DNA from: Planctomycetaceae bacterium
GTDB taxonomy: Bacteria; Planctomycetota; Planctomycetia; Planctomycetales; Planctomycetaceae
Direction of reading: 5' to 3'
NCBI GenBank assembly: GCA_021732975.1
Contig: JAKFWC010000023.1
Coordinates: 62,001 to 126,000 of the forward strand
Length of the DNA stretch: 64,000 bases
In this document: positions 1 to 64,000 of the stretch, one piece after another
Position numbering within the stretch: the stretch's first letter is position 1
Layout of the letters: every line of letters begins with the position of its first letter
Position numbers and translations under genes: made by a program
The notes under the pieces: model-generated
Told to the model about the DNA's origin: nothing
The model's input: the letters and a program-made list of their open reading frames with translations, nothing else
Database searches by the model: none

Positions 1-657
1 TCCCCCGCGAGCGGCGTATTCCCACTCGGCTTCCGTGGGCAGGCGATGCCCCTTCCATTCGCAGTACGCGCGGGCGTCGTCCCAGGAAACGTGAACTACG
101 GGGTGATCCATGCGGCCGTCGAGGTTCGAGCCCGGACCTTCCGGTTGTTTCCAGCTCGCACCGCCGACGTACTTCCACACCTGATACGGCCACAGCGGAT
201 GATCTTTCCGCAGCGTCTTGGGATCAAAGCTCGAATTGAAGCAGATCGATCCCGCGACGAGGTTCTCATCGGGAATGCTGGCCACGTCGGGAACCTGCCC
301 GGCCAGATCTTCGCGAGTCACCTTCTTCTCGGCGACCGTGATGTAACCGGTCGCATCCACAAACTCTTTGAATTGCGTGTTGGTGACTTCGGTTTCATCC
401 ATCCAGAAGCCGTCGAGGGTTACGCGGTGTGCCGGTGTTTCATCGGGGAACTTGGGGGTATCCGACCCCATTGTAAACGTGCCGCCGGGAATCCAGCGCA
501 TGCCGGTCGGCGTCGGTCCCGGTTCTTTCACGATGACCGGTGCGTTGGGGTCTTGCGCATCCCCTTTTGATCCCGAAGGTAATGACGGTTCGGCCTTCGC
601 GCAACCGACGATGACAGCCAGAAGCAGCAGTCGCCATATCGGATGAGGATTGGTCAT
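1..657 (-). CDS. Formylglycine-generating enzyme / SUMF1-like domain lipoprotein (truncated by window start)
   Basis: Reverse strand from ATG at 657 reads [25 protein letters not shown] (signal peptide plus lipobox IVGC), then ...[44 protein letters not shown]... and ...[27 protein letters not shown], diagnostic of FGE/SUMF1. Open at window edge. Confidence 0.9.
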
Positions 658-739
658 ACCCGTTCTCCGCGGTGAGACGAAAGCACCCCGGCTGCTCCGG
701 AGCAACCGGGGTGCGATTCTTATTATAACGTCACCGACA

Positions 740-764
740 CCGCTTGCGGTTTCGCGCCCCGCGC
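740..764 (+). repeat. ccgcttgcggtttcgcgccccgcgc repeat, intergenic copy
   Basis: Identical to 48235-48259. Confidence 0.8.
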
Positions 765-783
765 TAATCCACCGCGTGGCGAC

Positions 784-1779
784 CTACTCCGCAAACGCGG
801 CATCAAACGCGCGGGCCGACGGAGCAAAGTCGACGTTCTTGACATACTGGCACGATTCGCGCGCCCCGTGTTCGCGATCCATCCCCGAATCTTCCCATTC
901 GACCGACAGAGGTCCCTGGTACTTCGCGGCATTGAGGGCACGGATGATTTCCTCGAACTGGACGCCGCCGCGACCGACACTGCGGAAGTCCCAGCCGCGG
1001 CGCGGGTCACCGAACGACAGATGGCTGGCAAGGATGCCGCTCTTGCCGTTGAGCGTGACCTTCGCATCTTTCATGTGGACGTGATAGATGCGGTCCGAGA
1101 ACGCTCGGATGAACTCGACCGGGTCAACCCCTTGCCAAATCAAATGGCTGGGGTCGAAGTTAAAGCCGAATTCTTCACGACGATCTAACGCTTGCAGCGC
1201 CCGCTCGGTGCTGTAGATGTCGAAGGCGATTTCCGTTGGATGAACTTCCAGCGCGAACTTCACGCCGCATTCCTGGAAGACATCAAGGATGGGATTCCAG
1301 CGGTCCGCAAGGAGTTGGAACCCGGCGTCGTACATCGTCTTCGGCGTTGGCGGGAAGTCGTAAATGAGGTGCCAGACACTGCTGCCGGTGAAGCCGTTGA
1401 CGATGCCAATACCGAGTTTTTTCGCCGCGCGGGCGGTGTTCTTCATTTCTTCGGCGGCCCGCTGGTTCACGCCTTCCGGCTTGCCGTCGCCCCACACATA
1501 CGGGGGGAGAATCGTCTTGTGACGGGCGTCGATGTTGTCGAGTACCGCTTGGCCGACGAGATGGTTAGAGATCGCAAAGACCTGCAGATCGTACTTTTCG
1601 AGGAGTTCGCGCTTGCGGGCACAGTAGCCGTCATCGGACAGGGCTTTATCGACTTCAAAATGATCGCCCCAGCAGGCCAGTTCGAGGCCGTCGTAACCGA
1701 AGTCCTTGGCCTTCTTGCAGAGTTCTTCGAGCTTGAGATCGGCCCATTGACCGGTAAAGAGCGTGACGGGACGGCCCAT
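784..1779 (-). CDS. Sugar phosphate isomerase/epimerase (xylose-isomerase-like TIM barrel)
   Basis: [44 protein letters not shown]...; upstream extension of the track ORF to 2220 runs through an inverted repeat, so start at 1779 is preferred. Confidence 0.85.
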
Positions 1780-2093
1780 CGATCGGATTCCTTGTTGTGT
1801 TGTCTGAAGAGGTGAGGCACCCAGCGCGCGGCGAGCTTTGACGGTAAAAATCCGCTTGTCGAAAGTCAAACGACCTCTTGTTCCCTTGCTCCGCGGAAGT
1901 TTCAGACTGCACGGGTGGCCCCGCTTGTCCGCAGGCGGGGTGCGCAGCACAAGAAGCCTGCGGACGATGTTCGACGAATCACGCCGGGAGTTGTTTGCAA
2001 GCGTTTCTCTGGGCTTCTTGAGCCTGCGGCTCCCGGCTTGCGGACAAGCCGGGCCACCCGATTGAGAGGTTCGCCTCGCGGACTCGGCAAACC

Positions 2094-2990
2094 CTACTGG
2101 GCGAACTTCCGTTGGCTCAACGCGTCCGGCTTCGGGAAATCCTCGGGGACTTTCTGAGTCACCGCACCCGTTGCGGCCCATTCGACGCCGCGTTGGAATG
2201 TCGTGATGAAGCCGACGCATTCCTGCGAGTAATCGCCGTGTCCGAGGGCCGTGTGAAAGACGCGACCTTTGCCGAACTTCACCGCCATCAGCATTGGTTC
2301 GTGACGACCGGTCCCGCCCTGTTTCGGGTCAGCATACGCCGTCGCGAGAATCTGCATGTTCGCGGCAGGGCCACGGAGTTTGTCGTACAACTCATCTTTC
2401 ACATGCAGCCATTCGCGAGGAAGCCCCTTGGTGATGGGATGCTCGGCGTCACGGGTCACAACGGCAAAATCATGTTGGGAGCCGTGATTTCCACCTGCCC
2501 CTTTGGATTCATCGCGAACCACAGTGCCGTCGTCTTTCAGATAAACATACGGCCCGCTCTTTTCATTCCGGCCGCCCCAGCCGCCGAGGCCGATCATTTC
2601 GTTGTACTCCGGCCATTCCGGGAACGAGTTGTCGGCGGCATGGACGACCACAAACCCGCCGCCGCTTTTCACGAAGTCGGCAAACGCTTTCTGCGTTTCC
2701 GCGGGCCAGGCTGTGCCGTTGTAGTTGGAAACGACCACCGCGTATTTCGCGAAGTCCGGCTTGAAGTCGGGATCGGCCCCCTTCGGTGCGGTGGTGGCAA
2801 TATCGACGGTGAAAAGCCCAGTCTCTTCGAGATACTTCTTCATCATCTGCGTCGTCTTCGGCCAGACGCCGTGGTTGTTCTGGCCATCGACAATCAGCAC
2901 GGCTTTCTTGTCCGCCGCGGTGGCATTGAAGGTCGTCGTGGCGATGAGACCCAGAAAGAGAAACGTCCAACCGAACGAGGCGCGTCGCAT
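2094..2990 (-). CDS. ThuA-like domain protein, secreted
   Basis: [60 protein letters not shown]...[17 protein letters not shown]...; signal peptide. Confidence 0.85.
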
Positions 2991-3095
2991 GCTGTGTGCT
3001 CCCGAAAGTGTCGATCCGAATGGAAGCGACACTATACCGCCGCATTGCAGGCTGCCCAATGATGGACGGAATTGGTACTTTTGAATACGTGTTGG

Positions 3096-3410
3096 TTAAG
3101 AGCCCAGTCCGTTGCTGGAAATGCCAAGTCGCTTTTGAAGGAACATGAACTGAGCTGTGTTGTTCCGCTCCAATAGTGAAACATTATACTCGGCCCACAT
3201 CGCTGGCGCTAGCATCGCCATTCCGACATCGTAGACCGGGTTCGGTGCGTATCGGATCAACAAATATTCGACCGATCCGGCCGTTAGGAAGTACACCGCA
3301 AGGATCGGTATCGCTGCAATCCACATCCAGCGTCGTTTCCACGTCCACGGCGCGAACCAGCGTACGCTCGGCGGCAATTCTTCGACAGTCGCGGAAGTGA
3401 TCTCCATCAC
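3096..3410 (-). CDS. Hypothetical small membrane protein
   Basis: 104-aa ORF with one hydrophobic segment (WMWIAAIPILAVYFLTAGSVEYLLI). Confidence 0.4.
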   Translation of the reverse strand: MMEITSATVEELPPSVRWFAPWTWKRRWMWIAAIPILAVYFLTAGSVEYLLIRYAPNPVYDVGMAMLAPAMWAEYNVSLLERNNTAQFMFLQKRLGISSNGLGS

Positions 3411-3729
3411 ATCACGGTATGCGGAAGCAGCGGAGAGAGCAATTCTTTTTGATCGCTAGATGAACCGTCCGCAAAGCGGCAAGCGTGGGATGTTGCCTTT
3501 CCGGCACAGTGCTTGCTTTGGATGTTGCCGAAACACCACACAACGGCAGGATCGGTCGCTCGGATTACATAGACTTGTCGGGTTGCGGGGTTTTGCGCCA
3601 TCACAACCGCTGGCAATTTGAAGCGAATCAGCAACCAAGCAGGCTCAGACGACGCCGTAAGGCCACCATGAGTTAGATTTCGTCACCGGGAATTGTCAAT
3701 TTCACATCGGGTGCTGTGTCAGTTTTGCA

Positions 3730-5157
3730 ATGGCTCGTTGGTACGGTTTATCCATGTGCCTCAATCCGCAAAGACTGCGACGTTGGACATCGACGGCGAT
3801 GCTCGCCTTGGTGGGCCTGGCGGTGTTTCCGGCACTACCCACCCTCTTTGCGCAACCGCCACAGCTCGCTCGGGTGACGGAAGCGGCCCCCTTGCCCGCC
3901 GGGCCGCCGGTCGCTCACTTCAATCTGCACCTCGTGGTGACGGAAGAGTGGCTGAACCGGGTGATTGCTCGAAACGACGTGACGCCCGGCGTGGTGGATG
4001 ACTGTATCCTCGGTGCGAAAGTTGATGGTCAGCAGATCACGAATTCCCAGTTGCGACTCGACATCCGGCCATCCCCGAACCAAATCGCCGCAACATTCGT
4101 ACTGGACGGAAACGTTTGTACGGAAACGCGGGGCCAGACCGAACAGGCGACAATTTTCTCCCGCGGTCGACAACGTTTTGAGGCCCGGAAAGACATCTTC
4201 TTCGACGGGACATCGTTTTCCACCCGGCACGCTGTGGTCAGTGTTCGCGCTCAGAACGAGAATCTGGGGGCGTCGACACGGTTCGATGGCACACCACTCC
4301 AGCCGTTGGTTTCCCAGTTTGTGCTGCAGGCCGCGGAACAACGTCGGCCGGCGGCGGAGGAAATCGCCCGCAACAAAGTCGCCGACCGGATCTATCCGCG
4401 ATTTGATCAGGACATTGACGACCAGTTGGCCAGCGCGAATCAGCAACTGGAAAACGTCGTACGGAAGCGGCTGAACGACCTCGGCATGATGCCTTCTGCG
4501 CAGCGCTGTCAATCTACGGATAAGGAACTCCACTACTCCGCCCGTGTTGCTGCGGAAGCCGACCCTTTCGAGATCGTGTCGCCGTCGTCGCCGCTGCTGG
4601 GAGCGCACGGCTTCCGGCTGTATGTTCATTCGTCGTTGTTCGATGCCGCGGCATTGAAGGCGGGTCTGGCAGGTCTGAACACTTCCGACAAGCAGCTTGG
4701 TCGCATGCTGAAACGGTTCGGTTTGCCTTCCGACGGGGATGATTCAAAAACTGGGGGGGTTGAAACCGCGATTGAGTTTGACAGCCGCCGCCCGTTGACG
4801 GTCATCTTCGACAACAACGAAATGGTGATCGAAATCCGGGCCAAGCTACGACCGGCCGGGCAGTCGCTGTTGCCGCCGTTGACGTTATCGATTCCTTTCC
4901 GAATCGTCGAACAGGACGGGCAGCGGTTGTTGCGTCCGGGACAGGTGGGTGTTGCGGCACGCTCCGAGGATGGCAACCAGCCCGCAGTGTTGCCGCCCGC
5001 TGCCGAGACACTGATCAGGCAGGCGATTGCCTCCAGCCTGCAAGACATCCCGCTGCCTGCGACCATTCCGCAGTCAGCCTGGCTCCCCGACAAAACGCCG
5101 CCGAAGTTCACCAGCCTGCGTTTCCGCGATGGCTGGATGGCGATTGGGTGGGACTAG
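3730..5157 (+). CDS. Hypothetical secreted protein
   Basis: 475-aa ORF with N-terminal hydrophobic segment; start could be 3754 (MCLNPQRLRRW). Confidence 0.7.
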   Translation: MARWYGLSMCLNPQRLRRWTSTAMLALVGLAVFPALPTLFAQPPQLARVTEAAPLPAGPPVAHFNLHLVVTEEWLNRVIARNDVTPGVVDDCILGAKVDGQQITNSQLRLDIRPSPNQIAATFVLDGNVCTETRGQTEQATIFSRGRQRFEARKDIFFDGTSFSTRHAVVSVRAQNENLGASTRFDGTPLQPLVSQFVLQAAEQRRPAAEEIARNKVADRIYPRFDQDIDDQLASANQQLENVVRKRLNDLGMMPSAQRCQSTDKELHYSARVAAEADPFEIVSPSSPLLGAHGFRLYVHSSLFDAAALKAGLAGLNTSDKQLGRMLKRFGLPSDGDDSKTGGVETAIEFDSRRPLTVIFDNNEMVIEIRAKLRPAGQSLLPPLTLSIPFRIVEQDGQRLLRPGQVGVAARSEDGNQPAVLPPAAETLIRQAIASSLQDIPLPATIPQSAWLPDKTPPKFTSLRFRDGWMAIGWD

Positions 5158-5168
5158 CTTCCCGAGAG

Positions 5169-5196
5169 TTGAAATTTGCGGGGAGATTGCTAGACT
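5169..5196 (+). promoter_or_regulatory. Candidate sigma70-type promoter upstream of rpsO
   Basis: TTGAAA (5169-5174), 16-nt spacer, TAGACT (5191-5196), about 125 nt upstream of rpsO ATG. Confidence 0.35.
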
Positions 5197-5321
5197 CTGT
5201 CCTTGGACAAAACGGAAAAGGTGTACTGGCGGATGGTACGGGAGTCCGGTCGTCGCCCATCGGCGTCGGCAGAAATCTCGCAAGTCATTGTCTACCAGCC
5301 AGTTGAGGACATGGGTTAGCG

Positions 5322-5591
5322 ATGTCGATTACGAAAGAGCGCAAGACCGAGTTGATCCGCGAGTATCAGCGCGGCGAGGCCGACACCGGTTCGGCTGAAG
5401 TGCAGATTGCCGTCCTGTCGCAGCGGATCACTCAATTGACGGACCATTTGAAGGGTCATGTCAAGGATCACGCGGGACGCCGGGGGCTGCTCATGCTTGT
5501 GAGCAAGCGCCGTCGGCTGCTGGACTATCTCAAGAACAGCACGCCGCCGCGGTACTTTGCGGTGATCGAAAAGGTCGGTCTCCGAAAGTAA
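5322..5591 (+). CDS. rpsO: 30S ribosomal protein S15
   Basis: [71 protein letters not shown]. Confidence 0.98.
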
Positions 5592-5803
5592 TCGATCATA
5601 TCCCTTGTCTTGTGGGAGGCCCCGCTGCACGACCAACTGAGAGCCGAATTGCTCGACAGTGGTTCGCGTGGTGAGTGGGCCTCTTTGGTCTTTTCCGGCG
5701 GGTCCGCGATCGCGGAATCAGGAATGGCCAGTTCGGGTCGTCATCGGGACGCCCCTTGCGAAGAGGCCCGCCGAAACATCATCTCCTTCGAGGAAATTAA
5801 ACA

Positions 5804-7936
5804 GTGAAAGTGACTTTGCAACGGGAATTTGCCGGTCGGACGTTGACTCTGACCACGGGCGAAATGGCCAAGCAGGCGGCGGGTGCCGTCTCGATTCAGT
5901 TCGGTGAAACCGTCGTCTTCGTGGCCGCTCAGAACGGCCCCTCTCGCCCCGGCACCGACTTCTTCCCACTCACTTGCGACTATCGTGAGCGGGCTGCCTC
6001 GGCCGGTAAATTTCCCGGCGGCTTCATCAAGCGCGAAGGCCGTCCGACGACTCGCGAAATCCTGACCTCCCGATTGACGGACCGCCCCATCCGCCCGCTC
6101 TTCCCGGAATCGTACATCGAAGAAGTGCAGGTGATGTCGAACGTCCTGGCTTGCGATCAGGAAAACGATCCGGATGTCCTGTCGATCATCGGTGCCAGCG
6201 CCGCCCTGTGCCTTGCCCCAGTGCCGTTCCAGGGGCCGATCGGTGCCGTCCGCGTCGGTATGGTCGATGGTGAATTCAAGCTCCTGCCGACCAAGACCGA
6301 CCTCGAGAAGAGCACGCTCGATCTCATCGTTGCCGGAAACCGGGCATCGGTGTTGATGATCGAAGGCTTCGGCCAGCAGTTGCCCGAAGACGTGATGGGT
6401 GACGCGATCATGTTCGCCCATCGTGCCATCGTCGAACTCTGCGACATGCAACTGGAGTTTCTGAAGCAAGCGGGTGTGGAACGTCTCGTGCCAGCGGCAG
6501 CGACTCCAAACCCGTTCGATGCCGTGCTGCGTGACAAAGCCTACGGCAAGTTGCGCGACGCCAAGCAATCGGGTGTGAAGGCCGAACGGAGTGCCGGGAC
6601 CAAGACCGTCAAAACGGCGCTGGTCGAAGAGTTCTTCCCCGAGGGTGGCGAGCCAACCGCGATCGGCACGAAGGAACAATTCGGCGCCGCGTTCTATGCG
6701 ATGGAATCGAAGGTTATTCGCGATCTGATCCTCGAAGGCAAACGCCTCGATGGCCGCACCCCCGGCGATCTCCGTGCGGTCTCCTGCTCGGCTGGCGTCC
6801 TGCCGCTGGTTCACGGCTCGGCACTCTTCACTCGTGGCGAAACGCAATCGCTGGCGACCGTTGTTCTCGGCACCGTCCGCGATGTGCAGCATGTTGATGG
6901 GCCATTCATCGAGTACGACAAGCGGTTCATGCTCGATTACAATTTCCCATCGTATTCCGTCGGAGAATGCCGTCCGATTCGTGGCCCTGGTCGTCGCGAA
7001 ATCGGTCACGGGGCGCTGGCCGAACGGTCGGTCCAATGGGTGTTGCCGCCGGAAGAAAAGTTCCCGTACACACTGCGGGTGATCTCGGACATCATGGAAT
7101 CGAACGGCAGCAGTTCGATGGCTTCCGTGTGTAGTGCGACCCTCGCCTTGATGGACGCTGGCGTGCCGATCACGCAACCGGTTGCGGGCATTTCGATCGG
7201 TCTCGTCAAAGACGGCGACCGGTTCACCCTGCTCACCGATATCATGGGCGACGAAGACCACTTCGGCGACATGGATTTCAAGGTCGCCGGCACGCAAAAA
7301 GGTGTCACCGGGATTCAGCTCGACCTGAAGATCGACGGCATCAACGAAGAGATCATCCGCAAGACGCTCGAACAGGCCCGCGGAGCCCGTATCGAGCTGC
7401 TGAAGACGATGCTCACCGCGATTCGTCGGCCGCGTTCCGACATCGCCGCTTCCGCCCCGCGGTTGCTCCGGACGAAGATCGATCCGTCGAAGATCGGTCT
7501 CCTGATCGGTCCCGGCGGCAAAAACATCCGGGCGATCCAGGAAGACACCGGTACCACGATCGATATTCAGGACGACGGCACGGTCGTCATCGCCTGTCCG
7601 AACGCCGCCGGGGCACAGGACGCGTTGGCCCGTGTCGAAGCGATTGCCGAAGAAATCAAGGTCGGCCGGATCTACAACGGGACCGTCAACTCGATCAAGG
7701 ATTTCGGCGTGTTCGTCGAAATCGCGCCGGGCAAAGACGGTCTGTGCCACATCAGCGAACTTGCGGAAGGCTTCGTCAAGCAGATTGAAGAAGTCTGCAA
7801 GCTGGGCGACAAGATTCCGGTGAAGGTGATTGCGGTCGACGATCAGAACCGCGTCAAGCTGTCGCGCCGTGCGGCCTTGGCCGATCTGGCCGCCGCGAAT
7901 AACCCGCCGCCCGCCGAGGAAGCTCCGGCGAACTAA
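5804..7936 (+). CDS. pnp: Polyribonucleotide nucleotidyltransferase (PNPase) with KH and S1 domains
   Basis: [21 protein letters not shown]...[28 protein letters not shown]...[16 protein letters not shown]...[20 protein letters not shown]; adjacent to rpsO. Confidence 0.98.
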
Positions 7937-7942
7937 TTCGTA

Positions 7943-8061
7943 CCCAGTCCGAAGCGCGAGCGACGGACGAATCGAGTTGATGAACGAGAATGATGATGGA
8001 TGAGATCGCTCATCCATCATCATTTTTGCATCCGGGTCCGTCGCTGGTGCTCCGGGCTGTG
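7943..8061. repeat. SGR-family palindromic element, copy 1
   Basis: cccagtccgaagcgcgagcgacggac ... gtccgtcgctggtgctccgggctgtg; arms enclose the pnp terminator. Confidence 0.85.
7989..8027 (+). terminator. Rho-independent terminator downstream of pnp
   Basis: aatgatgatggatgag-atcg-ctcatccatcatcatt, 16-bp perfect stem with 4-nt loop, followed by ttt. Confidence 0.75.
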
Positions 8062-8092
8062 ACGGATGACGTTCTCTACGTGGGAATCTCCC

Positions 8093-8815
8093 ATGGCCGA
8101 TGAATTGCCAATCGCGTCCGGTGATGCGGAACATTGGCGTACCCAATACAACGAGATCGCGGCGTCGGCCGGCCGGTTGGCCCATGAGGTCCGCAATCCC
8201 CTTTCAACAATCGGCTTGAACCTCGAACTGATCGAAGAGGAACTGCGCGAGAGCGACGCCGTTCGTGACCGGCGCATGCATAAGAAGGTGCAGACGCTCC
8301 AGCGCGAATGCCAGCATCTCAATCTGATCGTGGAAAACTTTCTGCAGTTTGTCCGCACGGGCGCTGCCGACCGTGTGTCCATGATTTTGAACGAACCGGT
8401 CGGCGAGTTCATCGAGATCTTCCGCCCTGTCGCCGCGGCACAACACGTGGAACTCGTCCCGCATCTGGCGGCTCAATTGTCTCCGGTGCTGCTCGATGGG
8501 CGAATGTTTCGCCAGGTGCTGTTCAACCTCTGCCAGAATGCCTTGCACGCCATGCCCGATGGTGGCCAACTGGAACTGTTGACCTACGAACGCAGCGGTG
8601 AGGTCGTACTTGAGATCATCGACACCGGGAAAGGGATGGACGAACGGACGCAATCGCGGATGTTTGACCCATTCTTCACCACCCGGGACGACGGAACGGG
8701 ATTGGGGCTTGCGACCGTGCAACGGATCGTGATGACTCACGAAGGAAAAATCGAATGTGAATCCGCCCTGAACCGCGGCACCCGGTTTCGGATTCGGTTG
8801 CCCGTGGCTCCCTGA
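8093..8815 (+). CDS. Soluble sensor histidine kinase (HisKA + HATPase_c)
   Basis: RLAHEVRNPLSTIGLNLELIEEEL, VLFNLCQNALHAMPDGG, IIDTGKGMDERTQSRMFDPFFTTRDDGTGLGLATVQRIV; no TM segment. Confidence 0.9.
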   Translation: MADELPIASGDAEHWRTQYNEIAASAGRLAHEVRNPLSTIGLNLELIEEELRESDAVRDRRMHKKVQTLQRECQHLNLIVENFLQFVRTGAADRVSMILNEPVGEFIEIFRPVAAAQHVELVPHLAAQLSPVLLDGRMFRQVLFNLCQNALHAMPDGGQLELLTYERSGEVVLEIIDTGKGMDERTQSRMFDPFFTTRDDGTGLGLATVQRIVMTHEGKIECESALNRGTRFRIRLPVAP

Positions 8816-8938
8816 CGGTCGCGGCTCGGAAAAGTGCCTGCATTGCCACCGCGTGCAATCTCGGGTTATGACCGATACACTGGAAGCGTACATCCTGCGC
8901 CCCGCGGCCGTTGCTTCCTGACATCACAAGATCGCCCG

Positions 8939-10351
8939 ATGACGGCGCACGAGAACTCCACCACCGATCTCGCGAACATCAAGATTCGCGTTTTGATCGT
9001 CGATGACGATGAAGCCCATGCCCAGGCGGTTGCTGAGGCATTGGTCCGCGTCGGATACGAATGCGTCGAGGCGAATTCCGGCAAACGGGCCGAGGCGCTC
9101 ATCGAATCTGAGAATTTCGACGTGATCGTGACCGATCTGGTCATGGAAGATGTCGATGGCATGGAGATTCTGCGGAAAGCCAAGGAAGAACTTCCCGAGG
9201 CGGAAGTCATCCTGCTGACCGGGCATGCGTCAGTGAAATCGGCCCTCGCCGCGGGACAACTCGGGGCGCACAACCTGCTCACCAAACCGGTCGACATTCA
9301 GGAGTTGCGTGTCGCCGTCGAGAAGGCCTCCATGCGGGTCCGGCTACTGCGGAAAAATCTCGAACTCAGTCGCCGACTGGATGAGAAATTTGGCTTTGAA
9401 GGCGTGATCGGTAATAGTCCGGCCATGCAACGGGTGATCGATAAACTCCGGAATGTCGCTCCCACGGACAGCACGGTTCTGATTCAAGGCGAAAGTGGCA
9501 CCGGCAAAGAAATTGTTGCGCGGGCACTGCATCAGAACAGCGAGCGGAAGAACAAACCGTTCGTACCGCTGAACATCGCGGCCCTGCCGGAAAGCACGCT
9601 GGAAAGCGAACTCTTCGGCCACGAAGCCGGTGCGTTTACCGGAGCCGCAACCAAACGAATCGGCAAGTTCGAGTACGCCAACGGCGGGACGCTGTTCCTC
9701 GATGAAGTCGGCGAAATGCCGATGTCCACTCAGGTGAAACTGTTGCGAGTTCTGGAAGAACGCAAGATCACCCGCCTCGGTAGCAATGACGAACTGGAGA
9801 TCAACGTCCGTCTCGTCGCCGCAACGAACGCCGAGTTGCAGGAATTGGTCAAGAAAGGAAGTTTCCGCAAGGATCTTTACTACCGCATCTCTGTTGTGTC
9901 GATTTTCCTGCCCCCGCTTACTGAACGCCGCGGTGATATCCCGTTGCTGATCGAACACTTTCTGAAGCAGGTGGCGGGATCGCGTAAACGACCGCTGCCG
10001 ACGGTCACGAAGCCTGTGCAGCAAGCGCTGATGGCCTACTCCTGGCCGGGAAACATTCGCGAACTGCGGAACGTGGTCGAAAGCATGGTGGTACAGGACA
10101 CCGACGGCCGGTTGGAGCTCGACGATCTGCCCCCGGAAATCGCCCCGCTGGGACAAGCGCACGACGGAGCCGCCGGCGATGGCATCAGCTTGGGGGCCGA
10201 TGGACTGATCGGCCGTCCGTTAACGGATGTCGAAAAGTTTTACATTCAACGAACGCTGGAACTGACCGCGGGGAAACGGGATGAAGCCGCCAAACTCCTC
10301 GGCATCGGCGAACGGACGTTGTATCGCAAGATTAAAGAGTTTGATCTGTAA
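8939..10351 (+). CDS. Sigma54-dependent response regulator (NtrC family)
   Basis: Receiver [23 protein letters not shown]+ [29 protein letters not shown]-terminal Fis-type [26 protein letters not shown]. Confidence 0.95.
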
Positions 10352-10361
10352 TTGACTTTAA

Positions 10362-10426
10362 CCAGCCCGAAGCGCCAGCGCCGGGTTCCTCGTTCAAATG
10401 CACCCGGCGCTAGTGCTTCGGGTTGG
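10362..10426. repeat. SGR-family palindromic element, copy 2
   Basis: ccagcccgaagcgccagcgccgggt ... acccggcgctagtgcttcgggttgg. Confidence 0.85.
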
Positions 10427-10447
10427 TAAGTTCAAAGGCTTTCACGG

Positions 10448-11230
10448 ATGACCGCCGCACGGGATGAGTTTACGGTTGAGGAAGTCGCGGCGTTTCAGCG
10501 CGACGGGTTCGTCATTGCCCGCGGGTTGACCGACAACGAGACGCTTGCGCGCATGCGGGCTGCCACGGAAGACGGGTTGCGACGCGACATCGCCCCGGTG
10601 GAGTATGAGGCCGATCTGCAATACCCCGGCGCGCCGACCTCGAAAGAAGTCGCCGGGGGACGCACCATTCGCCGATTGAAGCAGGCCGCGAGCCGCGGGC
10701 CGGTGTTTCTCGAATGGATGACGCAACCGATAATCCTGCGGCGTTTGCAGCAATTGCTCGGACCGAAGGTGGTTTGCCCGCTCGCACATCACAACTGCAT
10801 CATGACCAAGCAACCGGAGTTCAGCAGCGACACTGGCTGGCATCAAGATATCCGCTACTGGTCGTTTCAACGGCCGGAACTGATCAACGCATGGATTGCG
10901 CTGGGGGAAGAGCGCACGGAGAACGGTGGCCTGTTCGTCATTCCCGGCTCGCACCGGATGAATTTTTCATCGCACCAGTTCGACGAGGCCAAATTCTACC
11001 GCAGCGATCTGCCGGAAAATCAGGCGCAGATCGCCACCAAGGTCGCGGTCGAGTTGCTTCCCGGCGATGTCCTTTTCTTCCATTGCCTCACCTTGCACGC
11101 CGCCACGCGGAATTTCACCACGGCTCCCAAATGGTCGGTGGTCTTTACCTTCCGCCCGGCCGATAACACTCCGATGGCCGGCACGCGCTCCGCGCAATCC
11201 CCCGAACTCCTGCTCACCCCCGGCATATGA
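10448..11230 (+). CDS. Phytanoyl-CoA dioxygenase family protein
   Basis: FQRDGFVIARGLTDNETLARMR ... TGWHQDIRYWSFQRPELINAWIALGEERTENGGLFVIPGSHRM ... PGDVLFFHCLTLHAA. Confidence 0.9.
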   Translation: MTAARDEFTVEEVAAFQRDGFVIARGLTDNETLARMRAATEDGLRRDIAPVEYEADLQYPGAPTSKEVAGGRTIRRLKQAASRGPVFLEWMTQPIILRRLQQLLGPKVVCPLAHHNCIMTKQPEFSSDTGWHQDIRYWSFQRPELINAWIALGEERTENGGLFVIPGSHRMNFSSHQFDEAKFYRSDLPENQAQIATKVAVELLPGDVLFFHCLTLHAATRNFTTAPKWSVVFTFRPADNTPMAGTRSAQSPELLLTPGI

Positions 11231-11234
11231 AACC

Positions 11235-11309
11235 TTCGCAGCCCGGAGCGCCAGCGACGGATGGCCTGGAGTCAAAAATTCGTCCGTCGCTGGCGCTCCG
11301 GGCTGCGAA
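11235..11309. repeat. SGR-family palindromic element, copy 3
   Basis: Perfect 27-nt arms ttcgcagcccggagcgccagcgacgga / tccgtcgctggcgctccgggctgcgaa. Confidence 0.9.
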
Positions 11310-11342
11310 AGATGTGGTCCTTTTCATTGAAATTCAACCATC

Positions 11343-12119
11343 ATGCAACGCGATCCCTTGCAGTCCCTGCTCGAACGCTGGCGTGATGGCGCGATGACCG
11401 TGGCGCAGCTGGAAGAATCGTTGCGGGACCGCTATGCGGCGACGGCGATGGTCGAAGACGCGCTCGTCGATCTGGATCGTGTCCATCGCTGCGGCTTTCC
11501 GGAAGTCGTGTATGGAAGTGGCAAATCGCCCGAACAGGTGTTGCAGATTTTCATTGCGCAGGAACAGGTCGGGCAGGCATCGTTAGTCACGCGCGCCACG
11601 GCCGAGCAAGCGAACCTCGTTGCCGCGCGATTTCCGGATGCCGAGTACAATCCGGTGGCGCGAACCATCCGTCGCGGCACGGCTCATGCGGCGGGAACAT
11701 CGGGCCGCATAGCCGTCATCACCGCGGGGGCGACAGACCGACCGGTGGCGGAAGAAGCCGTGGAGACCGCAAGGTGGATGGGATGCGATGTGCGACTCAT
11801 CACCGATGTCGGCGTCGCGGGACCGCAGCGGTTGCTCGAACGGCGGCGCGATTTCTGTGACATGGACGCCGTGGTTGTCGTGGCAGGAATGGAAGGGGCG
11901 CTCCCTTCGGTCGTGGGTGGTTGGGTCGATTGCCCGGTGATCGGTGTCCCCACGAGTGTCGGTTACGGTGCCCAATTGCAGGGACTCGCGCCGCTGCTCA
12001 GCATGCTCAGCAGTTGCGCGGCGAATGTCTGCGTGGTGAATATCGACGCGGGTTTCAAGGGTGGATATTTCGCCGGACTGATCGCGCGGCGCCGCGCCGT
12101 CTTAGCCCCCGGTCAATGA
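11343..12119 (+). CDS. larB: LarB-type nickel pincer cofactor biosynthesis protein (PurE-like carboxylase domain)
   Basis: HRCGFPEVVYGSGKSPEQVLQIF ... IAVITAGATDRPVAEEAVETARWMGCDVRLITDVGVAGPQRLL ... GMEGALPSVVGGWVDCPVIGVPTSVGYGA. Confidence 0.92.
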   Translation: MQRDPLQSLLERWRDGAMTVAQLEESLRDRYAATAMVEDALVDLDRVHRCGFPEVVYGSGKSPEQVLQIFIAQEQVGQASLVTRATAEQANLVAARFPDAEYNPVARTIRRGTAHAAGTSGRIAVITAGATDRPVAEEAVETARWMGCDVRLITDVGVAGPQRLLERRRDFCDMDAVVVVAGMEGALPSVVGGWVDCPVIGVPTSVGYGAQLQGLAPLLSMLSSCAANVCVVNIDAGFKGGYFAGLIARRRAVLAPGQ

Positions 12120-12175
12120 CCGGGGAGACCATCGTTAATCGGAAGTCCTCCGGCCATTGACCGGGGGCTAAGACG
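12099..12175. repeat. Two-hairpin element (gcccccggtcaatgaccgggg family), copy 1
   Basis: gtcttagcccccggtcaatgaccgggg ... ccattgaccgggggctaagac; left arm overlaps the larB 3' end. Confidence 0.85.
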
Positions 12176-12187
12176 GGATGACCCACC

Positions 12188-13069
12188 ATGTCGTTTGATC
12201 TCACGCCGCGACTTATTACCGCATTGTCCGATTTACCGCTGCGGCCGGCGGACGCTCACAAGGGAACCTTCGGCCGCGTGGTGATCATCGCCGGCAGTCG
12301 GGGCATGACCGGAGCCGCGGCGTTATCGGGAATGGCTGCGCTCCGCGGTGGGGCCGGGCTCGTGACCGTTGCCACTCCCGCTACGGTGGCACCCATTGTT
12401 GCCGGGTACGAACCGTCCTACATGACCTGGCCGGTTTGCGATGTCTGCGGCCAACTGTCGATGGCATCGCTGTCCGAACTGATGGATCGACTGGCGACCG
12501 CCGACGCTGCGGCCATTGGACCGGGGATCGGACAATCGAAAGACATCGACGAGTTGGTCGCCGAACTCTACCGCATGGTGGAGATCCCGCTTGTGATTGA
12601 TGCCGATGGTTTGAATGCGCTGTCGCATCGCAGCGATGCGTTCGGGACGATCCGGCCTGCAGCGGCACGGGTGTTGACACCGCATCCGGGCGAGTTCGCA
12701 CGGTTATCCGGGCTGTCGATGGAAACGATCGCAGGCAATCGGGAAGCCGTCGCCGCGGCATTTGCAGCTCAACAGGGCGTCGTCGTGGTGTTGAAAGGCC
12801 AGCACACGGTCATCACCGATGGTGAACAACTCGCGATCAATCCCACGGGCAACAGCGGTATGGCCACGGGCGGCAGCGGCGATGTCTTGACCGGCATTCT
12901 CACGGCTCTGCTGGCCCGCCGCATGGACCCGTTTGCGGCGGCGCAACTCGCGACCTATCTGCACGGTCTGGCGGGGGATCTCGCCGCCGCGGACCTGTCA
13001 CAACCGGGCCTGATCGCCTCTGATCTGCCGCGCTACATCGCGCAAGCATGGAAGCGGTTAGGACAGTGA
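12188..13069 (+). CDS. nnrD: ADP/ATP-dependent NAD(P)H-hydrate dehydratase
   Basis: DAHKGTFGRVVIIAGSRGMTGAAALSGMAALRGGAGLVTVATP ... VLTPHPGEFARLSG ... NPTGNSGMATGGSGDVLTGILTALLA. Confidence 0.92.
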   Translation: MSFDLTPRLITALSDLPLRPADAHKGTFGRVVIIAGSRGMTGAAALSGMAALRGGAGLVTVATPATVAPIVAGYEPSYMTWPVCDVCGQLSMASLSELMDRLATADAAAIGPGIGQSKDIDELVAELYRMVEIPLVIDADGLNALSHRSDAFGTIRPAAARVLTPHPGEFARLSGLSMETIAGNREAVAAAFAAQQGVVVVLKGQHTVITDGEQLAINPTGNSGMATGGSGDVLTGILTALLARRMDPFAAAQLATYLHGLAGDLAAADLSQPGLIASDLPRYIAQAWKRLGQ

Positions 13070-13077
13070 ACGCTCTG

Positions 13078-13148
13078 TCCCAGTCCGGAGCGCAAGCGAC
13101 TGATGCAATCAAAACGAGAACGTGCGTCGCTTGCGCTCCGGACTGGGA
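13078..13148. repeat. SGR-family palindromic element, copy 4
   Basis: tcccagtccggagcgcaagcgac ... gtcgcttgcgctccggactggga perfect 23-nt arms. Confidence 0.9.
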
Positions 13149-13156
13149 AGGATCAT

Positions 13157-16100
13157 TTATTCGGGTGGTGTTGTTATCGGCACGGGGGGAGTCCAGGGCG
13201 TCAATTGTGGTGAGGCAGCCCCGTGCCCCATCCACCACTGTTGCCGTCCGACGGCTTTCGGATCGATGAGTACCAGCGGACGCCGCGATAACATCGGTGT
13301 GATGCGGTCCCAGTACAGAATCGTGCTTGCCGTCTGCGGTGCGGCATCGAATGCTGCCAGCAAGGCTTTCAATCGCTGTGCCGAGGCGATCGCCCGTTGT
13401 TGATGCTCTGTCGCTGTAGCGGCCGCGGCTTCCAACTGAGCGGCGGCGGTCCCCGATAAGCGGGACGGTTTTTCGTTCAGCCACGATTGCCATAATTCAT
13501 CGGTCATCTCGATGGGCTCAGCGGTGGCAGCTTCCGGTGACAGTTCGTCTCCCATCGCGGAGATGAGTGTTCGCGCCGCCGTAGCGGAAGCGATGTTCTT
13601 CTGTCGTTCCTGATCTTCCAGCGCATCCGACACCTGGCGGTAGGCCGCGACGACGGGTTGCGGCGGATGGACATCCAGCAATTGCACATCGACGATTTCG
13701 ATCCCGAGACTCAAAGCGGTGATTCGCTCGGTCACAGCCCGCTGCACGCGTTGTTCGAGCGCCGCGCGGTCGTCGGTGAGCCAATCGTCCAGTGGATGCC
13801 GCGCGGTCAGTTCGCGGAGGACGGCTTCCAGTTCCATCCGACAGAGTCCGTTGATCTGACTACCACCGCGATAGATGTAGTCGGTCAAGCTGATCGTGCG
13901 GTACTGGAGTTCCGCCGAGATGTCGACGAGAACCTCATCCGCGGTGAGAAACAAGGAGTTCGAGGGCGCATCATTGGCGTCGGGCGCGGCATGCTCGCTG
14001 GTCCACTCAATGACGGACGGATCAGTTTTCGTCGCGGAATCCTTCGCCGACACTCCCAAGGTGACCGTGTGGACAAAGTCCGGTCGGACGCGCGTCACGC
14101 TTTCCAGCGGCCACGGCCATCGCCAGTGCCAGCCTGCGGAAAGCACAGTGTGATGCTTGCCAAGGCGTGTCACCACCGCTTGTTCATCCACGCTGAGCCG
14201 CACGAATTGCGACAGCAACCAGGTGATGGCAATGGCCGCCACAGCTAATCGACTCCCCATGCGGCGATGCTCGAGGATCCAATACACCCACGCGGAGGGT
14301 GACCACCACGCCAGCCATGCATCCCAATTGATGGTCGCCACCGCTTTCAGATCAGCTTGTGTCGCAGTTGACGGATCATTGTCCCAGAGTAATCGCAGGG
14401 CATTGATCATCACCGCGATGGAAGCGACCTCATGAAACAGCGCCGCGGTGACGGGGCTCAACCACCCGAACGAGCTGGCCATCACGCCGAAACCGTTCAC
14501 ACCGAAAGCAAACCAGAACACGCTTTGACGGATGTTTTGTACCATCGCGCGGGAACGGCGAATCAGTCCGGGAAGCGGTCGCAACGGGTCGCCGAGCAAC
14601 AGTACATCACCGGCTTCTGCAGCGAGATCCGCGCCGGGACGAACGACGACGAGACCGACATCGGCCACGGCAAGGGCCGGCGCGTCGTTGATGCCGTCAC
14701 CCATCATCGCGACGCGATGTCCGGCCGCGTGCTGCGTTTTGATCCACTCCGCTTTATCGATGGGCGATTGTTCGCTGGCCACGTATTCAAATGGCGGGAG
14801 TTCCTTGAGCAACGCCGCTGCCGGGGCCGCACGATCACCGGTGAGCAATGCCCAGCGCGAAACATCCTGTTCCCGCAGGGCATCGAGCACAGTCCGCGAT
14901 TCTTGTCGAACGGTGTCACGCACGCCGATGACGCCGAGGCAACGTCCATCGAGCGCCACGAACAACGTTGTCTGTCCGGACTGGCTCGCTTCACTGGCAA
15001 GCTGCTGCGTCGCCGCGGATGGGGTCACGCCCTGCTGCACCAGCAGATCCCGCGTTCCCACGACGAGCGTTACCATCCGCGGCGGTTCAACGATCTCGGG
15101 TGTGATCTTCGCCAACGCTGAAGAACGAATGGTCGCGATAATTCCCGCGCCCGGTTGCGTCGTGAACTCATACGGCGCGGGGAACTCCAATCCGGCAGAC
15201 TCCGCGGCATTCACCAGCACACGGGCCAACAGATGTTCGCTGCGACGCTCGGCGGTGGCGGCGACGGCCAGCAGTGCGTCGTGACTGACACCCGCTTCGG
15301 GATGCAACCCCGCGATGGTTATTGCCCCTTGCGTCAACGTGCCGGTTTTATCGAAGGCGATCGTATCGACGCTGGCAAGGCGCTCGAGGACAGTCGAACC
15401 CTTCACGACGATACCGCGTCGGGCCAATCCCGCCATCGTTGCCAATACGGCACACGGCGTAGCCAATACCAGCGGACACGGACACGCCACGACCAGCACC
15501 GCCAGCGCCGGCAACCAAGCGGCAGACCACGTTCCCGTCGAAAGCCGCCAGCCGATGAGTGTCAACGCAGCGGCGACCAGAACGGCAGGGAGAAACGCTT
15601 GCGCAAGTTGATCCGCGAGCCGTTCTCCCCGCGACTTCTTCGCCACGGCCTGTTGCACGAGCGTGCTGATTTTTGCAATCGTCGTGTCGCTGCCGGCTCG
15701 TTCGACACGGACCTGCAATCCACCGAACTGATTCACAGTCCCGGCAACAACGGGGCTGCCGATGGATTTGTCGACGGGGGCTGCTTCTCCGGTGAGTGTG
15801 CTTTCATCAACGGTCGATTTCCCCGCCACGACCACACCGTCGATTGGGAGGCTTTCCCCGGGACGGATGGCAACGACATCGTTCGGCCGTAGTTCCGTAA
15901 TGCTCACATCGCGCTCACCGTTCGATTCGCAGAGGTGCGCCGTTACCGGTTGCAACGCAAAGCTGGAACGCAATGCCCGGCGGGCACAATCCAGCGTGTA
16001 GCCTTCGAGGCTCTCTCCGATGAGCGCGATCAGAACCACCAACCCCGCGGTCTGATGCTCGCCTAAAACAATCGCGCCGAGACACGCAATTGTCAGGGCG

Positions 16101-16399
16101 AGATCGGCTCCGAATCGCCCCGAGAAGATGCCGTCCAGGGTGTGATAGAGAATCCGCGCACCGCCGAGCAGAGCGGCCCAGAGTGCCAGACGATATCCCA
16201 GGAGCGATTGCCACGTCGCCGCGGTGGGGAACCATCCGCTGCCGAGAATCACATCGGCGATCAACAACGCCGCGACCGCCGCCGTCAGGACATACAGCGG
16301 AGCGGTGCGGTGATGAAATTCGCGTTGCGCCGCCGCGCGCCCTGCGCCCAGAGGATCATCGCGCAACAGCTCGCAGGCCGATTCGGGAACGTAGTGCAT
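13157..16399 (-). CDS. Fusion protein: P1B-type metal-transporting ATPase + C-terminal HflK-like SPFH/band-7 domain
   Basis: TGEAAPVDKS, ACPCPLVLATP, DKTGTLTQG, MMGDGINDAPALAVADVGLV (P-type ATPase), then AVAAIAITWLLSQFVRLSVDEQAVVTRLGKHHTVLSAGWHWRWPWPLESVTRVRP (HflK/SPFH) in one uninterrupted ORF. Confidence 0.9.
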   Translation of the reverse strand: MHYVPESACELLRDDPLGAGRAAAQREFHHRTAPLYVLTAAVAALLIADVILGSGWFPTAATWQSLLGYRLALWAALLGGARILYHTLDGIFSGRFGADLALTIACLGAIVLGEHQTAGLVVLIALIGESLEGYTLDCARRALRSSFALQPVTAHLCESNGERDVSITELRPNDVVAIRPGESLPIDGVVVAGKSTVDESTLTGEAAPVDKSIGSPVVAGTVNQFGGLQVRVERAGSDTTIAKISTLVQQAVAKKSRGERLADQLAQAFLPAVLVAAALTLIGWRLSTGTWSAAWLPALAVLVVACPCPLVLATPCAVLATMAGLARRGIVVKGSTVLERLASVDTIAFDKTGTLTQGAITIAGLHPEAGVSHDALLAVAATAERRSEHLLARVLVNAAESAGLEFPAPYEFTTQPGAGIIATIRSSALAKITPEIVEPPRMVTLVVGTRDLLVQQGVTPSAATQQLASEASQSGQTTLFVALDGRCLGVIGVRDTVRQESRTVLDALREQDVSRWALLTGDRAAPAAALLKELPPFEYVASEQSPIDKAEWIKTQHAAGHRVAMMGDGINDAPALAVADVGLVVVRPGADLAAEAGDVLLLGDPLRPLPGLIRRSRAMVQNIRQSVFWFAFGVNGFGVMASSFGWLSPVTAALFHEVASIAVMINALRLLWDNDPSTATQADLKAVATINWDAWLAWWSPSAWVYWILEHRRMGSRLAVAAIAITWLLSQFVRLSVDEQAVVTRLGKHHTVLSAGWHWRWPWPLESVTRVRPDFVHTVTLGVSAKDSATKTDPSVIEWTSEHAAPDANDAPSNSLFLTADEVLVDISAELQYRTISLTDYIYRGGSQINGLCRMELEAVLRELTARHPLDDWLTDDRAALEQRVQRAVTERITALSLGIEIVDVQLLDVHPPQPVVAAYRQVSDALEDQERQKNIASATAARTLISAMGDELSPEAATAEPIEMTDELWQSWLNEKPSRLSGTAAAQLEAAAATATEHQQRAIASAQRLKALLAAFDAAPQTASTILYWDRITPMLSRRPLVLIDPKAVGRQQWWMGHGAASPQLTPWTPPVPITTPPE

Positions 16400-16471
16400 G
16401 GGACCGGGATATCAACAGCGGTGAATGACAAGCTCCCAGTGTAGATCGCTCCTCCCCCCGCCCGCCACTCC

Positions 16472-16519
16472 TTGTTCCCACGCTCCGCGTGGGAACACAC
16501 GGCCTAGACGCTCCGCGTC
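16472..16519. repeat. ttcccacgctccgcgtgggaa family element, copy 1
   Basis: ttgttcccacgctccgcgtgggaacacacggcctagacgctccgcgtc; matches 26793-26841 and the inverted copy at 26881-26930. Confidence 0.85.
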
Positions 16520-16650
16520 AACCCCGAGTGTCATCATGCTGTGTTCAGGTCATCAGGAAGCAACGGGAATGGCTATCGCTCTCGCAGAGCGGCGGTTTCA
16601 CCACGATCGCAGGGCAAATGCTTGTTTCACAATCGTGAAGTCGAGCATGG

Positions 16651-16748
16651 GTGGCCGGGGCTGGAGCGTACTCGCGAAGCCCCGGGGAAATCGAGCGCTC
16701 AATGTACCGGGGCTTTCCTTCGGTCCAGCCCCGGCCAATCCAGCTTCA
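16651..16748. repeat. gtggccggggctggagcgtactcgcgaagcccc family inverted repeat, copy 1
   Basis: gtggccggggctggagcgtactcgcgaagccccgg ... ccggggctttccttcggtccagccccggcca; second copy at 46584. Confidence 0.85.
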
Positions 16749-16928
16749 TAAAACGATGGCCCTGGCCAAGATCGCTTCCAGCCTTGATCATCGTCAAAGG
16801 AATCGGTCGAATAGAGAATCGTTGATCGGATGCCTCGCCCCGCCTCGAACTGCTCGCGTGTGGCCTACTACGTTACGGCCGAGTTGATTCCTGCCCAATT
16901 TTGTCTCCCCGCCGAGGATGCCTTGAAG

Positions 16929-18233
16929 ATGACCGTGATTCCTTTTGCGCAGCGTGCCTTGCGCCGTTCCCAGTGGGGAACGATGTGGATGGGGCTCCTC
17001 ATTCTGGCGTTGGCAGCGCCGTTGTGGGCGGAAGACTGGCCGACATTCCGCGGCCCGCAACGGACCGGCGTCTCGACCGAAACCGGTCTCTTGCAGGAAT
17101 GGCCGGCGGATGGTCCCCAACTCCTCTGGAAAGCGGAGGGCGTCGGCCGCGGTTATTCCAGTCTGGCCATTCTCGACGGCCGCATTTTCACCCTGGGTGA
17201 CAGCCTCACCGCCGAGGACAAAGATGAATATCTGTTGGCGTACGATCAAAAGACCGGAGAACAAATCTGGAAAACCAAAACCGGCGGACCGTGGACCAGT
17301 GGGCAATCGTCGTGGCAAAGTTCGCGGAGTACACCCTCGACCGATGGTGAAGTGGTGTATGTGATCACACCCTATGGGATCCTCTTTGCCTGCGACTTTG
17401 TGACAGGGAAAGAACTCTGGCAGAAGAACCTGAAGGAAGAATTCCAAGGCAACAAAGGGGATGGTTGGGGTTACAGTGAGTCTCCATTGATTGATGGCGA
17501 CCGACTCATCTGCACGCCCGGCGGCACCTCGGCTACGGTTGTGGCGCTGGATAAAAAGTCCGGCGATGTGATCTGGAAAGCGGCCCAGACGGACAACCGC
17601 GGTGCCGGTCACGCGTCGGTAGTGATCACGGAAATCGGCGGTGTCCGCGTGTATGTCCAACTCACCGCGAGTGGTGCGATTGGCATCCGGGCCACTGATG
17701 GCACAGTGTTGTGGACGTACGCGATCGATCGCACCACGGCCGTCTGTCCCACGCCGATTATTAAGGGCGACTTGGTGTTCATTGCTGCGGGTTACAAACG
17801 GGGCGGAGCGCTGCTCCGTCAGAAACCGGCCGCAGACGGAAAGATCGATGTTGAAGAAATCTATCCCATGAAAACCACGCTCGCCAACAAACACGGTGGA
17901 GTCGTTCGGATCGGCGACTACCTCTACGGCGACTCCGATGACGCCGGTGTCCCCTACTGTGCCGAACTCATGACCGGCGAGATCAAGTGGAAAGCCCGGG
18001 CATCGGGAAAGAACTCCGCAGCGTTTTCCGCAGCCGATGGTTGCCTCTACATTCACTTCGCCGACGGCACGATGGTCCTCGCGAAAGCCGACCCCGAAGG
18101 CTACAAAGAAGTCGGCTCCTTCCGTATTCCCGGCACCGGCGAACGCCCCAGTTGGTCGCACCCGGTGATCTCCGATGGCAAGCTCTATTTGCGCGAGAAC
18201 GGGCAGATTCTCTGCTACGATGTGCATCAGTGA
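16929..18233 (+). CDS. PQQ-binding-like beta-propeller repeat protein, secreted
   Basis: Signal peptide MWMGLLILALAAPLWAEDWPTFRGPQRTGVSTETGLLQEWP ... repeated ALDKKSGDVIWKA / YDQKTGEQIWKT motifs. Confidence 0.9.
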   Translation: MTVIPFAQRALRRSQWGTMWMGLLILALAAPLWAEDWPTFRGPQRTGVSTETGLLQEWPADGPQLLWKAEGVGRGYSSLAILDGRIFTLGDSLTAEDKDEYLLAYDQKTGEQIWKTKTGGPWTSGQSSWQSSRSTPSTDGEVVYVITPYGILFACDFVTGKELWQKNLKEEFQGNKGDGWGYSESPLIDGDRLICTPGGTSATVVALDKKSGDVIWKAAQTDNRGAGHASVVITEIGGVRVYVQLTASGAIGIRATDGTVLWTYAIDRTTAVCPTPIIKGDLVFIAAGYKRGGALLRQKPAADGKIDVEEIYPMKTTLANKHGGVVRIGDYLYGDSDDAGVPYCAELMTGEIKWKARASGKNSAAFSAADGCLYIHFADGTMVLAKADPEGYKEVGSFRIPGTGERPSWSHPVISDGKLYLRENGQILCYDVHQ

Positions 18234-18252
18234 TGTCATGGCAATGATCAGA

Positions 18253-18337
18253 CTTGGTGTGCCACGGCCGTGCGGTGTACGGGAAGGGAAGCTGTCAATG
18301 ATCCACACGGCTGATACAGCCGTGGCACGCTGCCCAA
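18253..18337. repeat. Inverted repeat gtgccacggc ... gccgtggcac
   Basis: cttggtgtgccacggc (18253-18268) pairs with gccgtggcacgctgcccaag. Confidence 0.7.
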
Positions 18338-18358
18338 GTCACCGTGGAAGTTCGAGCG

Positions 18359-19276
18359 ATGTTCACGCCCGCCTTATTTTCCGTGAGTTACGCCGGTTTG
18401 TGGGGACAGGCGGTGTTGTCGCTGCCGAACTTCGTTCGGCATGCGGCACGGATGGGGTATCGCCATGTGATGCTTGCAGGAAAACGGCCGCATCTGTCGG
18501 TGCTCGATTTCCATGACGCGGAACGGTCGGCACTCCGTGATGTGATGGATGAATGCGGCGTCTCGGCTCCGATCATCGGGGCGTATGTTGATGCGGCGGG
18601 AGGCACAGCGGCGGAAGTCCCGTACCTCGAAATGCAGATTGCGTACGTTGATCAACTCGCCCGGATGGGAACGCCGCTCGGCACGAACATCGTACGCGTC
18701 TTCACCGGCTACGAGCGGTCCGACGGCGACACCACTCGCGTGTGGAACACCACGGTCCTGATGTTGCGCGAGATGTGCGATCGTCTGCAACCGCGCGGCC
18801 AGGTTCTCGCCGTGCAGAACCATCACGATCTCGCGGTGGAAACGTCCGCGCTGCTGGAACTCCTGTCCGATGTCAATCGCCCCAACTGCAAGCTTGGTTT
18901 CGATGCGTGGTCCCCGGCGTTGCGCGGCGAAGATCTCTACACTGCTGCGAAGATGGCCGCCCCACATACAGCCATCACGACGAATGCCGATTATGTGCGT
19001 TTTGAACGATTTGCCTATCGCCCCGAGTTGATCAACTACGACCGCCGCCTCACACCGCTGGTCCGCGCGGTTCCGTTCGGCACCGGTTTCATCGACTATT
19101 CCGCGTTCTTCGCCGGTCTGAAAGACGGCGGCTTCACCGGTCTCGCCACCTACGAAATGTGTTCGCCTCTCCGCGGCGGCGGACAGATTGAGAACCTCAA
19201 TCGCTACGCGCAGACGTATCTGGAATGGATGCGGCAACACGGGTTGATTGGCTCGGCAATGTCGCAATCGCATTGA
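18359..19276 (+). CDS. Sugar phosphate isomerase/epimerase (TIM barrel)
   Basis: MFTPALFSVSYAGLWGQAVLSLPNFVRHAARMGYRHVMLAGKRPH... ; AP_endonuc_2-like; ends in overlap with the next ORF. Confidence 0.85.
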   Translation: MFTPALFSVSYAGLWGQAVLSLPNFVRHAARMGYRHVMLAGKRPHLSVLDFHDAERSALRDVMDECGVSAPIIGAYVDAAGGTAAEVPYLEMQIAYVDQLARMGTPLGTNIVRVFTGYERSDGDTTRVWNTTVLMLREMCDRLQPRGQVLAVQNHHDLAVETSALLELLSDVNRPNCKLGFDAWSPALRGEDLYTAAKMAAPHTAITTNADYVRFERFAYRPELINYDRRLTPLVRAVPFGTGFIDYSAFFAGLKDGGFTGLATYEMCSPLRGGGQIENLNRYAQTYLEWMRQHGLIGSAMSQSH

Positions 19277-19944
19277 TGGATTCTGAAATGGGCGATCTCC
19301 AATCTGTCGACTGCCAATCCAGTTACGACCTCGTCGCCGACGAATATGTCGTGCGCATCTTCAACGAGTTGAAAGACAAGCCGCTCGATCGGCAACTTCT
19401 GGATCGCTTCGCAGGATCCGTTCGCGATGTCGGCCTGGCGTGTGATATGGGGTGCGGGCCGGGACAGGTTGCGCGCTATCTTCATGAACGCGGTGTGACG
19501 ATGTGCGGCGTCGACCTGTCGCCGACGATGGTCGAACAGGCGCGGATCCTCACACCGGGCGTGGAATTTCAGCAGGGGAACATGCTCGCGCTCGATGTTC
19601 CCGATGAAACTTGGGCAGGCATTGCGGCGTTTTATTCGCTCATTCACATCGCGCGCGATGATTTGCCGCAAGCGCTCGGTGAACTGCGGCGCGTGCTCAA
19701 ACCCGGCGGTTTGTTGTTGATCGCGTTCCACATCGGTGACGAGACGCTACATCTCGACGAATGGTGGGGGCATGCCGTGAACGTCGATTTCCACTTCTTC
19801 CGTCCCGCGGAGATGACGGCGTTCCTCCAAGATGCCGGGTTTGAAATCGAAGAGGTGATCGAACGTGATCCATATCCCGAGGTCGAGCATCAAAGCCGCC
19901 GATGTTACATTTTCGCGAGACATACCGATCATACGCTCTTCTGA
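19276..19944 (+). CDS. Class I SAM-dependent methyltransferase
   Basis: VGLACDMGCGPGQVARYLHERGVTMCGVDLSPTMVEQARIL; start overlaps the upstream stop (tgATG). Confidence 0.9.
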   Translation: MDSEMGDLQSVDCQSSYDLVADEYVVRIFNELKDKPLDRQLLDRFAGSVRDVGLACDMGCGPGQVARYLHERGVTMCGVDLSPTMVEQARILTPGVEFQQGNMLALDVPDETWAGIAAFYSLIHIARDDLPQALGELRRVLKPGGLLLIAFHIGDETLHLDEWWGHAVNVDFHFFRPAEMTAFLQDAGFEIEEVIERDPYPEVEHQSRRCYIFARHTDHTLF

Positions 19945-19962
19945 ATTCCGAGGAATGAATTC

Positions 19963-20301
19963 ATGGACGCTGCGGTTCAATCGGCTCATCCGACTGCGGA
20001 GCTCGCTCCAAAACCTCGCGTGGGGTGTCGCTGGTTTTTGTCGGGGTTTCTCATCGGGTTTGTCTTGTTTGCGATCTTCACCTCGCAAGCGATTCCGATG
20101 TACGACGGAATCGCCAATGTACCGTTGTGGGATTTTTACCTTCGAGAGCTTCCCAAACAGTTTCGAGCTCAGCCGTTAGCGCCGGTGATGATAACTCAAG
20201 GGAATATGCTTTCAACGATCGCCGAACATCTTGCGGTATCGTTCATGTGTGGAGTGGTCGTCATGGGAATTGGCTGGGCAATTCGACCGCGCAGGGGATA
20301 A
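19963..20301 (+). CDS. Hypothetical membrane protein
   Basis: 112 aa with two hydrophobic segments (RWFLSGFLIGFVLFAIFTS; SFMCGVVVMGIGWAI). Confidence 0.55.
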   Translation: MDAAVQSAHPTAELAPKPRVGCRWFLSGFLIGFVLFAIFTSQAIPMYDGIANVPLWDFYLRELPKQFRAQPLAPVMITQGNMLSTIAEHLAVSFMCGVVVMGIGWAIRPRRG

Positions 20302-20335
20302 CTGACGCCGTCACCTCGCGAAAAGGGATAGATTC

Positions 20336-21703
20336 ATGCGTGCGATATTTGCGATGGCTGTGCTATTGATTCAGGGCGTGTATGTACCGCTTTACGCGGA
20401 CGACGCCTTTCCCTGGAAAGTCGGCGTGGCGCGAGCCGTCATCACGCCGGAAAAGTCCGTGTGGCTCGCGGGGTATGGATCGAAACGGGCACCCGATGGA
20501 AAACTGCATGATCTGTGGATGAAGGCGCTCGCGCTGGAAGACGACAAGGGCCACCGTGCGGTGCTCATCACCAGCGATTTCCAGGGGGTGCCGCGGAGTA
20601 TGAGCGACCGCGTGTTTGCGCAGCTCAAGGAGAAGTATCGCCTCGAACGCCAACACGTCATGTTCACGTTCTCGCACAATCACTGCGGGCCACGGCTGGG
20701 AGATGACCTCATCGATTACTACCCGGTGGAAGCCGAGCAGGAAGCGCTCGTCGCCGAGTACACCGATGCGATGATCGCGAAGACCGTCGCGCTGGTCGGC
20801 GAAGCGCTCGCCAGCCTGTCTCCCGCGAAGTTGCAGCAGGGCGAAGGCCGGGCGACGTTCGCGGTGAATCGTCGTAATAACCGTGAAGCGGATGTGCCGA
20901 ATCTGATCGCTGAGGGAAAACCGCTCGTCGGCCCGGTCGATCACACCGTCCCCGTGTTAACAGTCACACGGCCGGATGGCAAACTCGCAGCGATTCTCTT
21001 TGGTTATGCGTGTCACCCCACTACGCTGAGTTTTCTCACGTGGTGCGGCGACTACCCCGGATTTGCGCAGAAGGAAATCGAGGAAAAGCATCCCGGCGCG
21101 ACGGCGATGTTCGTCAACACCTGCGGGGGCGATCAGAACCCGCTGCCACGGCGGAAGGTCGAACTCTGCGAAAAGTACGGCCACATGCTCGCTGTCGCCG
21201 TGGAAGAGACGCTGCGATCGCCGTTGAAGCCGATCTCCAGCGGATTGAAGACCAGTTTCGAATTAGTCGATCTGCCCTACCTGCAGGTGATGACGCGCGA
21301 AGAACTGCAGGTGCTGACCAAAGACACAAACGCGATCAAAGCCCGTTGGTCAGCGCGGATGTTGAAGCTCCTCGACAACGGCCACAAGTTTGAGACCGCG
21401 TATCCGTACCCGCTGCATGCCTGGCGGCTCGGCAACGAGATGCTGGTCATCGGCATGGGAGCTGAGACTGTGGTCGATTACGCCCTGCGGTTCAAAACCG
21501 AGTTCGGCCCCGGCACGTGGGTCTGCGGTTACGCCGACGACATGATTTCGTACATTCCCAGCCGCCGCGTGTGGGACGAGGGCGGTTATGAAGGGGGTTC
21601 CAACCTCTACGAATACGGTCGCCCGGCGTTGCGCTGGGCGGACGATATTGAGACCCGCATCGCGGATGGTGTGGCGCGGTTGGTGAAACAAGTGCGGGAA
21701 TAG
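20336..21703 (+). CDS. Neutral/alkaline non-lysosomal ceramidase-like secreted protein
   Basis: WKVGVARAVITPEKSVWLAGYGSKRAPDGKLHDLWMKALALEDDKGHRAVLITSDFQG ... FTFSHNHCGPRLG. Confidence 0.85.
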   Translation: MRAIFAMAVLLIQGVYVPLYADDAFPWKVGVARAVITPEKSVWLAGYGSKRAPDGKLHDLWMKALALEDDKGHRAVLITSDFQGVPRSMSDRVFAQLKEKYRLERQHVMFTFSHNHCGPRLGDDLIDYYPVEAEQEALVAEYTDAMIAKTVALVGEALASLSPAKLQQGEGRATFAVNRRNNREADVPNLIAEGKPLVGPVDHTVPVLTVTRPDGKLAAILFGYACHPTTLSFLTWCGDYPGFAQKEIEEKHPGATAMFVNTCGGDQNPLPRRKVELCEKYGHMLAVAVEETLRSPLKPISSGLKTSFELVDLPYLQVMTREELQVLTKDTNAIKARWSARMLKLLDNGHKFETAYPYPLHAWRLGNEMLVIGMGAETVVDYALRFKTEFGPGTWVCGYADDMISYIPSRRVWDEGGYEGGSNLYEYGRPALRWADDIETRIADGVARLVKQVRE

Positions 21704-21709
21704 CTCATT

Positions 21710-21827
21710 CGCAGACCGGAGCGCGAGCGACGGGCGAAATGAAGTGAGGAGTGCAAAGTGATGAATGAAGATTCAATCTCCTCACTCATCATTTCGTGAC
21801 GGCCGTCGCTTGCGCTTCGGACTGTGA
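21710..21827. repeat. SGR-family palindromic element, copy 5
   Basis: cgcagaccggagcgcgagcgacgggcgaaatga ... tcatttcgtgacggccgtcgcttgcgcttcggactgtg. Confidence 0.85.
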
Positions 21828-21836
21828 CGGACAATC

Positions 21837-23891
21837 TCATCCGACCGGTTTGCCATCCGGTCCCCACGGCTCAATCTGCGTCAATCCCTGTGCCTGCATC
21901 GCGGCATAACAATCCGGCAGATCGAAATGTTTTAGAATGCCGGGCACGAACGATGACAGCGGCCATGCGTAATTATCGGCAGCAGCAATCGCGTGGTACG
22001 AAGTCAGCGCATGTCGCAATGTGACCTGCGTCACCAGCGGTGATAACACCGCGGTAAATGTCGCGGGGATGGTGCCCCAGCCATTCGCGACGAGATGCAC
22101 GCGCTCGTGTCCGACGGACTTCAGCCAATCGAGCACCTGCAACAGATCGAGCGTCCGCTGACCGGGATACGGACGGTCCAACATCACCCCATGTGCGGCA
22201 TAGAAATAGTCGTTGCCGTAGGGAGTGAGAAACGTCGCCGCGCCGCCGCAGGTATCGGGACGCGAATCGCCGACGCCGCGGACATCGACTGCATAAAACG
22301 GTTGTTCGCCCGCAGCTTTTACGATGTCCGACACCCACGCGTCAGCGCGTAGTTCGGCATCGGCAGAATGATGCGACACGTACAACGTGCATTCCGGGAT
22401 GCCGCTGGTTGGGCGGGAGATGTGCGGTTTTGGACTGAGCCGTGTGACAATCGCTTCAATGCCGGGTTCGGTCTGCACGGCATAGTTCGTGAAGTAGGGA
22501 AGCGGATACTTCCGGCCCGATGTGCCGCGCAGAATGCGGTACGATACATCCGCGCGGAATGCTGACAGACGCAGTACCCTAGTTATCGTCGACCGAAGTG
22601 CGTGACGCTCCCATGCGGGCCGGTCTTTAGCCAGTTGTGTTGCCGTGTCCCGCGTGAAATCAACCACGGTCCGCGAAGGAACCTCACTCACCTGACCATG
22701 CGGCAAGACTTGCAGCGTCGCATCCTTCTCGATGGTCAGCGCCGGTTCGGTATGTCCCTCGGCGATCTTCGTCTGCTTGTTGAAGAAGCCGTACATCGCT
22801 TCGCGGTTCGGTTGTGAGTACCCGTGTTCATCCGGGCCGATGTGCAACTGCACGTTCTGTTCGGCACCGAGCAGTCCGTAAAGTTTCTTGAGGTTTCGAT
22901 AGGCGAACTCCGACCCGCGGGCATCGAAGTAGTCGCGTTCCTGGGCCATGATGATCACCGGTCTGGGGGCCATCGCTGCCAGAAAATCGTCGTGCTCCAA
23001 GCCCATTGCCAGCACGTACGGCGGGCATTGTTCGGTATCCGCGGGCAGCTCGTTCTGGAAGTTACGACGGAACTGCGTCACCGCACAACTCGGCGCCGCC
23101 ATTGTCCACCGTCGTTCCACGCCGCACAGCCACATCGTCATCGTGCCGCCGCCGGAGTTACCCGTGATGCCGACATGCTTGGGATCGACCTCCGGTCGAC
23201 TCAACAGATAATCGAGCGCCCGCATGCCATCCCACGCCCGCCAGGATCCAAAGAAGTCCCCCACCAGAAACTGCTGGTTGCCGCTGTGAAGATGCTCGAG
23301 CACGCCGACACCCACAGTCGATTTTCCAAGGTGCTCGTCGGGATATTGCAACCGTTCGCCTTGACCAATCGGGTCGAAAATCAGCACGACATAGCCCTGC
23401 CGTGCGAGTCCCTGGGCGAACGATTGATACGCTTCCGCCGCTTTGCCGTTTGCCGAGTGTCCACACGAACCGACTACCCCCGGCAACGGAAATTTGCGGC
23501 CTTTCGGCACATACAGATTTGCCGTGACGAAGAACTCAGGACGGCTCTCGAACAATACCTTTTCGATGGTGTACGTGTCGCGGTCGACAATCCCGCTGAC
23601 GCGCGGTTTTAGCGGCGTCCGCTCGGGCCACGGTCCGAACGCCTTCTGAATCTTCTCCTGCACGAACTTCACATACGCTTGGGCGTCGGCTTTGCTGTTG
23701 ATCGCCGCTTTCCGTTTCAACCCCACTTCAACCGCCGCAGCGATCTGTTGTTCATAGAACTCATGCACCATCCGTGTGAAGCGATTGAACGGCACAACGG
23801 CACTACCGCCGGCTTGAGCCCACAGACGTTGAGCCCACGCGGACCCGGCAACCGCGGCAGTGGATGATTTCAAAAGTGTGCGACGATGCAT
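21837..23891 (-). CDS. Secreted alpha/beta hydrolase (acetylxylan-esterase/prolyl-oligopeptidase-like)
   Basis: MHRRTLLKSSTAAVAGSAWAQ signal; HSANGKAAEAYQSFAQGLARQGYVVLIFDPIGQGER; VGITGNSGGGTMTMWL nucleophile elbow. Confidence 0.8.
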   Translation of the reverse strand: MHRRTLLKSSTAAVAGSAWAQRLWAQAGGSAVVPFNRFTRMVHEFYEQQIAAAVEVGLKRKAAINSKADAQAYVKFVQEKIQKAFGPWPERTPLKPRVSGIVDRDTYTIEKVLFESRPEFFVTANLYVPKGRKFPLPGVVGSCGHSANGKAAEAYQSFAQGLARQGYVVLIFDPIGQGERLQYPDEHLGKSTVGVGVLEHLHSGNQQFLVGDFFGSWRAWDGMRALDYLLSRPEVDPKHVGITGNSGGGTMTMWLCGVERRWTMAAPSCAVTQFRRNFQNELPADTEQCPPYVLAMGLEHDDFLAAMAPRPVIIMAQERDYFDARGSEFAYRNLKKLYGLLGAEQNVQLHIGPDEHGYSQPNREAMYGFFNKQTKIAEGHTEPALTIEKDATLQVLPHGQVSEVPSRTVVDFTRDTATQLAKDRPAWERHALRSTITRVLRLSAFRADVSYRILRGTSGRKYPLPYFTNYAVQTEPGIEAIVTRLSPKPHISRPTSGIPECTLYVSHHSADAELRADAWVSDIVKAAGEQPFYAVDVRGVGDSRPDTCGGAATFLTPYGNDYFYAAHGVMLDRPYPGQRTLDLLQVLDWLKSVGHERVHLVANGWGTIPATFTAVLSPLVTQVTLRHALTSYHAIAAADNYAWPLSSFVPGILKHFDLPDCYAAMQAQGLTQIEPWGPDGKPVG

Positions 23892-23904
23892 GGTGAGATC
23901 CCTG

Positions 23905-23978
23905 GACCAGCCCGTAGCGCGAGCAAGGGCGATCCACTTGAAAGTTCAAGACGCCCTTGCTCGCGCTACGGGCTGGTC
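23905..23978. repeat. SGR-family palindromic element, copy 6
   Basis: Perfect 26-nt arms gaccagcccgtagcgcgagcaagggc / gcccttgctcgcgctacgggctggtc. Confidence 0.9.
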
Positions 23979-23986
23979 AATCTGGT

Positions 23987-25045
23987 CTACTTCACAATGC
24001 TCGGTACGGTCTCATACTGCACGACTTCGCGCAACTGCTTCAAATCGACTGGCTGGCCCGGCTTCGGAAACGGAAAACTCAACAACCACCACTCTTCGAT
24101 GAAGGACGCGGCTTGCCCCGGTTGCAGACGTTCCAGCGGGCCGATGGGTTCCAGTTCGATCCGCGCTCCGGCGGGATACCATACCGACAATGTTAACCCC
24201 GCGGCTTCGCCATAGACCCGGTTGGGGTCGACGGCGAATCGCTTCACGAAGAGCGTGTCATCCGGCAGCAGGTATGCCAGCCAGCCCGCGGCCGAATCGA
24301 ACCCCAGCTTCGGTTTCCGAGGCGGGGCGAGGATTTCGAGGAAGCCGTCGCGGATCCGGATTTGATCGTCGGTGTTCCGCACGTTGATGATCGCGCTGTC
24401 CTCGTACATCGCATATTGACCCGGAAACCGGCTGCGTCCGGCCAACGGCACTAGACAGATACCGCCACCGGGAGAGAACGACCGGCCCCAATGGCAGACC
24501 TCGCGCAGCTCCTTCGACGCATTCGTCATGACTTGCTCACACCGCAGTAACGCGCCGTGTTTTTCCTCACGACGGGCGATGGCAGTGAGCTTTGCGTCTT
24601 CCAGATAGAAATTGCGGATGAGTTGAATGCCGGTGGCGGGATCGCGTTGGCTGGTGAGTCGGGCCATCCGCGGGCCGGTGATTTCCGCGGTCCATGCTCC
24701 GGACCACAATGTGGGATGGGGCGGCGTGACTAACTCCGGGCCGATGTCGAACCGCCCGGCGGAAATCGATCGCGACTTACCGTTCGTCGGTTCTTTCTCG
24801 GCCGGATCAAGCCATAACGCACTCTTGCCGCGGACAGTGAATTCCAGCGGTCGACCACCAGCTTCAAAGGACAGAACCGCTTTCGCGTCCCCATGCGATA
24901 TATGCACGGCCTGCTTGTCAGCATGATACGGGGCGAGTTTCACACCCTCGAGTTCCGCACCGAGCAGAAACTGCGACTGAGCCCCCATCGGGATGCCGAG
25001 CAGCAACACCAGCGAACAGATCCACAACGAGTGCAACATGGCCAA
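23987..25045 (-). CDS. DUF4380-like secreted protein
   Basis: 352 aa; signal peptide MLHSLWICSLVLLLGIPMGAQSQ; galactose-mutarotase-like pattern. Confidence 0.6.
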   Translation of the reverse strand: MAMLHSLWICSLVLLLGIPMGAQSQFLLGAELEGVKLAPYHADKQAVHISHGDAKAVLSFEAGGRPLEFTVRGKSALWLDPAEKEPTNGKSRSISAGRFDIGPELVTPPHPTLWSGAWTAEITGPRMARLTSQRDPATGIQLIRNFYLEDAKLTAIARREEKHGALLRCEQVMTNASKELREVCHWGRSFSPGGGICLVPLAGRSRFPGQYAMYEDSAIINVRNTDDQIRIRDGFLEILAPPRKPKLGFDSAAGWLAYLLPDDTLFVKRFAVDPNRVYGEAAGLTLSVWYPAGARIELEPIGPLERLQPGQAASFIEEWWLLSFPFPKPGQPVDLKQLREVVQYETVPSIVK

Positions 25046-25130
25046 ATTCTCCCGAGCGCGTGATCGGAGCGACGACTGAGAAATGTAAGAGATGCGGGCA
25101 GGATTCGCCAGAAAGTCATCCTCCCTCTTT

Positions 25131-26198
25131 TTAATAGGGAGGCAGCATTCGTCGCGCGATGTGTCCCAACACGATACCGAAGAAAATCGCGTTTCGGATC
25201 AAACCGATGCCGGGGAACACGGAAGGAACGGGAACAGACTCGCTCATTTCGATGGCGTTAGCGGTCGACTCCGCGAGAGTTTTCATCCAGTAGACGGTCC
25301 GCGGCCATTCCCACAAGCCATCCATCCAAGCCTGAGGGATGCCGCTCGGTCCCACGCCTGCTCCGACAATCGCTCCCACAATCGCGGCGGTCGTGTCGGT
25401 GTCACCCCCACAGCGGATCACGGCATCCACACTGCGGCGGTAGTCGCGCGGATGACTCAGCCACGCATGGAGCGCCACCGGCACGGTGCGATACACGTAA
25501 CCCGACACGCCGCGACCACAGCCGATCTGTTCAGCAAAGGCTGCGGTGGATTCTCCAGCGGCGACACTCCGTTCGACGTTAGTCATCAACGACTCGAATT
25601 CGTCTGAGGAATCGTTTTGAACGACATCACGATACTGCCGGAAGAACTCGTCTGCCGTGTCGATCCCGCGCTTCGCACACCAAGCCGCCAGCGCAGTCAC
25701 CCACGCACCGTGATAAGCCTTGGGATCGGTGTGAGTCAGCGTTGTCGAGGCTCGCACAAACCGTTGCAGTACGTCGAGATCGTCGATCGCTGCGCCGAGA
25801 ACGGGACTGCGCATCGCCGGCCCATTGCCCGCGGAAAACACACCGCTGTGAGGGGGGCCAAAACCGAGCCACAACTTGACGATGGAGCGTAACGTTGCCA
25901 AGCCGATCCCGGCCGGGACGCCGAGCAGCCACCATCGAAGACGCCGACCGAGTTCCTGCGCGAACCGTTCGGGATCATTGGGGGCGGTACACAAGGCCTG
26001 CGCGACCATCACCGTATGCTCGGTGTCATCCGAGACCATGCCGCGACCGAACACGAACCGATGTCGATCCGGCTCCCCGAGCAACCGCACGCCGCGCCGC
26101 TTCGACAACCCTTCGTAGGGCAAGCCGAGCGCGTCCCCCACGGCACACCCCAGTATCGCCCCGGTGACGGCCGCACGGTGGTGTTGGTCATCACTCAC
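25131..26198 (-). CDS. ADP-ribosylglycohydrolase family protein
   Basis: GAILGCAVGDALGLPYEGLSKRR ... VSDDTEHTVMVAQAL ... RCGGDTDTTAAIVGAIVGA; likely GTG start at 26198. Confidence 0.88.
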   Translation of the reverse strand: MSDDQHHRAAVTGAILGCAVGDALGLPYEGLSKRRGVRLLGEPDRHRFVFGRGMVSDDTEHTVMVAQALCTAPNDPERFAQELGRRLRWWLLGVPAGIGLATLRSIVKLWLGFGPPHSGVFSAGNGPAMRSPVLGAAIDDLDVLQRFVRASTTLTHTDPKAYHGAWVTALAAWCAKRGIDTADEFFRQYRDVVQNDSSDEFESLMTNVERSVAAGESTAAFAEQIGCGRGVSGYVYRTVPVALHAWLSHPRDYRRSVDAVIRCGGDTDTTAAIVGAIVGAGVGPSGIPQAWMDGLWEWPRTVYWMKTLAESTANAIEMSESVPVPSVFPGIGLIRNAIFFGIVLGHIARRMLPPY

Positions 26199-26365
26199 GT
26201 CGGACCTCGTCGAGCTAGTCCTTGTAGGGTGTGTTGCAACGCACCACATCATGCATTGGAATGAAGGAGAACGGTGCGTCGCGACGCACTCTACGATGCT
26301 GGGCTTGTGCGGACTTCGCCCCAACTATCCGTCACGTGGTGATGCATCCTACGTCATTGACACAC

Positions 26366-26767
26366 TCAGTTTTCCATTAAATCGGCACGGCATTTCTCAA
26401 TCGCGTCATAGATTTCAATTTCAAATCGCCACAAGTCAATGTCGGCTGAAGCTACGAAACATTTCACGATTGGAATGCATCTAGGTGGCCGTTTTCCAGC
26501 ACGATTGATTTGCAAGAGAATAGCTGCAACCTTTGAAACATCACTCGTCCTGCTCAGTATCTCTGCCTGCCAGGGCAGGGCAAGCTGTCCGATACTTTCC
26601 CCGGTCTCTCTGGTAATAGCTATTGCATTAGGGTTGAGCCAGTCTTGAGAACGGATATAGACTCTCAATCGTTCCCCGGTACAGCACTGTGCGATGTCGG
26701 CCTGGATGAACCGCGACTCGATATTCTGTAAGGTGCATACGAATGAGTAAATCGGTTGAAGTGCCAT
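26366..26767 (-). CDS. Hypothetical protein
   Basis: 133-aa ORF, no recognised domain. Confidence 0.35.
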   Translation of the reverse strand: MALQPIYSFVCTLQNIESRFIQADIAQCCTGERLRVYIRSQDWLNPNAIAITRETGESIGQLALPWQAEILSRTSDVSKVAAILLQINRAGKRPPRCIPIVKCFVASADIDLWRFEIEIYDAIEKCRADLMEN

Positions 26768-26792
26768 TGCAAATGCTGTTAATGTTATTTAC

Positions 26793-26930
26793 TCGTTCCC
26801 ATGCTCCGCGTGGGAATGCCGGGCCGCGACGCTCTGCGTCGCCTTCTTCAATGTTCCTGGCATGTACCAATCAAATTCGTCGACGCGGAGCGTCTGGGCC
26901 GTGTGTTCCCACGCGGAGCGTGGGAACAAG
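26793..26930. repeat. ttcccacgctccgcgtgggaa family: two inverted copies forming a larger palindrome
   Basis: cgttcccatgctccgcgtgggaatgccgggccgcgacgctctgcgtc and gacgcggagcgtctgggccgtgtgttcccacgcggagcgtgggaac. Confidence 0.85.
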
Positions 26931-26956
26931 TTGTCATGATAGGTTGAATCGTAGCA

Positions 26957-28948
26957 TTACACCGGGCGTTCGGTGTAGGCGCGGAGTTCGTACAGCCGCG
27001 CTTGTTCGTTGCCGTTGGTGGCGGTAATGCGGACGCGGAGTGATTTGAGGGCGACGGCTTCAAAGTCATGGCGGCGGAGGCGTTGGTGGTTGTTGGTCAC
27101 TTTGGCGAGGCTGACCGACTTGCCGTCCGTCGTGTTGCCGATCAGTTCGTAGTCTTTCACCGTTTCCGGTTGCGGGGCGCGGATCATGTTCTTGTTGTGA
27201 TTGTCCGCGCTGGTCAGCGTCAGTTCGCGATGGAAGCCGGTGTCCCACGTCAGTTGAATGTGCGACACCGTCTGCGGCTGGTCCCAGTCGAGTTGCAGCC
27301 ACGCCTCGCCGTCTTTGGGGAGTTCACACATCCAACGATGCTTCATCTCGCCGTTGCCATCGCGGGTGAAACCGTCGAGAACACTCTCCGGCGTCGAGTC
27401 CTTATAGCTGCCCGATGCGGTGGCTTTCGCCTTCCGCGCAAGGTCCCGCGGGTCTTCGTTCTTGCGGTGCTTGATGCTCTGGTCATCACGCAGCAACGTT
27501 TGAATCAACGTTTTCACCTGACCGGAATCATTCGCCAATTGCTTCGGCGTCGTTCCATTCTTCACACATTGCGCTGCGGCAGTGCCGAGGGCCTGGCCCA
27601 TCACCGCACACGTTGCCATGACGCGCGTCGACGTGAACGCCACATGGCTGCAACTCGCATTGCGGCCAGCCATCATCAGGTTGGAAATGTCCTTGCTGAT
27701 GAACGATCGCAGCGGGATGTTGTAGACCTCGGGGAGCTTGATCGACGTAAACGGGGGAATTTCCGGGTTGTCGAAGCCGCTGGGCGGATGTTCGTCGAGC
27801 GGCCAGCCGCCGATGCAGACCGCGTCGTCAAAGTCGCCGTTGAGACCCATCACGTCCTGTTGCGTGAGGATGTGCTCGCCTTCAATCCGGCGGCTTTCGC
27901 GCTTGCCGGGGACCATGCCGACCCAGTCCATGCCCCAGTTCTCGGCCCCCTTCACTTCGCCGCTGTTCTTGATGTAATCCCACACGCCGGTGACGATGGA
28001 GAGCAGCTCGAACCGCACCCGTTCGTTGTCGCGGATGGTGTCGAGATGGCCGCCCCATTCGATCCACCAGTAGCCGTATTCCCAGCCGCCGACGCCGCGG
28101 AACCGCAGGTGCTTCTTCTCAATCTTGCGAGCCCACTTCGGCGGCGTGTAACCAATCGGTTTGCCGTAGTCGCGCGAGGTGAAAAGGATACTGCTGCCGA
28201 GCACATCGCGGGTCGCCTTTTCCCACGCGAGCGGTTCGCCGAACTCTTTGCGGTCTTCGTGACCCCAGCGGATGGTCGCCCCGGCTTCGAGAGCCAGCCG
28301 CGAGTCGCCGGTGCAGTCGGCGTACAGTTTCGACGTGATACGATAAAGGTGTTCGGTCTTGTCGCAGCGGGCCATCACGCGCTGAATTTTCTTGTCGCCG
28401 ACATCCGCCGCATAGACCGTGGTATCAAGCAGCAGCGTGATGTTCGGCTCGCTGACGCACTTGTCGTAGAGCAGCAGATCCCACAATTCCCACGACCGGT
28501 GCGGATTGTTCGCGGCGTCTTCGAGTCGGAGTTCCTCGATGATGCCGCCCTCACGCCAGCCCGGACGGCCGGTGTGATTGTTCGCCCCGACGATGTGCAT
28601 CTTCACTTCACTGGACGAATTGCCGCCGAGCCGCGAGCGGTCCTGAATGAGCACGACCTTCGACCCATGCCGCGCCGCCGCGAGGGCCGCACACACGCCC
28701 GCCGGTCCACCCCCGGCGACCAGCAGATCGCACTGGAGATCGACCAGCGTCATGTTCGGTTCACCTTTGAACCGTTGCGACGCATCCGGCGGCGCGATGG
28801 TCTCAAACGCCGCCCGAATCTCCGCCGGCGTCGCCGCCTCCGCCGCATGCAGCGGCTTGAAGTCGCGGGCATCTATCAGCAACGAATACCCCGCACCAGC
28901 CCCGAGACCAGCGAGGAACGAACGACGGGAAACGGGATCGAGCGGCAT
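26957..28948 (-). CDS. FAD-dependent oxidoreductase with Tat-type signal and C-terminal discoidin (F5/8 type C)-like domain
   Basis: MPLDPVSRRSFLAGLGAGAGYSLL; CDLLVAGGGPAGVCAALAAARHGSKVVLIQDRSRLGGNSSSE; C-term WLQLDWDQPQTVSHIQLTWDTGFHRELTLTS. Confidence 0.85.
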   Translation of the reverse strand: MPLDPVSRRSFLAGLGAGAGYSLLIDARDFKPLHAAEAATPAEIRAAFETIAPPDASQRFKGEPNMTLVDLQCDLLVAGGGPAGVCAALAAARHGSKVVLIQDRSRLGGNSSSEVKMHIVGANNHTGRPGWREGGIIEELRLEDAANNPHRSWELWDLLLYDKCVSEPNITLLLDTTVYAADVGDKKIQRVMARCDKTEHLYRITSKLYADCTGDSRLALEAGATIRWGHEDRKEFGEPLAWEKATRDVLGSSILFTSRDYGKPIGYTPPKWARKIEKKHLRFRGVGGWEYGYWWIEWGGHLDTIRDNERVRFELLSIVTGVWDYIKNSGEVKGAENWGMDWVGMVPGKRESRRIEGEHILTQQDVMGLNGDFDDAVCIGGWPLDEHPPSGFDNPEIPPFTSIKLPEVYNIPLRSFISKDISNLMMAGRNASCSHVAFTSTRVMATCAVMGQALGTAAAQCVKNGTTPKQLANDSGQVKTLIQTLLRDDQSIKHRKNEDPRDLARKAKATASGSYKDSTPESVLDGFTRDGNGEMKHRWMCELPKDGEAWLQLDWDQPQTVSHIQLTWDTGFHRELTLTSADNHNKNMIRAPQPETVKDYELIGNTTDGKSVSLAKVTNNHQRLRRHDFEAVALKSLRVRITATNGNEQARLYELRAYTERPV

Positions 28949-29074
28949 GATGTGCAATCTCTGAAGCGCGAGGGGGAAAGCGAAATATAGAGCACGAAAG
29001 TCTGAAGGAGATTCTAAACGAAAAGGGAGACATGCGCCAGACCGGACATGCCTTTTCACAGTTCTTCGTTATTG

Positions 29075-29434
29075 TCAGGAAACGTTTCGACCGGGTGGCG
29101 TCACCAGCTCAACTGTGTGACCGTCCAGATCTTTGACCACCGCCCGTCGCCCCCATTCGGAGTCACATGGTGAGACGACTAACTGCGCGCCGACTTCCGT
29201 CACCAACTCGACGATACCGTCCACGTCATCGACACTGAAGCCAATCCGCACATTGGTCGTTGGCAAGTCGTCCGGACGGAGCGGATAGAGTTCAAATACG
29301 AATCCGTTGACGGTCGACGTATAGTGCTCCGGGCCATTTCCATGCCGGTGCGGCAGAAATAAGAGACCCAACTGACGATAGAATGCTTCCGCACGGTGAA
29401 TGTCCGGTGAGCGCAACACAAGCAGATTCGCCAT
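29075..29434 (-). CDS. VOC / glyoxalase-like domain protein
   Basis: MANLLVLRSPDIHRAEAFYRQLGLLFLPHRHGNGPEHYTSTVNGFVFELYP ... DLDGHTVELVTP. Confidence 0.85.
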   Translation of the reverse strand: MANLLVLRSPDIHRAEAFYRQLGLLFLPHRHGNGPEHYTSTVNGFVFELYPLRPDDLPTTNVRIGFSVDDVDGIVELVTEVGAQLVVSPCDSEWGRRAVVKDLDGHTVELVTPPGRNVS

Positions 29435-29539
29435 TGGTGGTGCAGCGTACACAGTTTGATTCCAGAATTTGCAGTTGGTCCAGATACCGCGTGCCAACTG
29501 CGAAGGCTTTGTGTCGCAACGGGCTTTCTTGATGATCAA

Positions 29540-29567
29540 CACTGGCGGTCCAAAGCGACCGCCAGTG
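29540..29567. repeat. Perfect hairpin cactggcggtc-caaagc-gaccgccagtg
   Basis: 11-bp stem with 6-nt loop. Confidence 0.6.
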
Positions 29568-29735
29568 CAGGGGATTACTTCTGGAATTATACCTGCCGGA
29601 AGCACGGCACTTTTTGACAGTCGACAGTCATCCGTGACTAAACCGTCCGTTGGAAATTAAAGATTTACGATCGAAATGCAATTCCCTGCAGTGGCACCTA
29701 ATACAGGGGCATAGAGGAGCGACTCCGGAATTGGG

Positions 29736-30485
29736 TCACTTTAGGGCTCCTAACGCGTTCGCGGTGACTGCGGCGAGCACGCCACCAATGACTGGGCCGA
29801 CGACGGGCACCCAGGCATACCCCCAGTCGCTGTCGCGCTTGCCGGGAATGGGCAGGAAAGCGTGGGCCAGCCGTGGCCCGAGATCGCGGGCGGGATTGAT
29901 CGCATATCCGGTTGTCCCGCCGAGAGAGAGGCCGATGCCGAAGACCAGCAGGGCGACCGGCAGCAAACCGAGCGATCCAAGTCCCAGCGGGGCGGCTTCC
30001 TCCCTGCCGGGCAACGCGACACTCGCCGATGTCATGAGAAAGATGGGTAGCACCAGCGCGAATGTTCCTACGGCTTCGCAGAACAGGGCTTGAGTGTTCT
30101 GGCGGATGTTTGGGGCGGTACAGAAACAGGCGAGCTTGCCATCCGCATCATCGCTGACTTTGAAGTGTTCGCGATAGAACGCGTAGACGAGCACGCCGCC
30201 GACGAACCCGCCCAACATTTGGGCGACGATGTACTCCACGGCTTTCGCGGCACTGAGTTTGCCGGCCGTCACCATGGCCAGTGTGACCGCGGGATTGAGG
30301 TGCGCGCCGCTGGCTTGTTCACTGCAGAACGCACCAATGTAGACCGCCAGCGCCCACCCGGCGGTAATCACAATCCAGCCGGAATTGTGGCCCTTCGTCT
30401 TCGCCAGCACCACATTGGCGACGACGCCGTTGCCGAACAGAACCAGCAGCGTCGTTCCCAGAAACTCGGCGACGAATGGACTCAT
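29736..30485 (-). CDS. MIP family aquaporin / glycerol facilitator
   Basis: FLGTTLLVLFGNGVVANVVL ... SGAHLNPAVTLAM ... GYAINPARDLGPRLAHA. Confidence 0.93.
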   Translation of the reverse strand: MSPFVAEFLGTTLLVLFGNGVVANVVLAKTKGHNSGWIVITAGWALAVYIGAFCSEQASGAHLNPAVTLAMVTAGKLSAAKAVEYIVAQMLGGFVGGVLVYAFYREHFKVSDDADGKLACFCTAPNIRQNTQALFCEAVGTFALVLPIFLMTSASVALPGREEAAPLGLGSLGLLPVALLVFGIGLSLGGTTGYAINPARDLGPRLAHAFLPIPGKRDSDWGYAWVPVVGPVIGGVLAAVTANALGALK

Positions 30486-30782
30486 GGGATGCTCATTAAT
30501 GGTGATTCAGGAGGGGACGATTCCATCGTTCGGCACACCCCTCACTTTGGAGGGGCGGACACGAAGATTCTCACGGTGTTTTCGCAGCGGAGAGGGGACC
30601 ACAGACAGCCGGATCCGAGAGCTCGGCACCCAACTGTACGATTGCGAATCAACCGCGGCACAACGTAGCAGAACGCACAAAGTTCTGCACGCGTCGGTTG
30701 GACTCCATCGCCCTGCGACTTGAGACAACACCCTGGGAGACGGGCGCAACGCACCACTGCTGACGAAATATGACATATCGTC

Positions 30783-30812
30783 TTGACGTGACGATCTTAA
30801 GTACGGTAGGCT
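30783..30812 (+). promoter_or_regulatory. Weak sigma70-like promoter candidate
   Basis: TTGACG (30783-30788), 18-nt spacer, TAGGCT (30807-30812) in the long spacer before the pseudopilin gene. Confidence 0.25.
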
Positions 30813-31206
30813 CGCGCTGGTGATTCTTTATATCTCTTAGATCGATGCCTTTCGCTCTTGCTGGATGTCGTCAGGCAAGTACCTGTTTTACGTGACCCAA
30901 TCGAGAGTGCACAGGACGGACTTTACTGCCTAAAGATTGAGCACAGCGGGTCGTCTCTCTGCCCGAAGTGCACTTCCTCCGTCAAATCCGACGGAAAAGT
31001 TGCGTTCGACTAAACCGCATTCTGTTGCAGTCCACTTCCCATTGACCTGTCGTTCACGGTGCCGAGTCGCTAACGCCGCGGCTGCTCGGCACGAAAACTG
31101 CACGAAAGGGGTGTAAATCTTGCTGTCTGCTTGTGTACCGGCTCGGCAGACAATGCGGCCTGCCATACGCTGCCATCTTTCATCCCCACCTTTTTGGAGC
31201 GTTCTC

Positions 31207-32154
31207 ATGATTCGTCGTCGTGGATTTACGTTGATCGAACTCCTGGTTGTGATCGCGATCATCGCGATCCTGATCGCCCTTCTTCTCCCAGCGGTCCAGC
31301 AGGCGCGAGAGGCTGCTCGACGGACCCAATGCCGAAACAATCTGAAGCAGTTCGGCCTGGCGATGCATAATTATCATGACAATTTCATGGTCTTTGCGAA
31401 TGGCAGCCACCCTACCCCGACTTATCCCGGCGGCGGCTATCACATGGGCTGGGCTCCGAAGATTTTCCCGTACATGGATCAGGCCACGCGGTACAACGCG
31501 ATGCAAACCTTCTCCCCCAATCCTATTTCCGAACTGGGGCCGTGGCGCTTGGCGACCGCACCGCACAACGGGGCCGATCCGATCTGGGGACCGGTGCCCG
31601 GATTCAGTTGCCCTTCGTCTGCGCTCGGTGATCGTAGTCCCGACATTATTGTCGCCGTCGCACCGCACAATAAGGATCACGGAGCCTTGCATTACCGGGC
31701 CTGTTCCGGTCGCGTCGAAGATGTTGTGAATACGACGGACGCGGTTGCGTACCAGTACGCCGCGTCCGGCATCATTTTTCCCCATAGCAAAGTGCGAATG
31801 GCGGACATCACCGATGGCACCTCGAACACGATTCTGCTTGGGGAATCGTCGTCCTCTCAGGGATGGACAGCCAGCCTCAAAGCGGGATGGGGTGGCATTC
31901 AGCCGTGGACGTGGGGGATGTACTGGTATGTCGATACCCGACGGCTCACCATCGACAGCAAGCACATCGCGTTCCCGATTAACTTCAAGGGCAGCTTCAC
32001 CAATAACTCGACACCCTACACCAGCTTCCATACGGGGGGAGCGCACTTTCTCCTCGCAGACGGATCGTGCCGATTCTTGAGCGAGAACATTGATCTCAAT
32101 ACGTTGAAATCGCTAGGCACGCGCGCCAAAGGTGAGGTGATCGGCGAGTTCTAA
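31207..32154 (+). CDS. DUF1559 domain type II secretion-like pseudopilin
   Basis: [58 protein letters not shown] ... [23 protein letters not shown]. Confidence 0.95.
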
Positions 32155-32203
32155 GACTCGTATGCGTCGTTCCACTTTCGCGATCAGAAAAGCTACTACA
32201 TTC

Positions 32204-32232
32204 GCCCAGCCGATTCGATCGGCTGGGCTTTC
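32204..32232 (+). terminator. Rho-independent-like terminator/attenuator between DUF1559 gene and lipoprotein gene
   Basis: gcccagccgat-tcg-atcggctgggc, 11-bp perfect stem, followed by tttc. Confidence 0.6.
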
Positions 32233-32262
32233 AGACTTTCAACGCTCAGGGAGCCTCTTTCG

Positions 32263-32736
32263 ATGAATTCACGTCAACGGATTGCCTCCGTGACTTTCGT
32301 GTTGTCGACCGTCCTCGTCCTGCAACTCGTTGGTTGCAGTTCCGAAAACCGTAAACCGACCGCAGCCGTTCGCGGCAAGGTGACCTATAACGGTGAGCCA
32401 TTGCAAATTGGCTCGTTGTTGTTTGTTCCGGTGGCTGGCGGTCCTTCATCAGAAGGAAACATTGATCGCAACGGCAACTACCGGATGGGTACATACACGA
32501 CCGTGGACGGTGCCGTCTTGGGTAAGCACCAGGTGATGATCACGGCGTTCACCTCCGCGGGCGGTTCCGGCCTGCCCGAAGATTCCGTGAAGGGCGATGC
32601 TGCTCCGGTTTCGATCATTCCCGAGAAGTACGGCGACCTGGCCAAGTCCGGCCTCGAAGTCGATGTTAAATCAGGCAGCAACGAGATTGACTTCGTGCTC
32701 ACCTCCAAAATGGGCGAAGTGAAAGTCAACAAGTAG
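32263..32736 (+). CDS. Small lipoprotein, carboxypeptidase-regulatory-like fold
   Basis: MNSRQRIASVTFVLSTVLVLQLVGCSSENRKPTAAVRGKVTYNGEPLQIGSLLFVP; typical partner of DUF1559 genes. Confidence 0.8.
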   Translation: MNSRQRIASVTFVLSTVLVLQLVGCSSENRKPTAAVRGKVTYNGEPLQIGSLLFVPVAGGPSSEGNIDRNGNYRMGTYTTVDGAVLGKHQVMITAFTSAGGSGLPEDSVKGDAAPVSIIPEKYGDLAKSGLEVDVKSGSNEIDFVLTSKMGEVKVNK

Positions 32737-32764
32737 CCGGTACATCGGCTGACAGATCATCAAA

Positions 32765-32855
32765 CCGTAGGGCAGGCTCGCGCCTGCCATCGAATCACAA
32801 CGGGGGTTTAACCTCACGTCTGTGGTTTGGTGGCAGGCGGGAGCCTGCCCTACGG
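32765..32855. repeat. Inverted repeat ccgtagggcaggctc[g/c]cgcctgcca
   Basis: 25-nt arms at 32765-32789 and 32831-32855 with one mismatch. Confidence 0.85.
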
Positions 32856-32857
32856 CG

Positions 32858-33454
32858 TTATGCCTTGAACCCCGACATGTACGGGAGTTTGCCCGCGGCT
32901 TGCTGGACCGCCACGGCACCGTCGAGAAGTTGGCCCAGAAAATCCCAGTTGCCGGTGACGAGGGACGAGCGGGCGCTTTCCAGAATGGTGATCGGGGCGG
33001 TGATGTCCCCCAGTTTTACCTGTTTGGCGTCGAGGTCGACCACGATCTCCGCCCGCGGGTTGGCAATGACCGCTTGCGACAGCCGTTCGAGATCGGCACG
33101 CGAGGCACACACGCAGGGGATGCCCAGCGTGGTGCAGTTGCCGAAGAAAATCTCGGCGAACGATTCAGCGACGACGGCCTGAATGCCCCACCTCATGAGG
33201 GCCTGTGGGGCGTGTTCGCGCGATGAGCCGCAGCCGAAGTTCCGCCCGGCGACGAGCACTTTGCCCGATCTGTAAGCCGGGTTATCGAACGGATGCGATT
33301 TGTCCTGCTGGCGGTCGTCCTCGAAGGCGTGTTCGCCGAGGCCGTCAAACGTCACACAGCGTAAAAATCGCGCGGGGATGATGCGGTCGGTATCGATGTC
33401 ATCGAGTAACAACGGCACGCCAGGACCGCGGACAGTTTTGACGGCTTGGACCAT
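32858..33454 (-). CDS. leuD: 3-isopropylmalate dehydratase small subunit
   Basis: [31 protein letters not shown] ... [39 protein letters not shown]. Confidence 0.97.
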
Positions 33455-33470
33455 GTTTCTTTCCAGTGTT

Positions 33471-33545
33471 TGCCCCCCGTCAATAGCGGGGGGATCGTGG
33501 GATGGGCAATTGCAGACCCCCGGTCATTGACCGGGGGCTAAGACG
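33471..33545. repeat. Two-hairpin element (gcccccggtcaatgaccgggg family), copy 2
   Basis: ttgccccccgtcaatagcggggggat ... gacccccggtcattgaccgggggctaagacg. Confidence 0.85.
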
Positions 33546-33552
33546 ATGATCG

Positions 33553-34959
33553 TTACAACATCTCGCGCACGTCAGTCACGGAGCCGGTGATCGCGGCGGC
33601 GGCGACCATCGCCGGGCTCATGAGCAGTGTGCGGCCGGTGGGGCTGCCCTGGCGGCCTTTGAAGTTGCGGTTGCTCGACGAAGCACACACTTCGCGGCCT
33701 TTGAGTTTGTCCGGGTTCATTGCCAGGCACATCGAGCATCCCGCTTCGCGCCATTCAAACCCGGCGGCGGAGAAGATCTTGTCGAGACCCTCTTCCATTG
33801 CCTGCTTGCGAACCTGCTGCGAACCCGGAACCACCAGCGCCTTCACACCCTTTGCCACATGCTTGCCCTGGACGATGGCGGCAGCTTCACGCAGGTCGCT
33901 GATGCGGCCGTTGGTGCAGGAACCAATGAAGGCCACATCGATCTTCTGGCCCTTGATCGGCGTGTTTTCCTTCAGGCTCATGTATTCGAACGCTTCCTGC
34001 ACACCTTTCTGATCATCCTTCGGGAAGGACGCCACGGCGGGAAGAAGTTCGCTCACCCCGATGGCTTGTGCCGGGTTGATGCCCCACGTCACGGTGGGTT
34101 CGATCGTGCTGCCATCGAACACCACGCGGTCGTCGAACTCAGCATCCGGGGCGGAGGCCAGACTTAACCACCATTTGGCCGCGTTGTCGAATTCGGTATC
34201 CTTCGGAGCAAACGGACGGCCTTTGATGTAATCGACGGTTGTTTGATCCGGGTTGATGTATCCGCAGCGGGCACCCCCTTCGATGCTCATATTGCAGACG
34301 GTCATCCGTTCTTCCACTGACATGCGATCAATGACCTCCCCGGCGTATTCGTAGGCGTAACCGACGCCCCCTTGCACGCCGAGTTTACGGATGATGTGCA
34401 GGATCACGTCCTTGGCGAAGACGCCTGGCCGCAGTTTGCCAGTGACTTCGATGCGGCGGACTTTCGGTCGGCTCATCGCGAGGGTTTGCGTTGCCAACAC
34501 ATCGGCGACCTGGCTGGTGCCGATGCCAAAGGCGATGGCCCCGAATGCACCGTGCGTGCTGGTGTGGCTGTCGCCACAGGCAATGGTCATGCCCGGTTGC
34601 GTGAGGCCTTGCTCGGGCCCCACGATGTGCACCACACCCTGGCGGTTGTCATCGATATTGAACAACTGGACGCCGAAGTCGCGGCAGTTCTTTTCGATCG
34701 CCGACATCATTTCTTCGGCGAGCACGTCGAGGAACGGCCGCGCCTGATTATCCGTCGGGACGATGTGATCGACGGTGGCCACCGTTCGCTCGGGATACGG
34801 CACTTTCAGGCCGCGTTCCCGCAAGATAGCAAAGGCCTGAGGGCTGGTCACTTCATGAATGAGGTGCAAGCCGATGAAGAGTTGCGTTTGCCCACCGGCC
34901 AACGAACGGACTGTGTGCAGATCCCAGACTTTGTTGAACAGATTGCGACGGTCGGACAT
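33553..34959 (-). CDS. leuC: 3-isopropylmalate dehydratase large subunit
   Basis: [17 protein letters not shown] ... [22 protein letters not shown] ... [17 protein letters not shown] ... [12 protein letters not shown]. Confidence 0.98.
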
Positions 34960-35034
34960 GGTCGATTCTCGTGATAGCAATGGACAAATGAAGCGAGGTT
35001 TTATTGTACCGGACTAAGCGTCACTTCGAGGACG

Positions 35035-35172
35035 CGGAAATTCGAAATCTCAAATCCGAAGGAAGCACGAAAATGAGAAAGGAGGAAACGTCCCGAACTC
35101 GACGGTGTTTCATCCAGCTGTTTTGAATTTCGTGCTTCGAGTTTCCTTCGGATTTCGACATTCGAATTACGG
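35035..35172. repeat. A/T-rich imperfect inverted repeat (aattcgaaatccgaaggaa ... ttccttcggatttcgacattcgaatt)
   Basis: Arms around 35040-35072 and 35139-35168 are complementary with small gaps. Confidence 0.65.
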
Positions 35173-35177
35173 ATTTC

Positions 35178-36389
35178 TCAGCCACCAGCGAGAAACGCTT
35201 CGATGCGGTTCAGGCCGGTTTCCAGGATGTCCATACTGGTGGCGAAGGACAGCCGCACGTAGCCGGGAGCCCCGAACGCATCCCCGGTGACGAGCGCGAC
35301 ATGGGCTTGCTCCAGCAGAGCGGTGCAGAAGTCCGTCGCGTTGTGGACAACCTTGCCACCGCCGAGGTTCTTGCCGAAACGGGCGCTCACATTGAAGAAA
35401 GCGTAAAATGCGCCACCCGGCTGGGCAAAAGTGAGACCGAACTTGGACCGCATCGCTTCCAGCCGCCCCATCACATAGTTCCGGCGTTTTTCGAACTCGA
35501 CCCGCATCGTTTCCACGCTTTCCTGCGGACCATCCAGAGCAGCCACCGCGGCATACTGGCTGATACTGCACGGATTCGAGGTTTCCTGACTTTGCAGGTT
35601 ATCCATCGCCTTGATGATCTCCGCGGGGCCGACGGTCCAGCCGATCCGCCAGCCGGTCATCGCATAGGCTTTGCTGACGCCGCTGACGAGGATCGTGCGG
35701 TCCGCGACATCTTTGCCGAAACTCGCGAAACAGCGGAACTGCGAACCGGTGTAAATCAATTTCTCGTAGATCTCGTCGGCGAGTACCGGGATGTTCTTCT
35801 CGACCGCAACCTTGGCAATCGCTTCGAGCTGCGCCGCGGAGTAGGCGGTGCCGGTCGGATTACACGGGCTGTTGAGCATCAGCAGCCGCGTGTACGGTGT
35901 AATCGCCGCGGCAAATTGTTCCGGCGTCATTACGAAACCGCTGGCTTCCGTTGTCGGCACCAGCACCGGCGTGGCGCCGGTCAAGGTGACAAGTTCGCTG
36001 TAGCTGACCCAGTAGGGCGTTGGGATGATGACTTCATCACCGGGGCCGCACAGCGTGGTGAGGACATTGTGAATCGAGTGCTTCGCACCGTTCGAGATGA
36101 GCACGTTCGCCGGCGTGAACTTCAGACTGTACTCGCGTTCGTAGTACCGGCAGACCGCCTGCTTCAGTTCGACGATCCCGCCCGCCGCAGTGTAATGGGT
36201 GTGGCCGGCTTTCATTGCGGCAATGGCTGCCTGTTGGATGTGTTCCGGCGTGGTGAAGTCCGGTTCTCCGAGCGTGAAATCGTAAACCGTCACCCCCTGG
36301 GCTTTCAGGGCTTTGGCTTTGGCAGCAGCAGCCAAAGTCGCGGACGGCTTCAGAGTCTTCAATGCGGGAGACAGGCGGACGGCAGACAT
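35178..36389 (-). CDS. Class I/II PLP-dependent aminotransferase (aspartate aminotransferase-like)
   Basis: VTVYDFTLGEPDFTTPEHIQQAAIAAMKAGHTHYTAAGGIVELKQAV ... SGVSKAYAMTGWRIGW. Confidence 0.93.
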   Translation of the reverse strand: MSAVRLSPALKTLKPSATLAAAAKAKALKAQGVTVYDFTLGEPDFTTPEHIQQAAIAAMKAGHTHYTAAGGIVELKQAVCRYYEREYSLKFTPANVLISNGAKHSIHNVLTTLCGPGDEVIIPTPYWVSYSELVTLTGATPVLVPTTEASGFVMTPEQFAAAITPYTRLLMLNSPCNPTGTAYSAAQLEAIAKVAVEKNIPVLADEIYEKLIYTGSQFRCFASFGKDVADRTILVSGVSKAYAMTGWRIGWTVGPAEIIKAMDNLQSQETSNPCSISQYAAVAALDGPQESVETMRVEFEKRRNYVMGRLEAMRSKFGLTFAQPGGAFYAFFNVSARFGKNLGGGKVVHNATDFCTALLEQAHVALVTGDAFGAPGYVRLSFATSMDILETGLNRIEAFLAGG

Positions 36390-37094
36390 TGCAACACCAC
36401 AACAACCAGCGGAACGGTCCGTTCCCCCAGTGAGAACAGACGAATCGAGCTATTGTCAGGCGTTGGGGTTAGGTTCGTCAAGGACACGAAAATCAAAGGG
36501 TCTATTCGCTCGCGCTTTGCAGGACACTAGACGCCGTTGTGTTCCCCAAGAATTCGGGAGAGTAAAGAGGACAACGCGCGACTTCTGGCATCCGTAAAAC
36601 GCAAGCGACCTATGCCTTTCTCGTACCTGTGACCCTCAACCACCTCCCTCCACCAACCGTCGTGACCGGTGTTTCCCCCCTGTTTGGACTATTCATCAAT
36701 TTTCGCCAAACCCCTACGGCTTATCTTGCCGATGAAATCGCTGCAACAGGCGTGAACAGACTGATCGTTCCAAACGGCCCGAACGACGATGGCCATTTTG
36801 GAGACCGAATCAGTCTGTGGGGCGCGGTTACGTCATCGCGACAGTGCCGGTTCACCGTCAGTTGCGGCCGAAGTGATTGCGACAAAATGAGTCAGAATCA
36901 GAATTTCCGCTTGACTCATTCGCCGAAGACCCATAAAAGTTGATGGAACGATTGTGTGGTAAGTCTTTGATCAGGATGAATTCACACAATCGGACTGTCG
37001 CGAAATTGCGTTGCTTCTCTCTTGCGGGTGCCAAAGAGAGACAACTTCCCAGGGAAACGGGCACCCGACATTGCTTCAGATAGGAGCCACGGAT

Positions 37095-37244
37095 ATGGCC
37101 GCGAAGACCACGAAGACGACGAAGGCTGCCCCGGCGAAAGCCGCTCCGGCAAAGACCACCAAGTCCGCCAAGGCGAAACCGGCTGCCAAGCCGGCCGCGA
37201 AGCCTGCTGCCAAGAAGTCGCCGAAGGCGAAAGCTGGCAAGTAA
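37095..37244 (+). CDS. Very small Lys/Ala/Pro-rich histone H1-like basic protein
   Basis: MAAKTTKTTKAAPAKAAPAKTTKSAKAKPAAKPAAKPAAKKSPKAKAGK (49 aa) preceded by a purine-rich stretch (gataggagcc). Confidence 0.75.
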   Translation: MAAKTTKTTKAAPAKAAPAKTTKSAKAKPAAKPAAKPAAKKSPKAKAGK

Positions 37245-37253
37245 GCCGCTTTT

Positions 37254-37270
37254 AGCGATCTTTGATCGCT
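37254..37270 (+). other. Hairpin agcgatc-ttt-gatcgct directly after the histone-like ORF
   Basis: 7-bp perfect stem. Confidence 0.5.
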
Positions 37271-37280
37271 CGAATCACGC

Positions 37281-37318
37281 AAATCAGCCGGGAGTTTTCT
37301 CTCGGCTGATTTCGTTTT
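37281..37318 (+). terminator. Rho-independent terminator after the histone-like gene
   Basis: aaatcagccgggagttttctctcggctgatttcgtttt. Confidence 0.7.
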
Positions 37319-37399
37319 CCGGGGGTTCATCTTCGCAAAAACCACGCGGGAACGTAGATTCCCTCCACGTCAAACCCATCGGACGGCATTGATCACGGA

Positions 37400-38674
37400 A
37401 TGATCGCGATGATGGATGCCAAGTCTCCGCTTCTCCTACGAATCCTGGCCCGCACAATCGTCATTGTGATCGCGGGGCTGGGCTGCCGTGTTCCGGAACC
37501 CCCCGTTTTCAAAGACCATCGCCAAGGCATCATCTACGACACGGCGATGGAAGCCGAACTCCGGAGCGGCAAAGCTCACACGCTTATCCAGACTTCCTAC
37601 GGCGAATACGTCGACACCCTTGCCGAACCGGTAGCGATCACAGATTGGTCCGACAAATCGTGTCGCTGGGAAATTTTCGTCGGCACCAACCGTGGACTGT
37701 GGGATGACGCGACCGGGACGCCGAACGCTAACCGGGTATTGGACCATCCGCAATACGGTCGCGCCGAGGTGACGATCCCCCGGAAGCCACGCGATAAAAC
37801 GGCCTCGCTGCCGGGATTACCTTGGCGTAAAAACCGCGATGGTGACCAACCCGCGACCACCGTGGACTCTGGGCCGTTGTCATCAGCGGAGTTTTTGACG
37901 GGCGTGTGCGATCAATTGGAACGATCGCGGCAGGGCGACCTGCTGCTGTTCGTGCATGGCTTCAACGTGCGGTTCGATGAAGCCGTGATTTGCGCCGCTC
38001 AGTTGGCGTTGAAGATGCCATTCAATGGGGCCGTAGTCACCTACGCCTGGCCAACGCAGGGAGGCGTTTTCAACTACGATGAAGATGAACCGATCAATAA
38101 AGCATCGGTTGCGCCGTTCATGGAGTTTCTGCAAACATTGCGGGCCGGCATTCCGGCGCAAACGCGGATCACGATTCTCGTCCACAGCATGGGGAATCGC
38201 ATTGTGATGGATGCCTTGGATCAAATGCCGTCACCATCGGGCGAGAAGCCTATTTCGCAGGTGGTGCTGTGTGCCCCCGATGTCGGACGGAAGGACTTCG
38301 AGCGCTGGGCTCCAGGCGTGCTCGACCAAAGTGAACGGGTCGCGCTCTACAGCAATGCCAGCGACTCCGCACTGATTGTCTCCAAAGGAAAGCACGCGGA
38401 AAGCCGCGCTGGCGATGCTTGGCATCCGGTCCTGGTCCCCGGAATTGAAGTGGTCGATTGCAGCCGTGTTGACCTGACGATGATGGGGCACAGCTACTTC
38501 GGAGAAAATGAGGACGTGCAGACCGATCTCTTCATGCTCATCAAAGAGCAACGGTCGGCAGACAAACGTCCGCATCTGGAACGTCGGGAAAATGAAACCG
38601 GGGCGACGTACTGGTCTTTCCAGCACAGCGCCCCGGCGATTTATTGCACCTGGCATTTCGACGAACGGGAATAG
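37400..38674 (+). CDS. Alpha/beta hydrolase of DUF900 type, putative lipoprotein
   Basis: LLFVHGFNVRFDEAVICAAQLALKMPFNGAVVTYAWPTQGG ... ILVHSMGNRIVMDAL; signal ending IVIVIAGLGC. Confidence 0.82.
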   Translation: MIAMMDAKSPLLLRILARTIVIVIAGLGCRVPEPPVFKDHRQGIIYDTAMEAELRSGKAHTLIQTSYGEYVDTLAEPVAITDWSDKSCRWEIFVGTNRGLWDDATGTPNANRVLDHPQYGRAEVTIPRKPRDKTASLPGLPWRKNRDGDQPATTVDSGPLSSAEFLTGVCDQLERSRQGDLLLFVHGFNVRFDEAVICAAQLALKMPFNGAVVTYAWPTQGGVFNYDEDEPINKASVAPFMEFLQTLRAGIPAQTRITILVHSMGNRIVMDALDQMPSPSGEKPISQVVLCAPDVGRKDFERWAPGVLDQSERVALYSNASDSALIVSKGKHAESRAGDAWHPVLVPGIEVVDCSRVDLTMMGHSYFGENEDVQTDLFMLIKEQRSADKRPHLERRENETGATYWSFQHSAPAIYCTWHFDERE

Positions 38675-38690
38675 TTCCCGCTCAGCGGGA

Positions 38691-39605
38691 CTACGGTTGT
38701 CGGGCGACTTTTCCCGTCAGCGTCAGATCGAGTTTGCCGGGGAACTGTTGCCCCCCCGCTTCCATTTTCATCGAGCCCTGAATTCGGACCTTCGATTCGC
38801 TTTTGTGCAATTCACCGGCCTCGGCGTCGAACAGGTACTCTCCGGCGCCTTCCGTTGGCTTCAAGTCACTTTCCAGAACTTTCAGTGGCGACTTGGTATT
38901 CGGGTCCATCGCATAGCTGACCGTTTGGGGGGTGCTCACCAAACGGTGCAACGTTTTCCCGCCGACATCGGTCGTTCCCTTGTATTCGACCTTACTTGTG
39001 ATCGTGAGCGTTTGTCCGCTGCCGAGGTCCGCCTCGATGGAAAACTCCCAAGTATCGCCGACCTTTACCGCCTCGGCGGGCAGATACGACAAGGCCTGAT
39101 TGGCGGCTTTTTTCCGTCGCTCGGGATCGAACATCGAGCGGAATTCTTCGCCTGCCTGGCTCGCGACATCCTCGGCGAAACGAACCGATGACACTTTTCC
39201 GGATGCATCCATGACTACGGTCACGGGATTCTTGAAGGTCAACCGCAACAGGACGGCGATGGGTTCCAGCAGCGGATTATCGGCCTTCTTGTCGGGATTG
39301 GCGGAGTCGAATTGAAACGTCAACCCGCCGGGCAAATTGATCTCATTCTGCAGCACATCGATCTTCTCGACGATTTCCACCGAACCATCGGGGAGCTTCG
39401 GTCCCGCGTGCTGGTTCTGCACGATGAACGTGCTCGTTTTTGTCTCGATGTCTTGCGGTCCGATCGTCAGCACTTGTTCGGATTTCTGATCGATCTGATA
39501 GACCCGCTTGGTGTTGGGAAGGGCCTTGGTCTGCAGTTTGACATCTGCGGCGGCGACCCCGCCCAGTACCAACAAACACAACGCTGACAGTGTGAATCGA
39601 AGCAT
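38691..39605 (-). CDS. Secreted DUF6263-like protein
   Basis: MLRFTLSALCLLVLGGVAAADVKLQTKALPNTKRVYQIDQKSEQVL ... ; signal peptide. Confidence 0.6.
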   Translation of the reverse strand: MLRFTLSALCLLVLGGVAAADVKLQTKALPNTKRVYQIDQKSEQVLTIGPQDIETKTSTFIVQNQHAGPKLPDGSVEIVEKIDVLQNEINLPGGLTFQFDSANPDKKADNPLLEPIAVLLRLTFKNPVTVVMDASGKVSSVRFAEDVASQAGEEFRSMFDPERRKKAANQALSYLPAEAVKVGDTWEFSIEADLGSGQTLTITSKVEYKGTTDVGGKTLHRLVSTPQTVSYAMDPNTKSPLKVLESDLKPTEGAGEYLFDAEAGELHKSESKVRIQGSMKMEAGGQQFPGKLDLTLTGKVARQP

Positions 39606-39657
39606 GCTGGTTCTCACAAGAAGGGATGGGAGACGGGGCCGGAAACGGCAAAGTGGT

Positions 39658-39921
39658 TCACCTTGCCGAATTCTGCGATGTAGAACGGGCCGCAACCTGT
39701 TTCGGATCACGCGGTGCCCCGCAGGCGTCGCACGCAGTGGCTTCCGGAAGGAGCGTACCCCCGCAAAATTCGCACGGTTTCGGTTTTTGCGCCTCCGCAG
39801 CATCGGACACTTTCCGGGCAATCAGCCAGAAAACCGATCCAAACGCGACCATATGGACGACCATGCCGACGATCACCACGGTAAAGACCGCGATCACAAG
39901 AAAAACGATCAGCACGGACAT
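39658..39921 (-). CDS. Small membrane protein with C-terminal zinc ribbon
   Basis: MSVLIVFLVIAVFTVVIVGMVVHMV ... CEFCGGTLLPEATACDACGAP (two CxxC pairs). Confidence 0.7.
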   Translation of the reverse strand: MSVLIVFLVIAVFTVVIVGMVVHMVAFGSVFWLIARKVSDAAEAQKPKPCEFCGGTLLPEATACDACGAPRDPKQVAARSTSQNSAR

Positions 39922-40037
39922 TGTGAGAGTTCCTTCACATCGAGTGATGCCAACGGAACGGACGGGGCGTCGGATCAAACAGAAAGGAAAACGACCGTAT
40001 CGGAAGTGTCGCCTGTTGGCGAGCGGCATGCAAGCGG

Positions 40038-40955
40038 ATGGTTCAGGCTGCATATCCGAATGCAGTCTCGTTCGCTACGCAGACGGATCGGACTCGACTA
40101 AGATGGGTGCTGCACGATCCTCGTCGTGTTCATCCCATTGCGCTGGAAAGCTGGTATCGTCGCATGTTGCCCCGTCGCGAATTGTTTCCTCACGTCATCG
40201 AAATGAACTATCAGGCCCGCCAACGGATGGGTTGTTCGGTCTACCTCGTCCACGACCGCGGGGAATGGTTGCTGATCGATATCGGTTACGAAGACACCGC
40301 CGAGGAAATTGTCGATCTGATCCGCCAGATGGATTTCCAACTCGCGCAGTGCAAGTACCTAGTTTGCACGCATGCCGATGTCGACCACATTCAGGGGATG
40401 AAACGCGCCCAGGAATTGCTGCCGTCGGCGAAGCTCATTGGCCATCCGGAATGTCAGCAGGTGCTTGCCGCCGCGGATCGCATCGTGACGTATGCCGAGA
40501 TTTCCGCGCAGGGGATTTCGATCGATCTGCCTGTGATCACGATTCAGGAAACGATTAACGAAGGCGACCAGTTGACCGTTGGTGGAGTGACACTCGATGT
40601 GTGGAACACGCCGGGGCACACCCCGAGTCAACTCTCATTCAAGCTCGGCAACCTGCTCTTCTCGGGCGACAACATCTACCGTGACGGCTGCGTCGGGAAC
40701 ATCGACGCCCATCACGGTTCCGATCTGCCCGACTTCGTGAAGTCACTGGAACGCATCCGCGATGCCGATGTGGAGTGGTTGCTCCCCAGTCACGGCCCCG
40801 TCTTCCGCAAGAACAAGAAAGTGTTGCAGAAGACGATCGACCGGTTGACCGAATACCAGCACATGGCCGACTTCGGCACGTGCGCCGTCGATTGGCCACT
40901 CTTGGAAGAGTGGGAAGAAGAACTTATCCGCGGTTTCGATCCAGAAAAAGCGTAA
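40038..40955 (+). CDS. MBL-fold metallohydrolase
   Basis: [22 protein letters not shown] ... [27 protein letters not shown]; start may be 40164 (MLPRRELF). Confidence 0.88.
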
Positions 40956-40957
40956 CT

Positions 40958-41043
40958 CATTTAGCCCCCCGTTGTCTTCAACGGGGGGAGCGGCGACCAT
41001 CGATACCAAGAACCTCCGGTTGCGGACAACCGGGGGCTAAATG
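40958..41043. repeat. Two-hairpin element (gcccccggt family), copy 3
   Basis: catttagccccccgttgtcttcaacggggggag ... cctccggttgcggacaaccgggggctaaatg. Confidence 0.8.
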
Positions 41044-41069
41044 GTCTGTTATCGTAACGAATTGAATGC

Positions 41070-42008
41070 ATGTCGGCAGACAATCCGAATCCGCTGCGTA
41101 TGCCGTTCGTCATCGGCCTCGGCGAATTGTTGTGGGACTGCTTTCCAGCGGGGCGACTGCCGGGCGGCGCACCGGCCAACGTCGCCTTCCATGTGCAGCA
41201 GTTGGGAATCCCGGCGGCGGTCGCCACGAGTGTGGGGACTGATCCGCTCGGTGATGAGTTGGTGGCCTTCCTCACCGCGAAGGGATTACGGACCGATCTC
41301 GTGCAGCGTGATCCGGTTCATCCCACGGGAACGGTCACCGCCACGCCGCGTCCCGATGGTCACACCGACTATGTCTTCCTCGAAGACTGTGCGTGGGATC
41401 ATCTACGACTAGCAGACGAATCGCGGGTCGCTTTTACAAAAGCGAACGCCATCGTCTTTGGCACGCTTGCCCAGCGGAGTGCTGGCAATCGAAAACTCTA
41501 TCACGGTGAGCTTCATCTTCGATCAGATTGCCTGACCGTTTACGACATCAACTTGCGGCCGCCGTTTTACGAAGCCGCGTGGATCTGGCAATCGATTGAA
41601 ATGGCGCGAGTCGTCAAAATGAACGATGACGAAGCGCGGATTCTGGCCGAGATGATGTCGGTATCTTCCGCCTCGCCCGAGGAAGTTGCGCGGCGATTAT
41701 TGGATCGCTATTCCAAACTCGACCTCGTCTGCATCACGCGCGGGGGTAAAGGGGCTATCGGCGTGACGCGACAGGAGACCGTCGAAATTCCCGGCGTGTC
41801 GGTGAAGGTGGTCGATACCGTCGGTGCCGGCGATGCGTTTACAGCGGCGCTGATTGCCTTTCGGCTGTACGAGTGGCCGCTGGAAACCACGCTGCATTAT
41901 GCGAACCGCATCGGTGCGCTGGTCGCGAGTCGTCCCGGGGCGATGCCGGATTTGCGGGACGAAATCGCGGCCCTGAAAGCCGAACCGCGATGGATCCCGT
42001 TTCGCTGA
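41070..42008 (+). CDS. PfkB-family carbohydrate kinase (fructokinase-like)
   Basis: GLGELLWDCFPAGRLPGGAPANVAFHVQQLG ... VVDTVGAGDAFTAALIAF. Confidence 0.92.
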   Translation: MSADNPNPLRMPFVIGLGELLWDCFPAGRLPGGAPANVAFHVQQLGIPAAVATSVGTDPLGDELVAFLTAKGLRTDLVQRDPVHPTGTVTATPRPDGHTDYVFLEDCAWDHLRLADESRVAFTKANAIVFGTLAQRSAGNRKLYHGELHLRSDCLTVYDINLRPPFYEAAWIWQSIEMARVVKMNDDEARILAEMMSVSSASPEEVARRLLDRYSKLDLVCITRGGKGAIGVTRQETVEIPGVSVKVVDTVGAGDAFTAALIAFRLYEWPLETTLHYANRIGALVASRPGAMPDLRDEIAALKAEPRWIPFR

Positions 42009-42020
42009 GCGCACATCCTG

Positions 42021-42100
42021 CAGAGCCGCGCGTCAGGGAGCGAGTTCTGAATTCATGCACACGACCGCGGGGAACTCATTCCCTGACGGTCGTGGCTCGG
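42021..42100. repeat. Imperfect inverted repeat (gagccgcgcgtcagggagcgagtt ... aactcattccctgacggtcgtggctcg)
   Basis: Complementary arms; right arm resembles 8806-8829 (ggctccctgacggtcgcggctcgg). Confidence 0.65.
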
Positions 42101-42109
42101 ACGAATCCG

Positions 42110-44563
42110 TTACTTCTCGCTGAAAACGTTCACCGCTTCTTCATGTTTCACCGGTGACCGGAGATGGTCGGCGGCGAACTGCATTTCGAGGCGGCTGTCA
42201 CCGGGAGCGATGGCTTCCAACACGAGTTCAAACGTGGCGTTGGTCTTCGGCGACAGCGAGGCGACGGGCTCGAATTGCAGCCGTTGCCCGTTGACCTGGT
42301 AGTTCGTTGGCGCTTTGACGCTGACCAATCGCAGTTCCGGCGGCAGATTCACCATCAACTGCACGTTTTCCGCGACGGCCGAACCATTGTTCTTGATCTG
42401 GACGCGGCTGGTGACCTTCTCCCCGACGGCAACGAGTCGTTGCAATCCGAGTGGTTCCAGCGCCAGGGCCGGGAAACCTTCAATCGCCACTTGAGGCTTG
42501 ACGGTGGCCACACTTCCGGTGGGGCCCGTTGCAGAGATCACACCTTCAAACTTACCCGGTGCTTTGGGATTGAGTGTCGCCGAAACGCGCTGTTCGCCGC
42601 CGATGGGAAGTGGTCCCACGTTCCAGGTGATCGTGCGGGTGGTGGAATCGAAGATGCCGCCATCGCTGGCGTCAATGAAGTCGAAGCCTGCTGGCACCGT
42701 TTCGGTCACTCGCACGCGTTGAACAACCCGTTGGCCTTCATTGCCGACCTTGTTGGCGAACACGGCCTGACGACCGACGTAAACTTTCGGCGGACTGCTG
42801 CGGGTCAGCACAATCTGTTCGCCGACGATTTCCACATTCGTTTTCGATTCCGTCGTCACGTTGCCATCGGCCATCGCGATGGATTGCAGTGTCGTCCGGC
42901 CGACTTTGGTGCCGGTCAGTTCGAGACGGACTTCACGCGATTCCCCCGGAGCAAGGCGTTCGATCTTGTATTCGAGATCGCTGCCCGCGGGATGGGAAAG
43001 TCCTTCGGGAATGATGCTCCGCAGGATCACATTCTTGGCGTCGCTGTCGCCAGGGTTGGAGAGCGTGAAGGTAAACTCCGTCGTCTCCTGCATCCGCATT
43101 TCCGACGGACCGTTGACTCGCAGCCGCAGTTGGGGCGAACTGACAACGATGTCCGCCGCGACTTCGGTAACGAACGTGACTTTTGCCACGCTGCCGAGGG
43201 TGCCCTCTTCTTCGGGGACGACCTTAATCGAGATTTTCCGTTCGTCGTTGGGTTGAAGCGTGCCGAGCTTCCAGACGAGTTTCTTCTCCTGCATTTCCGC
43301 CCGGGGCGCGGTGCCGATGAGGCGGCTGCCGCGGGGAATGCGGTCTTCCACAGTCACCTGCGTGGCAGGGCTGTTGCCGGTATTGCGTACAAGAATCGAA
43401 TAGATGAGCACCTGACCGAGCACGGCTTTCGGCGGTGCGGTCTTTTCGATCGTGAGACGGGGTTCCTGCACTCCACGCGGCACTTCGAGGGGGGCCGTTC
43501 CGTCACCGATCATGGCATCGGAACCGGGACTGCGTTCGCGCGGCGCCGGTTGACGGCTGATCGGCGTACGCGGCTCAGGTTCGGATCGCGCCGGAGGCAT
43601 GTCGAGTGTCGGCAGATTGTCCACGGGAACCCGAGGGGTTGCAGCGGGCGTGCGGACTTTCGCCGGGGCGAACGGATCAAACGGGTCTTCGGTCGCGGCG
43701 GGGGCTGCTTCCGGTTGAGTCGCGGGCGGGTTCACCTGGGGCGGCGTATCGAGATCGGTGGGTAACCGGCTCGGCGGCGGCTCAGCGGCAAATGGGTCGT
43801 CTTGCTTGAACGGTTCGGCGGCCGGCGGTTCGGCGGCTCGTTCTTCGCGGCGGTTGCTGCGTGGTGGCGCGGCAGGGATGTCTTCTGAAGGGAAGGGATC
43901 TGCCGCCGGTTCACCGAGTGTCGGTGCTGGTGCGGCATTCGGCTCGGGTGCGTCTTTCTCCGGAATCAGCTCGGGCAACCGCGGTGCGGTGGAGTCGGTG
44001 GCAGCTTCGGCCGGTGGTGCGGTACCGAAGAACGGATCGGCCTCGACTGCGGGCTCTTTGGCCGCAGTCGGAATGATCTTGGACTCGTTGGCGTCAGCGG
44101 TCGGGGTGATCAGTGTCGGACCGAAATCAAACGCATCATCTTTCGCGGCGGATGTCAATTTTTGCGGTGGAGTTGGCAGATCAGCCGCGTTTTCGGCAGC
44201 AGGAGCGTTCGCACGGAAGTTGAGTCCCCGACGATACCGCGCCGATTCCGCGGGGTTCGGGGCTTCAATAACAGGGGGCGTTTCCGGTGTCGGCTCGGGT
44301 GGAACAGACGCCGCGACAGCCACGGGTTCTTTCGATGCTCGTTCGGTAACGGGGTTGTTGTCGGTGGGCAATCCGAGCGCAGCAGGATCGGCGAACCCCA
44401 AGTTCACGTCGGGTTCGACAATATTCGGGACTTCGGTGTCGCTGCGATTCATGACACCCGAGGTCGGCGTCGACGAGGACAAGCCTTGTTGAGCTTGCCA
44501 GACGACGACCAATCCCGCTCCCATCACCACCGACATGGCGGCGAGTTTCCACAGTCCACTCAT
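42110..44563 (-). CDS. Large secreted/anchored protein with DUF11 repeats and a Pro/Ala-rich linker
   Basis: MSGLWKLAAMSVVMGAGLVVVW; LTIEKTAPPKAVLGQVLIYSILVRNTGNSPATQVTVEDRIPRGSRLIGTAP repeated DUF11-type modules. Confidence 0.85.
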   Translation of the reverse strand: MSGLWKLAAMSVVMGAGLVVVWQAQQGLSSSTPTSGVMNRSDTEVPNIVEPDVNLGFADPAALGLPTDNNPVTERASKEPVAVAASVPPEPTPETPPVIEAPNPAESARYRRGLNFRANAPAAENAADLPTPPQKLTSAAKDDAFDFGPTLITPTADANESKIIPTAAKEPAVEADPFFGTAPPAEAATDSTAPRLPELIPEKDAPEPNAAPAPTLGEPAADPFPSEDIPAAPPRSNRREERAAEPPAAEPFKQDDPFAAEPPPSRLPTDLDTPPQVNPPATQPEAAPAATEDPFDPFAPAKVRTPAATPRVPVDNLPTLDMPPARSEPEPRTPISRQPAPRERSPGSDAMIGDGTAPLEVPRGVQEPRLTIEKTAPPKAVLGQVLIYSILVRNTGNSPATQVTVEDRIPRGSRLIGTAPRAEMQEKKLVWKLGTLQPNDERKISIKVVPEEEGTLGSVAKVTFVTEVAADIVVSSPQLRLRVNGPSEMRMQETTEFTFTLSNPGDSDAKNVILRSIIPEGLSHPAGSDLEYKIERLAPGESREVRLELTGTKVGRTTLQSIAMADGNVTTESKTNVEIVGEQIVLTRSSPPKVYVGRQAVFANKVGNEGQRVVQRVRVTETVPAGFDFIDASDGGIFDSTTRTITWNVGPLPIGGEQRVSATLNPKAPGKFEGVISATGPTGSVATVKPQVAIEGFPALALEPLGLQRLVAVGEKVTSRVQIKNNGSAVAENVQLMVNLPPELRLVSVKAPTNYQVNGQRLQFEPVASLSPKTNATFELVLEAIAPGDSRLEMQFAADHLRSPVKHEEAVNVFSEK

Positions 44564-44796
44564 TGGGAATCCCTTCCCCAAAACCCCCTGAGAACCGTCG
44601 CCCATCCTGTGCGAAACGGTCCGCCTTGGCGCCATCGTGCCACTCGGCGCAGCAGAACTACCAAAATTGTAAAAATGGGAGAAGAGCAGTTTTTTGCCGG
44701 CCGGCCTCTTTTCAGGACCGCAACCATTAGAAAGCGCGTTCCGAATTCGTCATCTGATTGAGTACGCGCTTTCTTATGAACGCGGCTCGGAAAAAC

Positions 44797-45105
44797 TCAC
44801 AAAGATGTCTTGGGATCTGACATCCACGGCCAACTTGTTTTGGCCGTCGGCGTCGGGGCCGGGGTCGGTTCCGCACCGGGTACGGGCGCGAGTGGTGTAA
44901 ACTGTTGTGCTTGTTGGAGTTGCCGGTAATATGTGCTGCTGAACCCCCGCGGCTGGTGATAATCCGGCAGGGCGCAACCGGCGACGAACAACACCACAAA
45001 GAGTCCGCTGTGGGTGCGTCGTGAACATCGGGATATCGTCAGTTTTATCTGCACAAACGTATCTGCACACAGAGCGGACAATTGGAATAATCGTTTCCCT
45101 ATCAT
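44797..45105 (-). CDS. Hypothetical small lipoprotein
   Basis: MIGKRLFQLSALC... HSGLFVVLFVAGCALPDYHQPRG; lipobox FVAGC. Confidence 0.5.
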   Translation of the reverse strand: MIGKRLFQLSALCADTFVQIKLTISRCSRRTHSGLFVVLFVAGCALPDYHQPRGFSSTYYRQLQQAQQFTPLAPVPGAEPTPAPTPTAKTSWPWMSDPKTSL

Positions 45106-45170
45106 CGGCACCTCGTCGACGTGGAATCCCGGCATTTTTCCAAATGCCGCGGAACGAAGCTCGTCCCGCA

Positions 45171-46442
45171 CTAAATCAGCCAGAACCAGACCACGGCGAC
45201 CAAGGTGGGACCGAGCGATCCCAAGAACAGTCGCAGCGGGCTGATGCCCTCCGAACCGAACACTTTGGAGGTCTGCAGAATGCCCACTCCCGCCGGATTC
45301 GGAGCGTTCGCAATCACGGTGAGTCCGCCGCCGGTGACCGCCCCGGCCACTAACGCGTACTTCAGATCGGGACCAATGCCTTCCACGAGCGAACCGAGGT
45401 AAGTGAGTGCGGCGTTATCGGTGATCGCGGTCAGTGACGTGGCGCCGAAGAACAGCATCGAACCGTCGAGTTGTCCGATCAGCGGACGCAGCCAGTATTC
45501 CTGCAAACTTCCCAGCGTCACCAGGCCCGCCAGAAAAAAGCCCACGAGCAAACCTTCCCGCAACTTCAAGTTGTCCTGATATTCGCGCGTTGCCGTCGTC
45601 AGCCCCAGAAAGAGCATCAACACGCCAAAAAATACGTCGGGGTGGTGCGCAAAATAGACCACTGCCGCGAGAAACAGCACATGCAGCAACGTCAACCAGG
45701 CCGGAATCCGTCGGTTATGAATCTGGACCGGCGGCAATGCTTGCAGTTCGCGTCGAAAAGTGAAGGCCACCAGAACCGTGGAAACCATCGCACTCAACGC
45801 AGCCCGCCAACCAAAATGCGTCAGCATGAACGGCGTGTCCCAACCCCACTTCTGGGCTACCATCAACACCGGCGGGGCCGCGAAATGTGTGAGCGTACCC
45901 CCGATAGACACGTTGACGAACAGCAGTCCCAAGGTGGCGTATGCCAACCGCAGACTAATGCCCTGGTCGAAATAGCGGCGTTTCAGCACGATGGCGAGCA
46001 ATGTCATCGCAGCGGGTTCGGTAATGAAGGACCCCAGCAACGGGCCGAGAGAAAGTGCCGTGACAAAGAATGCCAGACTCTCATTCAGTGGTAACCGCCG
46101 GGACACGAAGGTGAGTATCGCTTCCCCCAGCGTCACCACGGGACGTGTCGCCGCCACGACCATGACCACCAGCACGAACTTCGCTTCGGTGAAATTGAGT
46201 GATTCAATGTAGTGGATTGCTTCCTCAACAGACCCTTGTACGATCCCGACGCCGACGAACAGAACCGCTGCCCAGAGCCCGAACACAACCTCGGTTTCGG
46301 CGAGGAAATGCAGCAGGTTTTCGGCCACCGATCCTTTGGGAAAGCGGTGGGCCCAGCGGGCGAAGTACTGCACCGAAAATGTGTGCAACACCGCCACAAC
46401 AAACAACACCGTGGCCAGCAGTTCCGGTAATGTCGGAGGCAT
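45171..46442 (-). CDS. Putative Na+/H+ antiporter-like membrane protein
   Basis: MPPTLPELLATVLFVVAVLHTFSVQYFARWAHRFPKGSVAENLLHFLAETEVVFGLWAAVLF ... about 10 hydrophobic segments. Confidence 0.8.
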   Translation of the reverse strand: MPPTLPELLATVLFVVAVLHTFSVQYFARWAHRFPKGSVAENLLHFLAETEVVFGLWAAVLFVGVGIVQGSVEEAIHYIESLNFTEAKFVLVVMVVAATRPVVTLGEAILTFVSRRLPLNESLAFFVTALSLGPLLGSFITEPAAMTLLAIVLKRRYFDQGISLRLAYATLGLLFVNVSIGGTLTHFAAPPVLMVAQKWGWDTPFMLTHFGWRAALSAMVSTVLVAFTFRRELQALPPVQIHNRRIPAWLTLLHVLFLAAVVYFAHHPDVFFGVLMLFLGLTTATREYQDNLKLREGLLVGFFLAGLVTLGSLQEYWLRPLIGQLDGSMLFFGATSLTAITDNAALTYLGSLVEGIGPDLKYALVAGAVTGGGLTVIANAPNPAGVGILQTSKVFGSEGISPLRLFLGSLGPTLVAVVWFWLI

Positions 46443-46583
46443 CGTTCTCCATTCTGATTCACGAGTGCGCGATGTGCCGGCGGACCGGCCGTCCCTACCT
46501 CGTATGGTACGAAATGACATATCTCTGTCGTGGATCAAATCGCGGCATCGTCCATCGATTCGTCTGATTCAGAGTGCTCGGCG

Positions 46584-46683
46584 GGTGGCCGGGGTTGGAG
46601 CGTACTCGCGAAACCCCGGAAAACAGCGTGTTGCCAAAATGCCGGGGCTTCCCTTCGGTCCAGCCCCGGCCACCCCCGCTTCA
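46584..46683. repeat. gtggccggggctggagcgtactcgcgaa family inverted repeat, copy 2
   Basis: gtggccggggttggagcgtactcgcgaaaccccgg ... ccggggcttcccttcggtccagccccggccac. Confidence 0.85.
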
Positions 46684-46793
46684 AAAAGGCGATGACCCTT
46701 TCCCATCGGCTCCGTTGCTGGCGTTCGTCCGGGGGGTTTGATAGAACAACGGAGACCGGATATTCGACCCGGAGCGGTTCACGTCAGGAATGA

Positions 46794-47264
46794 GTGATGG
46801 ATGCGGTTTTATCGAGTTTGCTGCAGTTAGTGACGGCGGTGTGGCAGTTGCTGATCGCCCTGATCTTCCTCGTCACGCCGTGGACGCCGCTCATCGGTTA
46901 TCTCGCGTTCTGGCTGTTCGCGGTCGATTGGGTCAAGTTTCGGCTGGTGCTCATTCGCGGCGGGATCATCGGTGTCCTGCTCATTGTTTTTATGACGACA
47001 TTGGTCTGGGGCCTGATCGCACCGCCACCGGGGGATTATCACAATATCTTCGGCCTACACCTCTCCAACTTCGTCGGGAAGTTCGTCTATGTGGCGGCCC
47101 TGACGGTGATGATGTTCCTCTGCGGGTCGGTGCAACTCTCCGGGCTGTGCGGCTCATGGGCCCAGTTCCCGGAAGACGCCCCTGCGGACGATCATCACGG
47201 CCACGATGACCACGGTCATGACGCCCACGGCGATGCCGATCACGCCGTCGCCCACGCGCATTAA
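46794..47264 (+). CDS. Hypothetical membrane protein with His/Asp-rich C-terminal tail
   Basis: 4 hydrophobic segments then DDHHGHDDHGHDAHGDADHAVAHAH. Confidence 0.7.
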   Translation: MMDAVLSSLLQLVTAVWQLLIALIFLVTPWTPLIGYLAFWLFAVDWVKFRLVLIRGGIIGVLLIVFMTTLVWGLIAPPPGDYHNIFGLHLSNFVGKFVYVAALTVMMFLCGSVQLSGLCGSWAQFPEDAPADDHHGHDDHGHDAHGDADHAVAHAH

Positions 47265-47270
47265 TCACCA

Positions 47271-47302
47271 GAAGCCCACGGTTTCTTAACCGTGGGTCTC
47301 AT
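47271..47302. repeat. GAAGCCCA family hairpin, copy 1
   Basis: gaagCCCACGGTTtcttAACCGTGGGtctcat. Confidence 0.85.
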
Positions 47303-47333
47303 CCCGTGCTCACAACGAACCAGGATTCTCATC

Positions 47334-47669
47334 ATGGCAGACGGCAACGGCAACCAGGCGGAACCGCGTCCGCAACAGCCCGTCCAGACGATCACCGAAC
47401 CGGAAGGCCTGCAACCGCTGTACGCCAACTTCTGCCAAGTGTCGCACACACCGGAAGAACTGGTGCTCGACTTCGGCCTGAACCCGCGGCCATTTGAACC
47501 GTCGCCGCATCCGATCAAAATCACGCAGCGGCTGGTGGTGAACCTCTACACTGCGAAGCGCATGTGGGCCGCATTGGGAATGGCGCTGGAACGACACGAA
47601 AAGACCTTCGGCGCGATCGAAATCGATGTCAACAAGCGAGTCGCCCAACGCCCGCAACAACCGAAGTAG
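47334..47669 (+). CDS. DUF3467 domain protein
   Basis: PLYANFCQVSHTPEELVLDFGLNPRPFEPSPHPIKITQRLVVNLYTAKRMWAALGMALERHEKTFGAIEID. Confidence 0.88.
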   Translation: MADGNGNQAEPRPQQPVQTITEPEGLQPLYANFCQVSHTPEELVLDFGLNPRPFEPSPHPIKITQRLVVNLYTAKRMWAALGMALERHEKTFGAIEIDVNKRVAQRPQQPK

Positions 47670-47677
47670 CATCCCCA

Positions 47678-47710
47678 GAAGCCCACGGTTTCTGAACCGT
47701 GGGTCTCTTC
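47678..47710. repeat. GAAGCCCA family hairpin, copy 2
   Basis: gaagCCCACGGTTtctgAACCGTGGGtctcttc. Confidence 0.85.
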
Positions 47711-47717
47711 GTTTCGG

Positions 47718-64000: not shown

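Follow-up and report, generated by a model that had tools for sequence, protein, structure and literature searches.

A P1B-type metal ATPase fused to an HflK-like SPFH protein in a conserved open reading frame of Planctomycetota

SPFH proteins are present in all domains of life, and to our knowledge the contents of the rings they form have rarely been identified. In E. coli, HflK and HflC build a cage or an open nautilus around FtsH (PMC12048511). In mycobacteria, the P1B-type ATPase CtpC is clustered in the membrane by a gene-linked scaffold, PacL, a small DUF1490 protein that is separate from the pump, and the PacL-CtpC foci need no flotillin (PMC9374683, PMC13043812). In the aquaporin 1-stomatin structure 9zd2, a membrane transporter is physically bound to an SPFH assembly.

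We analyzed a 64,000-nucleotide stretch of a Planctomycetaceae contig (the window), in which one ORF unites a metal pump and an SPFH protein. It starts with ATG and runs for 1080 codons in a single frame with no internal stops. Its features are as follows.

13157..16399, minus strand: whole fusion ORF, 1080 aa, P1B-type ATPase, ninth transmembrane helix (TM9) and HflK-like SPFH protein (sequence, Pfam, NCBIfam)
15416..15955, minus strand: E1-E2 ATPase (actuator) domain, residues 149-328, with TGEA (203-206) and the CPC-bearing helix (Pfam PF00122, E 7.7e-49)
15476..15484, minus strand: CPC metal-site motif (C306-C308), aligned with ZntA C392/C394 (sequence)
15338..15352, minus strand: DKTGT phosphorylation motif (350-354), kept in nearly all fused relatives (sequence)
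14660..15370, minus strand: P/N (HAD hydrolase) domain, residues 344-580, with GDGINDAP (567-574) (Pfam PF00702, E 7.5e-25)
14420..14434, minus strand: HEVAS motif of the last ATPase helix (656-660), with H for the P1B-2 Asp and HE invariant in a 9-row alignment (alignments)
14246..14374, minus strand: linker (676-718) with short predicted helices, an SP(S/T) motif and a basic stretch before TM9 (alignments, predicted helices)
14189..14245, minus strand: TM9 (719-737), equivalent of the HflK N-terminal anchor (hydropathy; aligned with the E. coli HflK TM)
13586..14191, minus strand: SPFH/Band_7 domain, residues 737-938 (Pfam PF01145, E 2.3e-18; fold match HflK 7vhq_E, probability 1.00)
13160..13585, minus strand: coiled coil and HflK-like C-terminal region (939-1080) (alignments, predicted secondary structure)

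The original prediction of one 1080-residue frame with a P1B motif set followed by an additional TM segment was borne out, and Pfam places E1-E2_ATPase, Hydrolase and Band_7 in the expected order along the chain. DKTGT, TGE, GDGxND and a CPx motif, which together mark P1B membership, all lie in this one chain. The first 670 residues match heavy-metal P-type ATPases in NCBIfam, with 504 bits for TIGR01525 (P1B) against a cut-off of 346. Residues 738-951 match HflK (TIGR01933) at 123 bits, below the equivalog cut-off of 159, which is passed by the fusion of one genome of another class (G162, 160.9 bits). The prediction had named only the start of an HflK/band-7 domain; the HflK part is in fact complete, as the alignment to E. 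coli HflK continues through the TM, SPFH1/2, the coiled coil and the C-terminal strand. About 35 residues of the C-terminal region (DELW...LSG) are additional, with no counterpart in E. coli HflK. An AlphaFold model of the whole fusion, built from 9 sequences, was poor (pLDDT 52) and served for secondary structure only, while the SPFH part alone reached a moderate 67, with HflK (7vhq_E) as its best fold match.

The fusion resembles the E. coli system in having a full HflK-type layout, with one anchor TM directly before SPFH1/2, coiled coil and C-terminal strand, and in the presence of hflC and hflK partners and of FtsH. It differs in that a whole P1B ATPase stands ahead of the anchor TM, in belonging to a third SPFH lineage, and in the extra segments that the window fusion has in SPFH1 and the coiled coil. 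The nearest functional parallel is the mycobacterial PacL-CtpC efflux platform, where, as is proposed for the fusion, a dedicated and gene-linked scaffold clusters a P1B ATPase in the membrane. Unlike PacL, the candidate scaffold in the fusion is the SPFH part, covalently joined to the pump and unrelated to PacL. Aquaporin 1 and stomatin, in contrast to the fusion, associate in trans, are eukaryotic and involve no ATPase.

Searched with the SPFH end of the fusion, 72 of the 171 host-family genomes gave a strong match, and the frame could almost always accommodate both parts. When the fusion alignment served as query, matches spanning both parts were found in at least 25 of 45 genomes of the order of G386, in the same class, all 45 belonging to one second family; several of these hold the fusion twice. 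The fusion also occurs in G162. Of 399 genomes sampled across the phylum, with only two candidates per genome scored, only five reached the strict threshold. A non-exhaustive scan of 85,488 species with six peptides returned full-length matches restricted to Planctomycetota. As to the novelty raised in the original prediction, many proteins share the architecture and none was found with a known function. Literature searches found no publication on a P1B ATPase-HflK SPFH fusion, and ATPases go unmentioned in a survey of the SPFH proteins of prokaryotes. The fusion is a genuine, conserved architecture, undescribed as far as literature searches show.

HflC was found in 68 of the 72 fusion genomes and in 30 of 99 other genomes of the host family (Fisher p 7e-19, relatedness ignored). 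Of the 68 genomes with both genes, 47 have them no more than 6 kb apart, usually with hflK as well, and in 21 they are not adjacent, some of these being contig breaks. At the loci read, hflC generally follows the fusion and hflK follows hflC, the genes being either separated by 34-150 bases or overlapping by 4-11 bases; at one locus (L145) the hflC/hflK pair precedes the fusion. In the second family, the trio fusion-hflC-hflK was present in 8/8 loci read. Where a fusion genome had one detected HflC, that HflC adjoined the fusion in 37 of 55 cases, which makes a tie between the fusion and the general HflK/C complex probable.

The window's own genus departs from this arrangement. In two nearly complete genomes of the genus the hflC-hflK pair is unlinked, on another contig, and its products are nonetheless orthologues of the fusion-linked HflC and HflK. 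The partners suggested in the original prediction were recovered in part in the window's genome: two full-size FtsH genes are present, but HflC and HflK were not found in this 65%-complete genome. When synteny was compared, the flanks of the same-genus hflC-hflK pair mapped to two distant places in the window's genome.

In a tree of 54 sequences, all first subunits of these trios, whether fused to P1B, to ArsP or to a TM domain, grouped in one lineage (support 83, not starred), a third one next to HflC and HflK. It lay on the HflK side, split from HflC with a support of 100; a larger quick tree set the TM-domain SPFH group slightly apart from the others. A single origin of all first-subunit SPFH proteins is likely on the basis of these trees.

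Other membrane modules occupy the same position. In one family (f35), an ArsP_1 permease is fused to the SPFH protein, preceded by a ZIP transporter and followed by HflC and HflK. ArsP_1 permease-HflK-like SPFH fusions followed by HflC and HflK were seen at L191 (4266-6467), L192 (7037-9196) and L193 (6500-8662), with the ZIP transporter in front in L191 and L192; the fusion call is based on Pfam runs on L191/L109 and L192. In a further family (f2) and several host-family genomes, an operon encodes an ArsP_1 permease, a TM-domain SPFH protein, HflC, HflK and a P1B ATPase (for example L152 2172-9611, L156 5719-13234 and L201 4219-11644). The N-terminal TM domain of that first subunit, of about 270 aa, gave neither a Pfam match nor a convincing PDB relative. 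CPG replaces CPC in the operon-linked ATPases of L152-L154 and L156, and downstream of an SPFH trio at L155 there is a 931-aa ORF (5145-7940) without a Pfam match. Since ArsP and P1B proteins are both found fused or operon-linked to SPFH trios, metal transporters have been joined or linked to these trios repeatedly in Planctomycetota.

Fused and operon-linked P1B ATPases are two separate lineages (SH-aLRT 90 for the fused one). We weighed whether the operon-linked ATPase could be the unfused ancestor of the window ATPase and rejected this, given its separate lineage and the CPG in place of CPC in the members from f2 and one other genome (G050).

That metal transport is coupled to an SPFH scaffold, as put forward in the original prediction, is well supported as a genomic association, by the conserved fusion, the adjacent hflC and hflK, and the other transporters independently fused or operon-linked. 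Roughly a hundred related genomes share the design, usually with two more scaffold genes next to it, and this suggests that metal pumps are built straight into scaffold rings in these bacteria. We read the ORF as a third, HflK-derived SPFH subunit that has a complete P1B metal-export ATPase as its N-terminus and that would co-assemble with HflC and HflK into a periplasmic SPFH cage anchoring the pump, with control by FtsH possible. We give this reading a probability of roughly 0.6, and gene linkage and co-occurrence are what argue for co-assembly. Eight ATPase helices would leave the chain in the cytosol, and TM9, after its basic stretch, would then take it outward, so that the SPFH part would be periplasmic as in E. 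coli HflK. That part would join HflC and HflK in a hetero-oligomeric cage, each fusion subunit would plant one metal pump in the membrane patch of the cage, and the SPFH part would set the position of the pump, the cluster size and the access of FtsH. Counted against the cage are the absence of hflC and hflK beside the fusion in the window's genus and in 21 of the 68 genomes with both genes, the lack of an HflC or HflK match in the window's 65%-complete genome, the poor whole-protein and moderate SPFH models, and a changed DKTGT motif in one relative; moreover, twelve or more bulky ATPases may not fit in one ring.

The SPFH part might instead be a protease adaptor that docks the pump onto FtsH and sets its level by regulated degradation, with clustering in microdomains incidental. 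In its favor, HflK/C binds and regulates FtsH (PMC12048511), the fused SPFH proteins side with HflK against HflC in the tree, the window's genome has two full-size FtsH genes, and FtsH was present in 25 of 26 genomes searched. It is still unlikely, as the fusion loci examined showed no FtsH gene and the parallel fusions carry metal permeases, which argues for the organization of transport.

The identity of the pump bears on a second alternative. An HMA metal-binding domain, common but not universal among P1B-type ATPases, gave no Pfam match at the N-terminus of the window fusion. The P1B-4 (CoaT-like) subgroup has SPC in TM6 and an HEGGT-type TM8, and 7qbz aligns with SPC and HEGST at these positions; the window ATPase has CPC in TM6 and shares only HE in TM8. 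The copper subgroup P1B-1 is marked by YN(X)4P in TM7 and MXXSS in TM8, and the zinc/cadmium subgroup P1B-2 by QN(X)7K in TM7 and DXG(X)7N in TM8 (PMC4932525). In place of the former, the window ATPase has GVNGFG and HEVAS, and TIGR01511 scored 368 against a cut-off of 397; of the latter, ZntA K693 is replaced by N and D714 by H, despite a TIGR01512 score over its cut-off. TM8 of the fusions reads HExxS, with HQxxS in its place in G162 and the second family. Among solved structures, the nearest chains are those of CopA, a cadmium-translocating (CoaT-type) ATPase and ZntA. Like ZntA, CopA and CoaT, the fusion has all catalytic motifs, the CPC site and a TIGR01525 score over cut-off; unlike them, it has no detected HMA domain, N for the P1B-2 lysine, HExxS for DxG or MxxSS, and a C-terminal SPFH protein. 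Judged by its helix signatures, the window ATPase fits no characterized P1B subgroup and so points to no particular metal. The fused pump is probably specialized rather than a general detoxification pump, because the window's genome encodes several ordinary P1B ATPases besides it.

These properties would also suit a pump that loads metal into a periplasmic metalloenzyme, in the way that CcoI, another P1B pump, acts in oxidase assembly (PMC7558416), or a metal sensor signaling to the SPFH complex, rather than a detoxification exporter. The missing HMA match, the unmatched helix motifs and the ordinary P1B ATPases already in the genome all favor such a role, yet no metalloenzyme gene consistently adjoins the fusion at the three loci scanned, and the complete catalytic motif set suggests turnover, which speaks against a pure sensor. 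We regard this alternative as improbable, somewhat more so than the adaptor. An extension of the cage reading seems doubtful to the same degree: in it, Planctomycetota would have dedicated metal-transport SPFH cages whose third subunit always carries a membrane module (P1B, ArsP or related) inside the periplasmic dome, and metal would be pumped into an enclosed compartment instead of the open periplasm.

A passive gene fusion, in which pump and scaffold are merely co-expressed and co-localized and the SPFH part adds nothing specific to transport, is less probable again. Uncoupled gene fusions can persist, and one fused ATPase (L135, 7062-10466) has FDTTGT for FDKTGT, possibly an inactive enzyme or a sequencing error; the altered lysine implies that the halves need not share equal constraint. 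Against this, the fusion is conserved through two families and another class, nearly all members keep the catalytic motifs, and SPFH trios are independently associated with ArsP, ZIP and another P1B lineage.

Over residues 1-1079, the fusion shares 80% identity with a same-genus homologue. Nucleotide differences from it at codon positions 1, 2 and 3 numbered 88, 49 and 333 in the ATPase part, 22, 9 and 42 in the linker and TM9, 36, 23 and 100 in the SPFH domain, and 31, 25 and 74 in the C-terminal part. Differences are rich in third positions in all four segments, and the junction is therefore translated and under selection. A merger of two neighboring genes by assembly or sequencing error, which the original prediction had raised against itself and for which the incomplete 24-contig assembly of the host genome might speak, is already refuted and has next to no probability, as dozens of independent assemblies contain the fusion, among them the single-contig genome G382, and both the identity and the coding-type substitutions continue through the junction.

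A transporter covalently tied to a ring subunit, in more than one transporter family, would offer a testable SPFH assembly with defined cargo, and in the natural fusion the transporter-scaffold contact is already fixed for structural studies. The fusion further points to an organization of metal efflux in Planctomycetota that parallels the mycobacterial effluxosome with unrelated scaffolds.

Outside the trio, the gene neighbors at three loci scanned had no metal-related function in common. In the window, genes for an AIR-carboxylase-family protein (LarB-like by eye; 11343-12119, plus strand) and an NAD(P)H-hydrate dehydratase (12188-13069, plus strand) converge on the fusion, and counterparts were not seen beside the fusion of a same-genus relative (L003). 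Apart from the fusion, a single Band_7 protein turned up in the host genome (L002, 817-3117); it has 766 aa, with a long N-terminal region ahead of its SPFH domain. A dispersed repeat of about 70 bases occurs on many contigs of the host genome, on both strands at the same places in palindrome-like fashion, and matches L194 at 6163-6235.

Follow-up and report, generated by a model that had tools for sequence, protein, structure and literature searches.

The window analysed here, a 64,000-nucleotide stretch of a Planctomycetaceae genome, raises the question of why one short hairpin recurs at distant positions with its stem altered on both sides at once. The sequence-only reading had proposed four dispersed copies of this hairpin, and three of them are borne out: the pattern GAMGCCCNNNNNTTCTNNNNNNTGGGTCTC is matched exactly at 47271-47300 (+), 47678-47707 (+) and 56624-56653 (-), against a chance expectation of 0.03 matches with up to three mismatches allowed (100 window shuffles). 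The same exact matches confirm that the stem is CCCACGGTT/AACCGTGGG in the first two copies and CCCAGGGTT/AACCCTGGG in the third. Copy 1 (47271-47303, + strand), which reads GAAG-CCCACGGTT-TCTT-AACCGTGGG-TCTCATC, has its GAAG end 6 nt 3' of the stop codon of an ORF without a Pfam match (46794-47264, +). In copy 2 (47678-47710, +; loop TCTG) the GAAG end lies 8 nt 3' of the stop of a DUF3467 gene (47334-47669, +; PF11950, 4.7e-18) and the opposite end is separated by 7 nt from the stop codon of the convergent gene 47718-50660, so that the two copies do bracket the DUF3467 gene in the same orientation, as had been noticed. Copy 3 (56621-56653) is on the - strand and, a feature absent from that reading, lies in frame within the ORF of a 1487-aa ThuA-DUF7133-cytochrome c protein (55195-59658, +). 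The fourth copy (63980-64000, -), located 3 nt beyond the stop of the ORF 63533-63976, is cut by the window end. Extended with the genomic sequence that follows it reads GAAGAGACCCAGGGTTAAGAAACCTTGGCTTC, with one stem base deleted and one pair changed on one side only; it is thus a decayed copy rather than the compensated variant that it had been taken for. The Rfam models gave no match at gathering score within the window.

The host genome is a 3.76 Mb assembly, 65% complete, in which a stem-anchored pattern retrieves 60 copies and a pattern with the stem interior left free retrieves 91, with no match for the reversed-pattern control in either case. The element measures 33 bp and is composed of GAAG, a 9-bp stem arm, a TCTK loop, the second 9-bp arm, a TCT bulge and CTTC, where GAAG is able to pair with CTTC across the bulge. 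Column frequencies over the stretches around the copies delimit a conserved 33-bp block, GA[A/C]GCCCA ... TTCTKA ... TGGGTCTCTTC, with sharp edges on both sides and a loose CCCC preceding it; the third base of the 5' end is A in 83% and C in 14% of the copies, giving GAAG or GACG. The inner stem, present as CGGTT, GGGTT, GCCTT, GCCAT, GGCAT, CCCAT, GGGAT, CGGAT and other variants, is nearly always paired with its complement, whatever its sequence, and the predicted DNA fold reaches z values of -5 to -6. About ten pairs of copies form inverted doublets roughly 46-55 nt apart. Taken together with the positions described below, the copies are probably members of one dispersed, untagged family of REP-like palindromes whose presence is accepted, or exploited, nearly exclusively at the 3' ends of genes, and the best interpretation is a repeat specific to this lineage and akin to the REPs of other bacteria.

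A significance test of covariation on genome-wide copies, which had been suggested as a check, used 112 copies, taken together from this genome and the sister species G001 (JAKFUG01, a Planctomycetaceae MAG). Standard pairs occupy 94% of the pair cells, compared with 81% in shuffles, and 141 two-sided changes are counted versus 46; neither this count nor the covariation score (0.308 versus 0.105 shuffled) was reached in any of 500 shuffles. Columns 17-30, 18-29, 19-28 and 20-27 covary, and the changes there take the form of GC/CG and UA/AU swaps. The covariation is lost when the 3' arm is shifted by one to three columns, and a shift of a single column lowers pairing to 55-57%. As such shuffles are blind to the relatedness of the copies, an independent test was carried out at orthologous sites. 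The C-terminal 75-110 residues encoded by 44 upstream genes served as queries against G001 and, for 15 of these genes, also against G002, a third species of the same genus; the DNA 3' of the stop codons was then compared across species. Among 24 orthologous hairpin pairs between this species and G001, the changed stem pairs comprise 23 two-sided and nine one-sided cases. Pairing is therefore kept among both genome-wide and orthologous copies, in place of the independent, non-compensatory arm changes that would have spoken against the earlier claim that a paired change implies a fold that matters or is copied, and this claim gains support.

Two-sided changes can, however, also have a mutational origin. 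Template switching is a reported route to altering both arms in a single step (PMC8794818), which means that covariation alone is no proof of selection on the fold. In an unselected version of this process, replication template switching within the quasi-palindrome copies one arm from the other, and the same work reports that stems can be both made and maintained in one such event (PMC8794818). Some inner-stem differences, which span two to three adjacent pairs together (e.g. GCC versus GGG at ftsK), agree with this explanation. Mutation alone leaves the constant outer stem and loop and the strong gene-end bias unexplained, and one-sided differences do occur, as in the nine orthologous cases; as the sole cause of the paired changes, template switching is accordingly rated as rather unlikely. 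The positional bias and the constant loop add to the case for selection on the fold. Selection on structure and rewriting of the hairpins by copying may both contribute, and under the reading of a REP-like family new stems would come from two-sided changes produced either by ordinary compensation or by replication template switching.

The position of the copies relative to genes was assessed with gene calls from a simple codon-usage script, which is not a full gene finder. By these calls, 108 of 112 examined copies from the two species are intergenic. Of 107 intergenic copies, 86 have the GAAG end turned towards a stop codon of the same orientation, and in 81 of the 107 it lies no more than 35 nt after that codon, at a median distance of about 9 nt and with a usual spacing of mostly 0-15 nt; in six cases a TGA stop codon is completed by the GA of the element itself (distance -2). 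Within tandem gene pairs, co-oriented copies outnumber reversed ones by 39 to 16 (p=0.003). Intergenic gaps are also filled by inverted pairs with a spacing of about 50 nt, often with one hairpin for each convergent gene end.

Such placement and orientation 3' of stop codons, where a GC-rich and mostly gene-oriented hairpin directly follows the stop, are likenesses to Rho-independent terminators and are compatible with the elements being plain intrinsic terminators whose sequence is common through ancestry or convergence, without any mobility. Other species carry terminator-like hairpins at the orthologous sites, some of them with U-tracts: the typA hairpin of G002 ends in CGCTCTCTTATTTTT, orthologous-site hairpins of G001 include GGGTTTCTTTTTT and GGGTTGTTTTTT, and some copies in this genome end in TCTTTTTT. 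An enrichment of U-tracts in the co-oriented copies, considered as proof of termination, was not found. A run of at least four T within 20 nt of the stem is present in only ten of 81 co-oriented copies, and the T content is the same in the copies outside this co-oriented group. U-tracts being both rare and not orientation-specific, the element as a whole falls outside the definition of a terminator, which single copies do satisfy. A terminator also needs no identical loop and bulge, whereas both are identical here in dozens of copies of a dispersed family, and some copies are placed in frame within proteins. An origin as plain terminators consequently appears improbable. The literature search returned nothing on intrinsic terminators in Planctomycetes.

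A role of the REP-like element at mRNA 3' ends is probable. Escherichia coli REPs are described as blocks to 3' exonucleases, weak terminators or ribosome-pausing elements. Stop-proximal REPs of this bacterium have been reported to affect translation (PMC12306157). The transcribed hairpin might act in one of these three ways at the 3' end of the message, an action that would keep the arms paired, and the copies could have been generated by some enzyme that copies the unit while it is folded as single-stranded DNA.

Other hairpin repeats are found near stop codons in the window, at 33514-33545, 40955-40995, 46583-46690 and 16649-16752; they belong to the TAGCCCCCGGTCAATGACCGGGGG type and to CCGGGGCTT families, which indicates that several unrelated families occupy gene ends in this genome. 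Two long intergenic stretches (CCACAGAAGGCACAGAGGACACAGAAAG ... TTTTGCGTCCTCTTGCG) at 50804-50958 and 52175-52334 are about 90% alike and 1.4 kb apart.

The amplification of the element is lineage-restricted. Among 149 genomes searched, the bulged form is present in number in two, this one and G001, and is absent from G002. The latter species instead carries about 65 copies of an unbulged perfect palindrome, GAMGCCCAGGGAWNGCNWTCCCTGGGCKTC, and part of these copies coincide in position with the bulged element (icdh, ftsK, the 47271 locus and the DUF7133 loop). The core triplet of the stem is common to 17 of 24 orthologous sites, compared with a permutation mean of 9 (P=0.00025, computed with 16 shared sites, before one mis-assigned pair was corrected); this conservation above chance suggests that many copies have long been in place and did not arrive recently. 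A clean empty-site pair was not found in the sister genome: where the element is missing, its place is taken by different sequence, in many cases a repeat of another kind. In G001, a GCCCGAAGCGCGAGCGCCGGGTTC-type repeat replaces the hairpin pair at the sites L004 and L022.

The apex of the hairpin behaves differently from its core. The loop is TTCT in this genome, with only four exact TTCC matches, and often TTCC in G001, with 50 exact matches. Of 17 orthologous loci at which the loop-proximal pair is T-A in this species, 14 have A-T in G001, a two-sided difference that is mostly accompanied by the loops TCTK here and TCCG there. Judging from these sequence comparisons, the copies appear to be largely long-resident, with species-wide differences at the apex. 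This pattern could result from selection acting in parallel on the apex, from partial conversion or from turnover within subfamilies. That the loop and the loop-proximal pair evolve in concert genome-wide, independently of the stem core, is a doubtful proposition; if true, it would point to a factor that reads and binds the hairpin or to directed rewriting, either of them acting on dozens of gene ends at once. Since the gene ends that three sister species have in common bear related hairpins in species-specific versions, a site-by-site comparison can distinguish between compensation, template switching and gene conversion, and the element represents a tractable case for the spread and the maintenance of pairing of short palindromes.

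Described REP repeats offer the closest comparison. The GTAG and CGTC types are palindromes of 20-40 bp, several families of which have an 8-9 bp stem with a 4-nt loop; they occur in tens to hundreds of copies, form inverted dimers and are mostly located less than 20 bp after gene 3' ends, while some copies lie in frame within genes, including those of tRNA synthetases (PMC3733652). The element resembles them in size, inverted dimers, location at gene 3' ends and intragenic copies, and is REP-like in the broad sense, i.e. a short palindrome with many, mostly extragenic copies (91) and inverted doublets. It differs from the GTAG type in lacking an unpaired GTAG end, in place of which it has GAAG, or GACG in about 14%, and from both types in that its GAAG end can pair with CTTC across the TCT bulge. 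The CGTC types lack a linked transposase (PMC3733652); compared with these, the element has no 5' CGTC tag, AT-starting stem or CCA tail, and its stem starts with CCC. The word GAAG is absent from the main text of the 2013 REP survey (PMC3733652).

If the element were mobilised like GTAG REPs, one would expect a HUH transposase of the RAYT type that recognises a matching site and whose gene has either been lost or lies in sequence that the assembly does not cover. A constant tetranucleotide end, a bulged stem, a constant loop and inverted doublets, all of them REP-like traits, are in line with this idea, as the loop and the bulge are among the features known to be recognised in TnpA-REP interactions (PMC8266576), and PF01797 matches reveal two RAYTs in this genome, nine in G001 and four in G002. 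Yet none of these 15 matches in the three genomes, this one being incomplete (65%), has the element (GAAGCCCA hairpins) beside it, a result that extends to the near-complete sister genomes and sets the element apart from GTAG REPs. The RAYT on contig C21 has another repeat, GCCCGAAGCGCGAGCGCCGGG, at its flanks, and the element ends in GAAG or GACG, not GTAG. Mobilisation by a RAYT is thus regarded as somewhat unlikely. A RAYT-like Y1 transposase gene (L032 1225-1885) is flanked by a different REP, GCCCGAAGCGCGAGCGCCGGGTTC, to which repeats at 7938, 10356, 11232, 13074 and 21705 of the window are related.

For a REP-like family without a linked transposase, the REP/RAYT 'orthoswitch' classes of Pseudomonas and Stenotrophomonas (PMC3686654) provide a parallel, as related genomes there have different stem versions and lineage-specific abundance. 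The switch in those genera was inferred from REPs that flank orthologous RAYT genes, whereas in the present case it is apparent from orthologous gene ends, with no RAYT linked. The findings extend REP-like repeats without a linked transposase to the Planctomycetaceae, several genera of which show amplification of related GAAGCCC...GGGCTTC families. Elsewhere in the Planctomycetaceae, other genera carry hairpins of this form in versions of their own, with 27-110 copies. The amplified families of G012, G043 and G023 (L199-L213) possess cores such as GAAGCCCGGCTTTTTCGAAAAGCCGGGCTTC, and GAMGCCCN12-20GGGCKTC has 36-116 matches per genome in these three, compared with 0-3 for the reversed-pattern control.

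Three of the approximately 91 copies are in frame within two proteins, one in the DUF7133 protein and two in isoleucyl-tRNA synthetase. Palindromes in frame in proteins are also known as Rickettsia palindromic elements (RPE; PMC3733652), a likeness that is limited by the small share of such copies here. The copy at 56624 contributes approximately the residues RDPGLRNPGL to a loop of the DUF7133 protein whose length varies between 7 and 28 residues in relatives; the G002 protein has its own hairpin version at the same place and the G001 protein a different tandem repeat. The isoleucyl-tRNA synthetase ORF (L033 3728-7706, contig C21) contains its two copies at about residues 270-285 and near VEETHGSETVGF; at least the second of them is missing from the homologue in G001 (57% identity). 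The tandem repeat in the DUF7133 loop of G001 (L158) is of the GAGTCGAGAGTCCA type, in frame, and is also found downstream of icdh in L164; in this genome, similar GAGTCAAGTGCCAGA stretches abut some of the hairpins.
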